Assembly: GCF_947179165.1 (NCBI RefSeq) | Contig: NC_077241.1 | Coordinates: forward strand, 31,987,246-32,051,245 | DNA length: 64,000 nucleotides | Direction of reading: 5' to 3' | Source: Solanum dulcamara | Lineage: Eukaryota > Streptophyta > Magnoliopsida > Solanales > Solanaceae | Shown here: positions 1-64,000 of the stretch, in pieces | Numbering within the stretch: the stretch's first letter is position 1 | Layout of the letters: every line of letters starts with the position of its first letter | Notes under the pieces: generated by a model | Databases searched by the model: none | Told to the model about the DNA's origin: nothing | Seen by the model: the letters and a program-made list of their open reading frames with translations, nothing else | Made by a program: the position numbers and the translations under genes

Positions 1-616
1 CTTCTTTGATAATGGTAAATACTTTTTGATGAAATGCATCGTGTAATTCATCTCAAGTTATGATTGAGTTATATGGAAACTCAGTCAACCAAGTTGTAAC
101 CTTGCTAGTAAGTGATATAGGAAAACATGCAGTTCGATGGCATCCATGGTTAGCTCTGGGTTACCAACATTGCTCTTGCAAATGTACAACATTATTGAGA
201 TGGGTGTGACGGTGCTCAGATGCCAAGCTAGAAACCAGTCCTCTACTATGAAGCATTTGAATCAGTCCGCTTGTAATCCTAAACTTCTTTCCATGCGGCA
301 ATGGAGGTAACATAATAGCACCAGTAGTTCTGATGGCATCATAGATGACCCCATAGTTATTCCGTATGCCGAATTCAGGTGACTGTCTGGGTGGAGGACG
401 TTTTCTCCCGACTGGTTAATTGTTGAGAACATTTTGTGGTTGGTGTTGGGGAGGATATTGTGGTAGATTCTCTTGTTTCCCTCTAAGAATTTCTACATCA
501 TCACCAATGTCTTGTCCATTATTTTTGTTATTGTTGTTCTCCATCCTGCGTAGTGCTCCTTTGATTTTGGTATTAAAGGAATTCAAGGGAATGTCTTCAC
601 TTCTCGTATTTGGCAT
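1..616 (-). pseudogene. Athila-like gag remnant (5' part of gag)
   Basis: Remnant of the capsid (Gag) gene of an Athila-like Ty3/gypsy retrotransposon. Reading the minus strand from the ATG at 616, one frame begins MPNTRSEDIP, meets a stop near 416, and continues in the same frame through PPPRQSPEFGIRNNYGVIYD and IRTTGAIMLPPLPHGKKF to about 165. After a frame change, 1-110 encodes WLTEFPYNSI then DELHDAFHQK, with a stop where this gag type normally has a Trp. This Trp-Leu/Trp-Asp-Glu-Leu pattern is typical of plant Athila/Tat gag; that is known of the family. The gene runs off the left edge of the window. Its primer site and LTR lie just upstream (729-2097). At least one in-frame stop and one frameshift make it non-functional. 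Athila rather than Tat/Ogre is supported mainly by the primer site. Confidence 0.75.
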
Positions 617-728
617 GTATTAGGAATCAAAACTTGGTTCAGCACAAATAAAAAAAGAAAAGAAAGTAAAATAAGAAAATAATGACTACTAATCGAATAC
701 TAAAAATTAATCTAATCTAAAAGCCTTA

Positions 729-747
729 TTCTTTGGCAACGGCTCCA
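729..747 (-). other. Primer binding site of the Athila-like element
   Basis: The minus strand reads TGGAGCCGTTGCCAAAGAA, close to the TGGCGCCGTTGCC primer site, complementary to tRNA-Asp, that is known from Athila elements. It lies just downstream of an LTR end that reads TTTGAGCATA on the minus strand, and about 110 bp upstream of the gag ATG. One substitution in the core and a divergent tail fit an old copy. Confidence 0.7.
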
Positions 748-749
748 AA

Positions 750-2097
750 ATTTAATATGCTCAAATTACACCACCTTAAATAAGTATAAAGTAGTTGTTC
801 ATCAAATATACAACCTAAGAGAGGTTTGGGTCAATTCCACTAGGAATATGGTTTCGACTTAGGTTAATCATTTATTATTTATTTTAGTAATCAAATTATT
901 TCTGTAAAGAAAGTATTTTTTTTAATAAAAAATAATTAACAAATCAAATAGCAAGCATCAAGTAACATAGCAATAGTTTAATGCGGTTTTATATCAATAT
1001 GAAGTGAAACTAGGGTTTACGTTTTCCCCAGGAAACCTTAATTATGTAGACCTTTTTTAATAATAATCTTTTTCTAGTGTGTCACATCTGGAATCGCTAA
1101 GTTAATTTTACCTAAGTCGTTGATCCGACAAATAAGTGAATTTCACAATGCAACTTGATCCGTCTACAAGTGTGTGATTTACTAACCCTTATCAATGATC
1201 CCTGATTTAGCTATTCCTTGATCAATTCAAGCTGATTAGACGAGAATAATTAGCATCAAATCTCGTTGTTTAATCCCTTTCCCCATCTATTACCTACTTG
1301 ATCCAGAAAGTAGGGATAAGGCGAGTTCTACCATTGGCCACCGCTAAAAATCAATCAAAATAAAAGAAAAAATAATATATTCAAGCGCACTATTCAAGAT
1401 TTACTTTTTATAAATTCAACGTCGTTAATAATTCATGGTTCCAAAAACCCTAGTTGGGAAATTAGCTATTTATAACTACGTGATAACAATTAATAATACC
1501 AAATTTGAAAATTCAAAATCTTCAATTAAATTCAGAATGTAATCGTTGATAACAAAACACAAAATTCAAGAATAAAAGTTAAAAAGTAGTTGAAGCTATA
1601 TTCTCAAATCGATAAAAGCGTGCATAATGTAAAAATAAACCTAAAGATTGTATTCATAGACAACTAACCCTTAGTAAATATGAATTTCAAAAAATCAAGA
1701 AACGTTAAGTCGATTGGGTTCTACGACTCATTTCTATGAATAGTCATTATGTTGACGAGTTGTAGGCCGAACTCGTAATCCAACACTTTTCACTAAGTAA
1801 CTCTTCCTCTTTAAAAAATCCATCTACGAAATGTAAGTCCCAGCATAACTCGTAAATATGTATCATAGATCAGGTCCTAGTTTCATCTCCTCAGTCTCAT
1901 CTACGAGTGTCATTTTTAATTTATAGGAATATGAATAAGTCATGTACTTGACTCGTATGTTCAAATCTGCATCAATTCTTCATTATCATTTTTTCAACTA
2001 TAAACAATGGCTCTTAGACTTGTGAACGAGTCGTAGACTAGACTCATAGTCTTCATCTTTTCCTTTATTCCTTTCTTCTCTTTTGAAGACTGATACT
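750..2097 (-). mobile_element. LTR of the Athila-like element (outer boundary uncertain)
   Basis: AT-rich non-coding stretch upstream (minus sense) of the primer site and gag, as expected for the 5' LTR. The inner end near 750-757 is supported by the adjacent primer site. The outer end is not defined. The part from about 1690 to 2097 repeats the words 'tacgactc' and 'gagtcgtag', which are common in other gypsy LTRs of this window (compare 37720-37760), so it may belong to a different LTR fragment. No gene is seen. Confidence 0.5.
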
Positions 2098-2906
2098 GTA
2101 AGACCCTAGAAATATGAAAGGTCCTAAATCCAGGAACCAAGGATGTATTCTTCAAAAGTTCCAGAATATGGCACCAGGAGATGACCACAGAAGCCATCAC
2201 AGATGGTGGTGAGAAACCATGGTAGAGATTAAGAGACTCAATGCTTGTAGGGAAGGAACCGTGAAGGAGGACCACAGACTGTAGTGAGAACCACGAGTCT
2301 TGAAGCCCTCCATGGTGTGCCCTCCCCAAGACCCTTAGGTATCTTTCTAAGAAAGGGTCCACAAACGTCCACCATGGATCATGGAACACTCTACTATGGT
2401 TTGTCCTCGTGGTGGACACCTTGAAAGTCCACATGCAGGACCTGCACCACGGCCACTTTTCACGACTTGTAATGCCTTTCACGGACCGTGAAGAGGTTCT
2501 GTGGTGAAACTTCAGAGACTACCCTGCAAGTCCTTTTCAAAGACATTTCAAAGTCGCTTACTGTAGGACGCCACCATGGACCGTGGGGAGAACCACAGAC
2601 CATGAAATGTCCCCATGAAACTCATTTCGACCAGATTTTAAAGAGGGGCATTTTAGTCTTTTCCTATATTTTAATTCTAAATGGTACCATTTGCAAGGCT
2701 GAATCCTTCTATCTAAAGAACCTAAAACATCTAAAACCGTCATTCTCCATACTTAGACACAATACACCTAAATCCCCTCTTCTCAAAATCTCCCAAGGAT
2801 TCCAAGGCAAAGCTAGGGTTTCTATTCAAGGCATTTCAAGTCTCCCTTCCTCCTCAAGTTTTCATAGGGATTTTTTAGTCCCCAAGGTATGTGAGTTTCC
2901 ATCAAT
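2098..2906 (+). mobile_element. 5' portion of an unrelated gypsy LTR (family F)
   Basis: Begins TGTAAGACCCTAG, a typical gypsy LTR start (compare the E1 LTR, TGTAAGACCCC on its own strand). It contains many short near-palindromic words around ccatgg/ccgtgg between about 2200 and 2620 (caccatgga, accacgg, ggaccgtgaa). It ends abruptly at 2906, where the sequence switches to the 3' end of a family B LTR with no intervening DNA. The open frames here (for example 2488-2925 +) show no protein signature and are taken as chance. Confidence 0.6.
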
Positions 2907-3144
2907 GGGTCTACATGATATATGATATATGTTATTATGTTATGGCAGCCTTGTCGGCTTACGTGCCCTATGGTGTTGTGGTACAAATGAAAAGGGCTAC
3001 AGGTTTATGAAAATGTTATCGCCCAATGGGGCTTTATTACATGATACTATTTATTTACAGTACAATGTGACCACAGCTGATAGATATGTATACGGGGGGT
3101 CCAGATCGGACCCCAGTCGCGGCTTACGGGGTTGGGTCATGATA
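2906..3144 (+). mobile_element. Remnant of the B1 5' LTR (3' end only)
   Basis: Matches 9880-10116 almost base for base, ending GGGTTGGGTCATGATA against GGGTTGGGTCGTGACA in the 3' copy. The missing 5' three kilobases were lost at a junction with the family F LTR. The words 'tgggt' (2906-2910) at the junction are shared with the intact copy (9879-9883), so the exact breakpoint is ambiguous by about 5 bp. Confidence 0.9.
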
Positions 3145-3148
3145 GAAG

Positions 3149-3162
3149 TGGTATCAGAGCAG
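3149..3162 (+). other. Primer binding site of B1 (initiator tRNA-Met type)
   Basis: TGGTATCAGAGCAG, four bases after the LTR end. This is the common plant gypsy/copia primer site complementary to the 3' end of initiator tRNA-Met. The matching sites in B2 (42558) and B3 (50020) lie at the same spacing. Confidence 0.9.
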
Positions 3163-4606
3163 TTCATCCTCGGATTGTCTGCAGACCGTGTCTAATAGAG
3201 TCTTGGTTATCGATGTGTTGCGCGCCACATCTATAAATAGGAAGCTATAGGATATTTAGGATGTTATTTTTCTTCTATATCTGAGATCGTGCTATAGATC
3301 CGAGTCATAGGAAAATTCCTTATACTAACCTTGGATCTTAATAGAGGGAGGACACCAACAAAGGAGGTAATTGACGACATGGGACATCACGAAGCACGCA
3401 GGTAAGTAAAGTGAAGGCACAGAAGATATCCGTTTGGTAAGGTAGTGAAGTATTATTTGAAATGTAAAGCTGAAACCTGAAGGGAATGCAGTCAGGAAGT
3501 GCAATAGATGCAGTTTGAAGTTGGACATATGAGGTAAGTCCGGTATTTTTATATTATTGTTGACGTTGAAAGCCCTGTGCGGCTGTGACATGAATATATA
3601 TATGTGTTGGCCTTGTAAGGCATTGTTGGTATTTTCTGCGTGCAGGTTTGGGATAAGTAAGAAATATAGAGGAAACTCTGTCAAAATTTTCCTAGGACAA
3701 GAACAGGGAATGAAACGTAGATTTTTAAGATGTCCTGGAGATTGATATTAAGTACCCCTATTATATTCAGTTAAAGTTATAAGAGGTACTCTTCATGTCT
3801 TCAATAAGGGATACTCTTCTTATTCGAGGAAATCATTTTGAAGAAATAAAAGGCTATCTAAGCAGTACAGTTCAGACCGTAGTATCTCCAACAGTAATTA
3901 TGTTGTATAAAAAAAAAGGAGATCCGGTGGAAAGGTAAGATGCCCAATAATTGAGCTTCACTCATTTTGGAAGTACCAAGCCCTCAACTTCTAATTGTAA
4001 ATTAGATAAGTTGTTCCTAACTCGAGATAAACTCAAAAGGAAACCAGGTAGGTCGAGTATAAAAATGGAAATACTATGATGATTAAGGGATTCGAGTCTC
4101 TTCCAACAATGATTGGAAAAGGGTTTACGATAACAGTTCATAGTTTTCCACCGACTAATTGGGGAAAGAGCTTCGAATAGAAGCACCTTAGAGAGATGTC
4201 AGGAACTAAATACGAATACAAATTAAAAAGGGGATATGTAAGTATGAATTGAACAGTGTCATATGAGTATGCAGGGACAAAGTGGAACCACTAGTTAGAC
4301 GCACATAGTAGGCGTTGACTAAGTTAAAGGCCTACGTTGAGAACGCAGTAAGAGCATGGGGCTTACGATACAAAAAATGACGCGTGTACACAATGTCGCC
4401 CCAAAAATAGTGGAACCCTTAAGGGACGAGGATGGAAAACTTAAGGAACAAATGATGCAACGTCTATTCGTCCCAAGAAACAAAGGATATGGGTTGGTAT
4501 AAAGCCACTGCTTCAAGAAAACTTGGAATAGTTATCGTTGGAATACTAGTACTGCCTAATTGAAATTGAACGACTACAAGTACAAACAAATGAAAGTGCG
4601 AGTACC

Positions 4607-4622
4607 CTCTAAAGGGGGGAAG
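4607..4622 (+). other. Internal polypurine-like tract in B1
   Basis: CTCTAAAGGGGGGAAG, nearly the same as the terminal polypurine tract of this family (TTCTAAAGGGAGGAAGG at 6584-6601), yet about 2 kb upstream of it. B2 (44071-44085) and B3 (51761-51777) carry it at the corresponding place. The role is unknown; it could be a central polypurine tract or the scar of an old duplication. Confidence 0.7.
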
Positions 4623-5187
4623 TTAATGAGAAAATGGCAAAAGTAAGGTGAAGGCAATCGATATGGGAATATATCTGAGACGAACGTCTTAACTTCAATA
4701 AGGTATCTTGCCGAACCAAGTTAAGAAGGTTCAGAGGCTACCAATAGTTGGATAGAATCCAGAATGCTACATAAGGCAGCGATAAGAAGTTATGATGAGA
4801 CCCTGAACAACATAACCCTAGAAGGCGGCTACGTATAAAAACAAAATAGTGTAACCATGAAAGGATATCAAATAATTCAAGAGACACTACGAAGGATAAT
4901 GACAACATGCTAGACCAAAAAGCCAAAATATTGGCTATAGAGTTAGTCGCAAATGATGTTGCGATAGATAAATAACCAAAGAAAAAGGAATAAAAAGCCT
5001 CCTGTGGTAGAAAATAAGGAGAACACAAAGTGAATAAAGGATCGTGGAGCTAAAGATCTACGCCGATACTAGATGCAAGATAACAGACGAAAGGATAGGG
5101 CAAAACATAAAGACTCGCGAGACAATGCTGAGGTAAATCTGGAGCTAGTTGAGTGCCCGCACCTCGTGGAAAAGGTTACAATGAAAC

Positions 5188-5300
5188 GCGACACAAAGAC
5201 TTCCCATGGAGGTCACCCATCCCGATATTACTCTCGCCCCAGCACGCTTAACTTCAATATTCTGATGGAACTTAATGCGTTAATGCTGGTGTGATCACGC
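5188..5300 (-). pseudogene. 5S rRNA-derived sequence, antisense inside B1
   Basis: The minus strand matches plant 5S rRNA along nearly its whole length (compared from memory). In order it shows CACCAGCATTAACGCA, CCATCAGAA, TTGAAGTTAAGCGTGCT, GGGCGAGAGTA, GGGATGGGTGACCTCC and ATGGGAAGTC. The internal promoter A box (AAGTTAAGC) and C-box region (GGATGGGTGACC) are still readable. Many scattered substitutions, especially in the first third, show that it is a decayed copy rather than a working gene, and no oligo-T terminator follows in 5S sense. It lies opposite to the strand of B1. B3 has no such sequence at the corresponding point (about 52300-52380). Confidence 0.88.
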
Positions 5301-5399
5301 GAGATGGAAGAATCTGAACTAGCAATGGAGAAATGATATGAGATGATGTACCCAGAGTATTATAAGATACGTTAAGGCAATTCTAACAAGAACTTAAGA

Positions 5400-6430
5400 A
5401 ACACAAGAAGGATTAGCTAATTGCTAACTGACAACACACTTGAATGCCACAGTTCTTCAACATAGAACCAGTTAACGAGTGGAAAACCACAGAATAACAA
5501 TATAGGCCAATTAAAGTTCTGAAAAGAGTCGAGAAAGACTATACGAGGCTAACGGTTCCCAAATTATCCACGTCATTACGCACCCATTTTATACTTGGTA
5601 AGAGTAGGGTGCTATATGAGTTGTTGTGATTAGGCTAAGGAATCAGCCCATTTGCTTCCAATCAAGAGCACCTATGCTGCTGAAATTAGAGGGAGTTATA
5701 GAACATGGAGAATGGTAAGGTTCCGTGAGGTTTCCTCCTCTAATATCCAGGTAAAGGGACTTCAATTATAATTAACGCCTTGAGATCAGTCCAAGAAAAG
5801 GTCAGGAGCACAGACAGGTCTTATACCGCATTTCTCCCTCGAGCTACTAAACTGACTAAGCGCACTATTAGACGCTAGAAGATATGTTATAAGCCGGGAG
5901 ATTAATTTCGAAGGTAGACGGAATGATTATCCATCACTTATCAAGTTGCCTACAATAATAATTACTACTCTAGTATTACAATGGCCTCGACATGATTAAG
6001 CAAGCTACTGACTAAAAGCCCAGAGTCGGCAGGAATGACATACAGATAATCGACGTCGACATACAGAGTTCAAGTTGATGATTGGATGTTCATCATAGAG
6101 TCACCTAGAAAAGGAACTTGACCCAGAATATATTAGACGGTATCAAGTTACTCATAAGGTGAGCAACGTGGCTGGTACGTTAAGCTTACCACCTCAGTTG
6201 GAAACTATATTCCCAGTCTATTAGATACTGACGAGTCACCCAGGGTATATTCCATAAATGAGGTCCAGTAGATGGAATCCTATGAGGAAAATCCTACCAC
6301 CATCCTGGATCGGCAAACTAGAAGATTGTAGACTAAAGACGTATCTTCCGTCAAGTTATGGTGGAAAAACCAAAACCAGAAAGAGGATGATTGGGGAACT
6401 AAAGAGAATATAGAATATAAGTATTTGCAC
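5400..6430 (+). pseudogene. B1 integrase and pol C-terminal remnant
   Basis: Remnant of the integrase end of a gypsy pol, broken by many stops and frameshifts. Visible pieces in order are SAHLLPIKSTYAAEIRG (about 5645-5700, integrase core, normally SAHFLPIK), VAYNNNYYSSI (about 5945), a piece resembling VSNVAGTLSLPPQLE (about 6160-6205), and near 6270-6360 ESYEENPTTILDRQTRRL followed by TKDVSSVKLWWKNQ. The last block is the conserved pol C-terminal tail of Tekay/Del-like plant gypsy elements. Zinc-finger cysteines and the complete catalytic triad cannot be read. Orientation agrees with the LTRs and primer site. Function is lost. Confidence 0.75.
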
Positions 6431-6583
6431 CTGTAACCGATGTCTATAGGTAACTCCAACTCTTGAGAACTCGTATGTTAATAATATAGATGGGAATGCA
6501 TGTGATAGCATAAAGGAAAGGAACCCCTCTATAATTTATATAAAGTCTTACAGAAGGTTGTATTTAACATTCGGGGACGAATG

Positions 6584-6601
6584 TTCTAAAGGGAGGAAGG
6601 A
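6584..6601 (+). other. Polypurine tract of B1
   Basis: TTCTAAAGGGAGGAAGGA directly before the 3' LTR start (TGTTACACCCC at 6602). This is the plus-strand primer of reverse transcription. B2 (44467-44484) and B3 (53608-53623) have the same tract. Confidence 0.85.
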
Positions 6602-9600
6602 TGTTACACCCCACATCTTTGAACTCGGAATGTCCCTTAAGTTACTTAGAAGCTAGCATGTGAGCCACTTAAGTTACGACACTATCAAATGGCTCTAAGG
6701 AAGAGAGAATGTGATACCCCATACTAGAGAAGGTTGGAGATGAAATCATAAGAGTCCGGAAAGAATTGGAGGCTAAGTAATGAGTCGTAGGACTCGATTT
6801 ACCTATGTAAGCTACTAAGTTAAAAGTCATATGCACTTGAGCTACTTAAGCATATATCAAACTTACGTAGCACGGATTACATAGGTACATAAAATAAGAC
6901 GAGATTACGAGCCCACGAGGAAGGGGAAAAAGATGACACGTGGTAGTCAATGAAGAAGCAACACGTGGCAGCACCTCAAGCAAGTAGGTGACCCACCTGC
7001 TTAGGGGGGGTGGACCCCACTGCCATGTGGCAGCCCATAGTTGGCAGCATGATACGGTGGCCCAATAGGGGCTGGACACGTGTCACGTCTTGGGGTTGAC
7101 ACATGTCACACCCTAAAACCACATATATATGTTGTTATATATCATATACTTCAGTTATCCATCAAAACATCAGCCAACATAGAGAAAACAAACGTGAGGG
7201 AGAGAAATAGAGAAGCAGCCATGGTTCTTGAAGTTTAAAGGTTAGTTTTCCAATTTTCTTCCGTGAATTAATTATATACGGTGTACCTTAATTACGTGGA
7301 TACGTATATATGTATTTTAAGTCCTTCATGGAAGTAAAACTCCAGCTTTGCAATTGGAATTTGGAAGAGAAAATAAAAGAAAACGCTAGTTAAAAAACCC
7401 GTTTTTGGAAGGGACAGTGATTAGTAATATTGGTATAAATTCTTGTGTACATTTCGTTTCGAGTGATTTAATATGTTTTGGAAAGGTATTTCATGGTTAT
7501 ATAAATTTCATTCAGACTCCAAAATCCAGTTTTACCTATATCAGCTCGAAAAACGGTGATGAAGTGTAGAGGAGTTACTGCTCGGATTTGGTTTTGGAAA
7601 TTCTACACGGACAGCTGTAAGTATTTTGGTCATATCATTTTGTACAAAATTGATGTAGGGATGATTCGAAATTGTTTTTGACCCTAAGACAGATGTCTAT
7701 AACTTTCATGAAGGACGTAAATCCTGTCTCCCTCGATTACCCCTTCGAAACGAAGCGACAAGGTAAAACAGTAAGCTGTCTAGATTTTACATTTTGGATA
7801 GTTTTGGCGAGTTTGACAAGTTTAACGTAAGGTAAGGTTTCTTCTTTAAATTTGAGCTTTATGTGTTCTGATGGAGCATGTTACACGCCCTATAGGTGGA
7901 TGGAAGTGTGTAAATATCATTAGAATACTTGGCGTTCGGAATAAACTAAAGTGTAGTCGTTATAGTCGAATTGTCGTCAAGGTAAGGCGTTGTTCTTGTG
8001 AGTTGCTGCTACAGGTGTGTGGTGTCTTGTTGAAGGGCCTAAATATGTTCTAATGTGGGTTAGGGTGCTTCTGGTTGAGTCCACATGAACCCCCATTGCG
8101 TATAATTAAAGGCGTTGTAAAATAAAGACTAAACACCCTATTTGATATCATCTTTTTGAATAAGTCATTTGGAGTTTATGTTGTATATTGTTGGTATGAA
8201 TTGCTGCAGGTTGTTGTTGTTGGTTGGCTGTAGGTCTTAGGGACCTAATTGGAAATTTGGATAGGGCACATTATAGGGGAGGTGCTGCCCAATTTTCGTT
8301 AACGCCTTAACAAACTAAAGAACTAGTCGAGGAAACGACTAAGGGAATAGATTCCATTAACATTAAGGCATAACCTCAGATACTGAAAAGTTAAGAGTAG
8401 TTGATATTCGTATTACTTTATATTGAATAGGTTCAGAAGACGACGAGGCGAGCAGGATAAAGGGTAACTCCCAAGAGGTATGTAAAGCTTTCTCTTGGCA
8501 TGTTTTGGTATAGGCTCGTACAGCTATGTTTCTTTCCTTTTGGCTTTAGCCTTAAGTGAATAATGTGTGGAATGTGGGGATAATTCCATTCCCAAAACTC
8601 CAAGTATGCCTCATAACCCCTATCCACTGCTTAGTATTGGAATTTCTGCAAGGATTGGGTGTTGCCTAGTAAGGCTTCTACGTGTTAAACAGTAGTGTGT
8701 GGAAAGCTATCTCTCATTTCCCTTGATATGTATTTGGTACGAGAGTGAGATTATGATGCCATAATGATTCACCGAGCCCCATGATGGGCCGGGTATGAAA
8801 TATGTGTATGCAGATCCCATAAAGGAAAGTACAAACTATATATAGTTTATCCTCTTTCTTCTTCTGGCATGTCTTAGTTGTAGATTAAACATGATATGAG
8901 TTCCAGGGTAAATCTATTCTTCGCATCTCCTATTTACGTCTGAATATCGAACTTTTATAATAATCGAACTATTTCCCTGGAAACTTTTATATGTTAAAAA
9001 GGTAACAAATGTACAGGCTCCAAGTCTTACAGACTATTTGTTAACAAATGTTTCTGGTTCCATGAGCGATTTGGCTTTACTTTAGTACATTTGTAGGAGC
9101 CCCGAGATTATAATTGATATTGCCCATAATGGCATTTAGAAGCCACTCGAGATGACTGCACTACTACTCGAGTCCTCCGACAAAATTTTAATCTTCTTAT
9201 ACGGTCAAGTCTCTAATAATGATTTAAATTGCATATAGTTACTCACTACTCTACTCGTGTATATCATAACACTTCTTTCCTTGAGTCCCGGGCCTGGATA
9301 TGTTCTCGTGCACAGTTCACTGCATTATTCCATGACTCCCTCAATAGAGGGCCAGGATACGTGTATAGATATATGATGATGTATTGTAATAAGGTGGTGA
9401 TGGCACTGAGGCCATGATTGTTTTACAGAGATGATTCACTGGACCCCCGAAAGGGCCGGCTATATGATATGACTCGAACATGCATGTTTTTATAATTCAC
9501 AAAGTACAGGTACAGGTTTCTGAATTGATATCTTATCCCCTATTTTTGTATCTCAGATATGCTTCCAGTTGTATTATATTATGTTTTACATACTCAGTAC

Positions 9601-10116
9601 ATATATCGTACTGACCCCCTTTCTCGGGGGGCTGTGTTCATGCCCACAGGTACATATACATATTTTGGGAGTCCGTCAGCTTAGGATTCTATGCAGCTCA
9701 GTTGGAAGAGGCTCCATTGTATCAGGGCCTAGTTTTTGGTACTTTCCACAGATGTATAAAAATTATTTCGTCCATTCAGGGGTACGGTGGGGGCCCTGTC
9801 CCACCATATGTTGTCATTTATATGTTTAGAGGTCTGCAGACATGTATATGTGGGTTGTGTGTGTCAGTTTGAGTCAGCTGGGTCTACATGATATATGATA
9901 TATGTTATTATGTTATAGCAGCCTTGTCGGCTTGCGTGCCCTATCGTGTTGTGGTACAAGTGAAAAGGGCTACAGGTTTATGAAAATGTTATCGCCCAAT
10001 GGGGCTTTGTTACATGATACTGTTTATTTACAGTACAATGTGACCACAGCTGATAGATATATATACGGGGGTCTAGATCGGACCTCAGTCGCATCTTACG
10101 GGGTTGGGTCGTGACA
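6602..10116 (+). mobile_element. 3' LTR of B1 (3515 bp)
   Basis: Starts TGTTACACCCCACATC after the polypurine tract and ends GGGTTGGGTCGTGACA. It is unusually long. It holds a short array of CAAGTAGGTGA-type words near 6978-7005, a G-box CACGTG at 7077, TATA-like sequence from 7121, an ATG at 7221 followed by a donor-like AAAGGTTAGT at 7237, and a hairpin (ccccc/ggggg) near 9613-9632. The reading frames at 7871, 9229, 9569 and 9902 (+) lie within LTR sequence and have no counterparts in the other copies, so they are not called genes. Confidence 0.88.
7077..7131 (+). promoter_or_regulatory. Putative LTR promoter of B1: G-box then TATA-like
   Basis: CACGTG at 7077-7082 followed about 40 bp later by ACATATATATG at 7121-7131. 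The same order is present in B2 (39877 and 39897), and in altered form in B3. G-boxes bind bZIP/bHLH factors in plants; that this drives LTR transcription is inference. Confidence 0.4.
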
Positions 10117-10441
10117 ATAGTGTTCCCCTTTTGGCCTTCAATGTTGGCGAGCTCAACCGATCCCTCCTTTATTTACTAGGCGACTCGCCGTGTCATTTGG
10201 CGATCATCAGCCTTTTTGGTTCCTCTATTTTACCCAATTGCATTTTTACTTGAGTTTGCACTAACCTATCACCCAATATTCTTTGCTGGTACATGTCTAG
10301 TATACAGGTATGGACAGGGACAAGCACTCTATACACTATCTTATAGATTAAGTTGGTGCCTCCACTAGAAAGAATGCCCGAGGTATCACTATAAGTTAAC
10401 TATCCAAGCCTCGTTGATTTGCTCAACATCCAGCTCAGGGT

Positions 10442-12410
10442 ATGAGTACGAAGGAAAAAGGAAAAGAAAAACATCAAGTATTGGATGACTCTAGTTCTCA
10501 TGTCTCTTTATCTGATGATGAATTACCACAATATCAAGATAATGAGTCCATAACCTAAGTGCATGCTCCTATCATAAAATCTCAGCCACCTGCCTTAGCT
10601 ACAAAACAGGGCCATGAGCGTGCACGTATTGAAATGCACTCCAAAGCAGTTCATGACCCAATAGCTAATAGGGTAGTTCCTGTGGTTGTGCCTCGCTAAA
10701 TAAATAGGGTAAAGGCAGCTGGTCTTCGTATAATCTTAGAAAAGACTCTCTATTGATGGGGTAGTCGACAAGTACCCAGATATTTGGCGAACAATTCAGC
10801 TCCACCAATTCGAGTGGTTTATTAGAGTTTGAACTCCATATTTTCCTTCATGGGTTCGTGAGTTTAATGAAGCCTATGTGAATTCCCTTCTGGAGATAAG
10901 GTTGATAGCTTGCTTTCTCATGAAAGTATGAAAGAAAGGGTAAGAAAAAGGTGATTGCAGTAGGCCCGCTTAAAGTTGTGACTGTTTGTGGAAAAGAGGT
11001 GAAATGCAGTCAAATGGATATCAATGATACTTTAGGGTGTACTTACCAATATCATCATTCCTTAGAGAATAAACTCAAAACCTGCACTTTAGATGATTTA
11101 AAAGGGTTGTTGGCCCCATTTATTTCAGGTATAACTCCTCCGTGGATTGAGAAAGGAGCTATGATCGAGAAAAAAGACACGAATGAGGCTGCTAGGTATT
11201 GGTTTGGCTTCATCATTAGTATATTAATGCCTAGTCAGAATGAGTCTATCTTGCAACATCCCAAAGTTATGTAGTTGGGAAGTTTCATTGCTAGGGAGGG
11301 CGTAAATTTAGGTTCAATCATTGTTCTAGAGATCTTCTTGAGGGTTCAACAATAGAAGACCTTGCTTCCATTCCCGTCCTAAATACTGACTTGTTGAGTA
11401 TGAAGGGGTACTATTTATTGAGTTGACCGATGTGAGGGTGGCACTTGAATCATTTAGTGACATTAGCCGGATTGAGGTAGATTACATACGTGATGTTGAG
11501 GCTAGGAGGAGTCCTCCACTAGTGACACTACACCAATCATCTGCTTTCATAGATCCTCTAGTTAGTTCTATACATCAGCCTCTTTGACATAAACCATGAT
11601 ATGTAAAATGGGTAACCTAGCCAATTCAACTGATGTAAGAGCCTCGATATTAGAGATTATTGTTCCATCTATAATATCGACTGCTATTAAGGTGATTCTT
11701 GTACCGTTATGATCTTAAGTAGTGGTACAACAAGCCACATTGAAAGAGAGCTAAAAATCTAGCCACTCTTACCGCTCGAGTTGAGGAGCATATAAAAGTT
11801 GAGGGCCATTCTGCTGACTTAGAGTCCATTCGGACAGATATTGTTGGGTTAAGAAAGGATGTCGATGAAGTTAAGTCTAAGGATATTTCGATGATATAGG
11901 TCAGTGTTGATTCCCCTAAATGGCCATGCTTTGAGCTCCCTCCTTGATAATGTATCGTTAGTTCTATTGATCCTTAAGTTCCCTTCGTCGGATATGTTCC
12001 TGTTGTTGGTAATGTTATTCCTCTCACTACTACGACTGAGATGATTCTCTAATTGGTGTTGATGAGGAGGATCCTTCTGAGATAGATTAGGAGGACTTGG
12101 GTCGACTGAGTTACGGGTCAAGGACACTTATGAGGGCTTCGCTTATTTTAAGGGTGTGCAGCTGCAAGCATCTATGGAGCAGTCTCTTGCTGATCCTTCT
12201 CTTGTGGCACCATCCCTGATACTTTCTAGTGTGCCACCACTACCTCCTGCTACTATGGGTTAGTCACCGGGCACTGATGCCTCAATTGAGGACGCTGCTG
12301 TGGTCCAGAGATCTCCTCAATCTTAGCCTGATAGGGGTACACTTATCTCACACTTATTTACTTCTTGTTTTACTTTTTGCATTGAGGACACTACTTATTT
12401 TTTTGGTAGG
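10442..12410 (+). pseudogene. Decayed 'putative plant transposon protein' frame
   Basis: The ATG at 10442 opens a short charged and serine-rich start (MSTKEKGKEK, then DDSSSHVSLSDDELPQY), followed by stops. The longest surviving frame, 10951-11274, reads [59 protein letters not shown] recognise this as the domain annotated 'putative plant transposon protein' in many Solanaceae predictions (I believe Pfam Transposase_32; from memory). Downstream pieces (SFIAREGVNLGSIIV near 11280; SADLESIRTDIVGLRKDVDE near 11813) look like the usual C-terminal region with a likely coiled coil, separated by stops and frame changes. The biochemical role is unknown to me. It is non-functional here. Confidence 0.65.
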
Positions 12411-13870
12411 GTGAGGGTACCTTAGGTACCTAAACCAGTAGATTTTTCAATTTGGTTTGTAAATAATGTTTTATTAATTTGATCATTTGTATATATTTGA
12501 TTTTGAAAGATTGGTTGGAATATTGTGGGATACACCTCTACTTAAATTGCTATGGTTGTATCTAGTGTTCATTTGCATATTTTAGAATTGGTTTTGATCA
12601 AATCAATGACTTGAATAGTGTTCTTAATGAATGACATATTTTTTGTAATTCCAATGAGGCCAAAGAGAGAATGTATAAGTCTTGGTGAACTCTTGGCATC
12701 TCATTGTGATTGATAGGATTTCAAGTATGAGTCTTATAATGATCGGTGCATATGAGATAATATTGTAAAGTTATGTCCAATGTTCACAAATGGAATGACA
12801 TGTGTGGTGAGATCTACTTGAAACACATTCATGAGGATACTAGAAATTTCCCCGTTTGTCTAGTTCATTGTGATTGGTAATTGAGAGAAATGATCTTAGG
12901 CATAATTTTGATGAGTGAGCCCAAAATAGCCTTAACCTCTTGTGATTGTTTTGTGAGCATGTGAACCTAACTTGGCACCATTTGAGCCTAACTTGTTCCT
13001 TGGATAAAACTCATACCTCGACTGCTAAGTCAACCTTCGAAATCCCTTTATTCTACCTACCTATACACTCCTTAGAGCATTTGACATATTGAATAGACAA
13101 CTTAGGCCAAAGGCATATGTTGGGGGGTGGTAAGATTGACAAGGAAGATGGTAAAGTAGTTTGTGAAAGATAACCTTGGATGATCAATAGAAGGAAATAG
13201 AACACCTATATATACCCCTCCATATATAAGAGAGAGAGAGAGAGAGAAATAGATGAGGAAAAGTGTTTTTACAAAAGCAGAAGTCCAAATGAATAAGGCA
13301 AAAATACGAGAGTAACATGAATAAAAAGGTGATCCGTGATCTCAAAAGACGAAAAAAGAGGAAGAAGGGAGAATTTTAAAATTGATCCATGCTCCTAGAA
13401 AGCTAAGTCACTAAACCAAAATGATCATACCTTGCACTCATCCCCATTACAAGACTTAAAAGTTCTTTTTGATCTTACATGCTCTGATTAATTGATTTAT
13501 TGGAAAATAAGGAAAAACCTATGGGTGTAATTATTCATGCTTTTGTCATTTTCCGAGCGAGAGTAATGTGTGATTCCAATTCTATAACATGTGATTGACA
13601 TATTGAGAGTGTGGAATGCAATCATTTCTTTGATGTGAGGGAATTCTACTATGAGCATTGGGCATAAATTTGCATTTTGGAGTGAACATTTGAAAATATG
13701 AACTCGTATTGGGAATTGATTAGTCATCATTTGAAGCCTTGAGTGCATGATTGGAATTTCATGAGAACATGAACCTCATTTACACTTATTTTGTTGAGTC
13801 TCAATGAGCACTATTTGTAGTCATTGGTTTTGAGCTAATTGGCTTCTTGATTTATTTAAGGACAAGCAAA
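12411..13870 (+). other. Non-coding 3' region of the Ogre/Tat-like element
   Basis: AT-rich stretch between the transposon-protein remnant and the polypurine tract. I see no protein signature on either strand. It contains a (GA)n run at 13229-13247. The minus-strand open frame at 13497-13748 has no recognisable motif. Confidence 0.5.
13229..13247 (+). repeat. (GA)n microsatellite
   Basis: An uninterrupted run of about nine GA units. No associated gene is visible. Confidence 0.9.
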
Positions 13871-13884
13871 AGTTTAAGTTGGGG
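13871..13884 (+). other. Polypurine tract of the Ogre/Tat-like element
   Basis: AGTTTAAGTTGGGG immediately before TGTTGATGAGTCAGG. The AAGTTTGGGG-TGTTGAT pattern is common at the internal/3' LTR border of such plant elements (family knowledge). Confidence 0.65.
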
Positions 13885-15508
13885 TGTTGATGAGTCAGGA
13901 ATTTTGACTTATTTATAGCTCAAAATGCAAGACATCAGTGTCCTCTTTGCTTTTGTTATGTCTAAAACTGACTCTAAATTGATCATTTGCAGATGCAAGG
14001 ATTGAGGATCAGTCATGAGCTAAACATTGAAGAAAACAACAAAAGAAGGACAAGATTGAACAAAATGGAAGTTGAAGGTTTGAAAGAGCTATTTACAAGT
14101 CGCCGAATGCATCAACAGCTTACCAATAGATTCAGAACTTAAGGATAACAAATTTAGCATTTTAGCAAGAAAAATGGAATTTGGTGATCCACCGAGTTGA
14201 TATGGGATATTTGCATCGCGATTGCCTAAAAGCAATTGGAACAAAAACATTAAAGGAACGTCCAAAAAGGTGAGTGGGTGAGGCACTCGGCGACTCGCAG
14301 ATAGGAAAGGCGAGATTGTCTGAGCTCGCCCAAATAATTAGAGCCTTAGGGAAACAAAGTGACTAAAGAACTATGCAAGAGTCAAAAAGGGTGACTCGCC
14401 AAATTTGTCGGCAAGAGAGATCGAGCTCTCCTTATTGGTGATCATGAACTGAAGGAGAAAAGTTCCAAAAGGTGAGAAAAAGAACTTAACAACTATTCGC
14501 CAACAACTTCGGTGGGCATGACTAACGTTGCCGAAGTGGTTCCAAATAAAAATTTTGCCTAACGTTTTGCATTTGTATAAATAGAGTTTTCAAAGGCAAA
14601 TGAGGCATGTTGTTTACTTCCAAGATTTAGAGACAAGAACCTTGATGCTATCTTGGGGTTTTGATTTTGTTTTTTGCGATTTTGTCTTTAGGCTTTGCGA
14701 TTTGAAGTTGTTAACTTTCTGAATTGAATTGAGAACAATTATTTTGGTAAAATTCTCATTAATTTCTCAATGTGTAGCTAAACTCCATACTTCATGGGGG
14801 TGCCTATGTAGCTAATTTTTTGTTTTAGGAGCTAGCTTTTTGTATTCATCTCAAGAATCATTAATTCGATATTGGTTTTGTTAATTTGACATGTTTCATT
14901 TATGATTTATGGTTGCAAACATATATCTATGTTAGATCTTCATGTCAGCCCGAGAGGGTGATATGAAGTGGTTAAATTAGGAAATAGTGGTTGGTTGTTT
15001 ATTTGAACGTATCAAGTGTAATTTTACTCAAGAGAGAAGGTTTTTCTAAGTATCGGATTAGTTGTGTAGGTACCCCTATCTAGGCTCGAGAGAGCTAGCA
15101 TGGATAGATAACTAGCGATAAAGAGATGTTTTTCATACAATTGATTGATATTTTCCTATCCATTGACAATTAATGAAATTGAGTTATGCAATTACCCTTA
15201 CCCGAATAATCTAATTAACTACGCACCTACCTTAGAAGTCCTTTCTACCTTGTTACAACCACATTAGCAGTTGCTTGTGTTGATCTTGAATCTAGTTAAC
15301 TCTCCAAATTTTGATATTGAAATTTATAGATTTAATTCATGATACAATTCACTTGTTTTATGCTACAAATGTCTAGAACATGTTCTTACTTCATTATTGA
15401 AGTCTATTCCTAAGCGTTCCTTGTGGGATTTGACCCCAACCTCAGACATTGGATTTATATTACTACCGCCTACACTCTGAATCATAAGAAGTATTGTTTG
15501 AGCATTAC
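13885..15508 (+). mobile_element. 3' LTR of the Ogre/Tat-like element (about 1.6 kb)
   Basis: Starts at the polypurine tract and ends near GTTTGAGCATTA at about 15500. That end resembles the LTR end next to the Athila-type primer site (TTTGAGCATA). The sequence just before it (ttccttgtgggatttgaccc) is typical for the terminal 100 bp of this LTR group. The last few bases are uncertain by about 5-10 bp. Confidence 0.6.
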
Positions 15509-15542
15509 CAGTCTTACCAACTACTGATGGATAAAAGTATTA

Positions 15543-17394
15543 TTGAAGCATCTGTGATCATGAGAACCTGAATCTACATTGTTAAAATATGCAGTGTCGA
15601 ATGACGTCAATATATCAAATGTACGGTATGGAAATTGGTTGAAAAAAAACTTACTCAAAGATACTCAACTCAACTCAACACAAAGAACTCAACTTTAAAA
15701 ATAGCTCAACTTAATAAGGCATGCAATATGATAAAACAATGATTTACAAGATATGAATAAATAAACGCAACTCTTTCTATGACAATATAATACTTTTCTC
15801 TTGGGGAGTTTTTCTAACTAACAACCATCACTTATGAGCAAGTGATGATACAACAAAGTACTGTCATTGCCACTACCATCTAATTTCTTTACAAAATAAG
15901 GATGTTACATCAATAGATCCACATAAAAAGTCGTCTTTGGGGATGAAGTGAGGAGTAGCCCGAACAACCGGCACAATCCTATCATATTCTAGTTGCGTAG
16001 TCTATAAGGTTTGAATTGTCTGAACTATTACCAAAATTGATGCTCGATACTACTCCAAAAATATATGCAATATAATGCTCATATACATCAAGTGAGTAAA
16101 ATACTCAAAGTACATCTCATCTAGTCTTATTGAACTTTACATAAAAACTTAACTTTTCTCAACTCATCTCTTCTCTTTAAGATATATAAAATCCCAGCTT
16201 AATGATGCATTTAAAATCATATTTTAACTTCTCGACTCAATCTCAAAATAGAAGTTTAAGTGTAATAATAATGAACTAATTTATACTCAAGATACTCATG
16301 TTCAAAATAAAATTAAGAGACTTCTCATTCTTAACTTAACTCATGCTCAAACTCTTTCTCTTTTAAAAGATGAAATAAATAATTATTGAAACTCAAAATA
16401 ATAAATAAAATAATTAATACAAAACTAAACTAGGGTTCATGTGAAAGATAACATGAACAAACATCTCAAAAACTCAACTCATTAAAATCATCAACATATA
16501 GTTAAATATATACAATAACTCAATAGAATTTATATAGATAACTCAAAAATTTACTTTATTGGAATTGGAAACTCGAACTCAAAACTCAATTTGAATTTAT
16601 GAACTTGTAGAAAAAACTTAGTTCAACATTGTAATAGCCTTACATACGTAGAATGAATATTATCTATGCGAAAATTAAAAGACTTAGCTAGAAACCCTTG
16701 AACCCTAGATCTTATCCTTCACTCCAATTCTTACTCTCAAAAGATTCTAGGTGTTAATGAGAGAACACCCCACTGAGTACTTATAAGGGGCTAATTTTAG
16801 TCCCGAAATGGGATGGGTTATGTTTAGTAATGGTGTAAAAAGAACAACTAACCATCACTAAAATTGGGTCCTGGTTGCCTACGGACCCTTGTACAGACCG
16901 TAGAAGGTCGGTCAATCATAGAATCCATGCTCCAAAAATGAGATATTTTGGAATTCCACTTGAGGGGTCTCCGAGTGCTCCTTTATGGGTCATACAACCT
17001 TGAATGGGTCTTAAGGACCAGTCATAAACTTAATTAGGGTTTGGGATTGGATTTATGAATCCCTTTCTATAGGTCATAGAACCCTAGATGAGTCATAGAC
17101 CCTGATCATAGGGTCTTGGTGACAATTTCAATAGCTACTGGAATTATGCTGTTGGACATGTGAGGGACTTCTACTGGTTATAAGATATTTGATGGGTCGT
17201 AACACCCATTCGTATGAACTAATATTTACTCAATAATTAGACTAAGTATGGAGGGGTCCCATGAGCCCTTTCTACATCTCATTGAAAACTCTACGGGCCA
17301 TAGAGTGGATCATAATTCTTAGTTCTAGGTCACTTCCTTATGTTGTTTTGGTTTCTCAGATTTTATCTATGGTAAAATAGAATGGGGTATTACA
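15543..17394 (-). mobile_element. LTR fragment related to family D
   Basis: On the minus strand it starts TGTAATACCCCATTC at 17394 and runs left. It aligns in outline with the D LTR at 59147-61669 (shared 'gacgtca' block near 15602/59439, 'agggttcatgtgaa' near 16432, 'gtgttaatgagagaa' near 16753) and with D' at 63115-64000. The left end (minus 3' end) is truncated. It carries one copy of the block that is tandemly duplicated in D. No genes. Confidence 0.7.
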
Positions 17395-17678
17395 ATTTGT
17401 CAGGTATTGAATTTAATATAGTTTACAAGTTTTCAATTCCGAGGAATCATTTAAGGTGGCTCAAGGAATTTCGCCGAGCTTCTCCTTTTATATAGTGGCC
17501 TCACATGCATTTCATAATCTTGCATTATCTATCTAGTTGTGAATTTCTTGTACCTTTGGTCATATTCTCATTAATATTATTATCTTCACTGTTAGTAGTG
17601 GTATGTATGTTCCTAAGTTAGATGCTAAGTGCATGTATGACTTAACTTATTTTAAGCAGATTATTAGCTAAAAATATA

Positions 17679-17876
17679 AGTTGGGGTAGCCAAACTAATT
17701 TTTTTTGGCTTATAAGTTGTTTTAAGCTAATAAGCTGCTTTAGATAAACCTAGCCAAACCGACCCAATTATTATTTTGGGCTTATTTTACAAATTGACTT
17801 TAAGTTGACCATCCATACACTCAAAAAAATTGAAAACAACTTATAAGCAACTTATAAATCAATCCAAACGGGCTCT
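17679..17876. mobile_element. hAT-like MITE (198 bp)
   Basis: Terminal inverted sequences: the left end starts AGTTGGGGTAGCCAAAC and continues into GGCTTATAAGTTGTTTTAAG. The right end on its reverse strand starts AGAGCCCGTTTGGATTG and continues into TTATAAGTTGCTTATAAG. It is flanked by 8-bp repeats aaaatata (17671-17678) and aaattata (17877-17884), 7 of 8 matching, as expected for the hAT superfamily. No coding capacity. It sits inside an LTR fragment. Confidence 0.7.
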
Positions 17877-17967
17877 AAATTATAGTGCTAGCATTATCAT
17901 GACTATTTTATTTGTATAGTTTCTATCGAAACTCCATCGGCCTATGATGCCTACTGAGTATTTTTGC

Positions 17968-18012
17968 ATTATACTGAGTATAAATCAATCCAAACATGCT
18001 CTAAATTATACT
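17968..18012. mobile_element. Small hAT-like remnant with 8-bp direct repeats
   Basis: A 29-bp piece (17976-18004) containing ATAAATCAATCCAAACATGC matches the right end of the MITE 100 bp upstream. It is flanked by perfect direct repeats attatact (17968-17975 and 18005-18012). It could be an internally deleted second copy or a repair product. Confidence 0.5.
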
Positions 18013-18464
18013 ATATTTCTGCATCTTTTTTTGATGCAACTCCAAGTACGAGCCACCCTAATTGATTTCAGATCTTCTGAGTCCATCATAGTCAGATCAT
18101 GGTGAGCGTTTGGATTCTGGAGATATACTGTTTTCCTTCTATTGTATTGTCTATGTATTTTTTATTTTAATTAGATAGAACTATTGTGTATTATTCTTTT
18201 TGTTCTTGGATGCTCTTTTCCTTGTGACACTATGTCCGGGGTTTGATCCTCATGTATAGTTTTATCTTTCTCGGTTACTTTTGGGTCACTACTGTATATT
18301 TTGGCCATTACGTTTATATCTACTACGACCCAACTCCTTGTCTATTTTGTTTCCATGTAGCCTTTCTTTATGTTATTTAACTTATCTTTAATATTTTAGG
18401 TTTTGGCTTGTCTACTGGAGGTTTAGGGTAGGCGCCATCATGGCTCTATTTTTTATCGTGGCAC

Positions 18465-19661
18465 ATAATTTAACATAATAAATTTTGGGCAATGTGCAGG
18501 TATGTGTCCCTTTCAGAACCTGGAAGTTCACATATACAGAGTTGTCTAAAAACGAGTACAAATTCTAAAATTTGACTATCTCAAACCCTAAAACACTACT
18601 CAAAATACATATAGAAGGAGACGGGTAAATCTAGGATGACATGTGCTCACCTTCATCTCAATTATCAGATCGCCACAGGCTCGAATCATGTTTGGTTGTT
18701 GGTTCTCAGACCTACATCACAAAAACAGATGCAGGGTGTAGTGTGAGTACCAAAACAATAAGTACTCAGTGGGCATCATAGGATGACTTAGATTGAAAAG
18801 TAAGAGCAATATAAAAATTAGGAATAACATAAATAAGAAGTCAAAGAGTGGAATTCTAAGTAGGAAAGCATACAAGTGTAAGAAAAAACCAAATTAAAGT
18901 AACTACAAGGAAATTACACATAACTGGACCCCATAATCGAAGAAGGAATACTAATGCACAAGTTTAAGTAAAAACATGAGCGAACCCCTATAAACCCGAT
19001 GGTTACAAATAATAGCTAAAACTACTAGGGATATGTAATAGTCAGTCTAGATCAAGAAAAGCTTATCCCTAACCTCAAACCGTGGATAGCCTTCAAGTAA
19101 CCAATGAATTCCTACTAGCAATGGAGAACAGAGCTCAGACCTCGAAAACTAAATGAATCTCAAAGTAGTCAATAACAACCTTTAAGTAACTAATAGTATC
19201 AGCCCAACTAAGAAGTCAAGATTCCTAACCTCAAACCATGGATAAATGTCAATGGGTAATAGACCATAGCCAAATTATATTGTAAAGGAAAAAGAGCAGT
19301 ATGGAGAGAACTTGTATTTGCGATGATAATGGTTGTCAAAAGATATCATGTCGTATCTTCAACATAGAACCACCTAGGAGGGACGTCTAATTTTTGATAA
19401 TCATTCAAGTACTCAAAGCTCAAACCATACCTAGTCCCACGTCAACAAGCAAAGCCAAGATTCTCAAATCATCAATGTGTGAGCCATAAAATGAGGGAGA
19501 AGGTCTAGAAGGTCATCAAAGCTGAGGAATGCCTATTCTAAGGTCAAAACAACTATATCCAAGTCTATTATACTAATTTATAGGGAGCTAAGTTGTCCAA
19601 TGCAACATCGCAGTAGGAACAAGGCCAAAAGGTTCCAAATATCACAAGTCTAGTCAATACT
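18465..19661 (-). mobile_element. Gypsy LTR fragment, minus orientation (outer part)
   Basis: Reverse-complemented LTR words are visible ('gtgctcacctt' near 18645; 'actcagtgggcatcatagga' near 18765), marking a minus-oriented LTR. It is cut at 19661 by the solo LTR and seems to continue at 22864-23275. No coding frame is found. The first 70 bp (18465-18530) are unassigned. Confidence 0.5.
19657..19661. repeat. Target site duplication, left of solo LTR
   Basis: ATACT before the LTR start; it pairs with ATGCT at 22859-22863 (4 of 5). Confidence 0.6.
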
Positions 19662-22600
19662 TGTAATGACCCTCTAAGTCATTTTCCTAATACTTTATCT
19701 ATTTTATCGTTAAAAGCATTCTTATAGTGATCCCAAGTCATTTATGACCTTCTGGCACTGATAGCGCGGTCGCCTGATCATTCAATTGGGTTTTAGATCT
19801 ATTTCCCTATTTTGGAGCTTTTATAACTTAAAAAGTTGACTTCGATCATAACTTAAGGAAAATGACCTCAAAGCGGAAATTTGACAATTCCATCAACTCT
19901 GGAATGGCTAAATTAGTCTAGAAGCATGGTCGGCACAAGTATTGAGGCAAACGGTACGAGTTTGAGGCCATTTGGTGATTTTTCATTTGAAATTTTGCCC
20001 ATAGTTGACTTTGGTCAATATTCTTAGAAAACTCACTCAGATGAAAATTTTGACAGTGCGGTTCACTTTGAAATGTTGAGTTTAGTCTAGAATGACCATT
20101 TGTTCGCTTCCTGAGGCTTTAATATAATCTCGAGGTCAGTCGTAACTACCTCATATGGAAATTTCGGTTATTCTATTAAGTCCAGAATTTCAAATTTAGT
20201 AGGGTAGCATATCTCGTTTGAATGTACGAGATTCAAAACAAATTTTGAGCACCCCATCAGAATTCTTAAACCTGAGAAAATTTAGTGTTTTAGTTGATAT
20301 CTGGTGTAGGAGAATTTGTTCTCCATAATCGCTGTCCCTTGGCCGCATTTGTGGTGGTCCAGTAAATTGTTGTCCCATTCGCAGGGCCATGGTCACGTTC
20401 GCGAAGGTATGCCTCTTGAGCCTCCGCGTTCGTAGGGCATTGTTCGTATTCGTGGAGGTGTAAGTCTTTTGCCTCTGTGTTTGCGGGTCTCTGACTACGT
20501 TCGCAAAGGCCAAGCTTGCTGACTTCCGTGTTCACGGTCCATTTAGGTCACTTTCGGGAAGACCAATTCGTGGTCTTTTAATAAATAACCAAGAACGAAT
20601 TGCATCCATAGCTCATAACTTCAAACCTCGATTTATCCTTTAATATAAGACCAAATGTGATAATTTAAGTGTTTAAATTCAAGAGAATTTTGTGGGGAAT
20701 TGCTAGTAAGCTCAGAATCTTGTGGGGAGGCTTCGTGTGAGGTAAATTTATGAAATTAGCCACTATTTTAGTCAGTTTCGAAATGATTTTTTGTTGAATT
20801 TTGGAATATTCTATCTTGGCCAATTTAGCTCCATGTTTAGTAATTTTTGAAGCTAGATTGTGGGGGTTTTGCAGGTAACATCATAGTATGTTTGGTTTGG
20901 TATGTGGGGGTATCGTTTGTGAGAAATAACTACGTAAAAGTTCTTCCATGTTCTTCTCTTTAGCTTTGAATTTGAAAATTTATTACATAATCATCTTGCA
21001 TTGTTTATCCACCGCAAATTGTGTTGTAATTTGATCCTCGAGCTTGGAGTGCTGTTTTTAACCTATTTATGGGGTCAATTCTAGAATTCTAGATGCAGGT
21101 TCCACATTTCCAATTTTAGACCCAAAAATTAGTTCGTCTTCAAAATTCTTAAAATTTATGTCTAAAAGACCGTCATGACGTTGTAATTCTATTTTTGATA
21201 GCGTGGCAGCATTTTGAGACGGTTTGAAAGGGAAAATCTCTTACATAGTGATTTGGAGCATGTGGGTTTTTCCTACACGTAGGCTATGACTTTTCTTTTT
21301 TTAGATTGAGATGGAATGTGTGAAATCATGTTGAAATAATTGGAATTTGGGTTGGGTAGCTTGTTTTTTCATATTAGGTGTTAGAAATCATGTTTTGGGC
21401 TTTTATCGAGTTTTTTGGGTAATTGGAAGCATGAGTTCCGTTCCATTATTTGTTGGTATTTTAATAAGAGTTGAATGCTTACGTTGATATTATGGAGCAT
21501 GTAGGCCTTCATATAGGTTGTACAATTTCCCTAGTTTCCCCGGCGTCACTATGGCGGGCATATCCTTTTAGAATGGCATAATGGGCTAGTGCTTGGAGTT
21601 TGGTCTTAGTTATGAGGTAACCTTGCTTATATCAATAACCTTATACATTCCTCGGCATTACTATGACTTTCAAGATGCGTTAGAGACACTAGACTTTGTG
21701 AGTGTTCGGTTTGGGTTTTGGTTCAAGCTTTGGCGGCATACCAGTTGACGCATTGGGAGAGAGATTTTCGGAACTATTATCGTCTAGTTGGAAAACAAAA
21801 TTGGCACCTTAGGATAATTCCCTGGGAGAATCTAGGTACCCATCCACAGCCTCTGCAGACTTACTAGTATGGAAAGCATCCGGGTACCCAGCCCCAGTCT
21901 TGACCATACCGATGTGTTATGGCAAGCATCTGGATATCAGCCCCGACCTTGACCGGACTGATGCATTATTGCAATCATCTAGATATCCATTCCAGGACTC
22001 GACTACCTTGAATAATCGAGCGAACATCTCGGTCTCAATGCCGGTCTCAACCCCTAAATCATTTCTAGTTCATCGATTCTTGGTTCGGAAATGAAATGGT
22101 TCTTCGATTCTTGGCATAATAGATTCTTAGTTCCTAACCTTGGTAGTTATCGCTGTTCTATGTACTCGATGGGCTTATGGGGTTCTTCTAGGTTTTGATT
22201 TTAATATGCGCACGAGTTTTCCAGCTGGCTTATAGGAGCCTAGTTGGCTGTAGTTAGCTGTAGTTCTTTACCTAGTACTTTTTCCACCTTAGATTCTTAT
22301 TATGAGTCCTGTAGAGGCTTATTCCTCTACTTCATATTGTTCTTACCTTTTCTGCTTAGTCGGCCTATGATACCTACAGGGTACCTATTGTCTTGGTATT
22401 TATACAATATTCTGCATCTACTTTCATGATACAGGATCGACCACGAGCGACCATCGTGGATAGATCGAGCCTATCATAGTCAGCTCCGGAGACCAGGGTG
22501 AGCACTTGCCGTTTTGAGATCATTTATGTCTCCTTCAGCTTTGATGGCCCATATTTTGTATTTCTGAGCCTAGCCAGTTGATGTTTATATTTTGGGTCCA

Positions 22601-22858
22601 CTTTTGAGATTTGTACTCTCATTTTATTTTATTGTAGCTCTGTACTTGTGACCTCTAGGTTCTGGGAGGGATCCTTATTTGTATATAACAGATTTTGGTT
22701 TTGTTTCCTCTCATTTATATTTTTTATGATTAGAATTTCCCGTGCATGATTAGTTTCTACCCTCAAACATGTTACATCCCATTTCGGATTACGGGTTGGA
22801 TTATCTACTAGAGGGTTATAGTAGGTGTCATCATGACTTGAGAAATCGGGTCGTGACA
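19662..22858 (+). mobile_element. Solo gypsy LTR (about 3.2 kb)
   Basis: Begins TGTAATGACCCTC and ends AATCGGGTCGTGACA, the classic TG...CA boundaries, with a 5-bp duplication (4 of 5 matching) on both sides. No primer site, polypurine tract or coding region is attached, so it is a solo LTR left by recombination between two LTRs. It lies inside a minus-oriented LTR fragment. The end resembles 38229-38715 (family C). The minus-strand open frames at 20196-20535 fall in a GC-richer repeated segment and are not called. Confidence 0.8.
20330..20560. repeat. GC-richer degenerate array of 'gttcgcgaagg' words in the solo LTR
   Basis: Repeated variants: acgttcgcgaaggtatgcct (20394), ccgcgttcgtagggc, tattcgtggaggtg, acgttcgcaaaggccaa (20497), tccgtgttcacgg. 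Spacing is about 30-45 bp. CpG-rich compared with the surrounding AT-rich LTR. It creates overlapping false open frames. Confidence 0.65.
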
Positions 22859-23275
22859 ATGCTAAGGCCAAACATGATCTCAAAATTATTAGAAAGTAAG
22901 AAAAAACTAGAACACAAGGTATGGATGATTTCTAAAAAAGTACAACATACGCACACCTTACGAATTACTTGTAATAAGCCTAAACCATGATTTCTACACA
23001 ATTAAGCATAACCAAGAGTCTAACCCACCCAAATTCTAACTAATACACATGATTTCACATAATCAAGCTAAATCTAAGGAGATGTAAGTTGCAACCTAAC
23101 TTTAGGATGATCACAAATGCTTCAAAGTAAAGTCTCCGGAGCTTTTCTCTTCTATATGGTCTCAAAGCGCTACCATGCTATCAAAAATAGAATAACAATT
23201 TTAATACAATTGTTTAGACACTAAAGTCACTTAAATCAAAGATGGACCAATTTCAAAGTATAAATAAGTAATCGA
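22859..23275 (-). mobile_element. Continuation of the minus-oriented LTR fragment
   Basis: ATGCT (22859-22863) is the right copy of the solo LTR target duplication. The following sequence is non-coding, AT-rich and LTR-like ('gtctccggagcttt' near 23132). It abuts the truncated E1 integrase at 23276 without an LTR end of E1, so this border is a deletion or another junction. Confidence 0.4.
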
Positions 23276-24058
23276 CTACCGAGAGCTATGGGCCTCTTTC
23301 AATATCAACTCTCTTAACCCATCAACATTGGGCAAACACAACCGACCTTGATAACGAAATACACCATCTCCGCCTTGGGAGAAAGCCTCAATAGAGTTTT
23401 GATCAACAGATTTTTTTAGTTCAACTAATAAAATATCATGGTCTTGTTTGGCCTTAACATTCGCCACAAGAGACGATTTTGAACTATTATGCACAAGAAC
23501 ACCTCCATCATTGGATTCAATCAAACGCACACCTAAACGTGCCAACCTATGATCATCCTTAACTAATTTTTTCTTACCTTCTTCAACATGTGCAACACTA
23601 CTCATGGATAATCGACTTAGTGCATTGGCAACCATATTAGCTTTTCCCGGATGATAAAACAAACTCATATCATAGTCCTTCAATAATGCAAGACATCTGC
23701 TTTGCCAAAGGTTCAAGTATTTTTTCTTAAACACGTATTGTTAACTATTATGGTTGGTGAACACATACATATGGAAACCATAAATATAGTGTCTCCAAAT
23801 CTTCAAAGAAAACTTAACCACCACTAGCTCCAAATCATGAATTAGATAGTTTCTTTCATGCACCTTAAGTTGCCTAGAAGCATAAGTTATTAACTTATAA
23901 TGTTGTATCAAAACATAACCAAGACCAACTCTAGAAGTATCACAATATACAATAAAATCATCGGACCCTTTCGGCAAGGTCAAAATAGGAGTGGTAGTAA
24001 GACATTCTTTCAACTCTTGGAAACTGTTCTCACAAGCTTCCGACCATTGAAACTTCAC
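23276..24058 (-). pseudogene. E1 RNase H and integrase N-terminus remnant
   Basis: In minus sense, 24058-23741 carries the RT-RNase H connection ([20 protein letters not shown]) and RNase H pieces ([55 protein letters not shown]). The frame from 23734 to 23276 carries [33 protein letters not shown], then GVFRYQGRLCLPNVDGLREL. This last block normally leads into the integrase zinc finger, but homology stops after HSSR at 23276. The block between the two frames is one frameshift or stop. The enzyme cannot be made. Confidence 0.85.
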
Positions 24059-24064
24059 CTTATT

Positions 24065-25100
24065 TTAAGTCAACTTAGTGAAAGATGACGAGATTGATGA
24101 AAAACCTTCCATAAATATCCTATAATATCTGGCTAGACCCAAGAAACTTATAACATCCGAAGGGGACAACGGTCTAGGCCAATTCTTACCTGCCTCGGTT
24201 TTCTTAGGATTAACCATGATCCCTTTACTAGACACAATGTGACCAACAAAAGCCACCCCCCTTAACCAAAACTCACATTTATTGAACTTGGTAAATAACT
24301 GCTTATCTCTCAGAGTTTGGAACAAAATCTTTAAGTGATTAGCATGCTCATTTTCATTCTGAGAGTAGACAAAAATATCTTCAATGAACACAATCACAAA
24401 CATGTCCAAATATTATTTGAACACCCTATTCATCAGTCCATGAATGCCACAGGGAATTGGTTAAACCAAATGATATAACTAAGAACTCATAGTGACCATA
24501 CCTTATTCAAAATATTGTATTGGGAAATCACACTCCCTCACCCTTATTTAGTGATAACTGAAACAGTGATCAATCTTAGAGAAATAACTTGCCTCTTGAA
24601 ATTAGTCAAACAAATTATTTACCTCGAAATTGGGAATTTATTCTTGAATGTTACTTTTATCAATTGCCAGTAGTCAATATACATATGTAGCGAACCATCT
24701 TTCTTACAAATAAACCAAACGGGAGCACCCCATGGGGATATATTTAGTGGAATAAACCATTTATCTAACAAGTCTTTCAATTGATCCTTTAACTACTTTA
24801 GTTCTGCCGGAGCCATTTTTTGTATGGAGGAATATAAATGGGTTGAGTATTGCGAAGAAGGTCTATGCCAAAGTCAATTTCCCTTTTGGGAGGAACACCA
24901 AGTAGATCATCGAGAAACATATCCGGAAACGCATTAACAATGGGGACTGATTCTAGAGTAAGTGATTCAAAATTAGTATCCCTACTCCCTCACAAGATGG
25001 TAGATATAACCCATGGAAATCATTTTTCGAGCTTAAAGGCAAAAGATCAATTGACCTTTGAACACTGAATTAATACCCTTCCATTCTTGGACCGGCTCAT
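24065..25100 (-). pseudogene. E1 reverse transcriptase remnant
   Basis: The frame 24409-24065 (minus) holds the RT palm end: DMFVIVFIEDIFVYSQNENE, FTKFNKCEFWLRGVAFVGHI, then LGLARYYRIFMEGFSSISS. The catalytic box normally reads F-I-D-D or Y-V-D-D; here the first Asp is Glu (FIED, codon 24380-24382). The N-terminal half (24410-25100) is recognisable only in broken pieces with stops and frame changes; the plus-strand frame at 24850 is its shadow. It lies downstream (minus sense) of the protease. Confidence 0.8.
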
Positions 25101-25107
25101 TATGAAA

Positions 25108-25428
25108 TTAAAACTTGACCATTCGGGTCCTACAATATATAAAAGTATAGCATAGGTCTAGATAATTCATACCAAGGATAAAATCAAAATTGGTTATCTC
25201 AAGCTCAACTAAATCACATAGAGTAACTTTATGGAAAATTGAAACCGAACAACTTCTATGGACTCTTTTACCCACAACCAACTCACCTACGAGAGTATAA
25301 ATGGAAAAGGGATTTAGTAATATTTTAGGGCTAACATCAAATCTCATGGCCACATAAGGAGTAACAAAAGAAAAAAAATTACCTGGATCAAGTAAGGCAT
25401 AAACATTATAGTAAAAGACCCATAACAT
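25108..25428 (-). pseudogene. E1 aspartic protease remnant
   Basis: Shows YALLDPGNFFSFVTPYVAMR, then SIYTLVGELVVGKRVHRSCS and FDFILGMNYLDLCYTF. The loop that normally carries D-S/T-G reads DPG, a variant I associate with this plant lineage, so it is not by itself proof of inactivity. It ends near 25108 and is followed by degraded RT. It is part of the single gag-pol of E1. Confidence 0.75.
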
Positions 25429-25559
25429 ACCAGTACAACATCAAGAGTCTCCTCCACCTCGTGCCTACCATGGAGAGCATAAAACTGATTATTGCTTTGA
25501 CCATCTTTGGGTTACACTAGATCACCATGAGAAACTTGCGCTTGAGGACTACCATCCTT

Positions 25560-25861
25560 TACCTTACACTCTTTAGCATGATGACCTGGCTTACCATATC
25601 AGTAGTACATATTCAAACCCACTGAACACTCACCATTGTGGTTATTACCACACTTCTTGCATGTGGGGGTAACTTGACAAATAGGACTTAGGGTTGGTCA
25701 CCCTATCTTTGTCAAACCTTGGAGTAGTGGCATTTGAATATCCATCGTTAGAGTACCTTTGGAGAACATGAGGACGTCCACCACTTCCAGAATTAGCATG
25801 AGAGGAATCACCACCATCAATCCTTGCTCTGTTGGACTCAATAGTTTTCTCCTTTAGCTTC
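25560..25861 (-). pseudogene. E1 gag C-terminus with broken zinc knuckle
   Basis: From the E2 insertion site leftwards: KLKEKTIESNRARIDGGDSS, a Gly/Ser-rich linker, DKDRVTNPK, then a first CKKCGNNHNGEC motif and, beyond a stop, the CCHC knuckle region. In the knuckle the first two cysteines are replaced by tyrosine (YYxY then GKPGHHAKEC). The N-terminal part of the same gag lies at 35057-35734 beyond E2. Confidence 0.8.
25857..25861. repeat. Target site duplication, left of E2
   Basis: GCTTC; pairs with GCTTT at 35052-35056 (4 of 5 matching). It lies inside E1 gag. Confidence 0.75.
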
Positions 25862-27957
25862 AGTAACATCCCTCAAAACCCTCATAAGTGCCTTAGGAAT
25901 GCCTTAGGAATAGGTCTGTAAAGTAATGCATCATCCTTAATGTTTATGGAAAATCCGAGTTGGGAATGTCGATCAGGGGTCAAAACTGCAGGAAAATAGA
26001 TTCGGTAGAATTTTAGGACCCGTATATCGAAAGATAGATTTTTGAAGAAATTGCATAAAAACTTAAGGTGCGTGACAAGTCCGCATCATGGACTTGCTCA
26101 CCTCCATGTTGCGGCCCTGGCAATGATTTTTCATCGCTGAAATTAGTTTTTAGTAACGGCATTTTAGACTTTTCCCAAATTGTTAGCTAATAAACCTAAA
26201 AGGTTTTATGACTTAATTCAACTCTATAAATTAACCTAAACCTCTAATTATATTCATTCTTCTACAATTCATCTACTCAAATATTTTTCTCTCTACAAAA
26301 GACTATCAAGGACTCCATTGAAGACTTCAAGTAAATTCATTCAAGCTCTCCATCAAAACTCTCAAGTTCTTCCAAATTAATTGGTGTTCTCACTTAAGGT
26401 ATGTGGGTATTGATTCATGGATCCTTTCACCCTTGAAGCCCAATCAATTTGTTAAGTTTTTTATCAAATTAAAGTATGGTATTTTATGGGGTTTTATAAT
26501 CTTTACTCTTATTGCATGAAGTTTGATTCAAATTATGATCATAATTCTATTTTGATATAAATTGATTGTTATTGCATTAAATTGAAGAGTTTTTCTGTGA
26601 ATACTCCTATTTTGATTTTTATAGTTCATGATGAAGATTATTAGTATTTTCAATTATACTTCTTAATGATATTATCTATATAAATTTTGTATGTGTTGAT
26701 ATAAATTTTATGATCATGCATGTTTTCAAGTCAAGTACATGATTTTCAAATCAATTGATCATGTATTCATGCTTTACCTAAATTTCAAGTATAAACTATG
26801 ATCATGAATTTTCAAGCATGAATTATGATTATGTATTTCAATTATGATCATTAACTATAAGTATGTTTCGAAGGATGATTTTCATGCAAGTTATGAAGTA
26901 AGGTGACTTAAGAACCTATGTGGTCACCTAAAGCGTAACGATATGAGTTATGCAAATAGGATTGTACTGATGAAAGGACAATTCTCACATTACAAATATG
27001 TTATGAAAATGAGCTACTCTATAATTTTAAACATATGATAATGACTATGATTTATGAAATTATAATTTATATGCTATGCATGTATTCCGTAGGATTTGAC
27101 TTAGCACCGAGTGGACTTGAGGTGGGGGCCCAACCAAAAACCTTAGTAGAAGCCTCATGTCCCATAAACTACGTGCCACCATAGGTTGCCTTCATAGCCT
27201 TGCTATTGGATCTACATATAGCGTATTTATGACCCACCTAGCGGGGCAGAGTCTACCTTGGCAAGTAGATTCTCCTTTTTCTTCATTGTATAGGGAGACA
27301 ATGGGATTTTATATTATAGTTCGCATTATCTTATAGTCGATTATCATCCCTATCCTACATATGTATGATCTCTTCTGTATGCTATGATTTTAAATTATAC
27401 TTTTTAAATGCTTTAGTCAATATGATTTTCCTCATTACTTTAATTATCTCATCTTACCATGTGATTTACTTGACCATTGCATTCCATTATTTACACTGCA
27501 TGTCACGCCCTCATAGTTAGTACATTCCAATGTACTAATGCATACTTTTTGTCTACATTGTCTCATAATATAGGTGTTGAGGTTGAAGATCATACTCATA
27601 TACGTGGCTAGTAGGCTTTCTATCCAGAGGTATTGTGGTGAGTCCTCATTTATCAGGGACTATTCATCGAGTGGTTATTGTTTCAAGGACTTTTGTTATG
27701 TTACATAATGAGGGTGAGCTAGGGACATGTCTTATCCCCCGCCTATACTCAAGTGTAGAGTCATTCAGTTGGACAAATATTTTAAGTCTATGTTATCATG
27801 TGACATTTCTTTATTTACTATTCATGATTCAGACTCTCTTATGATGTTTTTGCTTTTACTTTACCTTATATTTGGTTATGATATGTACAAACTTGGTTGT
27901 ATCCCTTCGGGGTTTCAATCGCCGTATTACGACTAGGTTCTAGGTTGGGTTACAATA
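25862..27957 (+). mobile_element. E2 5' LTR (2096 bp)
   Basis: Starts AGTAACATCCCTCAAAA (the 3' copy has TGTAACATCCCTC) and ends GGGTTACAATA next to the primer site. Co-linear with 32956-35051. It contains a long AT-rich stretch (26450-26860) with 'atgatcatg' words. The open frames at 27635 and 27727 (+) are in LTR sequence and not coding. Confidence 0.92.
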
Positions 27958-27961
27958 AACT

Positions 27962-27975
27962 TGGTATCAAAGCAC
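27962..27975 (+). other. E2 primer binding site (initiator tRNA-Met type)
   Basis: TGGTATCAAAGCAC, one base from the standard TGGTATCAGAGC, four bases after the LTR end. Confidence 0.85.
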
Positions 27976-28170
27976 AAGGTTTTTCAAGTGTCCTAGGGTG
28001 TCCAACATGCCACATCAATTAGAGTCTTATTCATGGGTGTGAAGTGCACCACACTTATGAGTAGGAGGCTATGAGGCGTTTTAGAAATTCTCACTTCTTT
28101 CATGATCCATGTCATGCTATAGAAGTAAGACTTTTTTCCCTAATGATCTTTCTTTTCAATTTTCAGAAAG

Positions 28171-29200
28171 ATGGCTCTAAGAAGACCATTATTTCCCAAT
28201 GGAGATAATGGTAATGAATCCCAAGCTACCCCGGCTCCTGACGACAATGGTCCTCTACCAGACCAACTGACTAATGTGGAGTTCCGAACTGCTATTACTA
28301 TGCTAGCTCGAGTGGTGACCAACCAAGGTATTATGACTCCTTCTAATGTTCCTACTCAGGCCTCAAGAGCAAGGTACTTTGCATGAATAAATCCTCCAGA
28401 TTTTCATGTCTCAAAAGTCAATGAGGATCCTTAAGAGTTCATTGATGAGGTTTACAAGATATGAGTATTATGGGGATGACATCAGAAGAAAAAACAGAGT
28501 TGGAAGCTTATAAACTTAAGGGTGTTTCTCAAATATGGTACACTCAACAGAAGTTGGAGAGGGTGGATGAATATCCTATTGAATGGGAAGTATTCAAACT
28601 TGCTTTCCTTGATTACTTTTTCCCTCTTGAGTTAAGAAAGGCTAAAGTGTTGGAGTTCATAAATCTTTGACAAGGAAATTTGGGAATGAGGGAGTATTCC
28701 CTCAAGTTTACTAAGCTATCAAAGTATGCTCCTTCAATGGTTGCCGATCCACGTACCCAAATGAGTAAATTCATATTAGGGTTATCCAACTTGATTGCTA
28801 CGGAATGTCGTACCACTATTCTTGTTAATAAGATGGACATATCTCGGCTTATGACTTTTTCCGAATAAATTGAAGGAGAAAAGCTCAAGAAAATAAGGAT
28901 GAGGAATTCTAAGATGGCTCGATATGAAGATGGGTTCTCCAACGCTAAGATCGTTGGTAGCAGCGGATGCTCTCATCAAGGACAAAGCTCAAGGAAGAAT
29001 TTTTCTAAGGATAGGGTGCCACACCCTAAAGCTCAAGAAGAAAGAGGTGTAAATGTTATTCACCCTTCTTTTCTAAAGTGTGCAAGGTGTGGAAGGAATC
29101 ATGGAGAAAAGTGCTTGATGGGAATGGGTGCTTGCTATGGATGTTGAAAGATAGGTCATAAGTGATACGAGTGCCCTCTTATTACCAACAAGGGTAGAGA
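28171..29200 (+). pseudogene. E2 gag
   Basis: Capsid/nucleocapsid gene. The ATG at 28171 (MALRRPLFPNGDNGNESQAT) is taken as the start because it lies about 200 bp after the primer site and opens the conserved frame. After a stop at 28386 and a frameshift before 28461 the same protein continues: ELEAYKLKGVSQIWYTQQ, VFKLAFLDYFFPLELRKAKV, MREYSLKFTKLSKYAPSM, MDISRLMTFSE, then CARCGRNHGEKC and the zinc knuckle, whose residues (CYGC, GH, C) are split by two stop codons near 29148-29167. Gag normally packages element RNA in cytoplasmic particles; this copy cannot. Confidence 0.88.
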
Positions 29201-29222
29201 AGGACTTCCTCTAGGAGGCCTA

Positions 29223-29760
29223 GTGCAACAAGGTGCCCAAGCTCAACCTAAGGATGGCCAATACAACAACCAATTCTTTGCTCTTCATTCTTGGAAAGAA
29301 GTTGATGAGGCTCCCGATGTGGTCACGGGTATGTTACGATTCTTTAACTTTAACGCTTATGCATTTCTTGATCTGGGTGCCAACTTGTCTTTTGTTACTC
29401 CTTATATTTCTATGAGATTTGATGTGTGCCTTGAGGTTTTAATAGAACCCTTTTCGGTTTATACTCTCGTTGGTGATTCAGTATTAGCCAAGAGAGCTTA
29501 TAGAAATTATCCTGTATGGGTCTATCACAGAGTTATCCCGTGTGACATTGTGGAACTTGATATGACTAATTTTGACACCATTCTTGTTATGGATTGGTTA
29601 CATGCCACTTATGCATCTACATGTTGTAGGAATCATGTGGTTAAGTTTGACTTTCCTAATGAGCCTATTCTTGAATGGAAGGATAATGATTCAGTTGTTA
29701 AGTGTCGATTCATCTCATGTATTAAGGCCCAAAAAATGATTTCAAAAGGGTGCATTTATC
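29223..29760 (+). pseudogene. E2 protease region
   Basis: Part of the 285-residue frame from 29223: [60 protein letters not shown], then [16 protein letters not shown]. This is the retropepsin domain; the active-site loop reads DLG instead of the usual D-S/T-G or the DPG seen in E1. It continues without a break into the RT N-terminus. Confidence 0.8.
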
Positions 29761-29789
29761 ATATTGTGCAATTTAGGGACATCGATTCC

Positions 29790-30720
29790 AAAACTCCTAT
29801 TCTTGAGTCGGTACATATAGTTAATGAGTTCTTTGAAGTGTTTCCTGATGATTTGCTTGGGATTCCTCGCGAAAGGGAAATTGACTCTGGCGTAGACCTC
29901 CTTCCCAATTCCCAACCTATTTCTATTCCTCTTTACCGTATGGCTTCGACAGAACTTAAGGAGTTGAAGGAACAATTGAAGGATTTATTGGACAAGGGTG
30001 TTATAAGATCGAGTATTTCACATGGGGTACGCCCGTGTTATTTGTTAGGACGAAGGATGGGTCACTCCAAATATGTATAGACTACCGGTAATTGAATAAG
30101 GTTACCATAAAGAACAAATATCCAAATTCAAGGATAGATGACTTGTTTGATCAATTACAAGGAGAAGGCTACTTCTCTAAGATTGACCTCCTTTCCGGTT
30201 ATCATCAATTAAGGGTAAGGGATTGTGATATTCCCAAAATGGCTTTCTGGATAAGGTATGGTCATTTTGAATTTGTAGTAATGTCATTTGGTTTGACAAA
30301 TGCTCCTGCTATATTCATAAATTTGATGAATCGTAGTTTCAAGCCATATTTGGAAATATTTATAGTGGTGTTCATTGATGATATCTTTATTTATTCACGA
30401 AATAAGGAAGATCATATGGGTCACTTGAGGATTGTTTGCAAATATTGAGAGAAAAGCAATTATTTGCTAAATTTATTAAGTGCCATTTTTTTCTAAGAGA
30501 GGTTGCATTTCTTGTTCATATGGTGTCCGGTGATGGGATTAAAATAGATCCAAAGAAGACGGAGGCGGTTAAGAATTGGCCTAGACCATAATCTCCTTTG
30601 AACATTAGAAGCTGTTTGGGCTTAGCCGGATACTACAGTAGGTTTGTTGATGGGTTCTCATCTATTGCTTCGCCTTTAACTAAGTTGACACAAAAGAATA
30701 CAAAATTCCAATGGTCGAAA
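29790..30720 (+). pseudogene. E2 reverse transcriptase
   Basis: RT domain over two frameshifts (near 30020-30090 and near 30437). Motifs: [52 protein letters not shown], then [57 protein letters not shown], and the catalytic [13 protein letters not shown] (both Asp present). The third frame continues with [12 protein letters not shown] and the RNase H connection. Nearly complete by content, but not translatable. Confidence 0.9.
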
Positions 30721-31178
30721 GAATGTGAGAAAAGTTTCTAAATACTTAAGGATCATCTTACGTCGGCTCCTATTTTGACATTGGTCGAAGGTTCGGCTGG
30801 GTTTGTTTTCTATTGTGATGCTTTGCGTGTTGTCTTGGGTTGTGTCTTGATGCAACACGGTAAGTTCATTGTCTATGCCTCTAGATAACTTAAGGTGCAT
30901 GAAAGGAACTCTCCAACCCATGATCTTGAACTTGCAATGGACGTGTTTGCATTGAAAATTTGGTGCCATTATCTTTATAGGGTGCATGCTGATGTGTTTA
31001 CTGACCATAAAATCTTGCAATATGTGTTTAGTCAAAGAGACTTGAACCTTAGGGAAAGGAGGTGGCTTGAACTCCTAAAAGACTATGACATGAGCATATT
31101 GTACCATCCAGGTAAGGCAAATGTTGTAGCCGATGCTCTTAGTCAGTTGTCTATGGGTAGTGTTGCAGATGTTGAGTA
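30721..31178 (+). pseudogene. E2 RNase H
   Basis: Follows RT in frame with stops. [68 protein letters not shown], then [20 protein letters not shown]. The acidic positions of the RNase H fold are mostly retained. In-frame stops occur near 30740, 30886 and 31177. RNase H removes the RNA template during reverse transcription. Confidence 0.85.
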
Positions 31179-31191
31179 AGGTAAAAGGGAA

Positions 31192-32660
31192 TTGGTAATA
31201 GAGGTCCATAGATTGGCACGTTTAGGCGTGCATTTGGTTGATTATAATGGTGTAGGGGTTTTTATACATAATGGTTTGGAATCATCTTTTGTGGCAGCCA
31301 TTAAGGCCAAACAAGATGATGATTCAATTTTGGTCGAATTGAAGAAGTTAGTTGCCAAAAAATCCATTGAGGCTTTCTCTCTAGGAGAAGATGGGGTACT
31401 GCATTATCAAGGTCGTTTGTGTGTTCCAAATGTTAATGGATTAAGAGAGTTGATATTGAATAACGTTCATAATTCTCGATATTCAATTCATCCGGGATCC
31501 ACCAAGATGTATCATGACTTGAGGGAAGTGTATTAGTGGAATGGCATAAGAAAGGACATAGCAGAGTTCATGGATAAGTGTCCTAATTGTCAACAAGTGA
31601 AAGTTGAGCATCGAAGGTTGGGAGTTCTATCTCAAGAAATCAAACTTCCTACACGGAAGTGGGAATATGTGAATATGGACTTTGTCATAGGTTTACCTTG
31701 TACTAGAAGACTACATGATTCTATTTGGGTCATTATGGACCGAATGACAACATTGAAATATTTTCTATTGGTCAAGACTTCTTATGGTGTTGAAAACTAT
31801 GCTAAGTTGTATATTCGTAAACTTGTGAAACTTCATGGTGTTCCTTTGTCGATTATATCGGATAGAGGTACTCAATTTAGTTCACATTTTTAGAAGTCAT
31901 TTCAGAAAGGTCTTGGTACTAAAGTCAAGCTAAGTACCGCTTTCCATCATCAAACCGATGGACAAGCCAAAAGAACAATTCAAACCTTGGAATCTATGTT
32001 AAGGGCATGTATTATTGATCTTAGATAAAGTTGGGATGACCATTTTCCATTGATTGAGTTCGCCTACAATAATAGTAATCACTCTAGCATCCAGATGGTT
32101 CATTTTGAAGCCTTGTACAGGAGAAGATGTAGGTCTCCGATGGGGTGGTTTGAAGTAGGTGATATGGAATTGATTGTTCCATATTTAGTAGTGGATGGAA
32201 TAGAGAAAGTAAGGCTTATAAGAGAAAGATTGAAAATGGCTCAGCGTCATCAAAAGTCCTATTCGGACACTAGGAACAGAGAGCTTCAATTTGATGTAGA
32301 TGATATGGTGTATTTGAAGATTTCACCAATGAAAGGGGTAATGCGGCTTGGTAAGAAAGGAAAGTTGAGCCCTAGATATATAGGACCCTATAGGATATTA
32401 TAGCACATTGGAAAAGTAACATATGAGTTAAACTTTCCACTTGAGTTGGATTTGGTTCATCCAGTATTTCATGTGTCAATGTTAAGGAAGTTTGTAAGTG
32501 ATCCAAACTCTATTGTGCCAATGGAGAATGTAAGTATTAAAGAGAATTTGACCTATGAGGAGGTCCCGATTGAGATTTTAGACCAGCAAGTGAGGAGATT
32601 AAGAAATACAGATGTTGCATCCGTCAAAGGGTTATGGTGGAATCAACAAGAAGAGTGACA
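31192..32660 (+). pseudogene. E2 integrase with C-terminal tail
   Basis: One frame (codons starting at 31192) interrupted only by stops. Zinc finger: NSRYSIHPGSTKMYHDL then CPNCQQVKVEHRRLG. Core: YVNMDFVIGLP (first Asp), SIISDRGTQFSSHF (second Asp), then TDGQAKRTIQTLES, where the catalytic Glu is Lys (codon 31969-31971). The tail has FAYNNSNHSSIQMVHFEALY, MKGVMRLGKKGKLSPRYIGP, DLVHPVFHVSMLRKF and EEVPIEILDQQVRRLRN, with VASVKGLWWNQQ, typical of Tekay/Del-like elements. Stops near 31534, 31891, 32026 and 32401. Dead both by stops and by loss of the catalytic Glu. Confidence 0.92.
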
Positions 32661-32938
32661 TGATGAAGCATTATCCGTATCTCTTTCCTCCACTCAATCC
32701 TAAAGGTACTAAGTTGCTCATGATCAAATCGATTAAACTCCTACGTTTCAGTTCCTTATGTCATTCATATGCTAGCATGATAAGTGGAAATGATTTTCTC
32801 AAAGACTATATTTTATGTTAAGTATGAAGTTTACATGTTCTATGCATTTTTTCGAAGAGTCCTCATGTTCATGTTGTGTTGTTAGTTCTTTTTCTATGTT
32901 TTTCCCATATTAGTTGAATCTCATTTGAGGAAGAATGT

Positions 32939-32955
32939 TCCCAAGGGGGAGATAT
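32939..32955 (+). other. E2 polypurine tract
   Basis: CCCAAGGGGGAGATAT directly before the 3' LTR start TGTAACATCC. Between the end of pol and here (32661-32938) is a short non-coding 3' stretch with no further gene. Confidence 0.85.
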
Positions 32956-35051
32956 TGTAACATCCCTCAAAATGATCATAAGTGCCTTAAGAATGCCTTT
33001 GGAATAGGCCGCTAAAGTAATGCATCATCCTTAATCTTTTTGAAAAATCCAAGTTTGGAATATTGATCTGGGATCAAAACTACAGTAAAATAGTTTTGAT
33101 GGATTTTTAGGAACCGTATACAGAAAGATAGATTTTAGAAGGAATTACGCAAAATAGTAAGGTGCACGACAACTCCCGTCACAAACTTGCTCGCCTCCGC
33201 GTCGCAGACCTGGTGATGATTTTTCATGGCCGAAATTAGTTTTTAGTAAGGGTGTTTTAGACTTTTTCTAAATTATTAGCTAATGAACTTAGATATTTTT
33301 ATGACATAATTCAACTCTATAAATTAACCTAAACCTCTAATTCTATTCATTCTTCTACAATTCACCTACTGAAATATTTCTCTCTCTACAAAAGATTCTC
33401 AAGGACTCAATGGAAGAATTCAAGAAAATAAACTCAAGCTCTCCATCAAAACTCGCAAGTTCTTCCAAATTAATTGGTGTTCTCACTTAAGGTATATGGG
33501 TATTGATTCATTGATCCTTTCATCCATGAAGCTCAATCAATTTCTCAAGTTTTTTTATCAAATTAAAGTATGGTATTTTAAGGGTTTTATGATCTCTACT
33601 CCTATTGCATGAACTTTGATTCAAATTATGATCATGAGTCTATTTTGATATAAATTGATTGATATTGCATTAAATTGAAGAGTTTTTTCATCAATACTCC
33701 TATTTTGATATCTATATTTCATGATGAAAATTATGAGTATTTTCAATTGTACTTCCTAATGATATTATCTATATAAATTATGTATGGATGATATAAAGTT
33801 TATGATCATGCATGTTTTCAAGTCAAGTACATGATTTTCAAATCAATTGATCATGCATTCATGCCTTACCTAAATTTCAAGTATAAGCTATGATCATGAA
33901 TTTCCAAGCATAAATTATGATTATATATTTCAATTATGATCATGGACTAAAAGTATGTTTCGAAGGATGATTTTCATGCAAGTTATGAAGTAAGGTGACT
34001 TAGGGCCCTATGTGGTCACCTAAGGACTAACGATATGAATATCCAAATATGATTATAATGATGAAAGGATAATTCTCTCATTACAAGTATGTTATGAAAA
34101 TGAGGTACTCTATGATTTCAAACCTATGATAATGACTATGATATATGAAATTATGATTTCAATACTGTGCTTATATTCCGTAGGATTTGACTTAGCACCG
34201 AGTGGACTTGAGGTGGGAGCCCTACCAAAAGACTTAGTAGAAGCTTCATGTCCCATAAACTACGTGCCACCATAGGTTACCTTCATGGCCTAGCTATTGG
34301 ATCCACATATAGCGTATATATGACCCGCCTAGCAGGGTAGAGTCTACCTTGGTAAGTAGATTCCCCTTTTTCTTCATTGTATAGGGAGACAACGGAATTT
34401 CATGTTATAACTCACATGGTCTTATGGTCGGTTATGATCCCTATCCTATATATGTATGATCTCTTATGTATGCTATGATTTTAAATTATACTTTTTAAAT
34501 TCTTTGGTCCATATGATTTTCTAGATGACTTTAATTATCTCATCTTACCATATGATTTACTTGACCATTGCATTCCATGATTTACGTTGCATGTCACGCC
34601 CTCATACTTAGTACATTCCAACATATTAATGCATACCTTTTGCTTACATTATCTCATAATGTAGGAGTTGAGGTTGAAGATCATACTCATTTATGTGGCT
34701 AGGAGGCTTTCTATCTAGAGGTATTATGGTGAGTCATCGTTTATCGGAGAGTAGTCATCGAGTTGGTTATTTCTTCAAGTACTTTTGTTATATTTCATAT
34801 CGAGGGTGATATAGTAACATATCTTAACCCCCGCCCATACTCATGTGTAGGGGCATTTAGTTGGACAAATATTTCAAGTCTATGTTGTCATGTGACTTTT
34901 CTTCATTTACTATTCACGGTTTAGACTCTCGTATGATGTTTCCATTTTTACTTTACCTTATGTATGCTTATGATATGTACAAGATGATTGGTTAGATCGC
35001 TTTAGGGTTTCGATCGCTTTTGATGACTAGGCCCTTGGTCGGGTCGTGATA
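32956..35051 (+). mobile_element. E2 3' LTR (2096 bp)
   Basis: Starts TGTAACATCCCTCAAAAT and ends GGTCGGGTCGTGATA, followed by the target duplication GCTTT. Co-linear with the 5' LTR and equal in length. Confidence 0.92.
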
Positions 35052-35056
35052 GCTTT
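35052..35056. repeat. Target site duplication, right of E2
   Basis: GCTTT, the partner of GCTTC at 25857-25861. E1 gag resumes directly after it on the minus strand. Confidence 0.75.
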
Positions 35057-35734
35057 TCGCTCTCTATTTTCTCTGTATAGGTCATAAGGTTAGAGATGTC
35101 CATTTCTCGAATCAACATGTCCATATTACACTCCAAATAAACCACATCCAACACACCCAACACGAATTTGCTCGTACAAACTTTTGATTCAGCAATCATG
35201 AGTAGAGCATATTTCAACAACTGGGTAAACTTGAGAGCATACTCTCTCACACTCATACCACCTTGCTTAAGGTTGATAAATTATTTTATCTTGGCCTCCC
35301 TTAACTCCAATGGGAAAAAGTGATCAAGAAACTCTCTTTGAACTCCTCCCAAGTCACGAGATCCGCCTCTACAGGCCTCTCACTTTTTTATTGATCAAAT
35401 CAAATTTAAGTAACACTCTTCAATTTGTAAGTATCCAACTCCGCTCTCTCAACCAGGCTAACCCCCATAATATCCACTATCTTGTGAATGTTATTAATAA
35501 ACTCTTATGGATCCTCTTTCACCTTAGAACCCCAAAACTCTGGAGGATTCATCCTCATGAAATCATGAACTCTTGCACCATCGTACACATATTTAGGTTC
35601 ACGGGAGTAACCACTTCACGATTGGCTTGAGTCATAATGGCTTGAGTAAGTACTTGAAAGTCCACTCAAAAATTGGCATTGGAGACTTGGTCATTCAAGG
35701 GATCATTCGGATCTTATTTCTCTTCTTCAACCAT
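35057..35734 (-). pseudogene. E1 gag N-terminal part
   Basis: The ATG at 35734 (minus) starts MVEEEK and is soon followed by stops. Later pieces are IMTQANREVVTPVNLN, MRMNPPEFWGSKVKEDP and FINNIHKIVDIMG. The frame 35256-35057 reads SVREYALKFTQLLKYA, SKFVLGVLDVVYLECNMDML, REMDISNLMTYTEKIESEKL. The protein then runs into the E2 LTR; the next residues of this gag are found at 25861, confirming the split. The gene was already or has since become disrupted by several stops. Confidence 0.88.
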
Positions 35735-35962
35735 GTTCCTTGTAGTGGGGTATCTTCGTGGAGGTATTTTCTAAAAACTGTAAAGAACAAGCATTAGAGG
35801 GAAAGACTTAGAGACTACTCTACTGCATGACATAGATTATAAATGAAATGAGATTTTCCTAAGATGTTTTGTAGCCTCCTATTCATGGATATGGCATACT
35901 TTATACAAATGAATAAGACTCTACTTAACACGGTATGATAGACTCCCTAGGGCATTCCTAAA

Positions 35963-35980
35963 CCTTGTTCTCTGATACAA
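35963..35980 (-). other. E1 primer binding site
   Basis: The minus strand reads TTGTATCAGAGAACAAG, close to TTGGTATCAGAGC, four bases after the E1 LTR end. Initiator tRNA-Met type. Between it and the gag ATG is a 230-bp leader. Confidence 0.8.
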
Positions 35981-35984
35981 ACTT

Positions 35985-38228
35985 TTTCATGACCCAAAAT
36001 AGGGCAAAATCGTGACTAGGCAATCGAGATTTTGAGATATCCCAACCAAGACATCTTAGCATACATCGCATATATAAGGTATAGAAACATAGTAAATAAA
36101 CCGAAGTAACAATTCAAGGGAATGAGTCTAAGGATATAATTTCTCAATCAATGTCCAACTAGACTACATCACAATAATATCTAAACATGCCTCTGGTCTA
36201 GTCTTTGGCGGGGGCGTTGGACAAGCTCCTAGATTACTCAAAACATAATAATAAAGTCAATGAAACAATATGTAAAGGAAGTCATGTCTTCAATGATATG
36301 AAGACTCACCAACTTCTTGGAGAAACTAATTGCTCTAGCTAATAATGGGATGATCGACGTCCCCCCTACAGTATGAGATAATGTAGGCAAAATATGCGTT
36401 AGAACATAAAAAGTACTAATTATGTGAGATATGCATGAACAAGAAAAGGGACGTGAGAAATATGACATAAGATGAATGACCACCATGATGAACATGAATA
36501 AGGCTTTAATATCATTTAAAACATATGAAAACTTATGGTCAATGCATCATAAAATTTCAAAGTAAAATATCATAGCTTAACATACATCTTTTGTGGGATA
36601 AAACCTTCAATAAACATATTAAGACCATACAAGCTATAACATGGAATCCGATGTAACCCTCCTCGAGAAGGGGGAGTCTACCTTGCCAAGGTATACTCGG
36701 TCATGGTACTCAACTCAACTCAACTGAACTGTGCTATATGTGGATCCACTGCAAGGTCATAAAGGCAATCCTACACGAGCAATGTAGTTTGGGACTTTAG
36801 GTTGCTAGTACGATTCTCTTGGATAACTAACTATGTTACCATACAAAACCCCACCTAGAAGTCTTCTCAGTGCTTAGTCAATATCCCAACTGAATTCATT
36901 AAATCATGATCACATAAATTATAAGGAAAGATAGTAACTACCTATCAACCAATATTTACAAAACCATATTAGGAATAGCTTATTAGTTTTAGCGATTCAT
37001 AGGAATCCATAACTTTTGTGAGACTTTTCCTTATCACCATCTTAAACATGATTGTGTGAAAATTTTACTTATCACACCATAATAACTATCTTTATTCATA
37101 GCTTGATCATCATCATAACTTCATCATTAAAATCATAATCTCAACTTTAAATCATAGAACTTTACTTGAAAATCATTAAACTAATAATCAACTCATAAAA
37201 ATCATCGATACCTTTCATAATCATAACTTGAAAATAGCTTTCTGCATTGGCATTCACAATTCAACTTAAAATCATACAATTCATGTGGAAACATACGTAG
37301 AATAATCATTAATAACAATTCAAAATGAAATTGAAATAGCCTAATAGAATTCATCAAAATTAGGGTTCATAAACCATTGAAAATTGAAGGATACACTGAG
37401 AAAACTTTATGTTTCCATGGGTGAAAGGAACCCCTAGAACAATCCCCACATACCTTGATTGAAATCACTTCAGATTGAGATGAAACCTTAAAGAAAACCT
37501 GAAACCCTAGCTTAAAATTTGGAGAAGAGCCTTGAAGGAATTTTAATTCTTTCTTTAGGATAATTTAGAAGAATGATTTAGACTAAGGTAAATTTCAAAG
37601 GATTGGGTAGATATAAGCTTGAACTTAGCCAAAACAGTTTCTAGGTTTATTGAACAAAACTTGAGAAATAACATAACTACCCTTTATTAAAACTGGACAT
37701 TTGGACCTATGAATCAACTTCTACGACTCGTCCTCCAGCCTATGATTCGTAGACTTGAGTCGTAGCACACGTCTCTGAGAAGGCCTAAAAATTTAGTCTC
37801 TAAAATTTTTATATGAGTCATCTTTATGACTTCTAATCACGTCTACGGGTCATAGTTAGATATGTCATGTAGGCCCTTATTTCTTAGATTTTGGGATCTT
37901 CTGAAGTGCATCTATGAGTCATCATTAAGAACCATCTTTATGCCTACAATTCTTCATCTAAACTCATTTTTTAGGCAAAAAAACCTGCAAGTTTGTAATT
38001 CTCTGAAGTTTTGAAATAGGTCATCCTTACAACTCGTTAACAGGACAACGAGTCATCATGTTTAGTCGTAGGAACTCCTTTAGAGACTTATCTAGGACTA
38101 CCTCTACCACTCATTCCTATAAGTCATAGGAAAGCCTACATATTGTAGAATGGCTCATAGACTTGATATTTGTTACTTTTCTTAAAATTTCTCCTTCATT
38201 CTATCTTCCCAAATTTTGGGGTCTTACA
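35985..38228 (-). mobile_element. E1 5' LTR (about 2.24 kb)
   Basis: In minus sense it starts TGTAAGACCCCAAAATTTGG at 38228 and ends TTTTGGGTCATGAAA at 35985. AT-rich with 'tacgactc'/'gagtcgtag' words near 37730 and 38040. No genes. The sequence outside its start (38229 on) is an LTR of family C, so E1 probably inserted there; its other end is lost. Confidence 0.8.
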
Positions 38229-38715
38229 ACCTCGAATACAAATACACATGCTTTGAATCTACTAAACAGAATCTTTTTCCTATTTAAATAAACTTCGATC
38301 ATTACCACACTATCAAAATATTGATCACGATGTCAATATGGATGTTTTGACATCAAAATTGCAATAATTTGAAATTGGGCCAAAATTGGATCTTATGTGA
38401 GATGGTGGGTCCATGACAAGAATTTTGAAATGGAATCCGTCAAAAGTTCCAAATTTAACTCATCGATATTGTGCCCAAAATGGGACATTTTAGTGTTTGG
38501 CAAGGTAAAATCGAATATATGCAATAATTTCTCCAAAATTCACCAATAAAGAAGTCTATTGATATCTCCTTCTTCTCATTATTGCTAGCTTCATGCCTCT
38601 TATTGTAATCTTCTACATTATTGACCGTTGTGTATGGTTTTAGGCTTTGGGTTTGGTTTACCTATTGTCAGAGAGTAGTAGGTGGTATCATGACCTCATA
38701 AATTGGGTCATGACA
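38229..38715 (+). mobile_element. 3' end of a family C LTR
   Basis: Ends AATTGGGTCATGACA followed by a primer site. The final 150 bp ('ggtttacctattgtcagag', 'ggtggtatcatgacc') resemble the end of the solo LTR at 22780-22858. The left part of this LTR is cut by the E1 LTR border. Confidence 0.7.
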
Positions 38716-39017
38716 AGTTGGTACCGAGACAGATTGACCATATTTGGTATGAGACAAAATGTCTAGTAGAGTAATCCGAATTGGTACAAAGACATCTGTG
38801 TCCTGTCTTTGAGAGGCAAAAGGGCATCTATAAGAATTTATTTTTTTGACCCCTTATCATTTATTTTGCTTTGATTAACCTATAAATCTAATTCTTTGGT
38901 ATTCACTCTATGTTACATGGATAGCACGAGGTATTCAATGGATGTGGACAGAACATCAACTCATTCTATAAGAGTTTCAACACTTGGTCGGGCTAGAGGG
39001 CCATAGAAAGGCACACG
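38713..39017 (+). mobile_element. Element C primer site, leader and possible gag start
   Basis: TTGGTACCGAGAC (38718-38730) is a diverged tRNA-Met-type primer site. An ATG near 38919 (MDSTRYSMDVDRTSTHS) is a possible gag start, but I cannot confirm it by family motifs. The element is interrupted at 39018 by B3. ACACG at 39013-39017 is the left copy of the B3 target duplication, and the interior resumes at 57098. Confidence 0.6.
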
Positions 39018-39384
39018 TGTTATACCCCATACTTTTGTACCTTGGCTTGTGTTCTTAAGCTTCTTGAAAATTGTCATATGACCCCTACTAGCTATAATGT
39101 GACTAAAAAATCCTAAGGAAGGGAGGATGAGGCCATCCAAGATGATTGGAAATAGATTTGGAAGGATGTGAAAGGAGGTGGAGGCTAAGTAAAAATTCGT
39201 GCAACCCGACTTACTCGAGTAAGCTACCAACTTAGACATTTTACAAAACTAAGCTACTTGATTGTACGTCGAGATTAGGTAGCAAAGGTTATATAGATTC
39301 ATAAAGTGACAAGAGACTACGAACCTATGAAAAGGAGTAAAAACTAGGTTCTGAACCTACGAAAAGAAGCAAGTAGGTGACAGG
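39018..39384 (+). mobile_element. B3 5' LTR, first part
   Basis: Starts TGTTATACCCCATAC and runs co-linear with 53624-53990, ending in GAAGCAAGTAGGTGACAGG, where B2 begins. The last five bases (ACAGG) are the left copy of the B2 target duplication. Confidence 0.88.
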
Positions 39385-39719
39385 TGTTACACCCCATACT
39401 TTGGTACCTTGGAATGCTTCTTAAGCTTCTTAAGTTTATATGAGTCGGATAATCTATAACGCCATCAAATAATCCTAAGGAAAGGAGAAGGAGATACTCC
39501 ATAATAGAGAAGATTGGAAATAGGGTCATAAGAAACTAGAAGAAGTTGGAGGTCAAGTAGTGAGTCATAGGACTTGACTTACTTGTGAAAGCTATTACTT
39601 GGGACATTTTACATACTAAGCTACTTGAGTATACGCCGAGCTTAAGTAGCAAGGAATACATAGTATCTTGAAGTAAGACGAGATTACGAGCTCACGAAAG
39701 AGAAATAAGGAAACAACGC

Positions 39720-39800
39720 ACCTACTTAAAGCAAGTAGGTGATGCACCTACTTGGACAAGCAGGTGATGAACCTACTTAGAGTCAAGTAGGTAATGCAGC
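39720..39800. repeat. Array of inverted CAAGTAGGTG / CACCTACTTG words
   Basis: cacctactt, aagcaagtaggtgatg, cacctacttgg, caagcaggtgatg, acctacttag, tcaagtaggtaatgcagc: alternating direct and inverted copies of a 10-11 bp word that could fold into hairpins. Equivalent arrays lie at 6978-7005, 44855-44935, 47631-47680 and 53975-54010, with different copy numbers. Confidence 0.85.
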
Positions 39801-39876
39801 AGCTTGGGTGGACCCCACGCTGCCACATGGTGGCTTTGGATTAGATGCATGATTGAGGTGGCGCCCTAGGGGCTAC

Positions 39877-39910
39877 CACGTGTCCCCACTTAAGGACACA
39901 TATATATACA
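39877..39910 (+). promoter_or_regulatory. Putative LTR promoter of B2: G-box then TATA-like
   Basis: CACGTG (39877-39882) then CACATATATATACA (39897-39910). The 3' LTR has lost the G-box (ccagtgtccc near 45008) but keeps the TATA-like run. In B3 the equivalent region has GGTATAAAACC (47760-47770 and 54126-54136). Function inferred only from motif order and conservation. Confidence 0.4.
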
Positions 39911-42557
39911 TGTGTATTGCTGGATCAACTCACTTTTCAGCATCTTTACACTTAAAAATAATTGGAGAAAAACTTGGAGAACATGGAGAGAGAGCTACGG
40001 ATTTGATTAAGCAAGTTAAGACCTCTGATTTCATTCTATAAATTAATTATTTAAGGTATTCTTCGGTTAAGCAAAGGTGTTTAACAACATAAAATTTATC
40101 GTTGGGGTTTCGAGGAGGTTCTCATTCTTATAGTTGGGGTTAAGCAATCAGTTTTTGGAATAAGACCATTATTAGTAATAATAGTATAACTCCTTGTGTA
40201 AAGCTTTGTTTCAAGTGATTCAAGATGTTTTGGAAATATATTTCATAGGGATATAACTTTTATTTATACTATAAAATCCAGTTTTGCTTTTATCTTCTCG
40301 AAAAAGGATGATGAAGTATAGGTGAGGTGCTGCCCAGATTTCGTTTCGAAAATCCTACATAGTCTCCTGTTGGTATTTTAGGCATATCTTTTGGCATAGA
40401 ATTGCTGTAGGGTTGATTCAAAATTGTATGCGACCATAAGACACATGTATATAACTTTAATTGAGGCCACAAATCTTCTTTCCCTAAAATTACCCCATCG
40501 AAACTAAGCGACAATACAAGATAGTAGGCTCTCCAGAATTTACGTTTTGATAGTTTTGCCGAGTTTGACAAGTTTAGGTTAAGGTAAGGGTTTTTCTTTC
40601 AATTCGGAATTTATGGTGTTTTATGAAGTGTATTACACGTTGTGTAAGTGGCTGGAAATATCAAAATTCCATAAATATGCTCGACGTTCGAAACAAACCA
40701 AATTGGAGTCGCTATAGTTAAATTGTAGTCGAAGCAAGGTGTTGTGCTTGTGGTGTGTGGAGGCAGGTGTGTGGTGTGTGTTGCAGGGCATAAATGTGTC
40801 CTAAAAGAGGTGGGGGATATTCTGGTTGTAGCCACACGACACCCCCACTTCGTACGGTTAAAGGTATTGCAAAACGGAAACTAGAAACCTTATTTTGGTA
40901 TCGTGGTTTCGAGCGAGTCATTTAGAGTTTATGTGGTATAAGATTGATGTGAATTGTATATATATATGCTGCAGGTTATTGTTGTTGGTTGGCTGTAGCT
41001 ATTAGGAGTATAATTGGAATTTCGGATAGGGCACATTATAGGGGAAATGCTGCCCGATTTTTGTTAACTCTTTAACTAGTTAGGGAACTAGTCGACAAGG
41101 CGAGCGAGGGGATTAGTTATACAAATACTCCTGTGTAGCCTAAGGTGATGGAAAGACAAGAGTTGTTAATACTCATATTGCTTTTATGTTACTTAGGTTT
41201 AAAGGACGATGAGACGAACAGGATAAAAGGTAACCCGTAACAGGTATGTAAAGCTAACATTTTCTTCTTTCGGCATATTTTGGCATACGTATGTAAGGCT
41301 TATACTTTCTTTTAGCATGTCTTTGGCATATGTATGTAAATCTTATTCATTCTCTTAGCATGATTTGACATAAGTATACAAATCTAATCTCCCTTTTTGG
41401 CATGGTTTTTACGAAGCAAGTATATGAGTTTCATATGATTCCAAAGAAGTTCCTATTCTTAAAGCCACTATGATGACCAATTTCTCGACTTCCAAAAGAT
41501 ATTTTTTTATGCCTTGATGCATATATATGATTCCCAGAAGTTCTATTTTGATATAGTCCATAGTGTCTTTCAAAAGGTACTTAATATGACTTTTGTCTCG
41601 ATTTTGAATGAAAGCTCATTTTGATTATTCCGTCGAGTCTCAAATATGATTTAAATTGCATATAGTTTCTCACTACTCCACTCGTGGATGCCTCAATATT
41701 TCCTTCACCAAGCCCGGGCTAGGTTTTGATATCGTGCGTACTTCTCTACATTGTTCGTCGTGCCCTGACATAAGGGGGCAGGTACGACCTGTCCATGGGA
41801 TTTGTGGAGTTATTATATGCTATTTACACATATGATATGATATTATCTGATATGATATGATATGTTATGGAGATATTCCCTACTCTTGATATATGCTATG
41901 ATGTGGCGCCAGTGATGGGGTGGCGACCATATTTTGTTCACCACATCCTATAATAGGGCCGGATATGGAATATGTTTATCTGCATACATTATTTGTGGTT
42001 ATGAAAAACATTTTGATGTTCTGGGTATTTAGCTCACTTTTGCACCTTTTGTTCTGGTAATGGCTTTAGTTATTACAGTCCATGCTTTACATACTCAGTA
42101 CATATGTCATACTGACCCCCTTTTCTTCAAGGGGCTGCATTTCATGCCCGCAGGTACAGATGTTAACTTTGGAGATCTTCCAACCTAGGGTTTCCACTCA
42201 ACAATGTTGGAAGTGCTCCACTATTCCGGAGCCTAACTTTTGATACTAGTCATTTGATATAATTATTTGTTTATTCAGGGGTACGACGGGGCCCTATCCC
42301 GTTAGATGACTAGGCTAGCATTCTGTAGAGGTCTGTAAACTTGTGATATGGGTTCTGTATATATGTTTTCATCTTTATGTTCCGTGATGGCCTTAACGGC
42401 CTTCGTATGCTACATCTATTTTTGTACGCTCTCTAGCAATTTTTTGTTGATTTTCTTATATGTTTATTTGGCTAACATACTCAGTGGGGCTAAGGGTACA
42501 TATAGGTTCCCTAATCGGACATCAGTCACGGCCTACGGAGTTGGGTCGTGACAAAAG

Positions 42558-42570
42558 TGGTATCAGAGCA
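42558..42570 (+). other. B2 primer binding site
   Basis: TGGTATCAGAGCA, four bases after the LTR end GTGACA. Initiator tRNA-Met type. Confidence 0.92.
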
Positions 42571-44070
42571 GTTCGTCCTTGGAGTGTCTACAGACCATGT
42601 CTAGTAGAGTCTTGTTTATCGGTATGTTGTGCACCACATCTATAAACAGGAGGCTACAGGACATTTAGGATGTTACCTTTGTTTCTTAGCTAAGATCGTG
42701 CGAATGAAATTCCTCATACTAACATATGGTTTTAGCAGAGGGACAATATTGATAGAAGAAGGTGACCGACGATATTGGAAGTTATAAGGTATGCATGTAA
42801 GTAAACGCACGGAAGATATATGTCAGGTGAGGTATTGAAGTATGATTGACATGTAAAGTTAAAAATGGAAAGGAAAAGTAGACAGGGCAGGGTAACAAGT
42901 GCAGTTTGAGTCGGACAGATGAGGTAAGTCCATTTTCATACTGTTGATATTGGGTGCCCTGTGTGGCTACGATATGGGATAATATGATATATATATTTGC
43001 CCTTCGTGGCTGCGGTATGATATGATGCATGCCCTATAAGGCACTGTTGGCATTTCCTGCATGCAGGGGTTGAGACACGGAGAAATACAAAGGAAACTCT
43101 GCCTAAATTTTTCTAGAAATAAAAAAAAAAGAATGAGATGCAGGGTTGTAGTATGTCTTGAAAGGTTGTGCTCACAACAATGATGAGGTTTGACTAAACG
43201 AGTATGGCTGACCTCGAGAAATGAGTTAATTGCTAAAGTAATGGCAATAAAAACTAGATGGTCGATACTGGTATAGTAGAACGAAATTGGAAAAGACTTA
43301 TAAGCCAAAGAAGATGATTTAGAGAAGATTGATGGATTGGGATAAAACGATATATTAAGGCATCGCCTAAATTAATACACAGGGTTAAACGATGACGAGT
43401 TATAGTTGAAAGAAGTAACAGTATGATTAAGACAAGAGTAAAAGGGAAAAAGAATTGTGACGGAAGTGAAGTGTTAATAAGACAGCTTGTGAGATATTAA
43501 GGATAAGACTAACTAAGAAGGGTAAGTAACCTATAGTAAGAATCGTGAAGAAGGTCAAGCAGTGTTATACTATGGGACTAAATGCGAACATGATACCATG
43601 TGAATATAACAAAGGTCATTATGAGAATAAGTAAAAAATAATAAGAAAGTTTTAACAGAGGCACCCAAGAAAGACATAAGTAACTGAATACGAGGATGGA
43701 GCGAAAGGAGAATGTATAGTCATAGATTTACAGGGGTAGTACAACAATATGGTGTCAAGGTAAACCTAGTATTAAGGTAAGCTCGATATGCTGTTGAGAA
43801 AGTGAGCATCGGGTGCCCGACAAACATGAAAGCTCATGAAGCATAAAGATGTATTATATATACGTGACTCGAGTACCAACAATTAGATTGGATTAGCACC
43901 TCACGAGTATGCTAATATGTCGTACATGGGCAACTAAAGGTATGGGTGGTATAAAGAAATGCATAGATAGGGTGCGGTATACCAAAGGTATTGGAAAGGA
44001 ATCTTACGCATTTGAAAATTAGAAATAAGGGCATAAGGTATAACACAAACAGACAATGACATATATACAC

Positions 44071-44085
44071 CCTAAAGGGGGGAAG
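44071..44085 (+). other. Internal polypurine-like tract in B2
   Basis: CCTAAAGGGGGGAAG, equivalent in position to 4607-4622 (B1) and 51761-51777 (B3). The terminal tract of B2 is at 44467-44484 (TTCTAAAGGGGGGAAGGA). Confidence 0.7.
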
Positions 44086-44179
44086 TAGACAAGAGAAGTA
44101 CAAGCGTATGAGAAAATCAACTAACGCTATCATATGTAAATGGGAACGCTTAAACTTCAAACGAGATCCCATAAGGGAT

Positions 44180-44281
44180 GGATGCAATCATACTAGCACT
44201 AACGCACCGGATCCCATCAGAACTCTGAAGTTAAGCATACTTGGGTGAGAGTAGTACTACGATGGGTGACTCCCTGGGAAG
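44180..44281 (+). pseudogene. 5S rRNA-derived sequence in B2, 3' truncated
   Basis: Matches the first about 102 bases of plant 5S rRNA (compared from memory) with about ten differences: GGATGCAATCATACTAGCAC, GCACCGGATCCCATCAGAAC, TGAAGTTAAGC, GAGAGTAGTACTA, GATGGGTGACTCCCTGGGAAG. The last about 18 bases are missing. Several differences are C-to-T or G-to-A, partly at CpG. The A box AAGTTAAGC is intact and the C-box region is slightly altered. Directly after it the sequence rejoins the end of family B pol (compare 6405 in B1). Same strand as the element. It is not a working gene: truncated, with no terminator. Confidence 0.93.
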
Positions 44282-44466
44282 CGAATAAGGAAATGAAACA
44301 CAAGTACTCGTACCTATTCCCTACATCTACAAGTAATCCTAACCTTTAGAACTCTGATATTGATTGCTTGATGAAAGTATATGTTATGGCAACGGGATAG
44401 AGGAACTCTCCATATAGTCGGTATAAGATCCGGAGGAAGGATTTGGTTCAAATTCAAGGATGAATG

Positions 44467-44484
44467 TTCTAAAGGGGGGAAGGA
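44467..44484 (+). other. B2 polypurine tract
   Basis: TTCTAAAGGGGGGAAGGA directly before TGTTACACCCC. Confidence 0.9.
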
Positions 44485-47400
44485 TGTTACACCCCATACT
44501 TTGGTACCTTGGAATGCTTCTTAAGCTTCTTAAGTTTCTGGGAAGGCTCTTAAATTTCGTAGAAGTCGTTATGTGAGTCGGATAATCTATAACGCTATCA
44601 AATAATCCTATGGAAAGGAGAAGGAGATACTCCACAATAGAGAAGATTGGAAATAGGGTCATAAGAAATCGGAAGAAGTTGGAGGTCAAGTAGTGAGTCG
44701 TAGGACTTGACTTACTTGTGAAAGCTATTACTTGGGACATTTTACATACTAAGCTACTTGAGTATACGTCGAGCTTAAGTAGCAAGGAATACATAGGCTC
44801 TTGAAGTAAGATGAGATTACGAGCTCACGAAAGAGAAATAAAAAAACAGCGCACCTACTCGAAGCAAGTAGGTGATGCACCTACTTGGACAAGCAGGTGA
44901 TGCACCTACTTGGATTCAAGTAGGTGATGCAGCAGCTTGGGTGGAACTCATGCTGCCATGTGGCGGCATTGGATTGGATACATGATTGAGGTGGCGCCCT
45001 AGGGGCTGCCAGTGTCCCCACTTAAGGACACATATATATACATGTGTATTGCTGGATCAACTCACTTTTCAGCATCTTTACACTTAAAAACAATTGGAGA
45101 AAAACTTGGAGAACATTGAGAGAGAGCTACGGATTTGATTAAGCAAGGTAAGCCCTCTGATTTCATTCCGTGAATTAATTATTTAAGGTATTCTTCAGTT
45201 AAGCAATGGTGTTTAAGAACATAAAATTTATAGTTGTGGTTTCGAGGAGGTTCTCGTTCTTGTCAACAAACTCGTTTTTGGAATGAGATTGTTATTAGAA
45301 ATAATAGTATAACTCCTTGTGTAAAGTTTCGTTTCAAGTGATTCAAGATGTTTTGAAAAGATATTTCATAGGTATATAACTTTTATTTATACTATAAAAC
45401 CCAGTTTTTCTTTTATCTTCTCTAAAAAGCATGATAAAGTATTGGTGAGGTGCTGCCCAGATTTTATTTTGGAAATCCTACACGGGCTACTGTTGGTATT
45501 TTTGGCATATCATTTTGTATAGAATTGTTGTAGGTTTGATTCAAAATTGTATGCGACCATAAAACACATGTATATAACTTTAATTGAGGCCACAAATCTT
45601 GTTTTCCTAAAATTACCCAATCGAAACTAAGTGACAATACAAGACAGTAGGCTATCCGGAATTCACGTTTTGATAGTTTTGCCGAGTTTGATGAGTTTAG
45701 GTTAAGGTAAGGGTTTTTCTTTCAATTCGGAATTTATGGTGTTTTATGAAGTGTATTACACATTGTGTAAGTTGCTGGAAATATGAAAATTCTATAAATA
45801 TGCTCGACGTTCGAAACAAACCAAATTGGAGTCACTATAGTTAAATTGTAGTCGAAGCAAGGTGTTGTGCTTGTGGTGTGTGGCGGAAGGTGTGTGGTGT
45901 GTGTTGCAGGGCCTAAATGTATCCTAAAAGAGGTTGGGGAGATTCTGGTTGTAGCCACACGACACTACCGCTTCATACGGTTAAAGGTTTTGCAAAACGG
46001 AAACTAGAAACTTTATTTTTGTATCATGGTTTCGAGCGAGTCATTTGGAGTTTATGTGGTATAAGATTGAAGTGAATTGTATGTATATATGCTGAAGGTT
46101 ATTTTTGTTGGTTGGCTTTAGCAATTGCTGCCCGATTTTTGTTAACTCTTTAACTAGTTAGAGAACTAGTCGACAAGGCGAGCGAGGAGATGAGTTCTAC
46201 AAATACTCCTGTGTAGCATAAGGTGATAGAAAGACAAGGGTTGTTAATACTCGTATTGCTTTTATGTTACTTAGATTTAAAGGACGATGAGATGAATGGG
46301 ATAAAAAGTAACCCGTAAAAGGTATGTAAAGCTAACATTTTCTTCTTTTGGCATGTTTTGGCATACGTATGTAAGGCTTAAACTTTCTTTTAGCATGTAT
46401 TTGGCATAAGTATGTAAATATTATTGCTTCTCTTAGCATGATAAGACATAAGTATACAAAGCTAATCTCCCTTTTTGGCATGGTTTTTCTGAAGCAAGTA
46501 TATGACTTTCATATGATTCTAAAGAAGTTCCTATTCTTAAAGCCATTAGGATGGCCAATTTCTCGACTTCCAAAAGATATTTTGTTATGCCTTGATACAT
46601 ATATATGATTCCCAGAAGTTTTATTTTGATATAGTCCATAGTGACTTTCAAAAGGTACCTGATATGACTTTTGTCTCAATTTTGAATGAAAGATCATTTT
46701 GATTATTCCGTCGAGTCTCAAATATGATTTAAATTGCATATTGTTTCTCACTACTCCACTAGTGGATACCTCAATGTTTCCTTCACCGAACCTGGGCCAG
46801 GTTTTGTTATTGTGCATACTTCTCTACATTATTCATCATACCCCGACGTGAGGGGGCAGGTACGACCTGTACATGGGATTAGTGGAGTTATGATGTGCCA
46901 TGTACACATATGATATGATATGATCTGATATGATCTATTACGGAGATATTCCCTACTCTTGATGTATGTTGTGCTATAGCGCCAATGATGGGGTGGCGAC
47001 CATATTTTGTTCATCACGTCCCATAATGGGGCCGGATATGGCATATGTTTATCCGTATACATTATTTGTGGTTATGAAAAACATTTTGATGTTCTGGGTA
47101 TTTAGCTCACTTTTGCACCTTCTGTTCTGGTAATGGCTTTACTTGTTACAGTCCATGCTTTACATACTCATTACATATGTCGTACTGACCCCCTTTTCTT
47201 CGAGGGGATGCATTTCATGCCCGCAGGTACAGATGTTAACTTTGGAGATCTGCCATCCTAGGGTTTCCACTCAGCAATGTTGGAAGTGCTCCACTGTTCT
47301 GGAGCCTAACTTTTGATACTAGTTATTTGATATAAATGTTTGTTTATTAAGGGGTACGACGGGGCCCTGTTCCGTCAGATGACTAGGCTAGCATTCTGTA

Positions 47401-47625
47401 GAGGTCTGTAGACTTGTGATGTGGGTTCTGTATATATGTTTTAGGCTTTATATTTTGTGATGACCTTAACGGCCTTCATATGCTACATATATTTTCGTGC
47501 GCTCTCTAGTGATTTTTTTTTATTTCCTTATATGTTTATTCGGCTAACATACTCAGTGGGGCTAAGGGTACGTATGGGTGCCCTAATCAGACACCAGTGA
47601 CGGCCTACGGAGTTGGGTCATGACA
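44485..47625 (+). mobile_element. B2 3' LTR
   Basis: Co-linear with 39385-42553. It ends GAGTTGGGTCATGACA, then the target duplication ACAAG and the resumption of the B3 LTR. A donor-like AGCAAGGTAAG lies at 45142, and the hairpin near 47187-47208. Confidence 0.92.
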
Positions 47626-47630
47626 ACAAG

Positions 47631-50015
47631 TAGGTGACTCACCTACTTGGGGTAAGTAGGTGACCCACCTACCTGGGGTGGGCCCCAAGCTACCACATAG
47701 CAGCTAAGGAAGGGACACATATCACCCTAGGGTCTGCCATATGTCACTCTTAAAGGAAGGGTATAAAACCCTAAGTCATGACTAAGTGTTCTAATTTTCA
47801 GCTTTGTACTTAGACATATTTTTAGCTTGTTACTTAGAACTATTGAGAGCAACTTGAAGAGAATAAGAACAAGAGAGAAACGACCATGGCAGCAAGGTGA
47901 GGCCTTCAATTTCACTCCATCAATTACTTATATAAGGTATTCTTCATATAAATGAAGGTGCTTAGCAATGTAAAGTTTGATAGTTTGAGCGGCAAAGAGT
48001 TTTGATGTAAACCTACAACTTTTGGCAAGTTTCGGAAGCTCGCTTGCTAAGGTATGGCTTGATTCCCTTCTCCCACATTTGGTCAAGTGTACAAACATGT
48101 TGTGGGTGTATAAATATAAGTTGGAAATGTGAAAATATGCACGTTATGCCTGAAGGATGTTGCAGGTCATGTAGAGACTGTTTTGGCGCTATTCTAGGAA
48201 ATGAAAAGCAGCACATGAAAGCCTGTCTCTTCTTACTTGTGGAAAGACTTGACTGTATGTAATGTAGGATAGGGATTTGAAGGTAACTCCCTTATAGACT
48301 CTAGGTATCACTCGTGACTTGTTGGCACTTTTGAATATTAAGAGTCTTAAAATGGTTCGACCACTACTCCTGAGCCACCTTATGTTGAATAGTAAAGGGA
48401 GATACAAGCTCCTCTTCCTAAAGGCTCTGAAATGATCAATGTCTCCAATTGCATAAACTGTGCCTCTGATTGCATAAGTTGAGTCTCTGACCGCGTAAGT
48501 AGTGTTTATGATTGCATAAACTATGCTTCTGAATGCATAAATTGTGTGGCATTATCTTGATGCATGTTTGTGATCTCTGAGGCCCCAGCTGATGTGAACC
48601 TAATGATATCTAAAGGGGTACCTCAGATAATTACTCCCTGGGTCTTCAGATTATGGTTCACTTGACTATTTTATCGAGTCTCAGATGATGACTTAGTTGC
48701 ATATGGTATCTCACTACTCCACTCATGCATGCTGTAACCGTTCTTTCTCCGCGACCCACGATGGGCCAAAAATTATATCGGGCACAACTTTACTACTCCT
48801 TCACCAAGTCTCGGGCCAGCTATATATATATGTCTGAAGTATACAATGATGAAATACCATATATGATGAAGTTAAAGCATACGATGAAGCCGTATGTTAT
48901 GATGTTATTCATTGAGTCCCAAGCTGGATATATATATATAATAATATGATGAAAATATGGATTGAGTCGTACGTTCCATGATATTATTTTAAATTATGGA
49001 TCGGGCTGAATGTTCGTTGGTATATTTTACCATGTGATAATGGCACCGAGTCCCTCCCTAGAGGGTTGGGTATGGTATATATATATACAATGATGGTACG
49101 TTATAAACGTACACTACTCCCTTCACCGAGTCCCTCACTAAAGAGTCGGATACTTTACGTAGGCATGCATATGAAAATATAGGGATACATTTGTGACCCC
49201 GAGTCCCATAGTAGACCGGATATAATATAATGACATATACGATAATATTATATCGTATACAATGATATGATGTAGTATACAATGACATGATGAAATAATA
49301 TACATAATGGAAAGAGATGATGACATGATGATATGATGATATGGTATTATGATGAAATAATTATGACACTGAGTTCCTTAGTAGGCCGGGCACAGTATAT
49401 GATGATGTATATGATTACATGTCCTAAGGTGCTGGTACAGTAATTTGTTAATTGTTATACTTGTACCCTGCATCCCTGGTTTAGCTATGGTCTCAGTTAT
49501 GATGTGTTATACTTTACATACTCAGTACATATATCATACTGACCCCTCTTTCTTTGGGGGAATGCATTTTATGCCCGCAGGTACAGGTAGTTACTTTGGA
49601 GATCCGCCAGCTTAGGGTTTCCACGCAGCGATTTGGAAGCACTCCATTGTGCCGAAGCCCAGATTTTGGTACTGACCCTTGATGTATATGTTTTTTTATT
49701 CATGGGTACGGCGAGGGCCCTGTCCCACCATATATTACCATTGATATTCTTAGAGGTCTCTAAACATATGTATGTGCGTTGTTTACAACTTTGTTTCATC
49801 TGTGCCTATACGGCGTGTTATATTTGTTACTATGCTATGGCAGCCTTGTCGGCTTGCACGCGTTTTCATGGTAAGATACAAATGAAAGAGGCTTCATGTA
49901 TGTCAAAATATTATCAACCACTAGGGTTCTGGTGTATAGTTCTTATATCGGATAGTTATGTATATGGGGGTCCAGATCGGACCCCAATTACGGCCTATGG
50001 GGTTGTGTTGTGACA
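47631..50015 (+). mobile_element. B3 5' LTR, second part (with a deletion)
   Basis: Continues the B3 LTR after B2: word array 47631-47680, TATA-like GGTATAAAACC at 47760-47770, ATGGCAGCAAGGTGAG at 47886, and end TTGTGTTGTGACA at 50015. At 48191-48200 (ATTCTAGGAA) it jumps over about 700 bp present in the 3' LTR (54557-55268). The region 48930-49400 is rich in 'atgatatgatg' microsatellite-like repeats. Short frames here are not genes. Confidence 0.85.
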
Positions 50016-50019
50016 GAAG

Positions 50020-50033
50020 TTGTATCAGAGTAG
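50020..50033 (+). other. B3 primer binding site
   Basis: TTGTATCAGAGTAG, two changes from the B1 site, four bases after the LTR end. Confidence 0.8.
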
Positions 50034-51760
50034 TGTATCCTTGGAATGTCTATAGACCGTGTCTAGTAGAGTCTTGTTTATCGATATGTTGTGCACCATA
50101 TGTATAAATAAGAGGCTACAAGACATTTAGGATGTTATCTTTCTTTCATATCTAAGATCGTGCTATAGATCTGAGTCATTGGAGAACTCTTTGTACTAAC
50201 CTTGGACTTTAGAAGAAGGACGACATCAACAAGAGGAAGTAATTGACGACATTGGAAGTTACAAAGCACGCAAGTAAGAAAAGGCATAAAAGATATCTAT
50301 TGGGTAAGGTATTGACATACGATGGACATACGATTGAAATGTTAAGTGGAAATCTGAAAGGAAAGTAGACCGAAAAGTATAACAGATGCAGGTTGAGTTA
50401 GACACACAAGGTAAGCCCTGTGTGGTTGCGATATGAGATGATATTGAAAGCCCTGTGTGGCTGTAACATGATATAAATATATATATATATTGGCTCTGTG
50501 AGGCATTGTTGGTATTTTCTGTGTGCAGATTTTGGGATAGTAAGGAGTATAGAGGAAACTCTACCGAAATTTTCCCAGAACAAAAAAAAAAGGAATGAAA
50601 CATAGATTCTTAACGTGTCTGGGAAGTTGATGTCAAGTACCCCAATTATGTTAAACTAAAGTTGTATGAGGTACTCTCCATGTCGCCATAAAAAGAACCC
50701 TTTTTTATTTGGGGGGAAATTTATCGTAGAAAAAGCTTATCTAAGCAGTAAAGTTCAGACTATGGTATCTCCAACCATACTTTGCCTTAGGAAAAGCTCA
50801 TATTGAGGGGCAAGATACCCGATGATAGAGTTTCATTCTTTTTGGTAAGTACAGAACCCTCAACTATTATTGGAGGACTAGATAAGTTGTTCACAACTCA
50901 AGAATAAGACTGGAGGGAGACCATGTGAGTTAAGCACTAAGGAGCACTGTGATGCTCATTAGATTCTAGTTCCCTTTTGGTGGTGAATGGAATATGCTTT
51001 AGGATAACATTTTATTAGCCCTTCACCAACTAATTGAAGGTGGAATTTATGAAAGGAAATTCTAATAGAAGCACCTCAGATAGATGTCATGAATTGAATA
51101 TGAGTATGAACTAAAAAGGGAATATGTAAGTATGAGTTTAAAAGTGTGGTACAACAATACGGGGATAAGGTAAGACTTCTAGTAAGGCGCACTTGGGATG
51201 TGTTGACTAAGTTAAAATCCTTTGTTGGCTATGCAGTAAGGGCAAGGGGCATAAGGTATAAAGGAATGATGTGTGCACACAATGTTGCCCCAAAAATAGT
51301 GGAACCCTTAAAAGACAAAGACAGCCAACTTAAGGAATAAATGGTGCAACCTATATTCACCCCATGGAACAAAGGATATAGGTTGGGGTAAAGCTACTAC
51401 TCCAAGAGAACCTTGAATAATCATCGTCGGAATACAAGTGTTGCCTAATTAAAATTAGAATGACTACAAGTGTGAATTAACCTTTGATAAAGATAAGTAG
51501 AATGTGGCCTTGGATGAGTTGTTTCATGGGTCACATTATTCAAGTGCAGAGTGGTAGATGAGATATCACATTATGTACAGAAAGGTTCTCGATAGTTCAT
51601 GATTTAGCCAAGGTTCCGTACATGGATAATCAGGTTATAAAATATACAAAGAGACAGGGACATGATATAGTACCAAGTAGGTTGGGGAAAGAGATTGGAT
51701 GAATTTGAGACTAGACATAGAGACATAGAGCAAGGTATAAGAGGATAAAGGTATAAGTAC

Positions 51761-51777
51761 CCTCTAAAGGGGGGAAG
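51761..51777 (+). other. Internal polypurine-like tract in B3
   Basis: CCTCTAAAGGGGGGAAG, matching the B1 and B2 internal tracts. The terminal tract is TTCTAAAGGGGGAAAGA at 53608-53623. Confidence 0.7.
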
Positions 51778-52589
51778 CAAGTGAGACAACTGCAAGGGTA
51801 AGATGGAGGCAATTAATATGGCAACATATTTGAGATGGATGCTTAAACTTCAGTAAGATTCTTGGCCAAAACTAGTTAACAAGATATGAAAGCCAGCAAT
51901 GATTGGACAAGAAGTCAGAATAGTATTAGAGGTAGTGCCCTTTTGTAGAAGCCTATAATGATAAGAGAATGGTATCTAATAACTTAATAGATAGTAGGAA
52001 GGATAATGATACTGTGCTAGAGCAAAAGCCAAGATATTGGCTATACAGTTGGTCGCAAATGATGTTGCGATAGGTAAATAACTAAGGCAAAGGAATAGAA
52101 AACCCCCTATGATAGGAGATGAGAGATGCAAAGATGGGTTAAGACAAACTACTAAAATGGAATTCATGTTAAGAGAAAAGTAAGACATGGCCACGGTTGG
52201 ACCAAAGATCTACCCCGACATCGATTGTAGGATAAGGCAGGAAAAGTCAAGGTAACACATGAGACCTAAAGAGACAATGCTAAGATATTTTTTAGGTTAA
52301 GTTGAGAACCTTCTCATATTCTCATAAAGGTAAAGGATGACACTAGATAACATATCTAGAGTGTTACAAGCTGGGACAAGCTGTGATAAGAAAATTGCAA
52401 AATAATTTAACTAAGAGGAATAGAACTAGCTGGTTACTAAAGGATGGCGAACTTATACGCCAAATTCCTTATGAATTATGCCAGCTAATGATATACAGAG
52501 CTCAAAGTGGTTATGAAAGTCAATATATGAATGAACTTCAGCGCTACTCAGTAGCCAACCCTAAGTTCTGGAAAAAATAAAGAAGAAGA

Positions 52590-53470
52590 GAAAGCCAAAA
52601 GGTAGAGTACCAGTTAAAGTCTTCTAAGGAAGTTAAAGAGTAATACATGAGGTCTCCACAGCTACTGTCTCAAGTAAAGGGGCTTAATTTACAGCTATCA
52701 TTTGGATATCATCCTAAGAAGAGATCAGGAACACAGGTAGGTCTTAGTACCGCCTTTCACCCTCAAAGCTGATGAATAGGCTAAAAGTACTACTTAAATG
52801 CTAGAAGATATGTTGTGAGCTGGTGTTATTGAATTTGAAGGTAGTTGGGATGATTATCTACAACTTATCAAGTTGCCTACAATAATAGCTACCACTCCAG
52901 TATCCAAATGGCCCCGTACAAGACTTGTAGGATAGGACATATAAGTCCCCTATTGGCTGGGTTGATGTTAGAAAGACTAAGCTAGTAGACCCAGATATGA
53001 CTAAGTAAGCTATTAACTAGCAGCCCAGAGCCGGCAAAATAGATATGCTAATAATCGACGTCAACATTCAGAGTTCAAATTGATGATTGGGTGTTCTTAA
53101 AGGGGTCACCCAAGAAGGGAGTTGTAAGATTCGGCAAGAAAAGGAAACTTAGGTCAAAATACATTAGACCTTATCAAGTTGCTCCTAAGATGGAAAAAGT
53201 TAACCGTAAGTTGGACTTACCACCTGATTGACAAATTGTATGCCAAGTCCATCAGATACTGATGCTTCAAAAATATACTGCTGATCCACCCAGAGTATGT
53301 CCCCTAAATGATGTCCACAAAATGTAAGAGTTATCCTATGAGGAATAGCCTATCACCATCTTGGATCGGCAAATTTAAAGGTTGAGGACTAAGGACGTGA
53401 ATTCCATCAAGGTATTGTGGCAAGACAAAGACCAGAGAGGGGATGACTTGGGAAGTCAAAAAGGAGATAG
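52590..53470 (+). pseudogene. B3 integrase and pol C-terminal remnant
   Basis: Broken integrase end. LSTAFHPQS (about 52745-52770, normally followed by DGQxERTIQ; here the motif is destroyed by a stop), VAYNNSYHSSIQMAPYKTCR (about 52873-52930), VRKTKLVDPDMT (about 52967), then the tail LSYEE, PITILDRQI, RLRTKDVNSIKVLWQDKDQR (53330-53440). Same order as B1 at 5600-6400. Many stops. No RT or RNase H motif is seen upstream. There is no 5S sequence in this copy. Confidence 0.75.
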
Positions 53471-53623
53471 AGAAAAGATATTCGTACTTGTTCCCTATAT
53501 CCAAGGGTAATCTTAACTCCTAAATAGAGCGGATAGCAACTATTGTAGAGGACTCCTAAAATCTTCATAAAATCCTATAAGATTAGTTGACATTCGAGGA
53601 CGAATGTTCTAAAGGGGGAAAGA

Positions 53624-56600
53624 TGTTATACCTCATACTTTTGTACCTTGGGACGTGTTCTTAAGCCTCTTGAAAATTTTCATGTGACACCACCTGACTA
53701 TAATGTGACTAAACAATCCTAAGGAAGGGAAGATGAGGCCGTCCCAAATGATTGGAAATAGATTTGGAAGGATGTGGAAGGAGTTGGAGTCTAAGTAAAA
53801 AGTCATGCAACCCGAATTACGCGCGTAAATTACCAACTTAGATATTTTACAAAATTAAGCTACTTGATTATACATCGAGCTTAGGTAGCAAAGGTTATAT
53901 AGATTCATAAAGTGAGACGAGACTACGAACCTATAAAAAGAGAAAAAACTAGGTTCCAAATTTACAAAAAGAAACAAGTAGGTGACAAGTAGGTGATGCA
54001 CCTACTTGGGGTGGACCCCAAGCTGCCACGTGGCAGCTAATGATTAGGTACATGGGGTGAGGTGGTGCCCTAGGGGATGAACATGTGTCACCCTAGGGGA
54101 TGTCACATGTCACTCTTAAAGGAATGGTATAAAACCCTAAGTCATGACTAAGGGTTCTTATTTTCTACTTTGTACTTAGACATATTTTCAGCTTGTTACT
54201 TAGAACTATTGAGAGCAACTTGAAGAGAACAAGAACAAGAGACAAACGGCCATGGCAGCAAGGTGAGCCCTTCAATTTCACTCTGTTAATTACTTATATA
54301 AGGTATTCTTCGACTAAATGAAGGTGCTTATTAACGTAAAGTTTCATAGTTGGAGTGGCAAGGAGGTTCGATGTAAACCTACAACTTTTGGCAAGTTTCG
54401 GTAGCTCGCTTTCTAAGGTATGGCTTGATTTCCTTCTCCCACATTTGGTCAAGAGTTTAAAATTTTTTTGGGTGTATAAATATGAGTTGGAAACATGAAA
54501 ATATGCACGTTATGGTTGAAGGATGTTGCATTTCATGTAGGGACTGTTTTGGTGTTATTCTAGCAAGTTAAAGTTTGGCTAGTGTTGTCGTTAGCATGGT
54601 GTTGTGATTGGAGGTGGTTTATCTATGTTGTAGGACTGCAACATGGTTAAATATGAATATATAGGCCTCTTGTTTCATCCTCATAATACTCCATTTTTTA
54701 TGGTTAAGATTTTTCAAAATAAAGAGCTAAAACCCTACTTTGGCGTCATAGTTTTGGGGTGAGTTGTGTGGAACTTGTATTGCGTGATATGTTAGTGATT
54801 TGATGGTGTATGTATTTATATTGTTTTTTTTTATATGTATGCTAAGGTTAGATTTTAAAATTGGAAGTTCGGATAGGGCAAATTATAGGGGAGATGCTAC
54901 CCGATTTCCGTTAATTTCGGAACTAGCCAACAGACTAGTCGAGGAAGGCAAGTATGGAAATGGTTCCTATAGATACTTGAGTACAGATTGGGAAGATGGA
55001 AAGTTGAAATTTAGTAATCTTGGTATTACTTTCATGTTAAATAGGTTGAAGGAGAAACAAAACAAGTTGGACTATAATCGAGCTACTATAGGTATTAAAC
55101 CCAATCCTTTCTTCTCTTTTGGCATGTCTTAGATGTAAGTGTTATGTATGTGAAATTTGAGAGTTATTCCATTCCTAAAGCTCTGAGTATGTGTCCATAC
55201 TCCTATTCACTTCTTGATGTTAGAACTCCGGTAATAGTTGAGTCACTACCTTCCAAGTCTTCTAGGAAATGAAAAGCAGTACATGTAAAGCCTGTCTCTT
55301 CTTACTTGTGGAAAGTCTTGACTGTATGTAATATACGATATGGATTTGAAGGTAACTCCCTTATAGACTCTAGGTATCACTCGTGACTTGTAGGCACTTT
55401 TAAATATTAAGAGTCTTAAAATGGTTCGACCACTACTCCTGAGCCACATTTTGTTGAATAATAAGGGGAGATACAAGCTCCTCTTCCTAAAGGCTCTGAA
55501 ATAATCAATGTCTCCAATTACATAAATTGTGCCTCTGATTGCATAAGTTAAGTCTCTGACTACATAAGTTGTGTTTATGATTGCATAAATTATGCTTCTG
55601 ATTGCATAAATTGTGTGGCATTATCTTGATGCGTGTCTGTGATCTCTAGGGCCCCCAGCTGATGTGAGCCTAATGACATCTAAAGGGGTACCTTGGATAA
55701 TTACTCCCCGGGTCTTCAGATGACGGTTCACTTGACTCTTTTATCAAGTATCAGATGATGACTTAGTTGCATATAGTTTCTCACTACTCTACTCATACAT
55801 GCTATAACCCTTCTTTCTCCGTGACCCACAATGGGCCAGAAACTATATCGGGCACAGCTTTACTACTCCTTCACTGAGTCCCGAGCCAGCTATATATATA
55901 TATATATATATGTATAAAGTATACGATGATGAAATGCCATATATAATAAAGTTAAAACATACGATGATGCCATATGTGATGATGTTATTCACTAAGTCCC
56001 AAGATTAATATATATATATACGATGATATGATGAAAATATGGATTGAGCAGTACGTTCCATGGCATTATTTTAAATTATGGATCGGGCCGAACCTTCCTC
56101 GGTATATTTTACCATATAATAATGGCATCGAGTCTCTTCCTAGAGGGTCGGGTACGGTATGTATATATATGATGATGGTACGCTATAGATGTACACTACT
56201 CCCTTCACCGAGTCTCTCACTAAAGGGACGGATACTTTACGTATGCATGCATATAAAAATATAGGGATACATTTGTGACCTCGAGCCCTATAGTAGACTG
56301 GATATAATATGATGAAATTTACGATAAGATTATATCGTATACGATAATATGATGTCGTATACCATGACATGATGAAATAATATACATAATGGAAAGAGAT
56401 GATGACATGATGATATGATATTATGATGAAATAATTATGACACTGAGTTCCTTAGCAGGCCAGGCGCAGTGTATGACGATGTATATGATTACGTGTCCTA
56501 AGGTACAGGTACAGTAATTTGTTAATTGTTATACTTATCCCCTGCATCCCTGGTTTAGCTATGGTCTCAGTTATGATGTGTTATGCTTTACATAATAAGT

Positions 56601-57092
56601 ACATATATCGTACTGATCCCCCTTTCTTTGGGGGGATGCATTTCATGCCCGTACGTACAGGTAGTTACTTTGGAGATCTGCCAGCTTAGGGTTTCCACTC
56701 AGCGATTCAGAAGCGCTTCATTAGGGCGGAGCCTAGATTTTAGTAATGACCCTTGATGTATATGTTTGTTTATTCATGGGTACGGAGGGGGCCCTGTCCC
56801 GCCATATGTTACCATTGATATTCTTAGAGGTCTCTAGACATATGTATGTGGGTTGTTTACAAGTTTGTTTCATCTATGCCTATACAGCGTGTTATATTTG
56901 TTAATATGCTATGGCATCCTTGTCAGCTTGCACGCCCTTTCATGATAAGATACAAATGAAAAAGGCTACATATATGTCAAAATATTATCAACCGCTAGGG
57001 TTCTGGTGTATAGTTATTATATCAGATAGTTATGTATATGAGAGGGGTTCAGATCGGACCCTAGTCATGGCCTATGGGGTTGGGTTGTGACA
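53624..57092 (+). mobile_element. B3 3' LTR (3469 bp)
   Basis: Starts TGTTATACCTCATAC after the polypurine tract and ends GGTTGGGTTGTGACA, followed by target duplication ACATG (57093-57097). It includes the 700 bp lost from the 5' LTR; the frame at 54800-55132 is within that segment and has no family support. It also has a longer TA run (55891-55912) than the 5' LTR, and the hairpin near 56616-56637. Confidence 0.9.
55891..55912. repeat. (TA)n microsatellite
   Basis: About eleven TA units, against about five at the equivalent place in the B3 5' LTR (48818-48830). The two LTRs were identical at insertion, so the run expanded or shrank afterwards. Confidence 0.8.
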
Positions 57093-57097
57093 ACATG

Positions 57098-58250
57098 CCT
57101 TTCGACTGAAGATGCTCTTCAATAGACAAAGAGTTTGAGGGCAGCCCAGGCTCATACAAAACAATTGACTACCTTGGATCCTTGAGGTTTGGTGATGATG
57201 CTTGAGTCTATTTAAGGAAACAACACAGGCGGGTATGGTTCTTGGTACAGCGGGTGCTTCTTAAGAAAAATTTGGGTTGATTGGGACCAAGTAGGGTTCT
57301 TCGTCTTTATTTGAGCATATTTCGTGATATATTGAGTGGATCAGGATTACCCCAACATTATTACTTACATATTAGAAGTTGAGTCTAGATTTCATCAGGG
57401 TTTATCTTTACCACTCTTATTGGCATCAGAGCACTTGATAAATGTTGGGTCTACCTTTCCTAGGTTTTTAGTTATGTGTGGGACATTTCATAGGCATGTC
57501 TTGAGACTTATAAAGATAGTGGAAAAAGTCCTCGCTGTCAGTATAGTTGTGACAACATTTCACTTTTAGGTGGGTATATCGACCTACTAGGCCTATTAAG
57601 GTAGCACCTCGGGTTCTAGGAGGTTATGAGGTAGGTCATGGTGCTTATGGAAGACAAGGCTCATGTGAGACTTCTTACAGTGATCATTTCAGGCCTTCAG
57701 CTATTGGGGCTCATTTTAATCCATCTAGGTCTTTTTAGTAGGTTTTTTTGGTTATGGTTACTATGGGTATGGTGAGGTAGGTCACTTTATTTAACATTGT
57801 CTTAGGTTTTATGTGCAATCACTAGGGGTGGTATTGATTTTGGTAGAGGTAACTAGGGTAGCTCATCACATTTTTTACATCGGGCTTCAGACTACAAGGG
57901 TTGCTGTGATTGTGGAGATGTCTGCCACTAGTCAAGGATTTCCTTAGGCGAGAGTTGATTATCTTGACATTTTTGACATTTGTTACTCCCTAGGCTAGGA
58001 TGGTAAGACCTTATCATATATGTGTAGAGTTTGGGTTTAGAGCTTGACCCTAGCATAGGACCATGGTGGCATATGTTCAAATGGGTCAGTCTAGCAGGGT
58101 GATGGAACATTGGATCAGAGGTCGTACCCTGAGTGTAGATGGTAGTACTCTAAGTGCTCAAGATGAGGTCGAGAATAATTCATTCTAAGTTTCTATAGGT
58201 CAATCGGAGGATGAGGCTCCTAGTATTCCACCTTTCGATGTGATTCCATT
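57098..58250 (+). pseudogene. Element C gag, continued after B3
   Basis: Eroded gag C-terminal half of a gypsy element. Small readable pieces: VGHGAYGRQGSCETSYSDHF and RPSAIGAHFNPS (57630-57735), typical of the Gly/Ser/His-rich linker of plant Del-like gag, then GSSSHFLHRASDYKGCCDCG followed by DVCH (57855-57935), a degenerate CCHC zinc knuckle just before a stop. The frame at 57336-57569 is out of register and shows no family motif. Downstream, VAYVQMGQSSRVMEHW (about 58065) may be the linker to protease. It begins right after the B3 target duplication, continuing the element whose leader is at 38713-39017. Confidence 0.6.
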
Positions 58251-59146
58251 ATTGTATCCCATTATTTCTTCTTCTTTTTGGTTTTGGGGTTTTCTTACTT
58301 ATTCGTGCCTATTTTACTTGTTATCCATTGCTTGATTGTTGTGATAAACTTTTTTGGGATTATATATGCACATATTATCTCATGTAGTCTATTTTTTTTA
58401 GTAGTCAGTCTATTAGGTTGTGTTTCTCTTATTGAGAGTAGGGGTTGAGTACTCTTGCCTTTGCGTTGGTGGCTTTATTGTGATATTGGTGTCAGGATTG
58501 TTGGTTTCCCTTTTTTCCACCCTTGTTGTATATTTTGTTATGAGGCTAATACTTCTTACATAGGTAGCTAGACCATCTTTACCCGATTTGGGAATTTGTT
58601 ATAATGTTAGACCTAGTTTGCTTAGGAGGTTTCCTTATTTGCGTGTCTCCTTTTAGAGTAGTAGTTGGGAGAGTTCTTATTGTCGGAGTAATGTAAGAGA
58701 TAGGATGGCCTTCTATGGCAATATGGTAGTCATAGTTAGCTATTTCCATCCTTTTCCTTAGTCTTTTTCTCGACTACAAAGATTATATTCGCTCATTTGG
58801 TCTTTTTGGATTTGTCTCTTTATGTTGTTCTTTGTGCTTGGTTATGGCTAATCGTGTTAGAGTTGTGATATCTTGTTGTGCCTTGTTACTGTTGTTGTTT
58901 CTCTACAGTTGTGTTGATAGCTCTCGAGATGGAGGTTTGTGATTTGGAGTGGAAGTGGTCATGTTCATTGGTAGCTTCAGATGTTTGCATTGGCTAGAGG
59001 ATGAAAATTTTCTTAGAAGGTTCATCTATATGATGGTGTCAAAGTAATTAGTGGAATCATTGATTTGGTATTTATTTAGGATGTGATGTTCAATTTTGGC
59101 ATATGAGTTTTCTTATGATGTTCGTTGATGGGAGTTGGTACCCTTG
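58251..59146. other. Unassigned T-rich region
   Basis: About 900 bp with long T-rich strings ('ttatttcttcttctttttgg', 'agtctattttttttagtagt') and no recognisable protein, LTR end, primer site or repeat. It may be degraded pol of element C or another insertion; I cannot tell. Confidence 0.3.
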
Positions 59147-61669
59147 TATCATGCCCCGAGTCTACACACTAGGTCTTGATGGCACTTATAACACTAAATA
59201 GGAATATAATCATAAGGTTGAGCATTTAAAAGTACACTAAAATAAACTCATTCATCTCGAAAGTAAGTCTCTCAATATATAATGAAATATTGTTTTAAAA
59301 AGACTGAATACATTTAAAGAATTCCTCTGAATACAAGGAGGTATCACCAAAAGACGGATGGAAAGTGATCTTCAAGATGTGCATGTTGAGGATCTCTAAT
59401 ACATGTATCCGCATCATAAAAGGTTGAAGCATTGAACGACGTCAGTACATTAAATATACGGTATACAAATAGTTGAAAAGAAGCATACTCACTCAACATA
59501 ATACTTCAATGAATACTGAAGAAATTCAACTCAATAAAGCATACAATTATAAAATAAGTCAATGCACTGCAAATAAATGTAAAAATAATATTAACTCTTT
59601 AGAGAGTTTCTCTAATCGACAACCATCACTATGAGACTCATGATAATACAACCAACTACTCTCATTGCTAGAGCCGTCCAATACCTTTCAAGGTTTAGGG
59701 ACGCAAACTCATCTCATGGATCTAATAGAAGTCCTTTTGAGATACTAAAGTGAGGAATGTCCCATACCAACGACACAATCCTATCTTACACAGGCTGCGT
59801 AGTTTATGGAGTTTGAGTTATCTAAACTCTTACCAAGTTGGTACTCAATACCACTCATGAAATAATATGCATTAATGTTCAGATACTTAAGTTAGTAAAA
59901 TACTCAAATAATGTAGCATTTAGTCTCATTGGACTTTACTAAGTTTAACTCAACTCTTCTTAAACTCATTATGTTCTTTTGTAAGTTATATTTCTCAAGG
60001 TCAATGAATGTGTTAAAAATACAACTTTGGTTTCTCAAGTAAATCTCAAAATAAATGAATACATGCATAATTACTCAACTCATTTGAACTCGATAAATAT
60101 CGTGCTCAAATCTATGAATGAAAGATTTCTCAAACTCAAGTATATGCTCAAACTCCTTTCTCAATTAAGATAGAAAATATATTATTCTATAACACAAAAC
60201 AAATGCATAGAAATAAGAAATGAAGATACTTAACTAGGTTTCATGTGAATGTAAACATGAACACAAATTCAAGAGTTTGAATTCATCGGTATAATCTCAA
60301 TATCAATTAATGTATAGACAACTCGCCAAAATAGTCATAACTCATTAGAAAGCTTAATAAAATAGGATTATACTCGAACTTGGAATCTTTATTAATGAAA
60401 TTAAGATGTAGGGCAAAAGGACAAACACATTCCAATGTTATGATTAACCTTACATACCCGGAAGAATGGTATTTTTGGCAAAAATCAAAGGACTTTCTTA
60501 ACACACTAAAACCCTAGTTTTTCTCCTTGCCAAACCTTGCTTTGAATACTCTAAGTGTTAATGAGAGAAATGCATCGTAGGGTACTAAGAAGGGACCTAA
60601 ATCAGTCTGAAAACATTATAGTTTTTGTTTGTGAAAGGTGGGAATAGACAATTTTACCCCTTATTAAAACTGACTTAGGGGCATCTATGGGTCGTTCTAA
60701 TTCATCGGTATAATTTCAATATCAATAAATGTATAGAGAACTCACCAAAGGAATCATAACTCATGAAAAACCTATATAATATAGGATTATACTCGAACTT
60801 GGACTCTTTATCAATGAAATTGAGATGTAGGGCACAATGACGAACATAGTCCAATGTTATGATTAATGTTACATACCTGGAAGAATGGTGTTTTTGGAAA
60901 AAATCAAACGACTATCTTAACAAACTCAAACCCTAGTTTCTTCTCCTTGCCAAACCTTGATTTGAATAATCTAAGTGTTAATGAGAGAAATGTATCATAG
61001 GGTACTAATAAGGGACCTAAATTAGTCCAAAAATATTATGGTTTTGGTTTGGAAAATGTGGGAAAAGATTATTTTACCCCTTATTAAAACTGACTTAGGG
61101 CCATGTATAGGTTGTTCTACAAGCTGTAGAAAAACCCTCATAGAAATTAGGTGCCAAAATCAAAGCTCACTAGAATCATAGAGGTTGAGTCTACAAAGCA
61201 TTTCTACAGGTCATAGACCACCCTACGAGTCGTACCATCCACTCATGGAATCTTTCTGAGGATGCTTGGGTTTTGGATCTGCAGACCGTCCTATAGGTCA
61301 TAGACTATCATACAAGTCGTAGAACCCTATTATGGAACTTGGTGCACATTCAAGTAGCTATTGGGATTGTGTCATTGGGTCTTTGAGCTATCCCTACAGG
61401 TATAGACTCTTTGACAATTTTTGAAAGAGCTCGTTGGAATGGGTCTTTAAACTGAGCTTAGAAACCTCTTCTACGGATATCTCACATGGTCCATAGGAAC
61501 TTCTACAAACCGTAAAATGCATCTGTAGGGAGGGTCTCAACAATTGAAAATTTTACTAAGCATTTGAAGGATCTATGGTCCGTAGGTACCACTTGTGGCC
61601 CACTAGATAGTGCACTCTCCTAAATTCTCTTTGGGATTGTTCTAAGTTATAATAGTTCAGAGTATTACA
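59147..61669 (-). mobile_element. Element D 3' LTR (2523 bp)
   Basis: In minus sense it starts TGTAATACTCTGAACTATT at 61669, after a purine-rich GGGAGAGATAT, and ends near ACTCGGGGCATGATA at 59147. Related LTR pieces are at 15543-17394 and 63115-64000. It contains a 419-bp tandem duplication (60281-61119). No genes. Confidence 0.8.
60281..61119. repeat. Tandem duplication of about 419 bp inside the D LTR
   Basis: Unit 1 is 60281-60699 and unit 2 60700-61119. Both begin ATTCATCGGTATAAT and end CTATGGGTCGTTCTA / GTATAGGTTGTTCTA. Blocks such as 'ttattaaaactgacttaggg' and 'ggattatactcgaacttgga' occur in both. Scattered differences show that the duplication is old. The related fragment at 15543-17394 has a single copy. 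Confidence 0.9.
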
Positions 61670-63114
61670 ATATCTCTCCCTTGGGATTTTTCTTCCTTGA
61701 ATGATGACCAAGCTAAGAATTTACTCAAAGTACGAATGTAATGGAAAAATTAAATACTCAAATACTCAAAAAGGAACTAAGTCTGAGATAGGGAAAAAAT
61801 ATTACTTTCATCTTCAACACTAGGAGGAACAAATAGATAAGGGTACTTGGGTTCCATATTTTCTGTGGCATCCCATGTAGACTCTTCTACAAATTGATTT
61901 CTCCACCAACCATTGATTGAAGTGACCTCTTTTATACTCAATTTTTGAATTTGACAATCATGAATTTCAACAAGAATCTCCTTATAAGACAAGTTATCCT
62001 TCACACTAATGTTTTATGTTGGAACGATGAGCGAATGATCTCCTAAACATTTCTTAAGCATGGAAATATGAAACACTTGATAACATTTGCTACTATGATG
62101 GTAGCTCTAGCTCATAAGCTACATTACCAATTCTCTAAATAATTTGGTAAGGACAAATGTAATGGGGACTAAGCTTCTCTTTCATTTCAAATCTCATAAC
62201 ATCCTTCATGTGCGAAACTTCAAATATACCTAATCATTCACCTCAAACTCTAAATCATTTCTTCTATCATCTATGTAGGACTTTTGATGACTTTGCATTG
62301 TTTTTAACCTTTCTTGGATAATCTTCACCTTTTCCATGGCTTGGCAAACCATCTCGCCCTATCAACTCAGTTTTACCAACTTTGAACTAACCAGTTGGTG
62401 ATCTACATCTCCTATAAAGAGCCTCATAAGGAGCAATTTGGATAAACGAAAGATAACTCTTATTGTACGCACACTCTATTAGAGACAACTGATCCTCCCA
62501 ACTACCTTTGAAGTCAATGACGCAAGCTCTCAACCTATTCTCAAGAGTCTGAATCATATGCTCTACCAGACCATTATTGGAGGATAGAAAGCATTATAAG
62601 ATTTAGCTTCGAGCCTAATCTCTTTTTGAACAACTTCCAAAATTGAGTAGTTAATTTAGTACCTTTGTTAGATATGATAGACAAGGTAATTCCATGAAGT
62701 CATACTATCTCACGAGTGTATAATCTGGCATAATCCTTTGTTGAATCTGTAATTTTGACTTGTAAGAAGTGAATTGATTTAGTCATCCAATCTACAATCA
62801 CCCAAATCAAGTCATGTTGTCTACAAGATCGTGGTATGAATGTAATAAAGTCCATATTGATCTTCCCTCATTTCCACTCAAGATGCTCTATATTCTATTC
62901 CACTCCACAAGGCCTTGGTGTTCAATCTTGACTCATTGACATATCGGACAATTAGAAATAAAGTCCACAATATCTCTATTTATACCATTGAACAAGTAGG
63001 CTTCCCACAAGTTGTGACACATCTTGGTAGAACCCGGATGAATTGAATATCTAAAGCTATGGGCCTTTGCCAAGATTCTAACTCGGCGATCATCAATATT
63101 TGAGTCACATAATC
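61670..63114 (-). pseudogene. Element D integrase and pol C-terminal tail
   Basis: In minus sense from 63114: CDSNIDDRRVRILAKAHSF, then RYSIHPGSTKMCHNLWEAYL and ISNCPICQ, the integrase zinc-binding region (about 62940-63060), followed by a broken core. NNGLVEHMIQTLENRLRACV (about 62540) replaces the usual DGQxERTIQTLE block. Next come GSWEDQLSLIECAYNKSYLS and QIAPYEALYR, then the frame 62004-61777 with NLSYKEILVEIHDCQIQKLS and GWWRNQFVEESTWDATENME. That tail ends shortly before the polypurine tract and LTR. Several stops and frameshifts. The upstream pol is cut off by the D' LTR at 63115. Confidence 0.82.
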
Positions 63115-64000
63115 TGTCATGCCATGATTCTACACCCTACATATAGCCGACACTGAGAAACCATTACTGATTTTTAAGCAAACTGTCGGTCTAGCTAATT
63201 ACTCAGTGTAAGACTCAACTCATAAAAATACTAACTTAGATGGACATGTATAAAGAATATAAGTAATTCTTCTCAAATATTAGTATCAAATAATAAAGTA
63301 TATGAATAAATAAATAGATTAAAACATGATCTCTTAATTGAAAATAACTCCAACTCTATCTATGTCTATTCTATGAAACCTCTAACTGACTATGGATAGG
63401 TACAAGGACTGGCCCACGACTACCTCAAAACACTAATAAAGAAATATTAAATGAAATAACTAAGAGCTCATTATATTGCATTGAGGTCTCACCAAAAGCT
63501 AGATGTAAAGTGGTCTTCAATGATATGCCTGTTGAAGATCTCTAACATCTAAATCTGCATCATAAAATAATGTAGTGCTAAATGGCGTCAGTACATGGAA
63601 TATACAGTATGTAAAATGGATGAAAGAAATATACTCAAGATTACTTTAATAACTCAAAGGAATGAATACTAAAAGAACTCAACTCAATAAATTATGTATT
63701 TATAAGAATAGACAATTCTTCAAAAAACATAAATAATGAATACAACTTAGTATAAAAATAGTATTTTACTCTTTGGGCAGTTTCTCTAACCTACAACCAT
63801 CACTATGACCATTGTGATGATACAACAAGTTGTTTTTGTTATCATAGTTGTCCAATACCATGTCAAGGTAAGGAAAGTAACACATCTTATTGATCCAATA
63901 AAAGTCTGTATCAAGAACTAAAGTGAAGAGTCGTCCGAACCAACTGTATGATCCTCTTCTATGCTAGCTAATAATTTATGAGGTTTGAGTTATTTAGACT
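63115..64000 (-). mobile_element. D' LTR fragment, runs off the window
   Basis: Begins TGTCATGCCATGATTCTACA on the plus strand, matching the inner border of the D LTR (59147: TATCATGCCCCGAGTCTACA). It continues co-linearly with it (for example 'gtcttcaatgatatgcctgttgaagatctctaa' region near 63512 against 59370, and 'ggcgtcagtacatg' at 63583 against 59441). It starts abruptly inside D integrase, so it is a separate insertion of a related family. The right end lies outside the window. Confidence 0.75.

What the first reader, a model, noticed from the sequence alone, without database searches (positions are those of the whole stretch)
44180..44281. 5S rRNA piece where pol is missing in retrotransposon B2
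Seen: about 102 bp of near-5S sequence lies between family B sequence corresponding to about 4720 of B1 and family B sequence corresponding to about 6405 of B1; the roughly 1.7 kb between those points is absent from B2. Known: Cassandra elements carry 5S in their LTRs, but this one is in the internal region of a gypsy-type element. Inference: the 5S piece was captured as filler during repair of a break, or by template switching to 5S RNA during reverse transcription.
Basis: partly seen in the sequence, partly recalled or inferred. Interest (0 to 1): 0.75.

Follow-up and report, generated by a model that had tools for sequence, protein, structure and literature searches.

The report
Retrotransposon family carrying captured 5S RNA
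A long plant retrotransposon seems to have copied part of the host's 5S ribosomal RNA into its own middle, probably when its copying enzyme jumped between RNA molecules; the fused element then spread to hundreds of places, while a related family carries an older 5S copy pointing the other way.

Summary
The 5S piece is real: 44180-44281 matches Rfam 5S_rRNA (61 bits) and corresponds to nt 1-102 of the genome's own 5S gene. It is not single-copy filler. Its 5' junction pattern occurs 476 times genome-wide (reversed-pattern control 0), and 20 of 20 other copies read carry the 5S at the same place in a long-LTR, protein-less element. The chimera transposes as a unit.

The piece starts at the 5' end of 5S RNA and stops at TGGGAAG, where it joins Trp-Glu codons near the end of a chromovirus-type pol. 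Best reading: minus-strand reverse transcription switched onto 5S rRNA at a 7-9 nt match, ran off its 5' end and returned ~1.7 kb upstream. The 5S-bearing 3' module also sits in a diverged backbone, L019. A C-box change before the burst suggests a passenger rather than a promoter.

In the copy read, the Pol III boxes are better kept (3 of 39 positions changed against 26 of 80).

The parts
39385..42553 (+). 5' LTR of e2 (TGTTACACC...GTGACA)
   Evidence: Self-comparison, ends read; 3106 aligned positions with the 3' LTR, 243 differences, K2P 0.083
42558..42569 (+). Primer binding site TGGTATCAGAGC
   Evidence: Exact match; that it pairs with initiator-Met tRNA is recalled; it is also the end of the Cassandra search string in PMC7215508
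42554..44484 (+). Internal region of e2, 1.93 kb, no Pfam match in any of six frames
44072..44085 (+). Second, internal PPT-like motif CTAAAGGGGGGAAG, shared with e1 (G-run at 4614) and e3 (G-run at 51769)
44155..44179 (+). 5' junction: element sequence CTTCAA...TAAGGGAT up to 5S nt 1, with about 11 bases absent from e1 and e3
   Evidence: Three-way alignment; junction pattern found 476 times, control 0
44180..44281 (+). 5S rRNA nt 1-102, sense
   Evidence: Rfam RF00001 61.4 bits; 92% to native 5S
44275..44350 (+). 3' junction (TGGGAAG, 5S nt 96-102) and pol C-terminal tail (WE...KYSYLFP...)
   Evidence: Translations of e2, e3 and five other copies; word TGGGAAGTC shared by native 5S and e3
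44471..44484 (+). Polypurine tract before the 3' LTR
44485..47625 (+). 3' LTR of e2; ACAGG left of the 5' LTR and ACAAG right of the 3' LTR, a 5-bp target duplication with one mismatch
5183..5302 (-). Full-length antisense 5S-like sequence in e1, Pol III box string kept, TTTT 9 nt downstream
   Evidence: Rfam 59.3 bits
3143..6601 (+). Internal region (limits approximate) of e1 ('B1'), the related element that keeps the ~1.7 kb
6108..6224 (+). Integrase-tail SH3 (PF24626) relic in e1, inside the stretch missing from e2
   Evidence: 21.5 bits, below the cut-off of 30
53085..53276 (+). Integrase-tail SH3 (PF24626) relic in e3
   Evidence: 44.1 bits, cut-off 30

Best explanation
e2 belongs to a high-copy, protein-less, long-LTR (LARD-like) family descended from a chromovirus-type Ty3/gypsy element. 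In one reverse-transcription cycle, minus-strand synthesis came in from the 3' end, reached conserved Trp-Glu codons (TGGGAAG) near the end of pol, and switched to a host 5S rRNA at the same word (nt 96-102). It copied the 5S RNA to its 5' end and, out of template, switched back to element RNA about 1.7 kb further upstream. The product kept PBS, PPT and LTRs, so helpers could mobilise it, and it amplified to hundreds of copies. Reverse-transcription recombination also moved the 5S-bearing 3' module between backbones, as seen in L019. In the main burst the 5S is most likely a passenger: a C-box change was fixed first, helix I lacks its 3' strand, and a Pol III transcript from there would lack most of the element. 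Shown: the fusion, its boundaries, its amplification, the module in two backbones, the C-box change. Inferred: RNA as template, order of the switches, helper mobilisation, module exchange, passenger status.
For: Sense orientation, starting at 5S nt 1 (0-3 nt ambiguity because the native spacer also ends in GAT). Stop at nt ~102 inside a 7-nt match (TGGGAAG; TGGGAAGTC, 9 nt, in e3) to pol-tail codons; this is the longest word shared by 5S and e3's missing region plus tail, and the only run of 7 or more in the 5S x e3-tail table (its own 10 cells, 3.2e-4 of the table). A ~1.7-kb deletion coupled to the insertion. 476 copies of the 5' junction pattern, control 0. 20 of 20 other copies read have it. 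All 21 rows share C15T, C47T and C67T against native 5S, and 19 of 21 share G81C, so one captured 5S was ancestral. L019 against the window: module K 0.083-0.091 but LTR start K 0.28, where 18 other copies have module 0.062-0.081 and LTR 0.051-0.099 (L025 0.091 and 0.14). The two elements' own LTR pairs (0.113, 0.083) predict ~0.10 from post-insertion decay alone. Template switching in plant LTR elements is published (PMC1950507, abstract); 5S/LINE-1 chimeras commonly have the 5S start at the joint (PMC13174262, passages).
Against: The 5' boundary is compatible with up to 3 nt of 5S spacer, so DNA as source is not excluded. About 11 extra bases at the 5' junction, overlapping an 8-nt word of 5S (nt 31-38), are not explained by two clean switches (2.7% of random 22-mers of the internal region share such a word). 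e1 has TGGGGAAC, not TGGGAAG, at the 3' site. No e2-lineage copy without 5S was identified, so the immediate parent is unknown; e1 and e3 are only ~65-78% alike to e2 in aligned stretches. The search for an unfused pol tail gave 117 places, at least 7 of the 100 listed being fused copies, and could not be resolved. The 3' junction count did not complete. The 20 copies are the best-ranked hits of a query that contained the 5S. Strong constraint on the module in the masters could also give the L019 pattern.
Confidence: 0.68

Rival explanations
1. DNA-level capture: a broken genomic copy of the element was repaired with a fragment of 5S rDNA (filler or synthesis-dependent annealing), losing 1.7 kb, and this locus later became the source of the burst.
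For: Microhomology and a short extra filler-like stretch at the 5' junction; the GAT before nt 1 is also found in the native spacer.
Against: A break in a 341-bp rDNA unit would fall within 0-3 nt of the RNA 5' end by chance in about 1% of cases (4/341, post hoc). The repaired locus must then also have become a master.
Confidence: 0.2
2. The 5S piece is a selected Pol III promoter module, as in Cassandra, and that is why the family spread.
For: nt 50-97 with A box, IE and C box are included (box limits recalled); one diverged copy, L019, fits the published Cassandra promoter string; without C-to-T and G-to-A changes the 5S varies slightly less (0.0084) than its flanks (0.012-0.018; not tested formally).
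Against: The 5S lies at the 3' end of the internal region; a transcript from there would lack most of the element and first meet TTTT at 44740. The string fails in the window copy and in 20 of 21 other pieces, always through the C box. Over all changes the 5S is more diverse (0.044) than its flanks (0.032-0.040). The window piece folds no better than shuffles (z +1.06).
Confidence: 0.08
3. A 5S-derived SINE or a piece of a Cassandra LTR inserted into the element.
For: Both are known kinds of 5S-bearing retroelements (PMC10886601, PMC10853983).
Against: By eye no target duplication or tail around the piece; the family 5S differs from the host's own at only 4 of 102 positions along its whole length; the insertion goes with a 1.7-kb loss. 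Cassandra itself was not searched for in this genome.
Confidence: 0.03

Closest known systems
Cassandra and other Pol III-promoter TRIMs (Helenus, Ajax; 'TRIMp3')
   Same: Protein-less LTR retrotransposons; Cassandra and Ajax carry a 5S-derived sequence, Helenus a tRNA-derived one (PMC10886601, abstract and Discussion; PMC10853983, passages and section 21).
   Different: There the small-RNA sequence sits in short LTRs of elements below ~1.3 kb. Here 5S is in the internal region of an 8.2-kb element with 3.1-3.2-kb LTRs, cut at nt 102 and with a changed C box in the main family.
LARDs (large retrotransposon derivatives, e.g. Sukkula)
   Same: Non-autonomous LTR elements with an internal core but no proteins (passages of PMC7215508); long LTRs and multi-kilobase core are recalled features.
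   Different: No LARD with 5S was seen in the listings named in the report; e1 and e3 keep a pol-tail relic.
Template-switch LTR retrotransposons of Triticeae (Sabot and Schulman 2007)
   Same: Composite elements attributed to template switching in reverse transcription (PMC1950507, outline and abstract).
   Different: Those fuse two retrotransposon parents; here the second template is a host Pol III RNA and the product amplified.
5S rRNA/LINE-1 chimeras in mammals
   Same: Host 5S RNA joined to a retroelement, 5S start at the joint and truncation inside 5S (PMC13174262, passages).
   Different: Non-LTR mechanism, typically antisense; 27 insertions catalogued, no amplified family in the passages seen.
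Ty3/gypsy chromoviruses (Tekay/Del type)
   Same: Integrase-tail SH3 relic in e3 and e1 and a Trp-Glu C-terminal tail (the tail is recognised from memory).
   Different: No gag, RT or integrase core found; lineage not tested.

Membership tests
Rfam 5S_rRNA (RF00001) sequence | Score above the gathering threshold | tested here: met
   61.4 bits (e2) and 59.3 bits (e1) against 38
Rfam 5S_rRNA (RF00001) sequence | Complete molecule with closing helix I (e2) | tested here: not met
   5S identity ends at nt 102; the remaining columns are element sequence
Cassandra / TRIMp3 | Small-RNA sequence inside the LTR | tested here: not met
   5S lies 203 bp before the 3' LTR in e2 and mid-internal in e1
Cassandra / TRIMp3 | Miniature size (under about 1.3 kb) | tested here: not met
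   e2 spans 39385-47625, 8.2 kb
Cassandra / TRIMp3 | Pol III A box and C box string (from PMC7215508) | tested here: not met
   Fails in the window e2 copy and in 20 of 21 other e2 pieces; met by L019 and by the antisense e1 sequence
LARD | Long LTRs, PBS and PPT | tested here: met
   LTRs of 3169 and 3141 bp, PBS 42558, PPT 44471-44484
LARD | Internal domain without proteins | tested here: met
   No Pfam match in six frames of e2; in three forward frames of e1 and e3 only the SH3 relic and a sub-threshold FerA line
LARD | Conserved RNA structure of the core | not tested
   Not attempted
LARD | Mobilised in trans | not testable with these tools
   Inferred from absence of coding capacity and high copy number
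Ty3/gypsy chromovirus | RT, integrase and chromodomain | tested here: not met
   Only PF24626 relics and a C-terminal tail
5S-derived SINE (SINE3) | 5S head, tail and target duplication | tested here: inconclusive
   No tail or duplication seen by eye around the 5S piece; no formal search

The most novel reading that the evidence does not exclude
Related long-LTR retrotransposons in this plant recurrently recruit 5S rRNA. The older antisense 5S in e1-type elements is kept as a working Pol III unit. Genomic RNA that carries antisense 5S pairs with host 5S rRNA, draws it into the particle, and so set up the later sense capture seen in e2.
Probability: 0.08. Interest if true: 0.87.

Novelty: new variant of a known kind. 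Interest (0 to 1): 0.6.

Why it matters
Retroelements that carry host Pol III RNAs are known, but how the joining happened is usually debated. Here the family's 5S still differs from the host gene at only 4 of 102 positions, both joints can be read against relatives, and one joint falls on Trp-Glu codons of the pol tail. That makes host-RNA capture by LTR retrotransposons testable. Two related families bearing 5S in opposite orientations, with different fates of the promoter, suggest that such capture recurs. It also warns that hundreds of dispersed 5S-like sequences in this genome are retrotransposon parts, not 5S genes.

Tried and rejected
Rejected: unique filler DNA (476 junctions); chance 5S resemblance; origin of the e2 piece by inversion of the e1 piece (the e2 family differs from native at 4 of 102 positions, the e1 copy at 29 of 119); working pol in the missing 1.7 kb. 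Copy L010 loses similarity upstream of the 5S because another element is inserted there.

Led nowhere: compensatory pairing as proof of a functional e1 5S RNA (3 compensatory pairs, P 0.04; broken pairs 3, P 0.15); RNA folding (e2 z +1.06, e1 z -1.13, native z -1.66); the count of unfused pol tails; an ORF Pfam scan whose only line was a sub-threshold VASt hit. One search stopped with an error before its comparison copy L014; redid this for 20 copies, with LTR starts placed by a fixed offset (up to 3 nt off). The species was not identified; that the host is a flowering plant is inferred from the 5S sequence, the elements and the genome size.

Full report
WHAT IS THERE. Against the genome's own 5S arrays (341-bp units on contig C7) the first piece is nt 1-102 and ends at 44281. 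The window lies at G000:C5:31987246-32051245 of a 942-Mb genome.

ANATOMY. Three related long-LTR elements lie in the window. e2 ('B2'): LTRs 39385-42553 and 44485-47625, PBS at 42558, PPT before 44485, internal region of 1.93 kb; LTR pair K2P 0.083; flanks ACAGG/ACAAG, a 5-bp target duplication with one mismatch. e2 sits inside the 5' LTR of e3 (39018-39384 plus 47626-50015; internal to ~53623), whose 3' LTR shows the uninterrupted site. e1 ('B1'): internal ~3143-6601, 3' LTR ~6602-10116. The longest stop-to-stop frames touching the internal regions are 140 aa (e1), 146 aa (e2, reaching into the LTR) and 116 aa (e3). Pfam (stops as X) gave nothing in six frames of e2 and, in three forward frames of e1 and e3, an integrase-tail SH3 relic, PF24626 (e3 44.1 bits, e1 21.5 bits, cut-off 30), plus a sub-threshold FerA line in e3.

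THE JOINTS. e1 and e3 lack the 5S at the e2 place and have ~1.7 kb there (e1 ~4707-6391). On the left, element sequence (CTTCAA...TAAGG.AT) runs to 5S nt 1, with ~11 bases that e1 and e3 lack. On the right, 5S ...TGGGAAG runs into what e3 reads as TWEVKKEIEKRYSYLFP and several e2 copies as WEAKEEMKHKYSYLFP. I recognise this as the C-terminal tail of chromovirus pol from memory; the SH3 hit upstream in e3 supports it. The longest word shared by 5S and e3's missing region plus tail is TGGGAAGTC, exactly at the joint; it is the only run of 7 or more in the 5S x e3-tail table. In e2 copies the base after TGGGAAG is C or T, so 7-8 nt are safe. e1 reads TGGGGAAC there, and its longest sense word shared with 5S is another one of 8 nt.

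A FAMILY, NOT AN ACCIDENT. A 301-bp query over the piece gave 40 scored hits (the window plus 39 others, 91-94%) of 4117 candidates. I read 20 of the 39; 20 of 20 have the 5S between the same flanks. These were the top-ranked hits, so the sample favours close copies. The 5' junction pattern (2 mismatches allowed) occurs 476 times, the reversed control 0. Copies lacking the 5S were not counted, and the 3' junction count did not complete.

HISTORY. Relative to native 5S all 21 rows (20 copies plus window) carry C15T, C47T and C67T; G81C is in 19 of 21, L024 has T and L019 keeps G. L019 has a diverged backbone: LTR start K 0.28 and internal 5' part K 0.19 against the window, but only 0.083-0.091 across the ~425-bp module from the internal PPT to the PPT. 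Of the other 19 copies, 18 have module K 0.062-0.081 and LTR K 0.051-0.099; L025 has 0.091 and 0.14. The LTR pairs of L019 (0.113) and of the window element (0.083) predict ~0.10 from decay since insertion alone. So the module was about identical in both masters while their LTRs were not. Exchange by reverse-transcription recombination is the simplest reading; strong constraint on the module is the alternative.

MECHANISM. Minus-strand synthesis on element RNA, a switch to 5S rRNA at TGGGAAG, copying to the RNA's 5' end, and a switch back upstream explains the sense orientation, the start at nt 1, the internal stop with microhomology and the coupled deletion. Chance placement within 0-3 nt of nt 1 in a 341-bp unit is about 1% (post hoc). 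Not explained: the ~11 extra bases, overlapping the 8-nt word GATCCCAT of 5S (2.7% of random 22-mers share such a word).

FUNCTION. The published Cassandra promoter string (RGTTAAGYRHGY, 15-25 nt, RRRATRGGTRACY; passage of PMC7215508) fits native 5S, fails in the window copy, the family majority and 20 of 21 other e2 pieces (20 loci, L027 twice), and fits L019. Over all changes the 5S is more diverse than its flanks (0.044 against 0.032-0.040); without C-to-T and G-to-A it is slightly less so (0.0084 against 0.012-0.018), which I did not test formally. A Pol III transcript from 44180 would first meet TTTT at 44740 and lack most of the element. I therefore read the e2 5S as a passenger.

THE OTHER 5S. 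The e1 antisense sequence is full-length, differs from native at 29 of 119 positions, and its region (5080-5420) has 40 scored hits (the window plus 39 at 93-94%) over practically the whole query, of 2689 candidates. One edge occurs 665 times, control 0. Changes avoid the promoter boxes (3 of 39 positions against 26 of 80, Fisher P 0.003, composition-matched P 0.004; box limits 50-64, 67-72, 80-97 recalled). The promoter string is kept (P 0.022 under matched random change), and TTTT lies 9 nt downstream in the antisense direction. Structure support is weak. Only the window copy of e1 was read; with copies at 93-94%, a few of the 29 changes are likely its own. Its antisense orientation does not fit a simple minus-strand switch, so its origin is open. 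e3 lacks it, in a poorly aligned stretch.

PRINT. In the listings of searches (15 of 56 shown) and 116 of the open-licence PMC library I saw no title, abstract start or passage that reports an LTR element with 5S in its internal region. Beyond listings I saw: PMC10886601 (outline, abstract, Discussion), PMC10853983 (passages, section 21), PMC7215508, PMC13174262, PMC7076952 and PMC4918200 (passages), PMC1950507 (outline, abstract). Subscription papers and preprints are not held, so absence there is not shown.

VERDICT. Observation confirmed, interpretation partly supported: an amplified sense-5S chimera best explained by template switching, next to an older, antisense and, in the copy read, promoter-conserving 5S in a sister family.

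Noticed in passing
window 5183-5302 (-): Full-length antisense 5S-like sequence in B1 with conserved Pol III box string and a downstream TTTT; one edge pattern found 665 times in the genome.
   Followed up: partly
window 44072-44085; G-runs at 4614 and 51769: A second PPT-like motif (CTAAAGGGGGGAAG) inside the internal region of all three related elements; the 5S-bearing module shared with L019 begins near it.
   Followed up: no
G000:C5:23919041-23946436: Four e1-type matches spaced about 9,018 bp apart on one strand, suggesting a tandem array of elements or a segmental repeat.
   Followed up: no
G000:C7:45935698-45953009: Three e2 5' junctions spaced 8.6-8.7 kb apart on one strand, possibly LTR-sharing tandem elements.
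   Followed up: no
L027:3062-3161 and 4470-4571: Two 5S modules 1.4 kb apart on the same strand in one locus.
   Followed up: no
L025: A copy whose LTR start is clearly more diverged (K 0.14) than in 18 other copies, possibly a second recombinant.
   Followed up: no
window 39018-50015: e2 is nested in the 5' LTR of e3, giving relative ages of the two insertions.
   Followed up: partly
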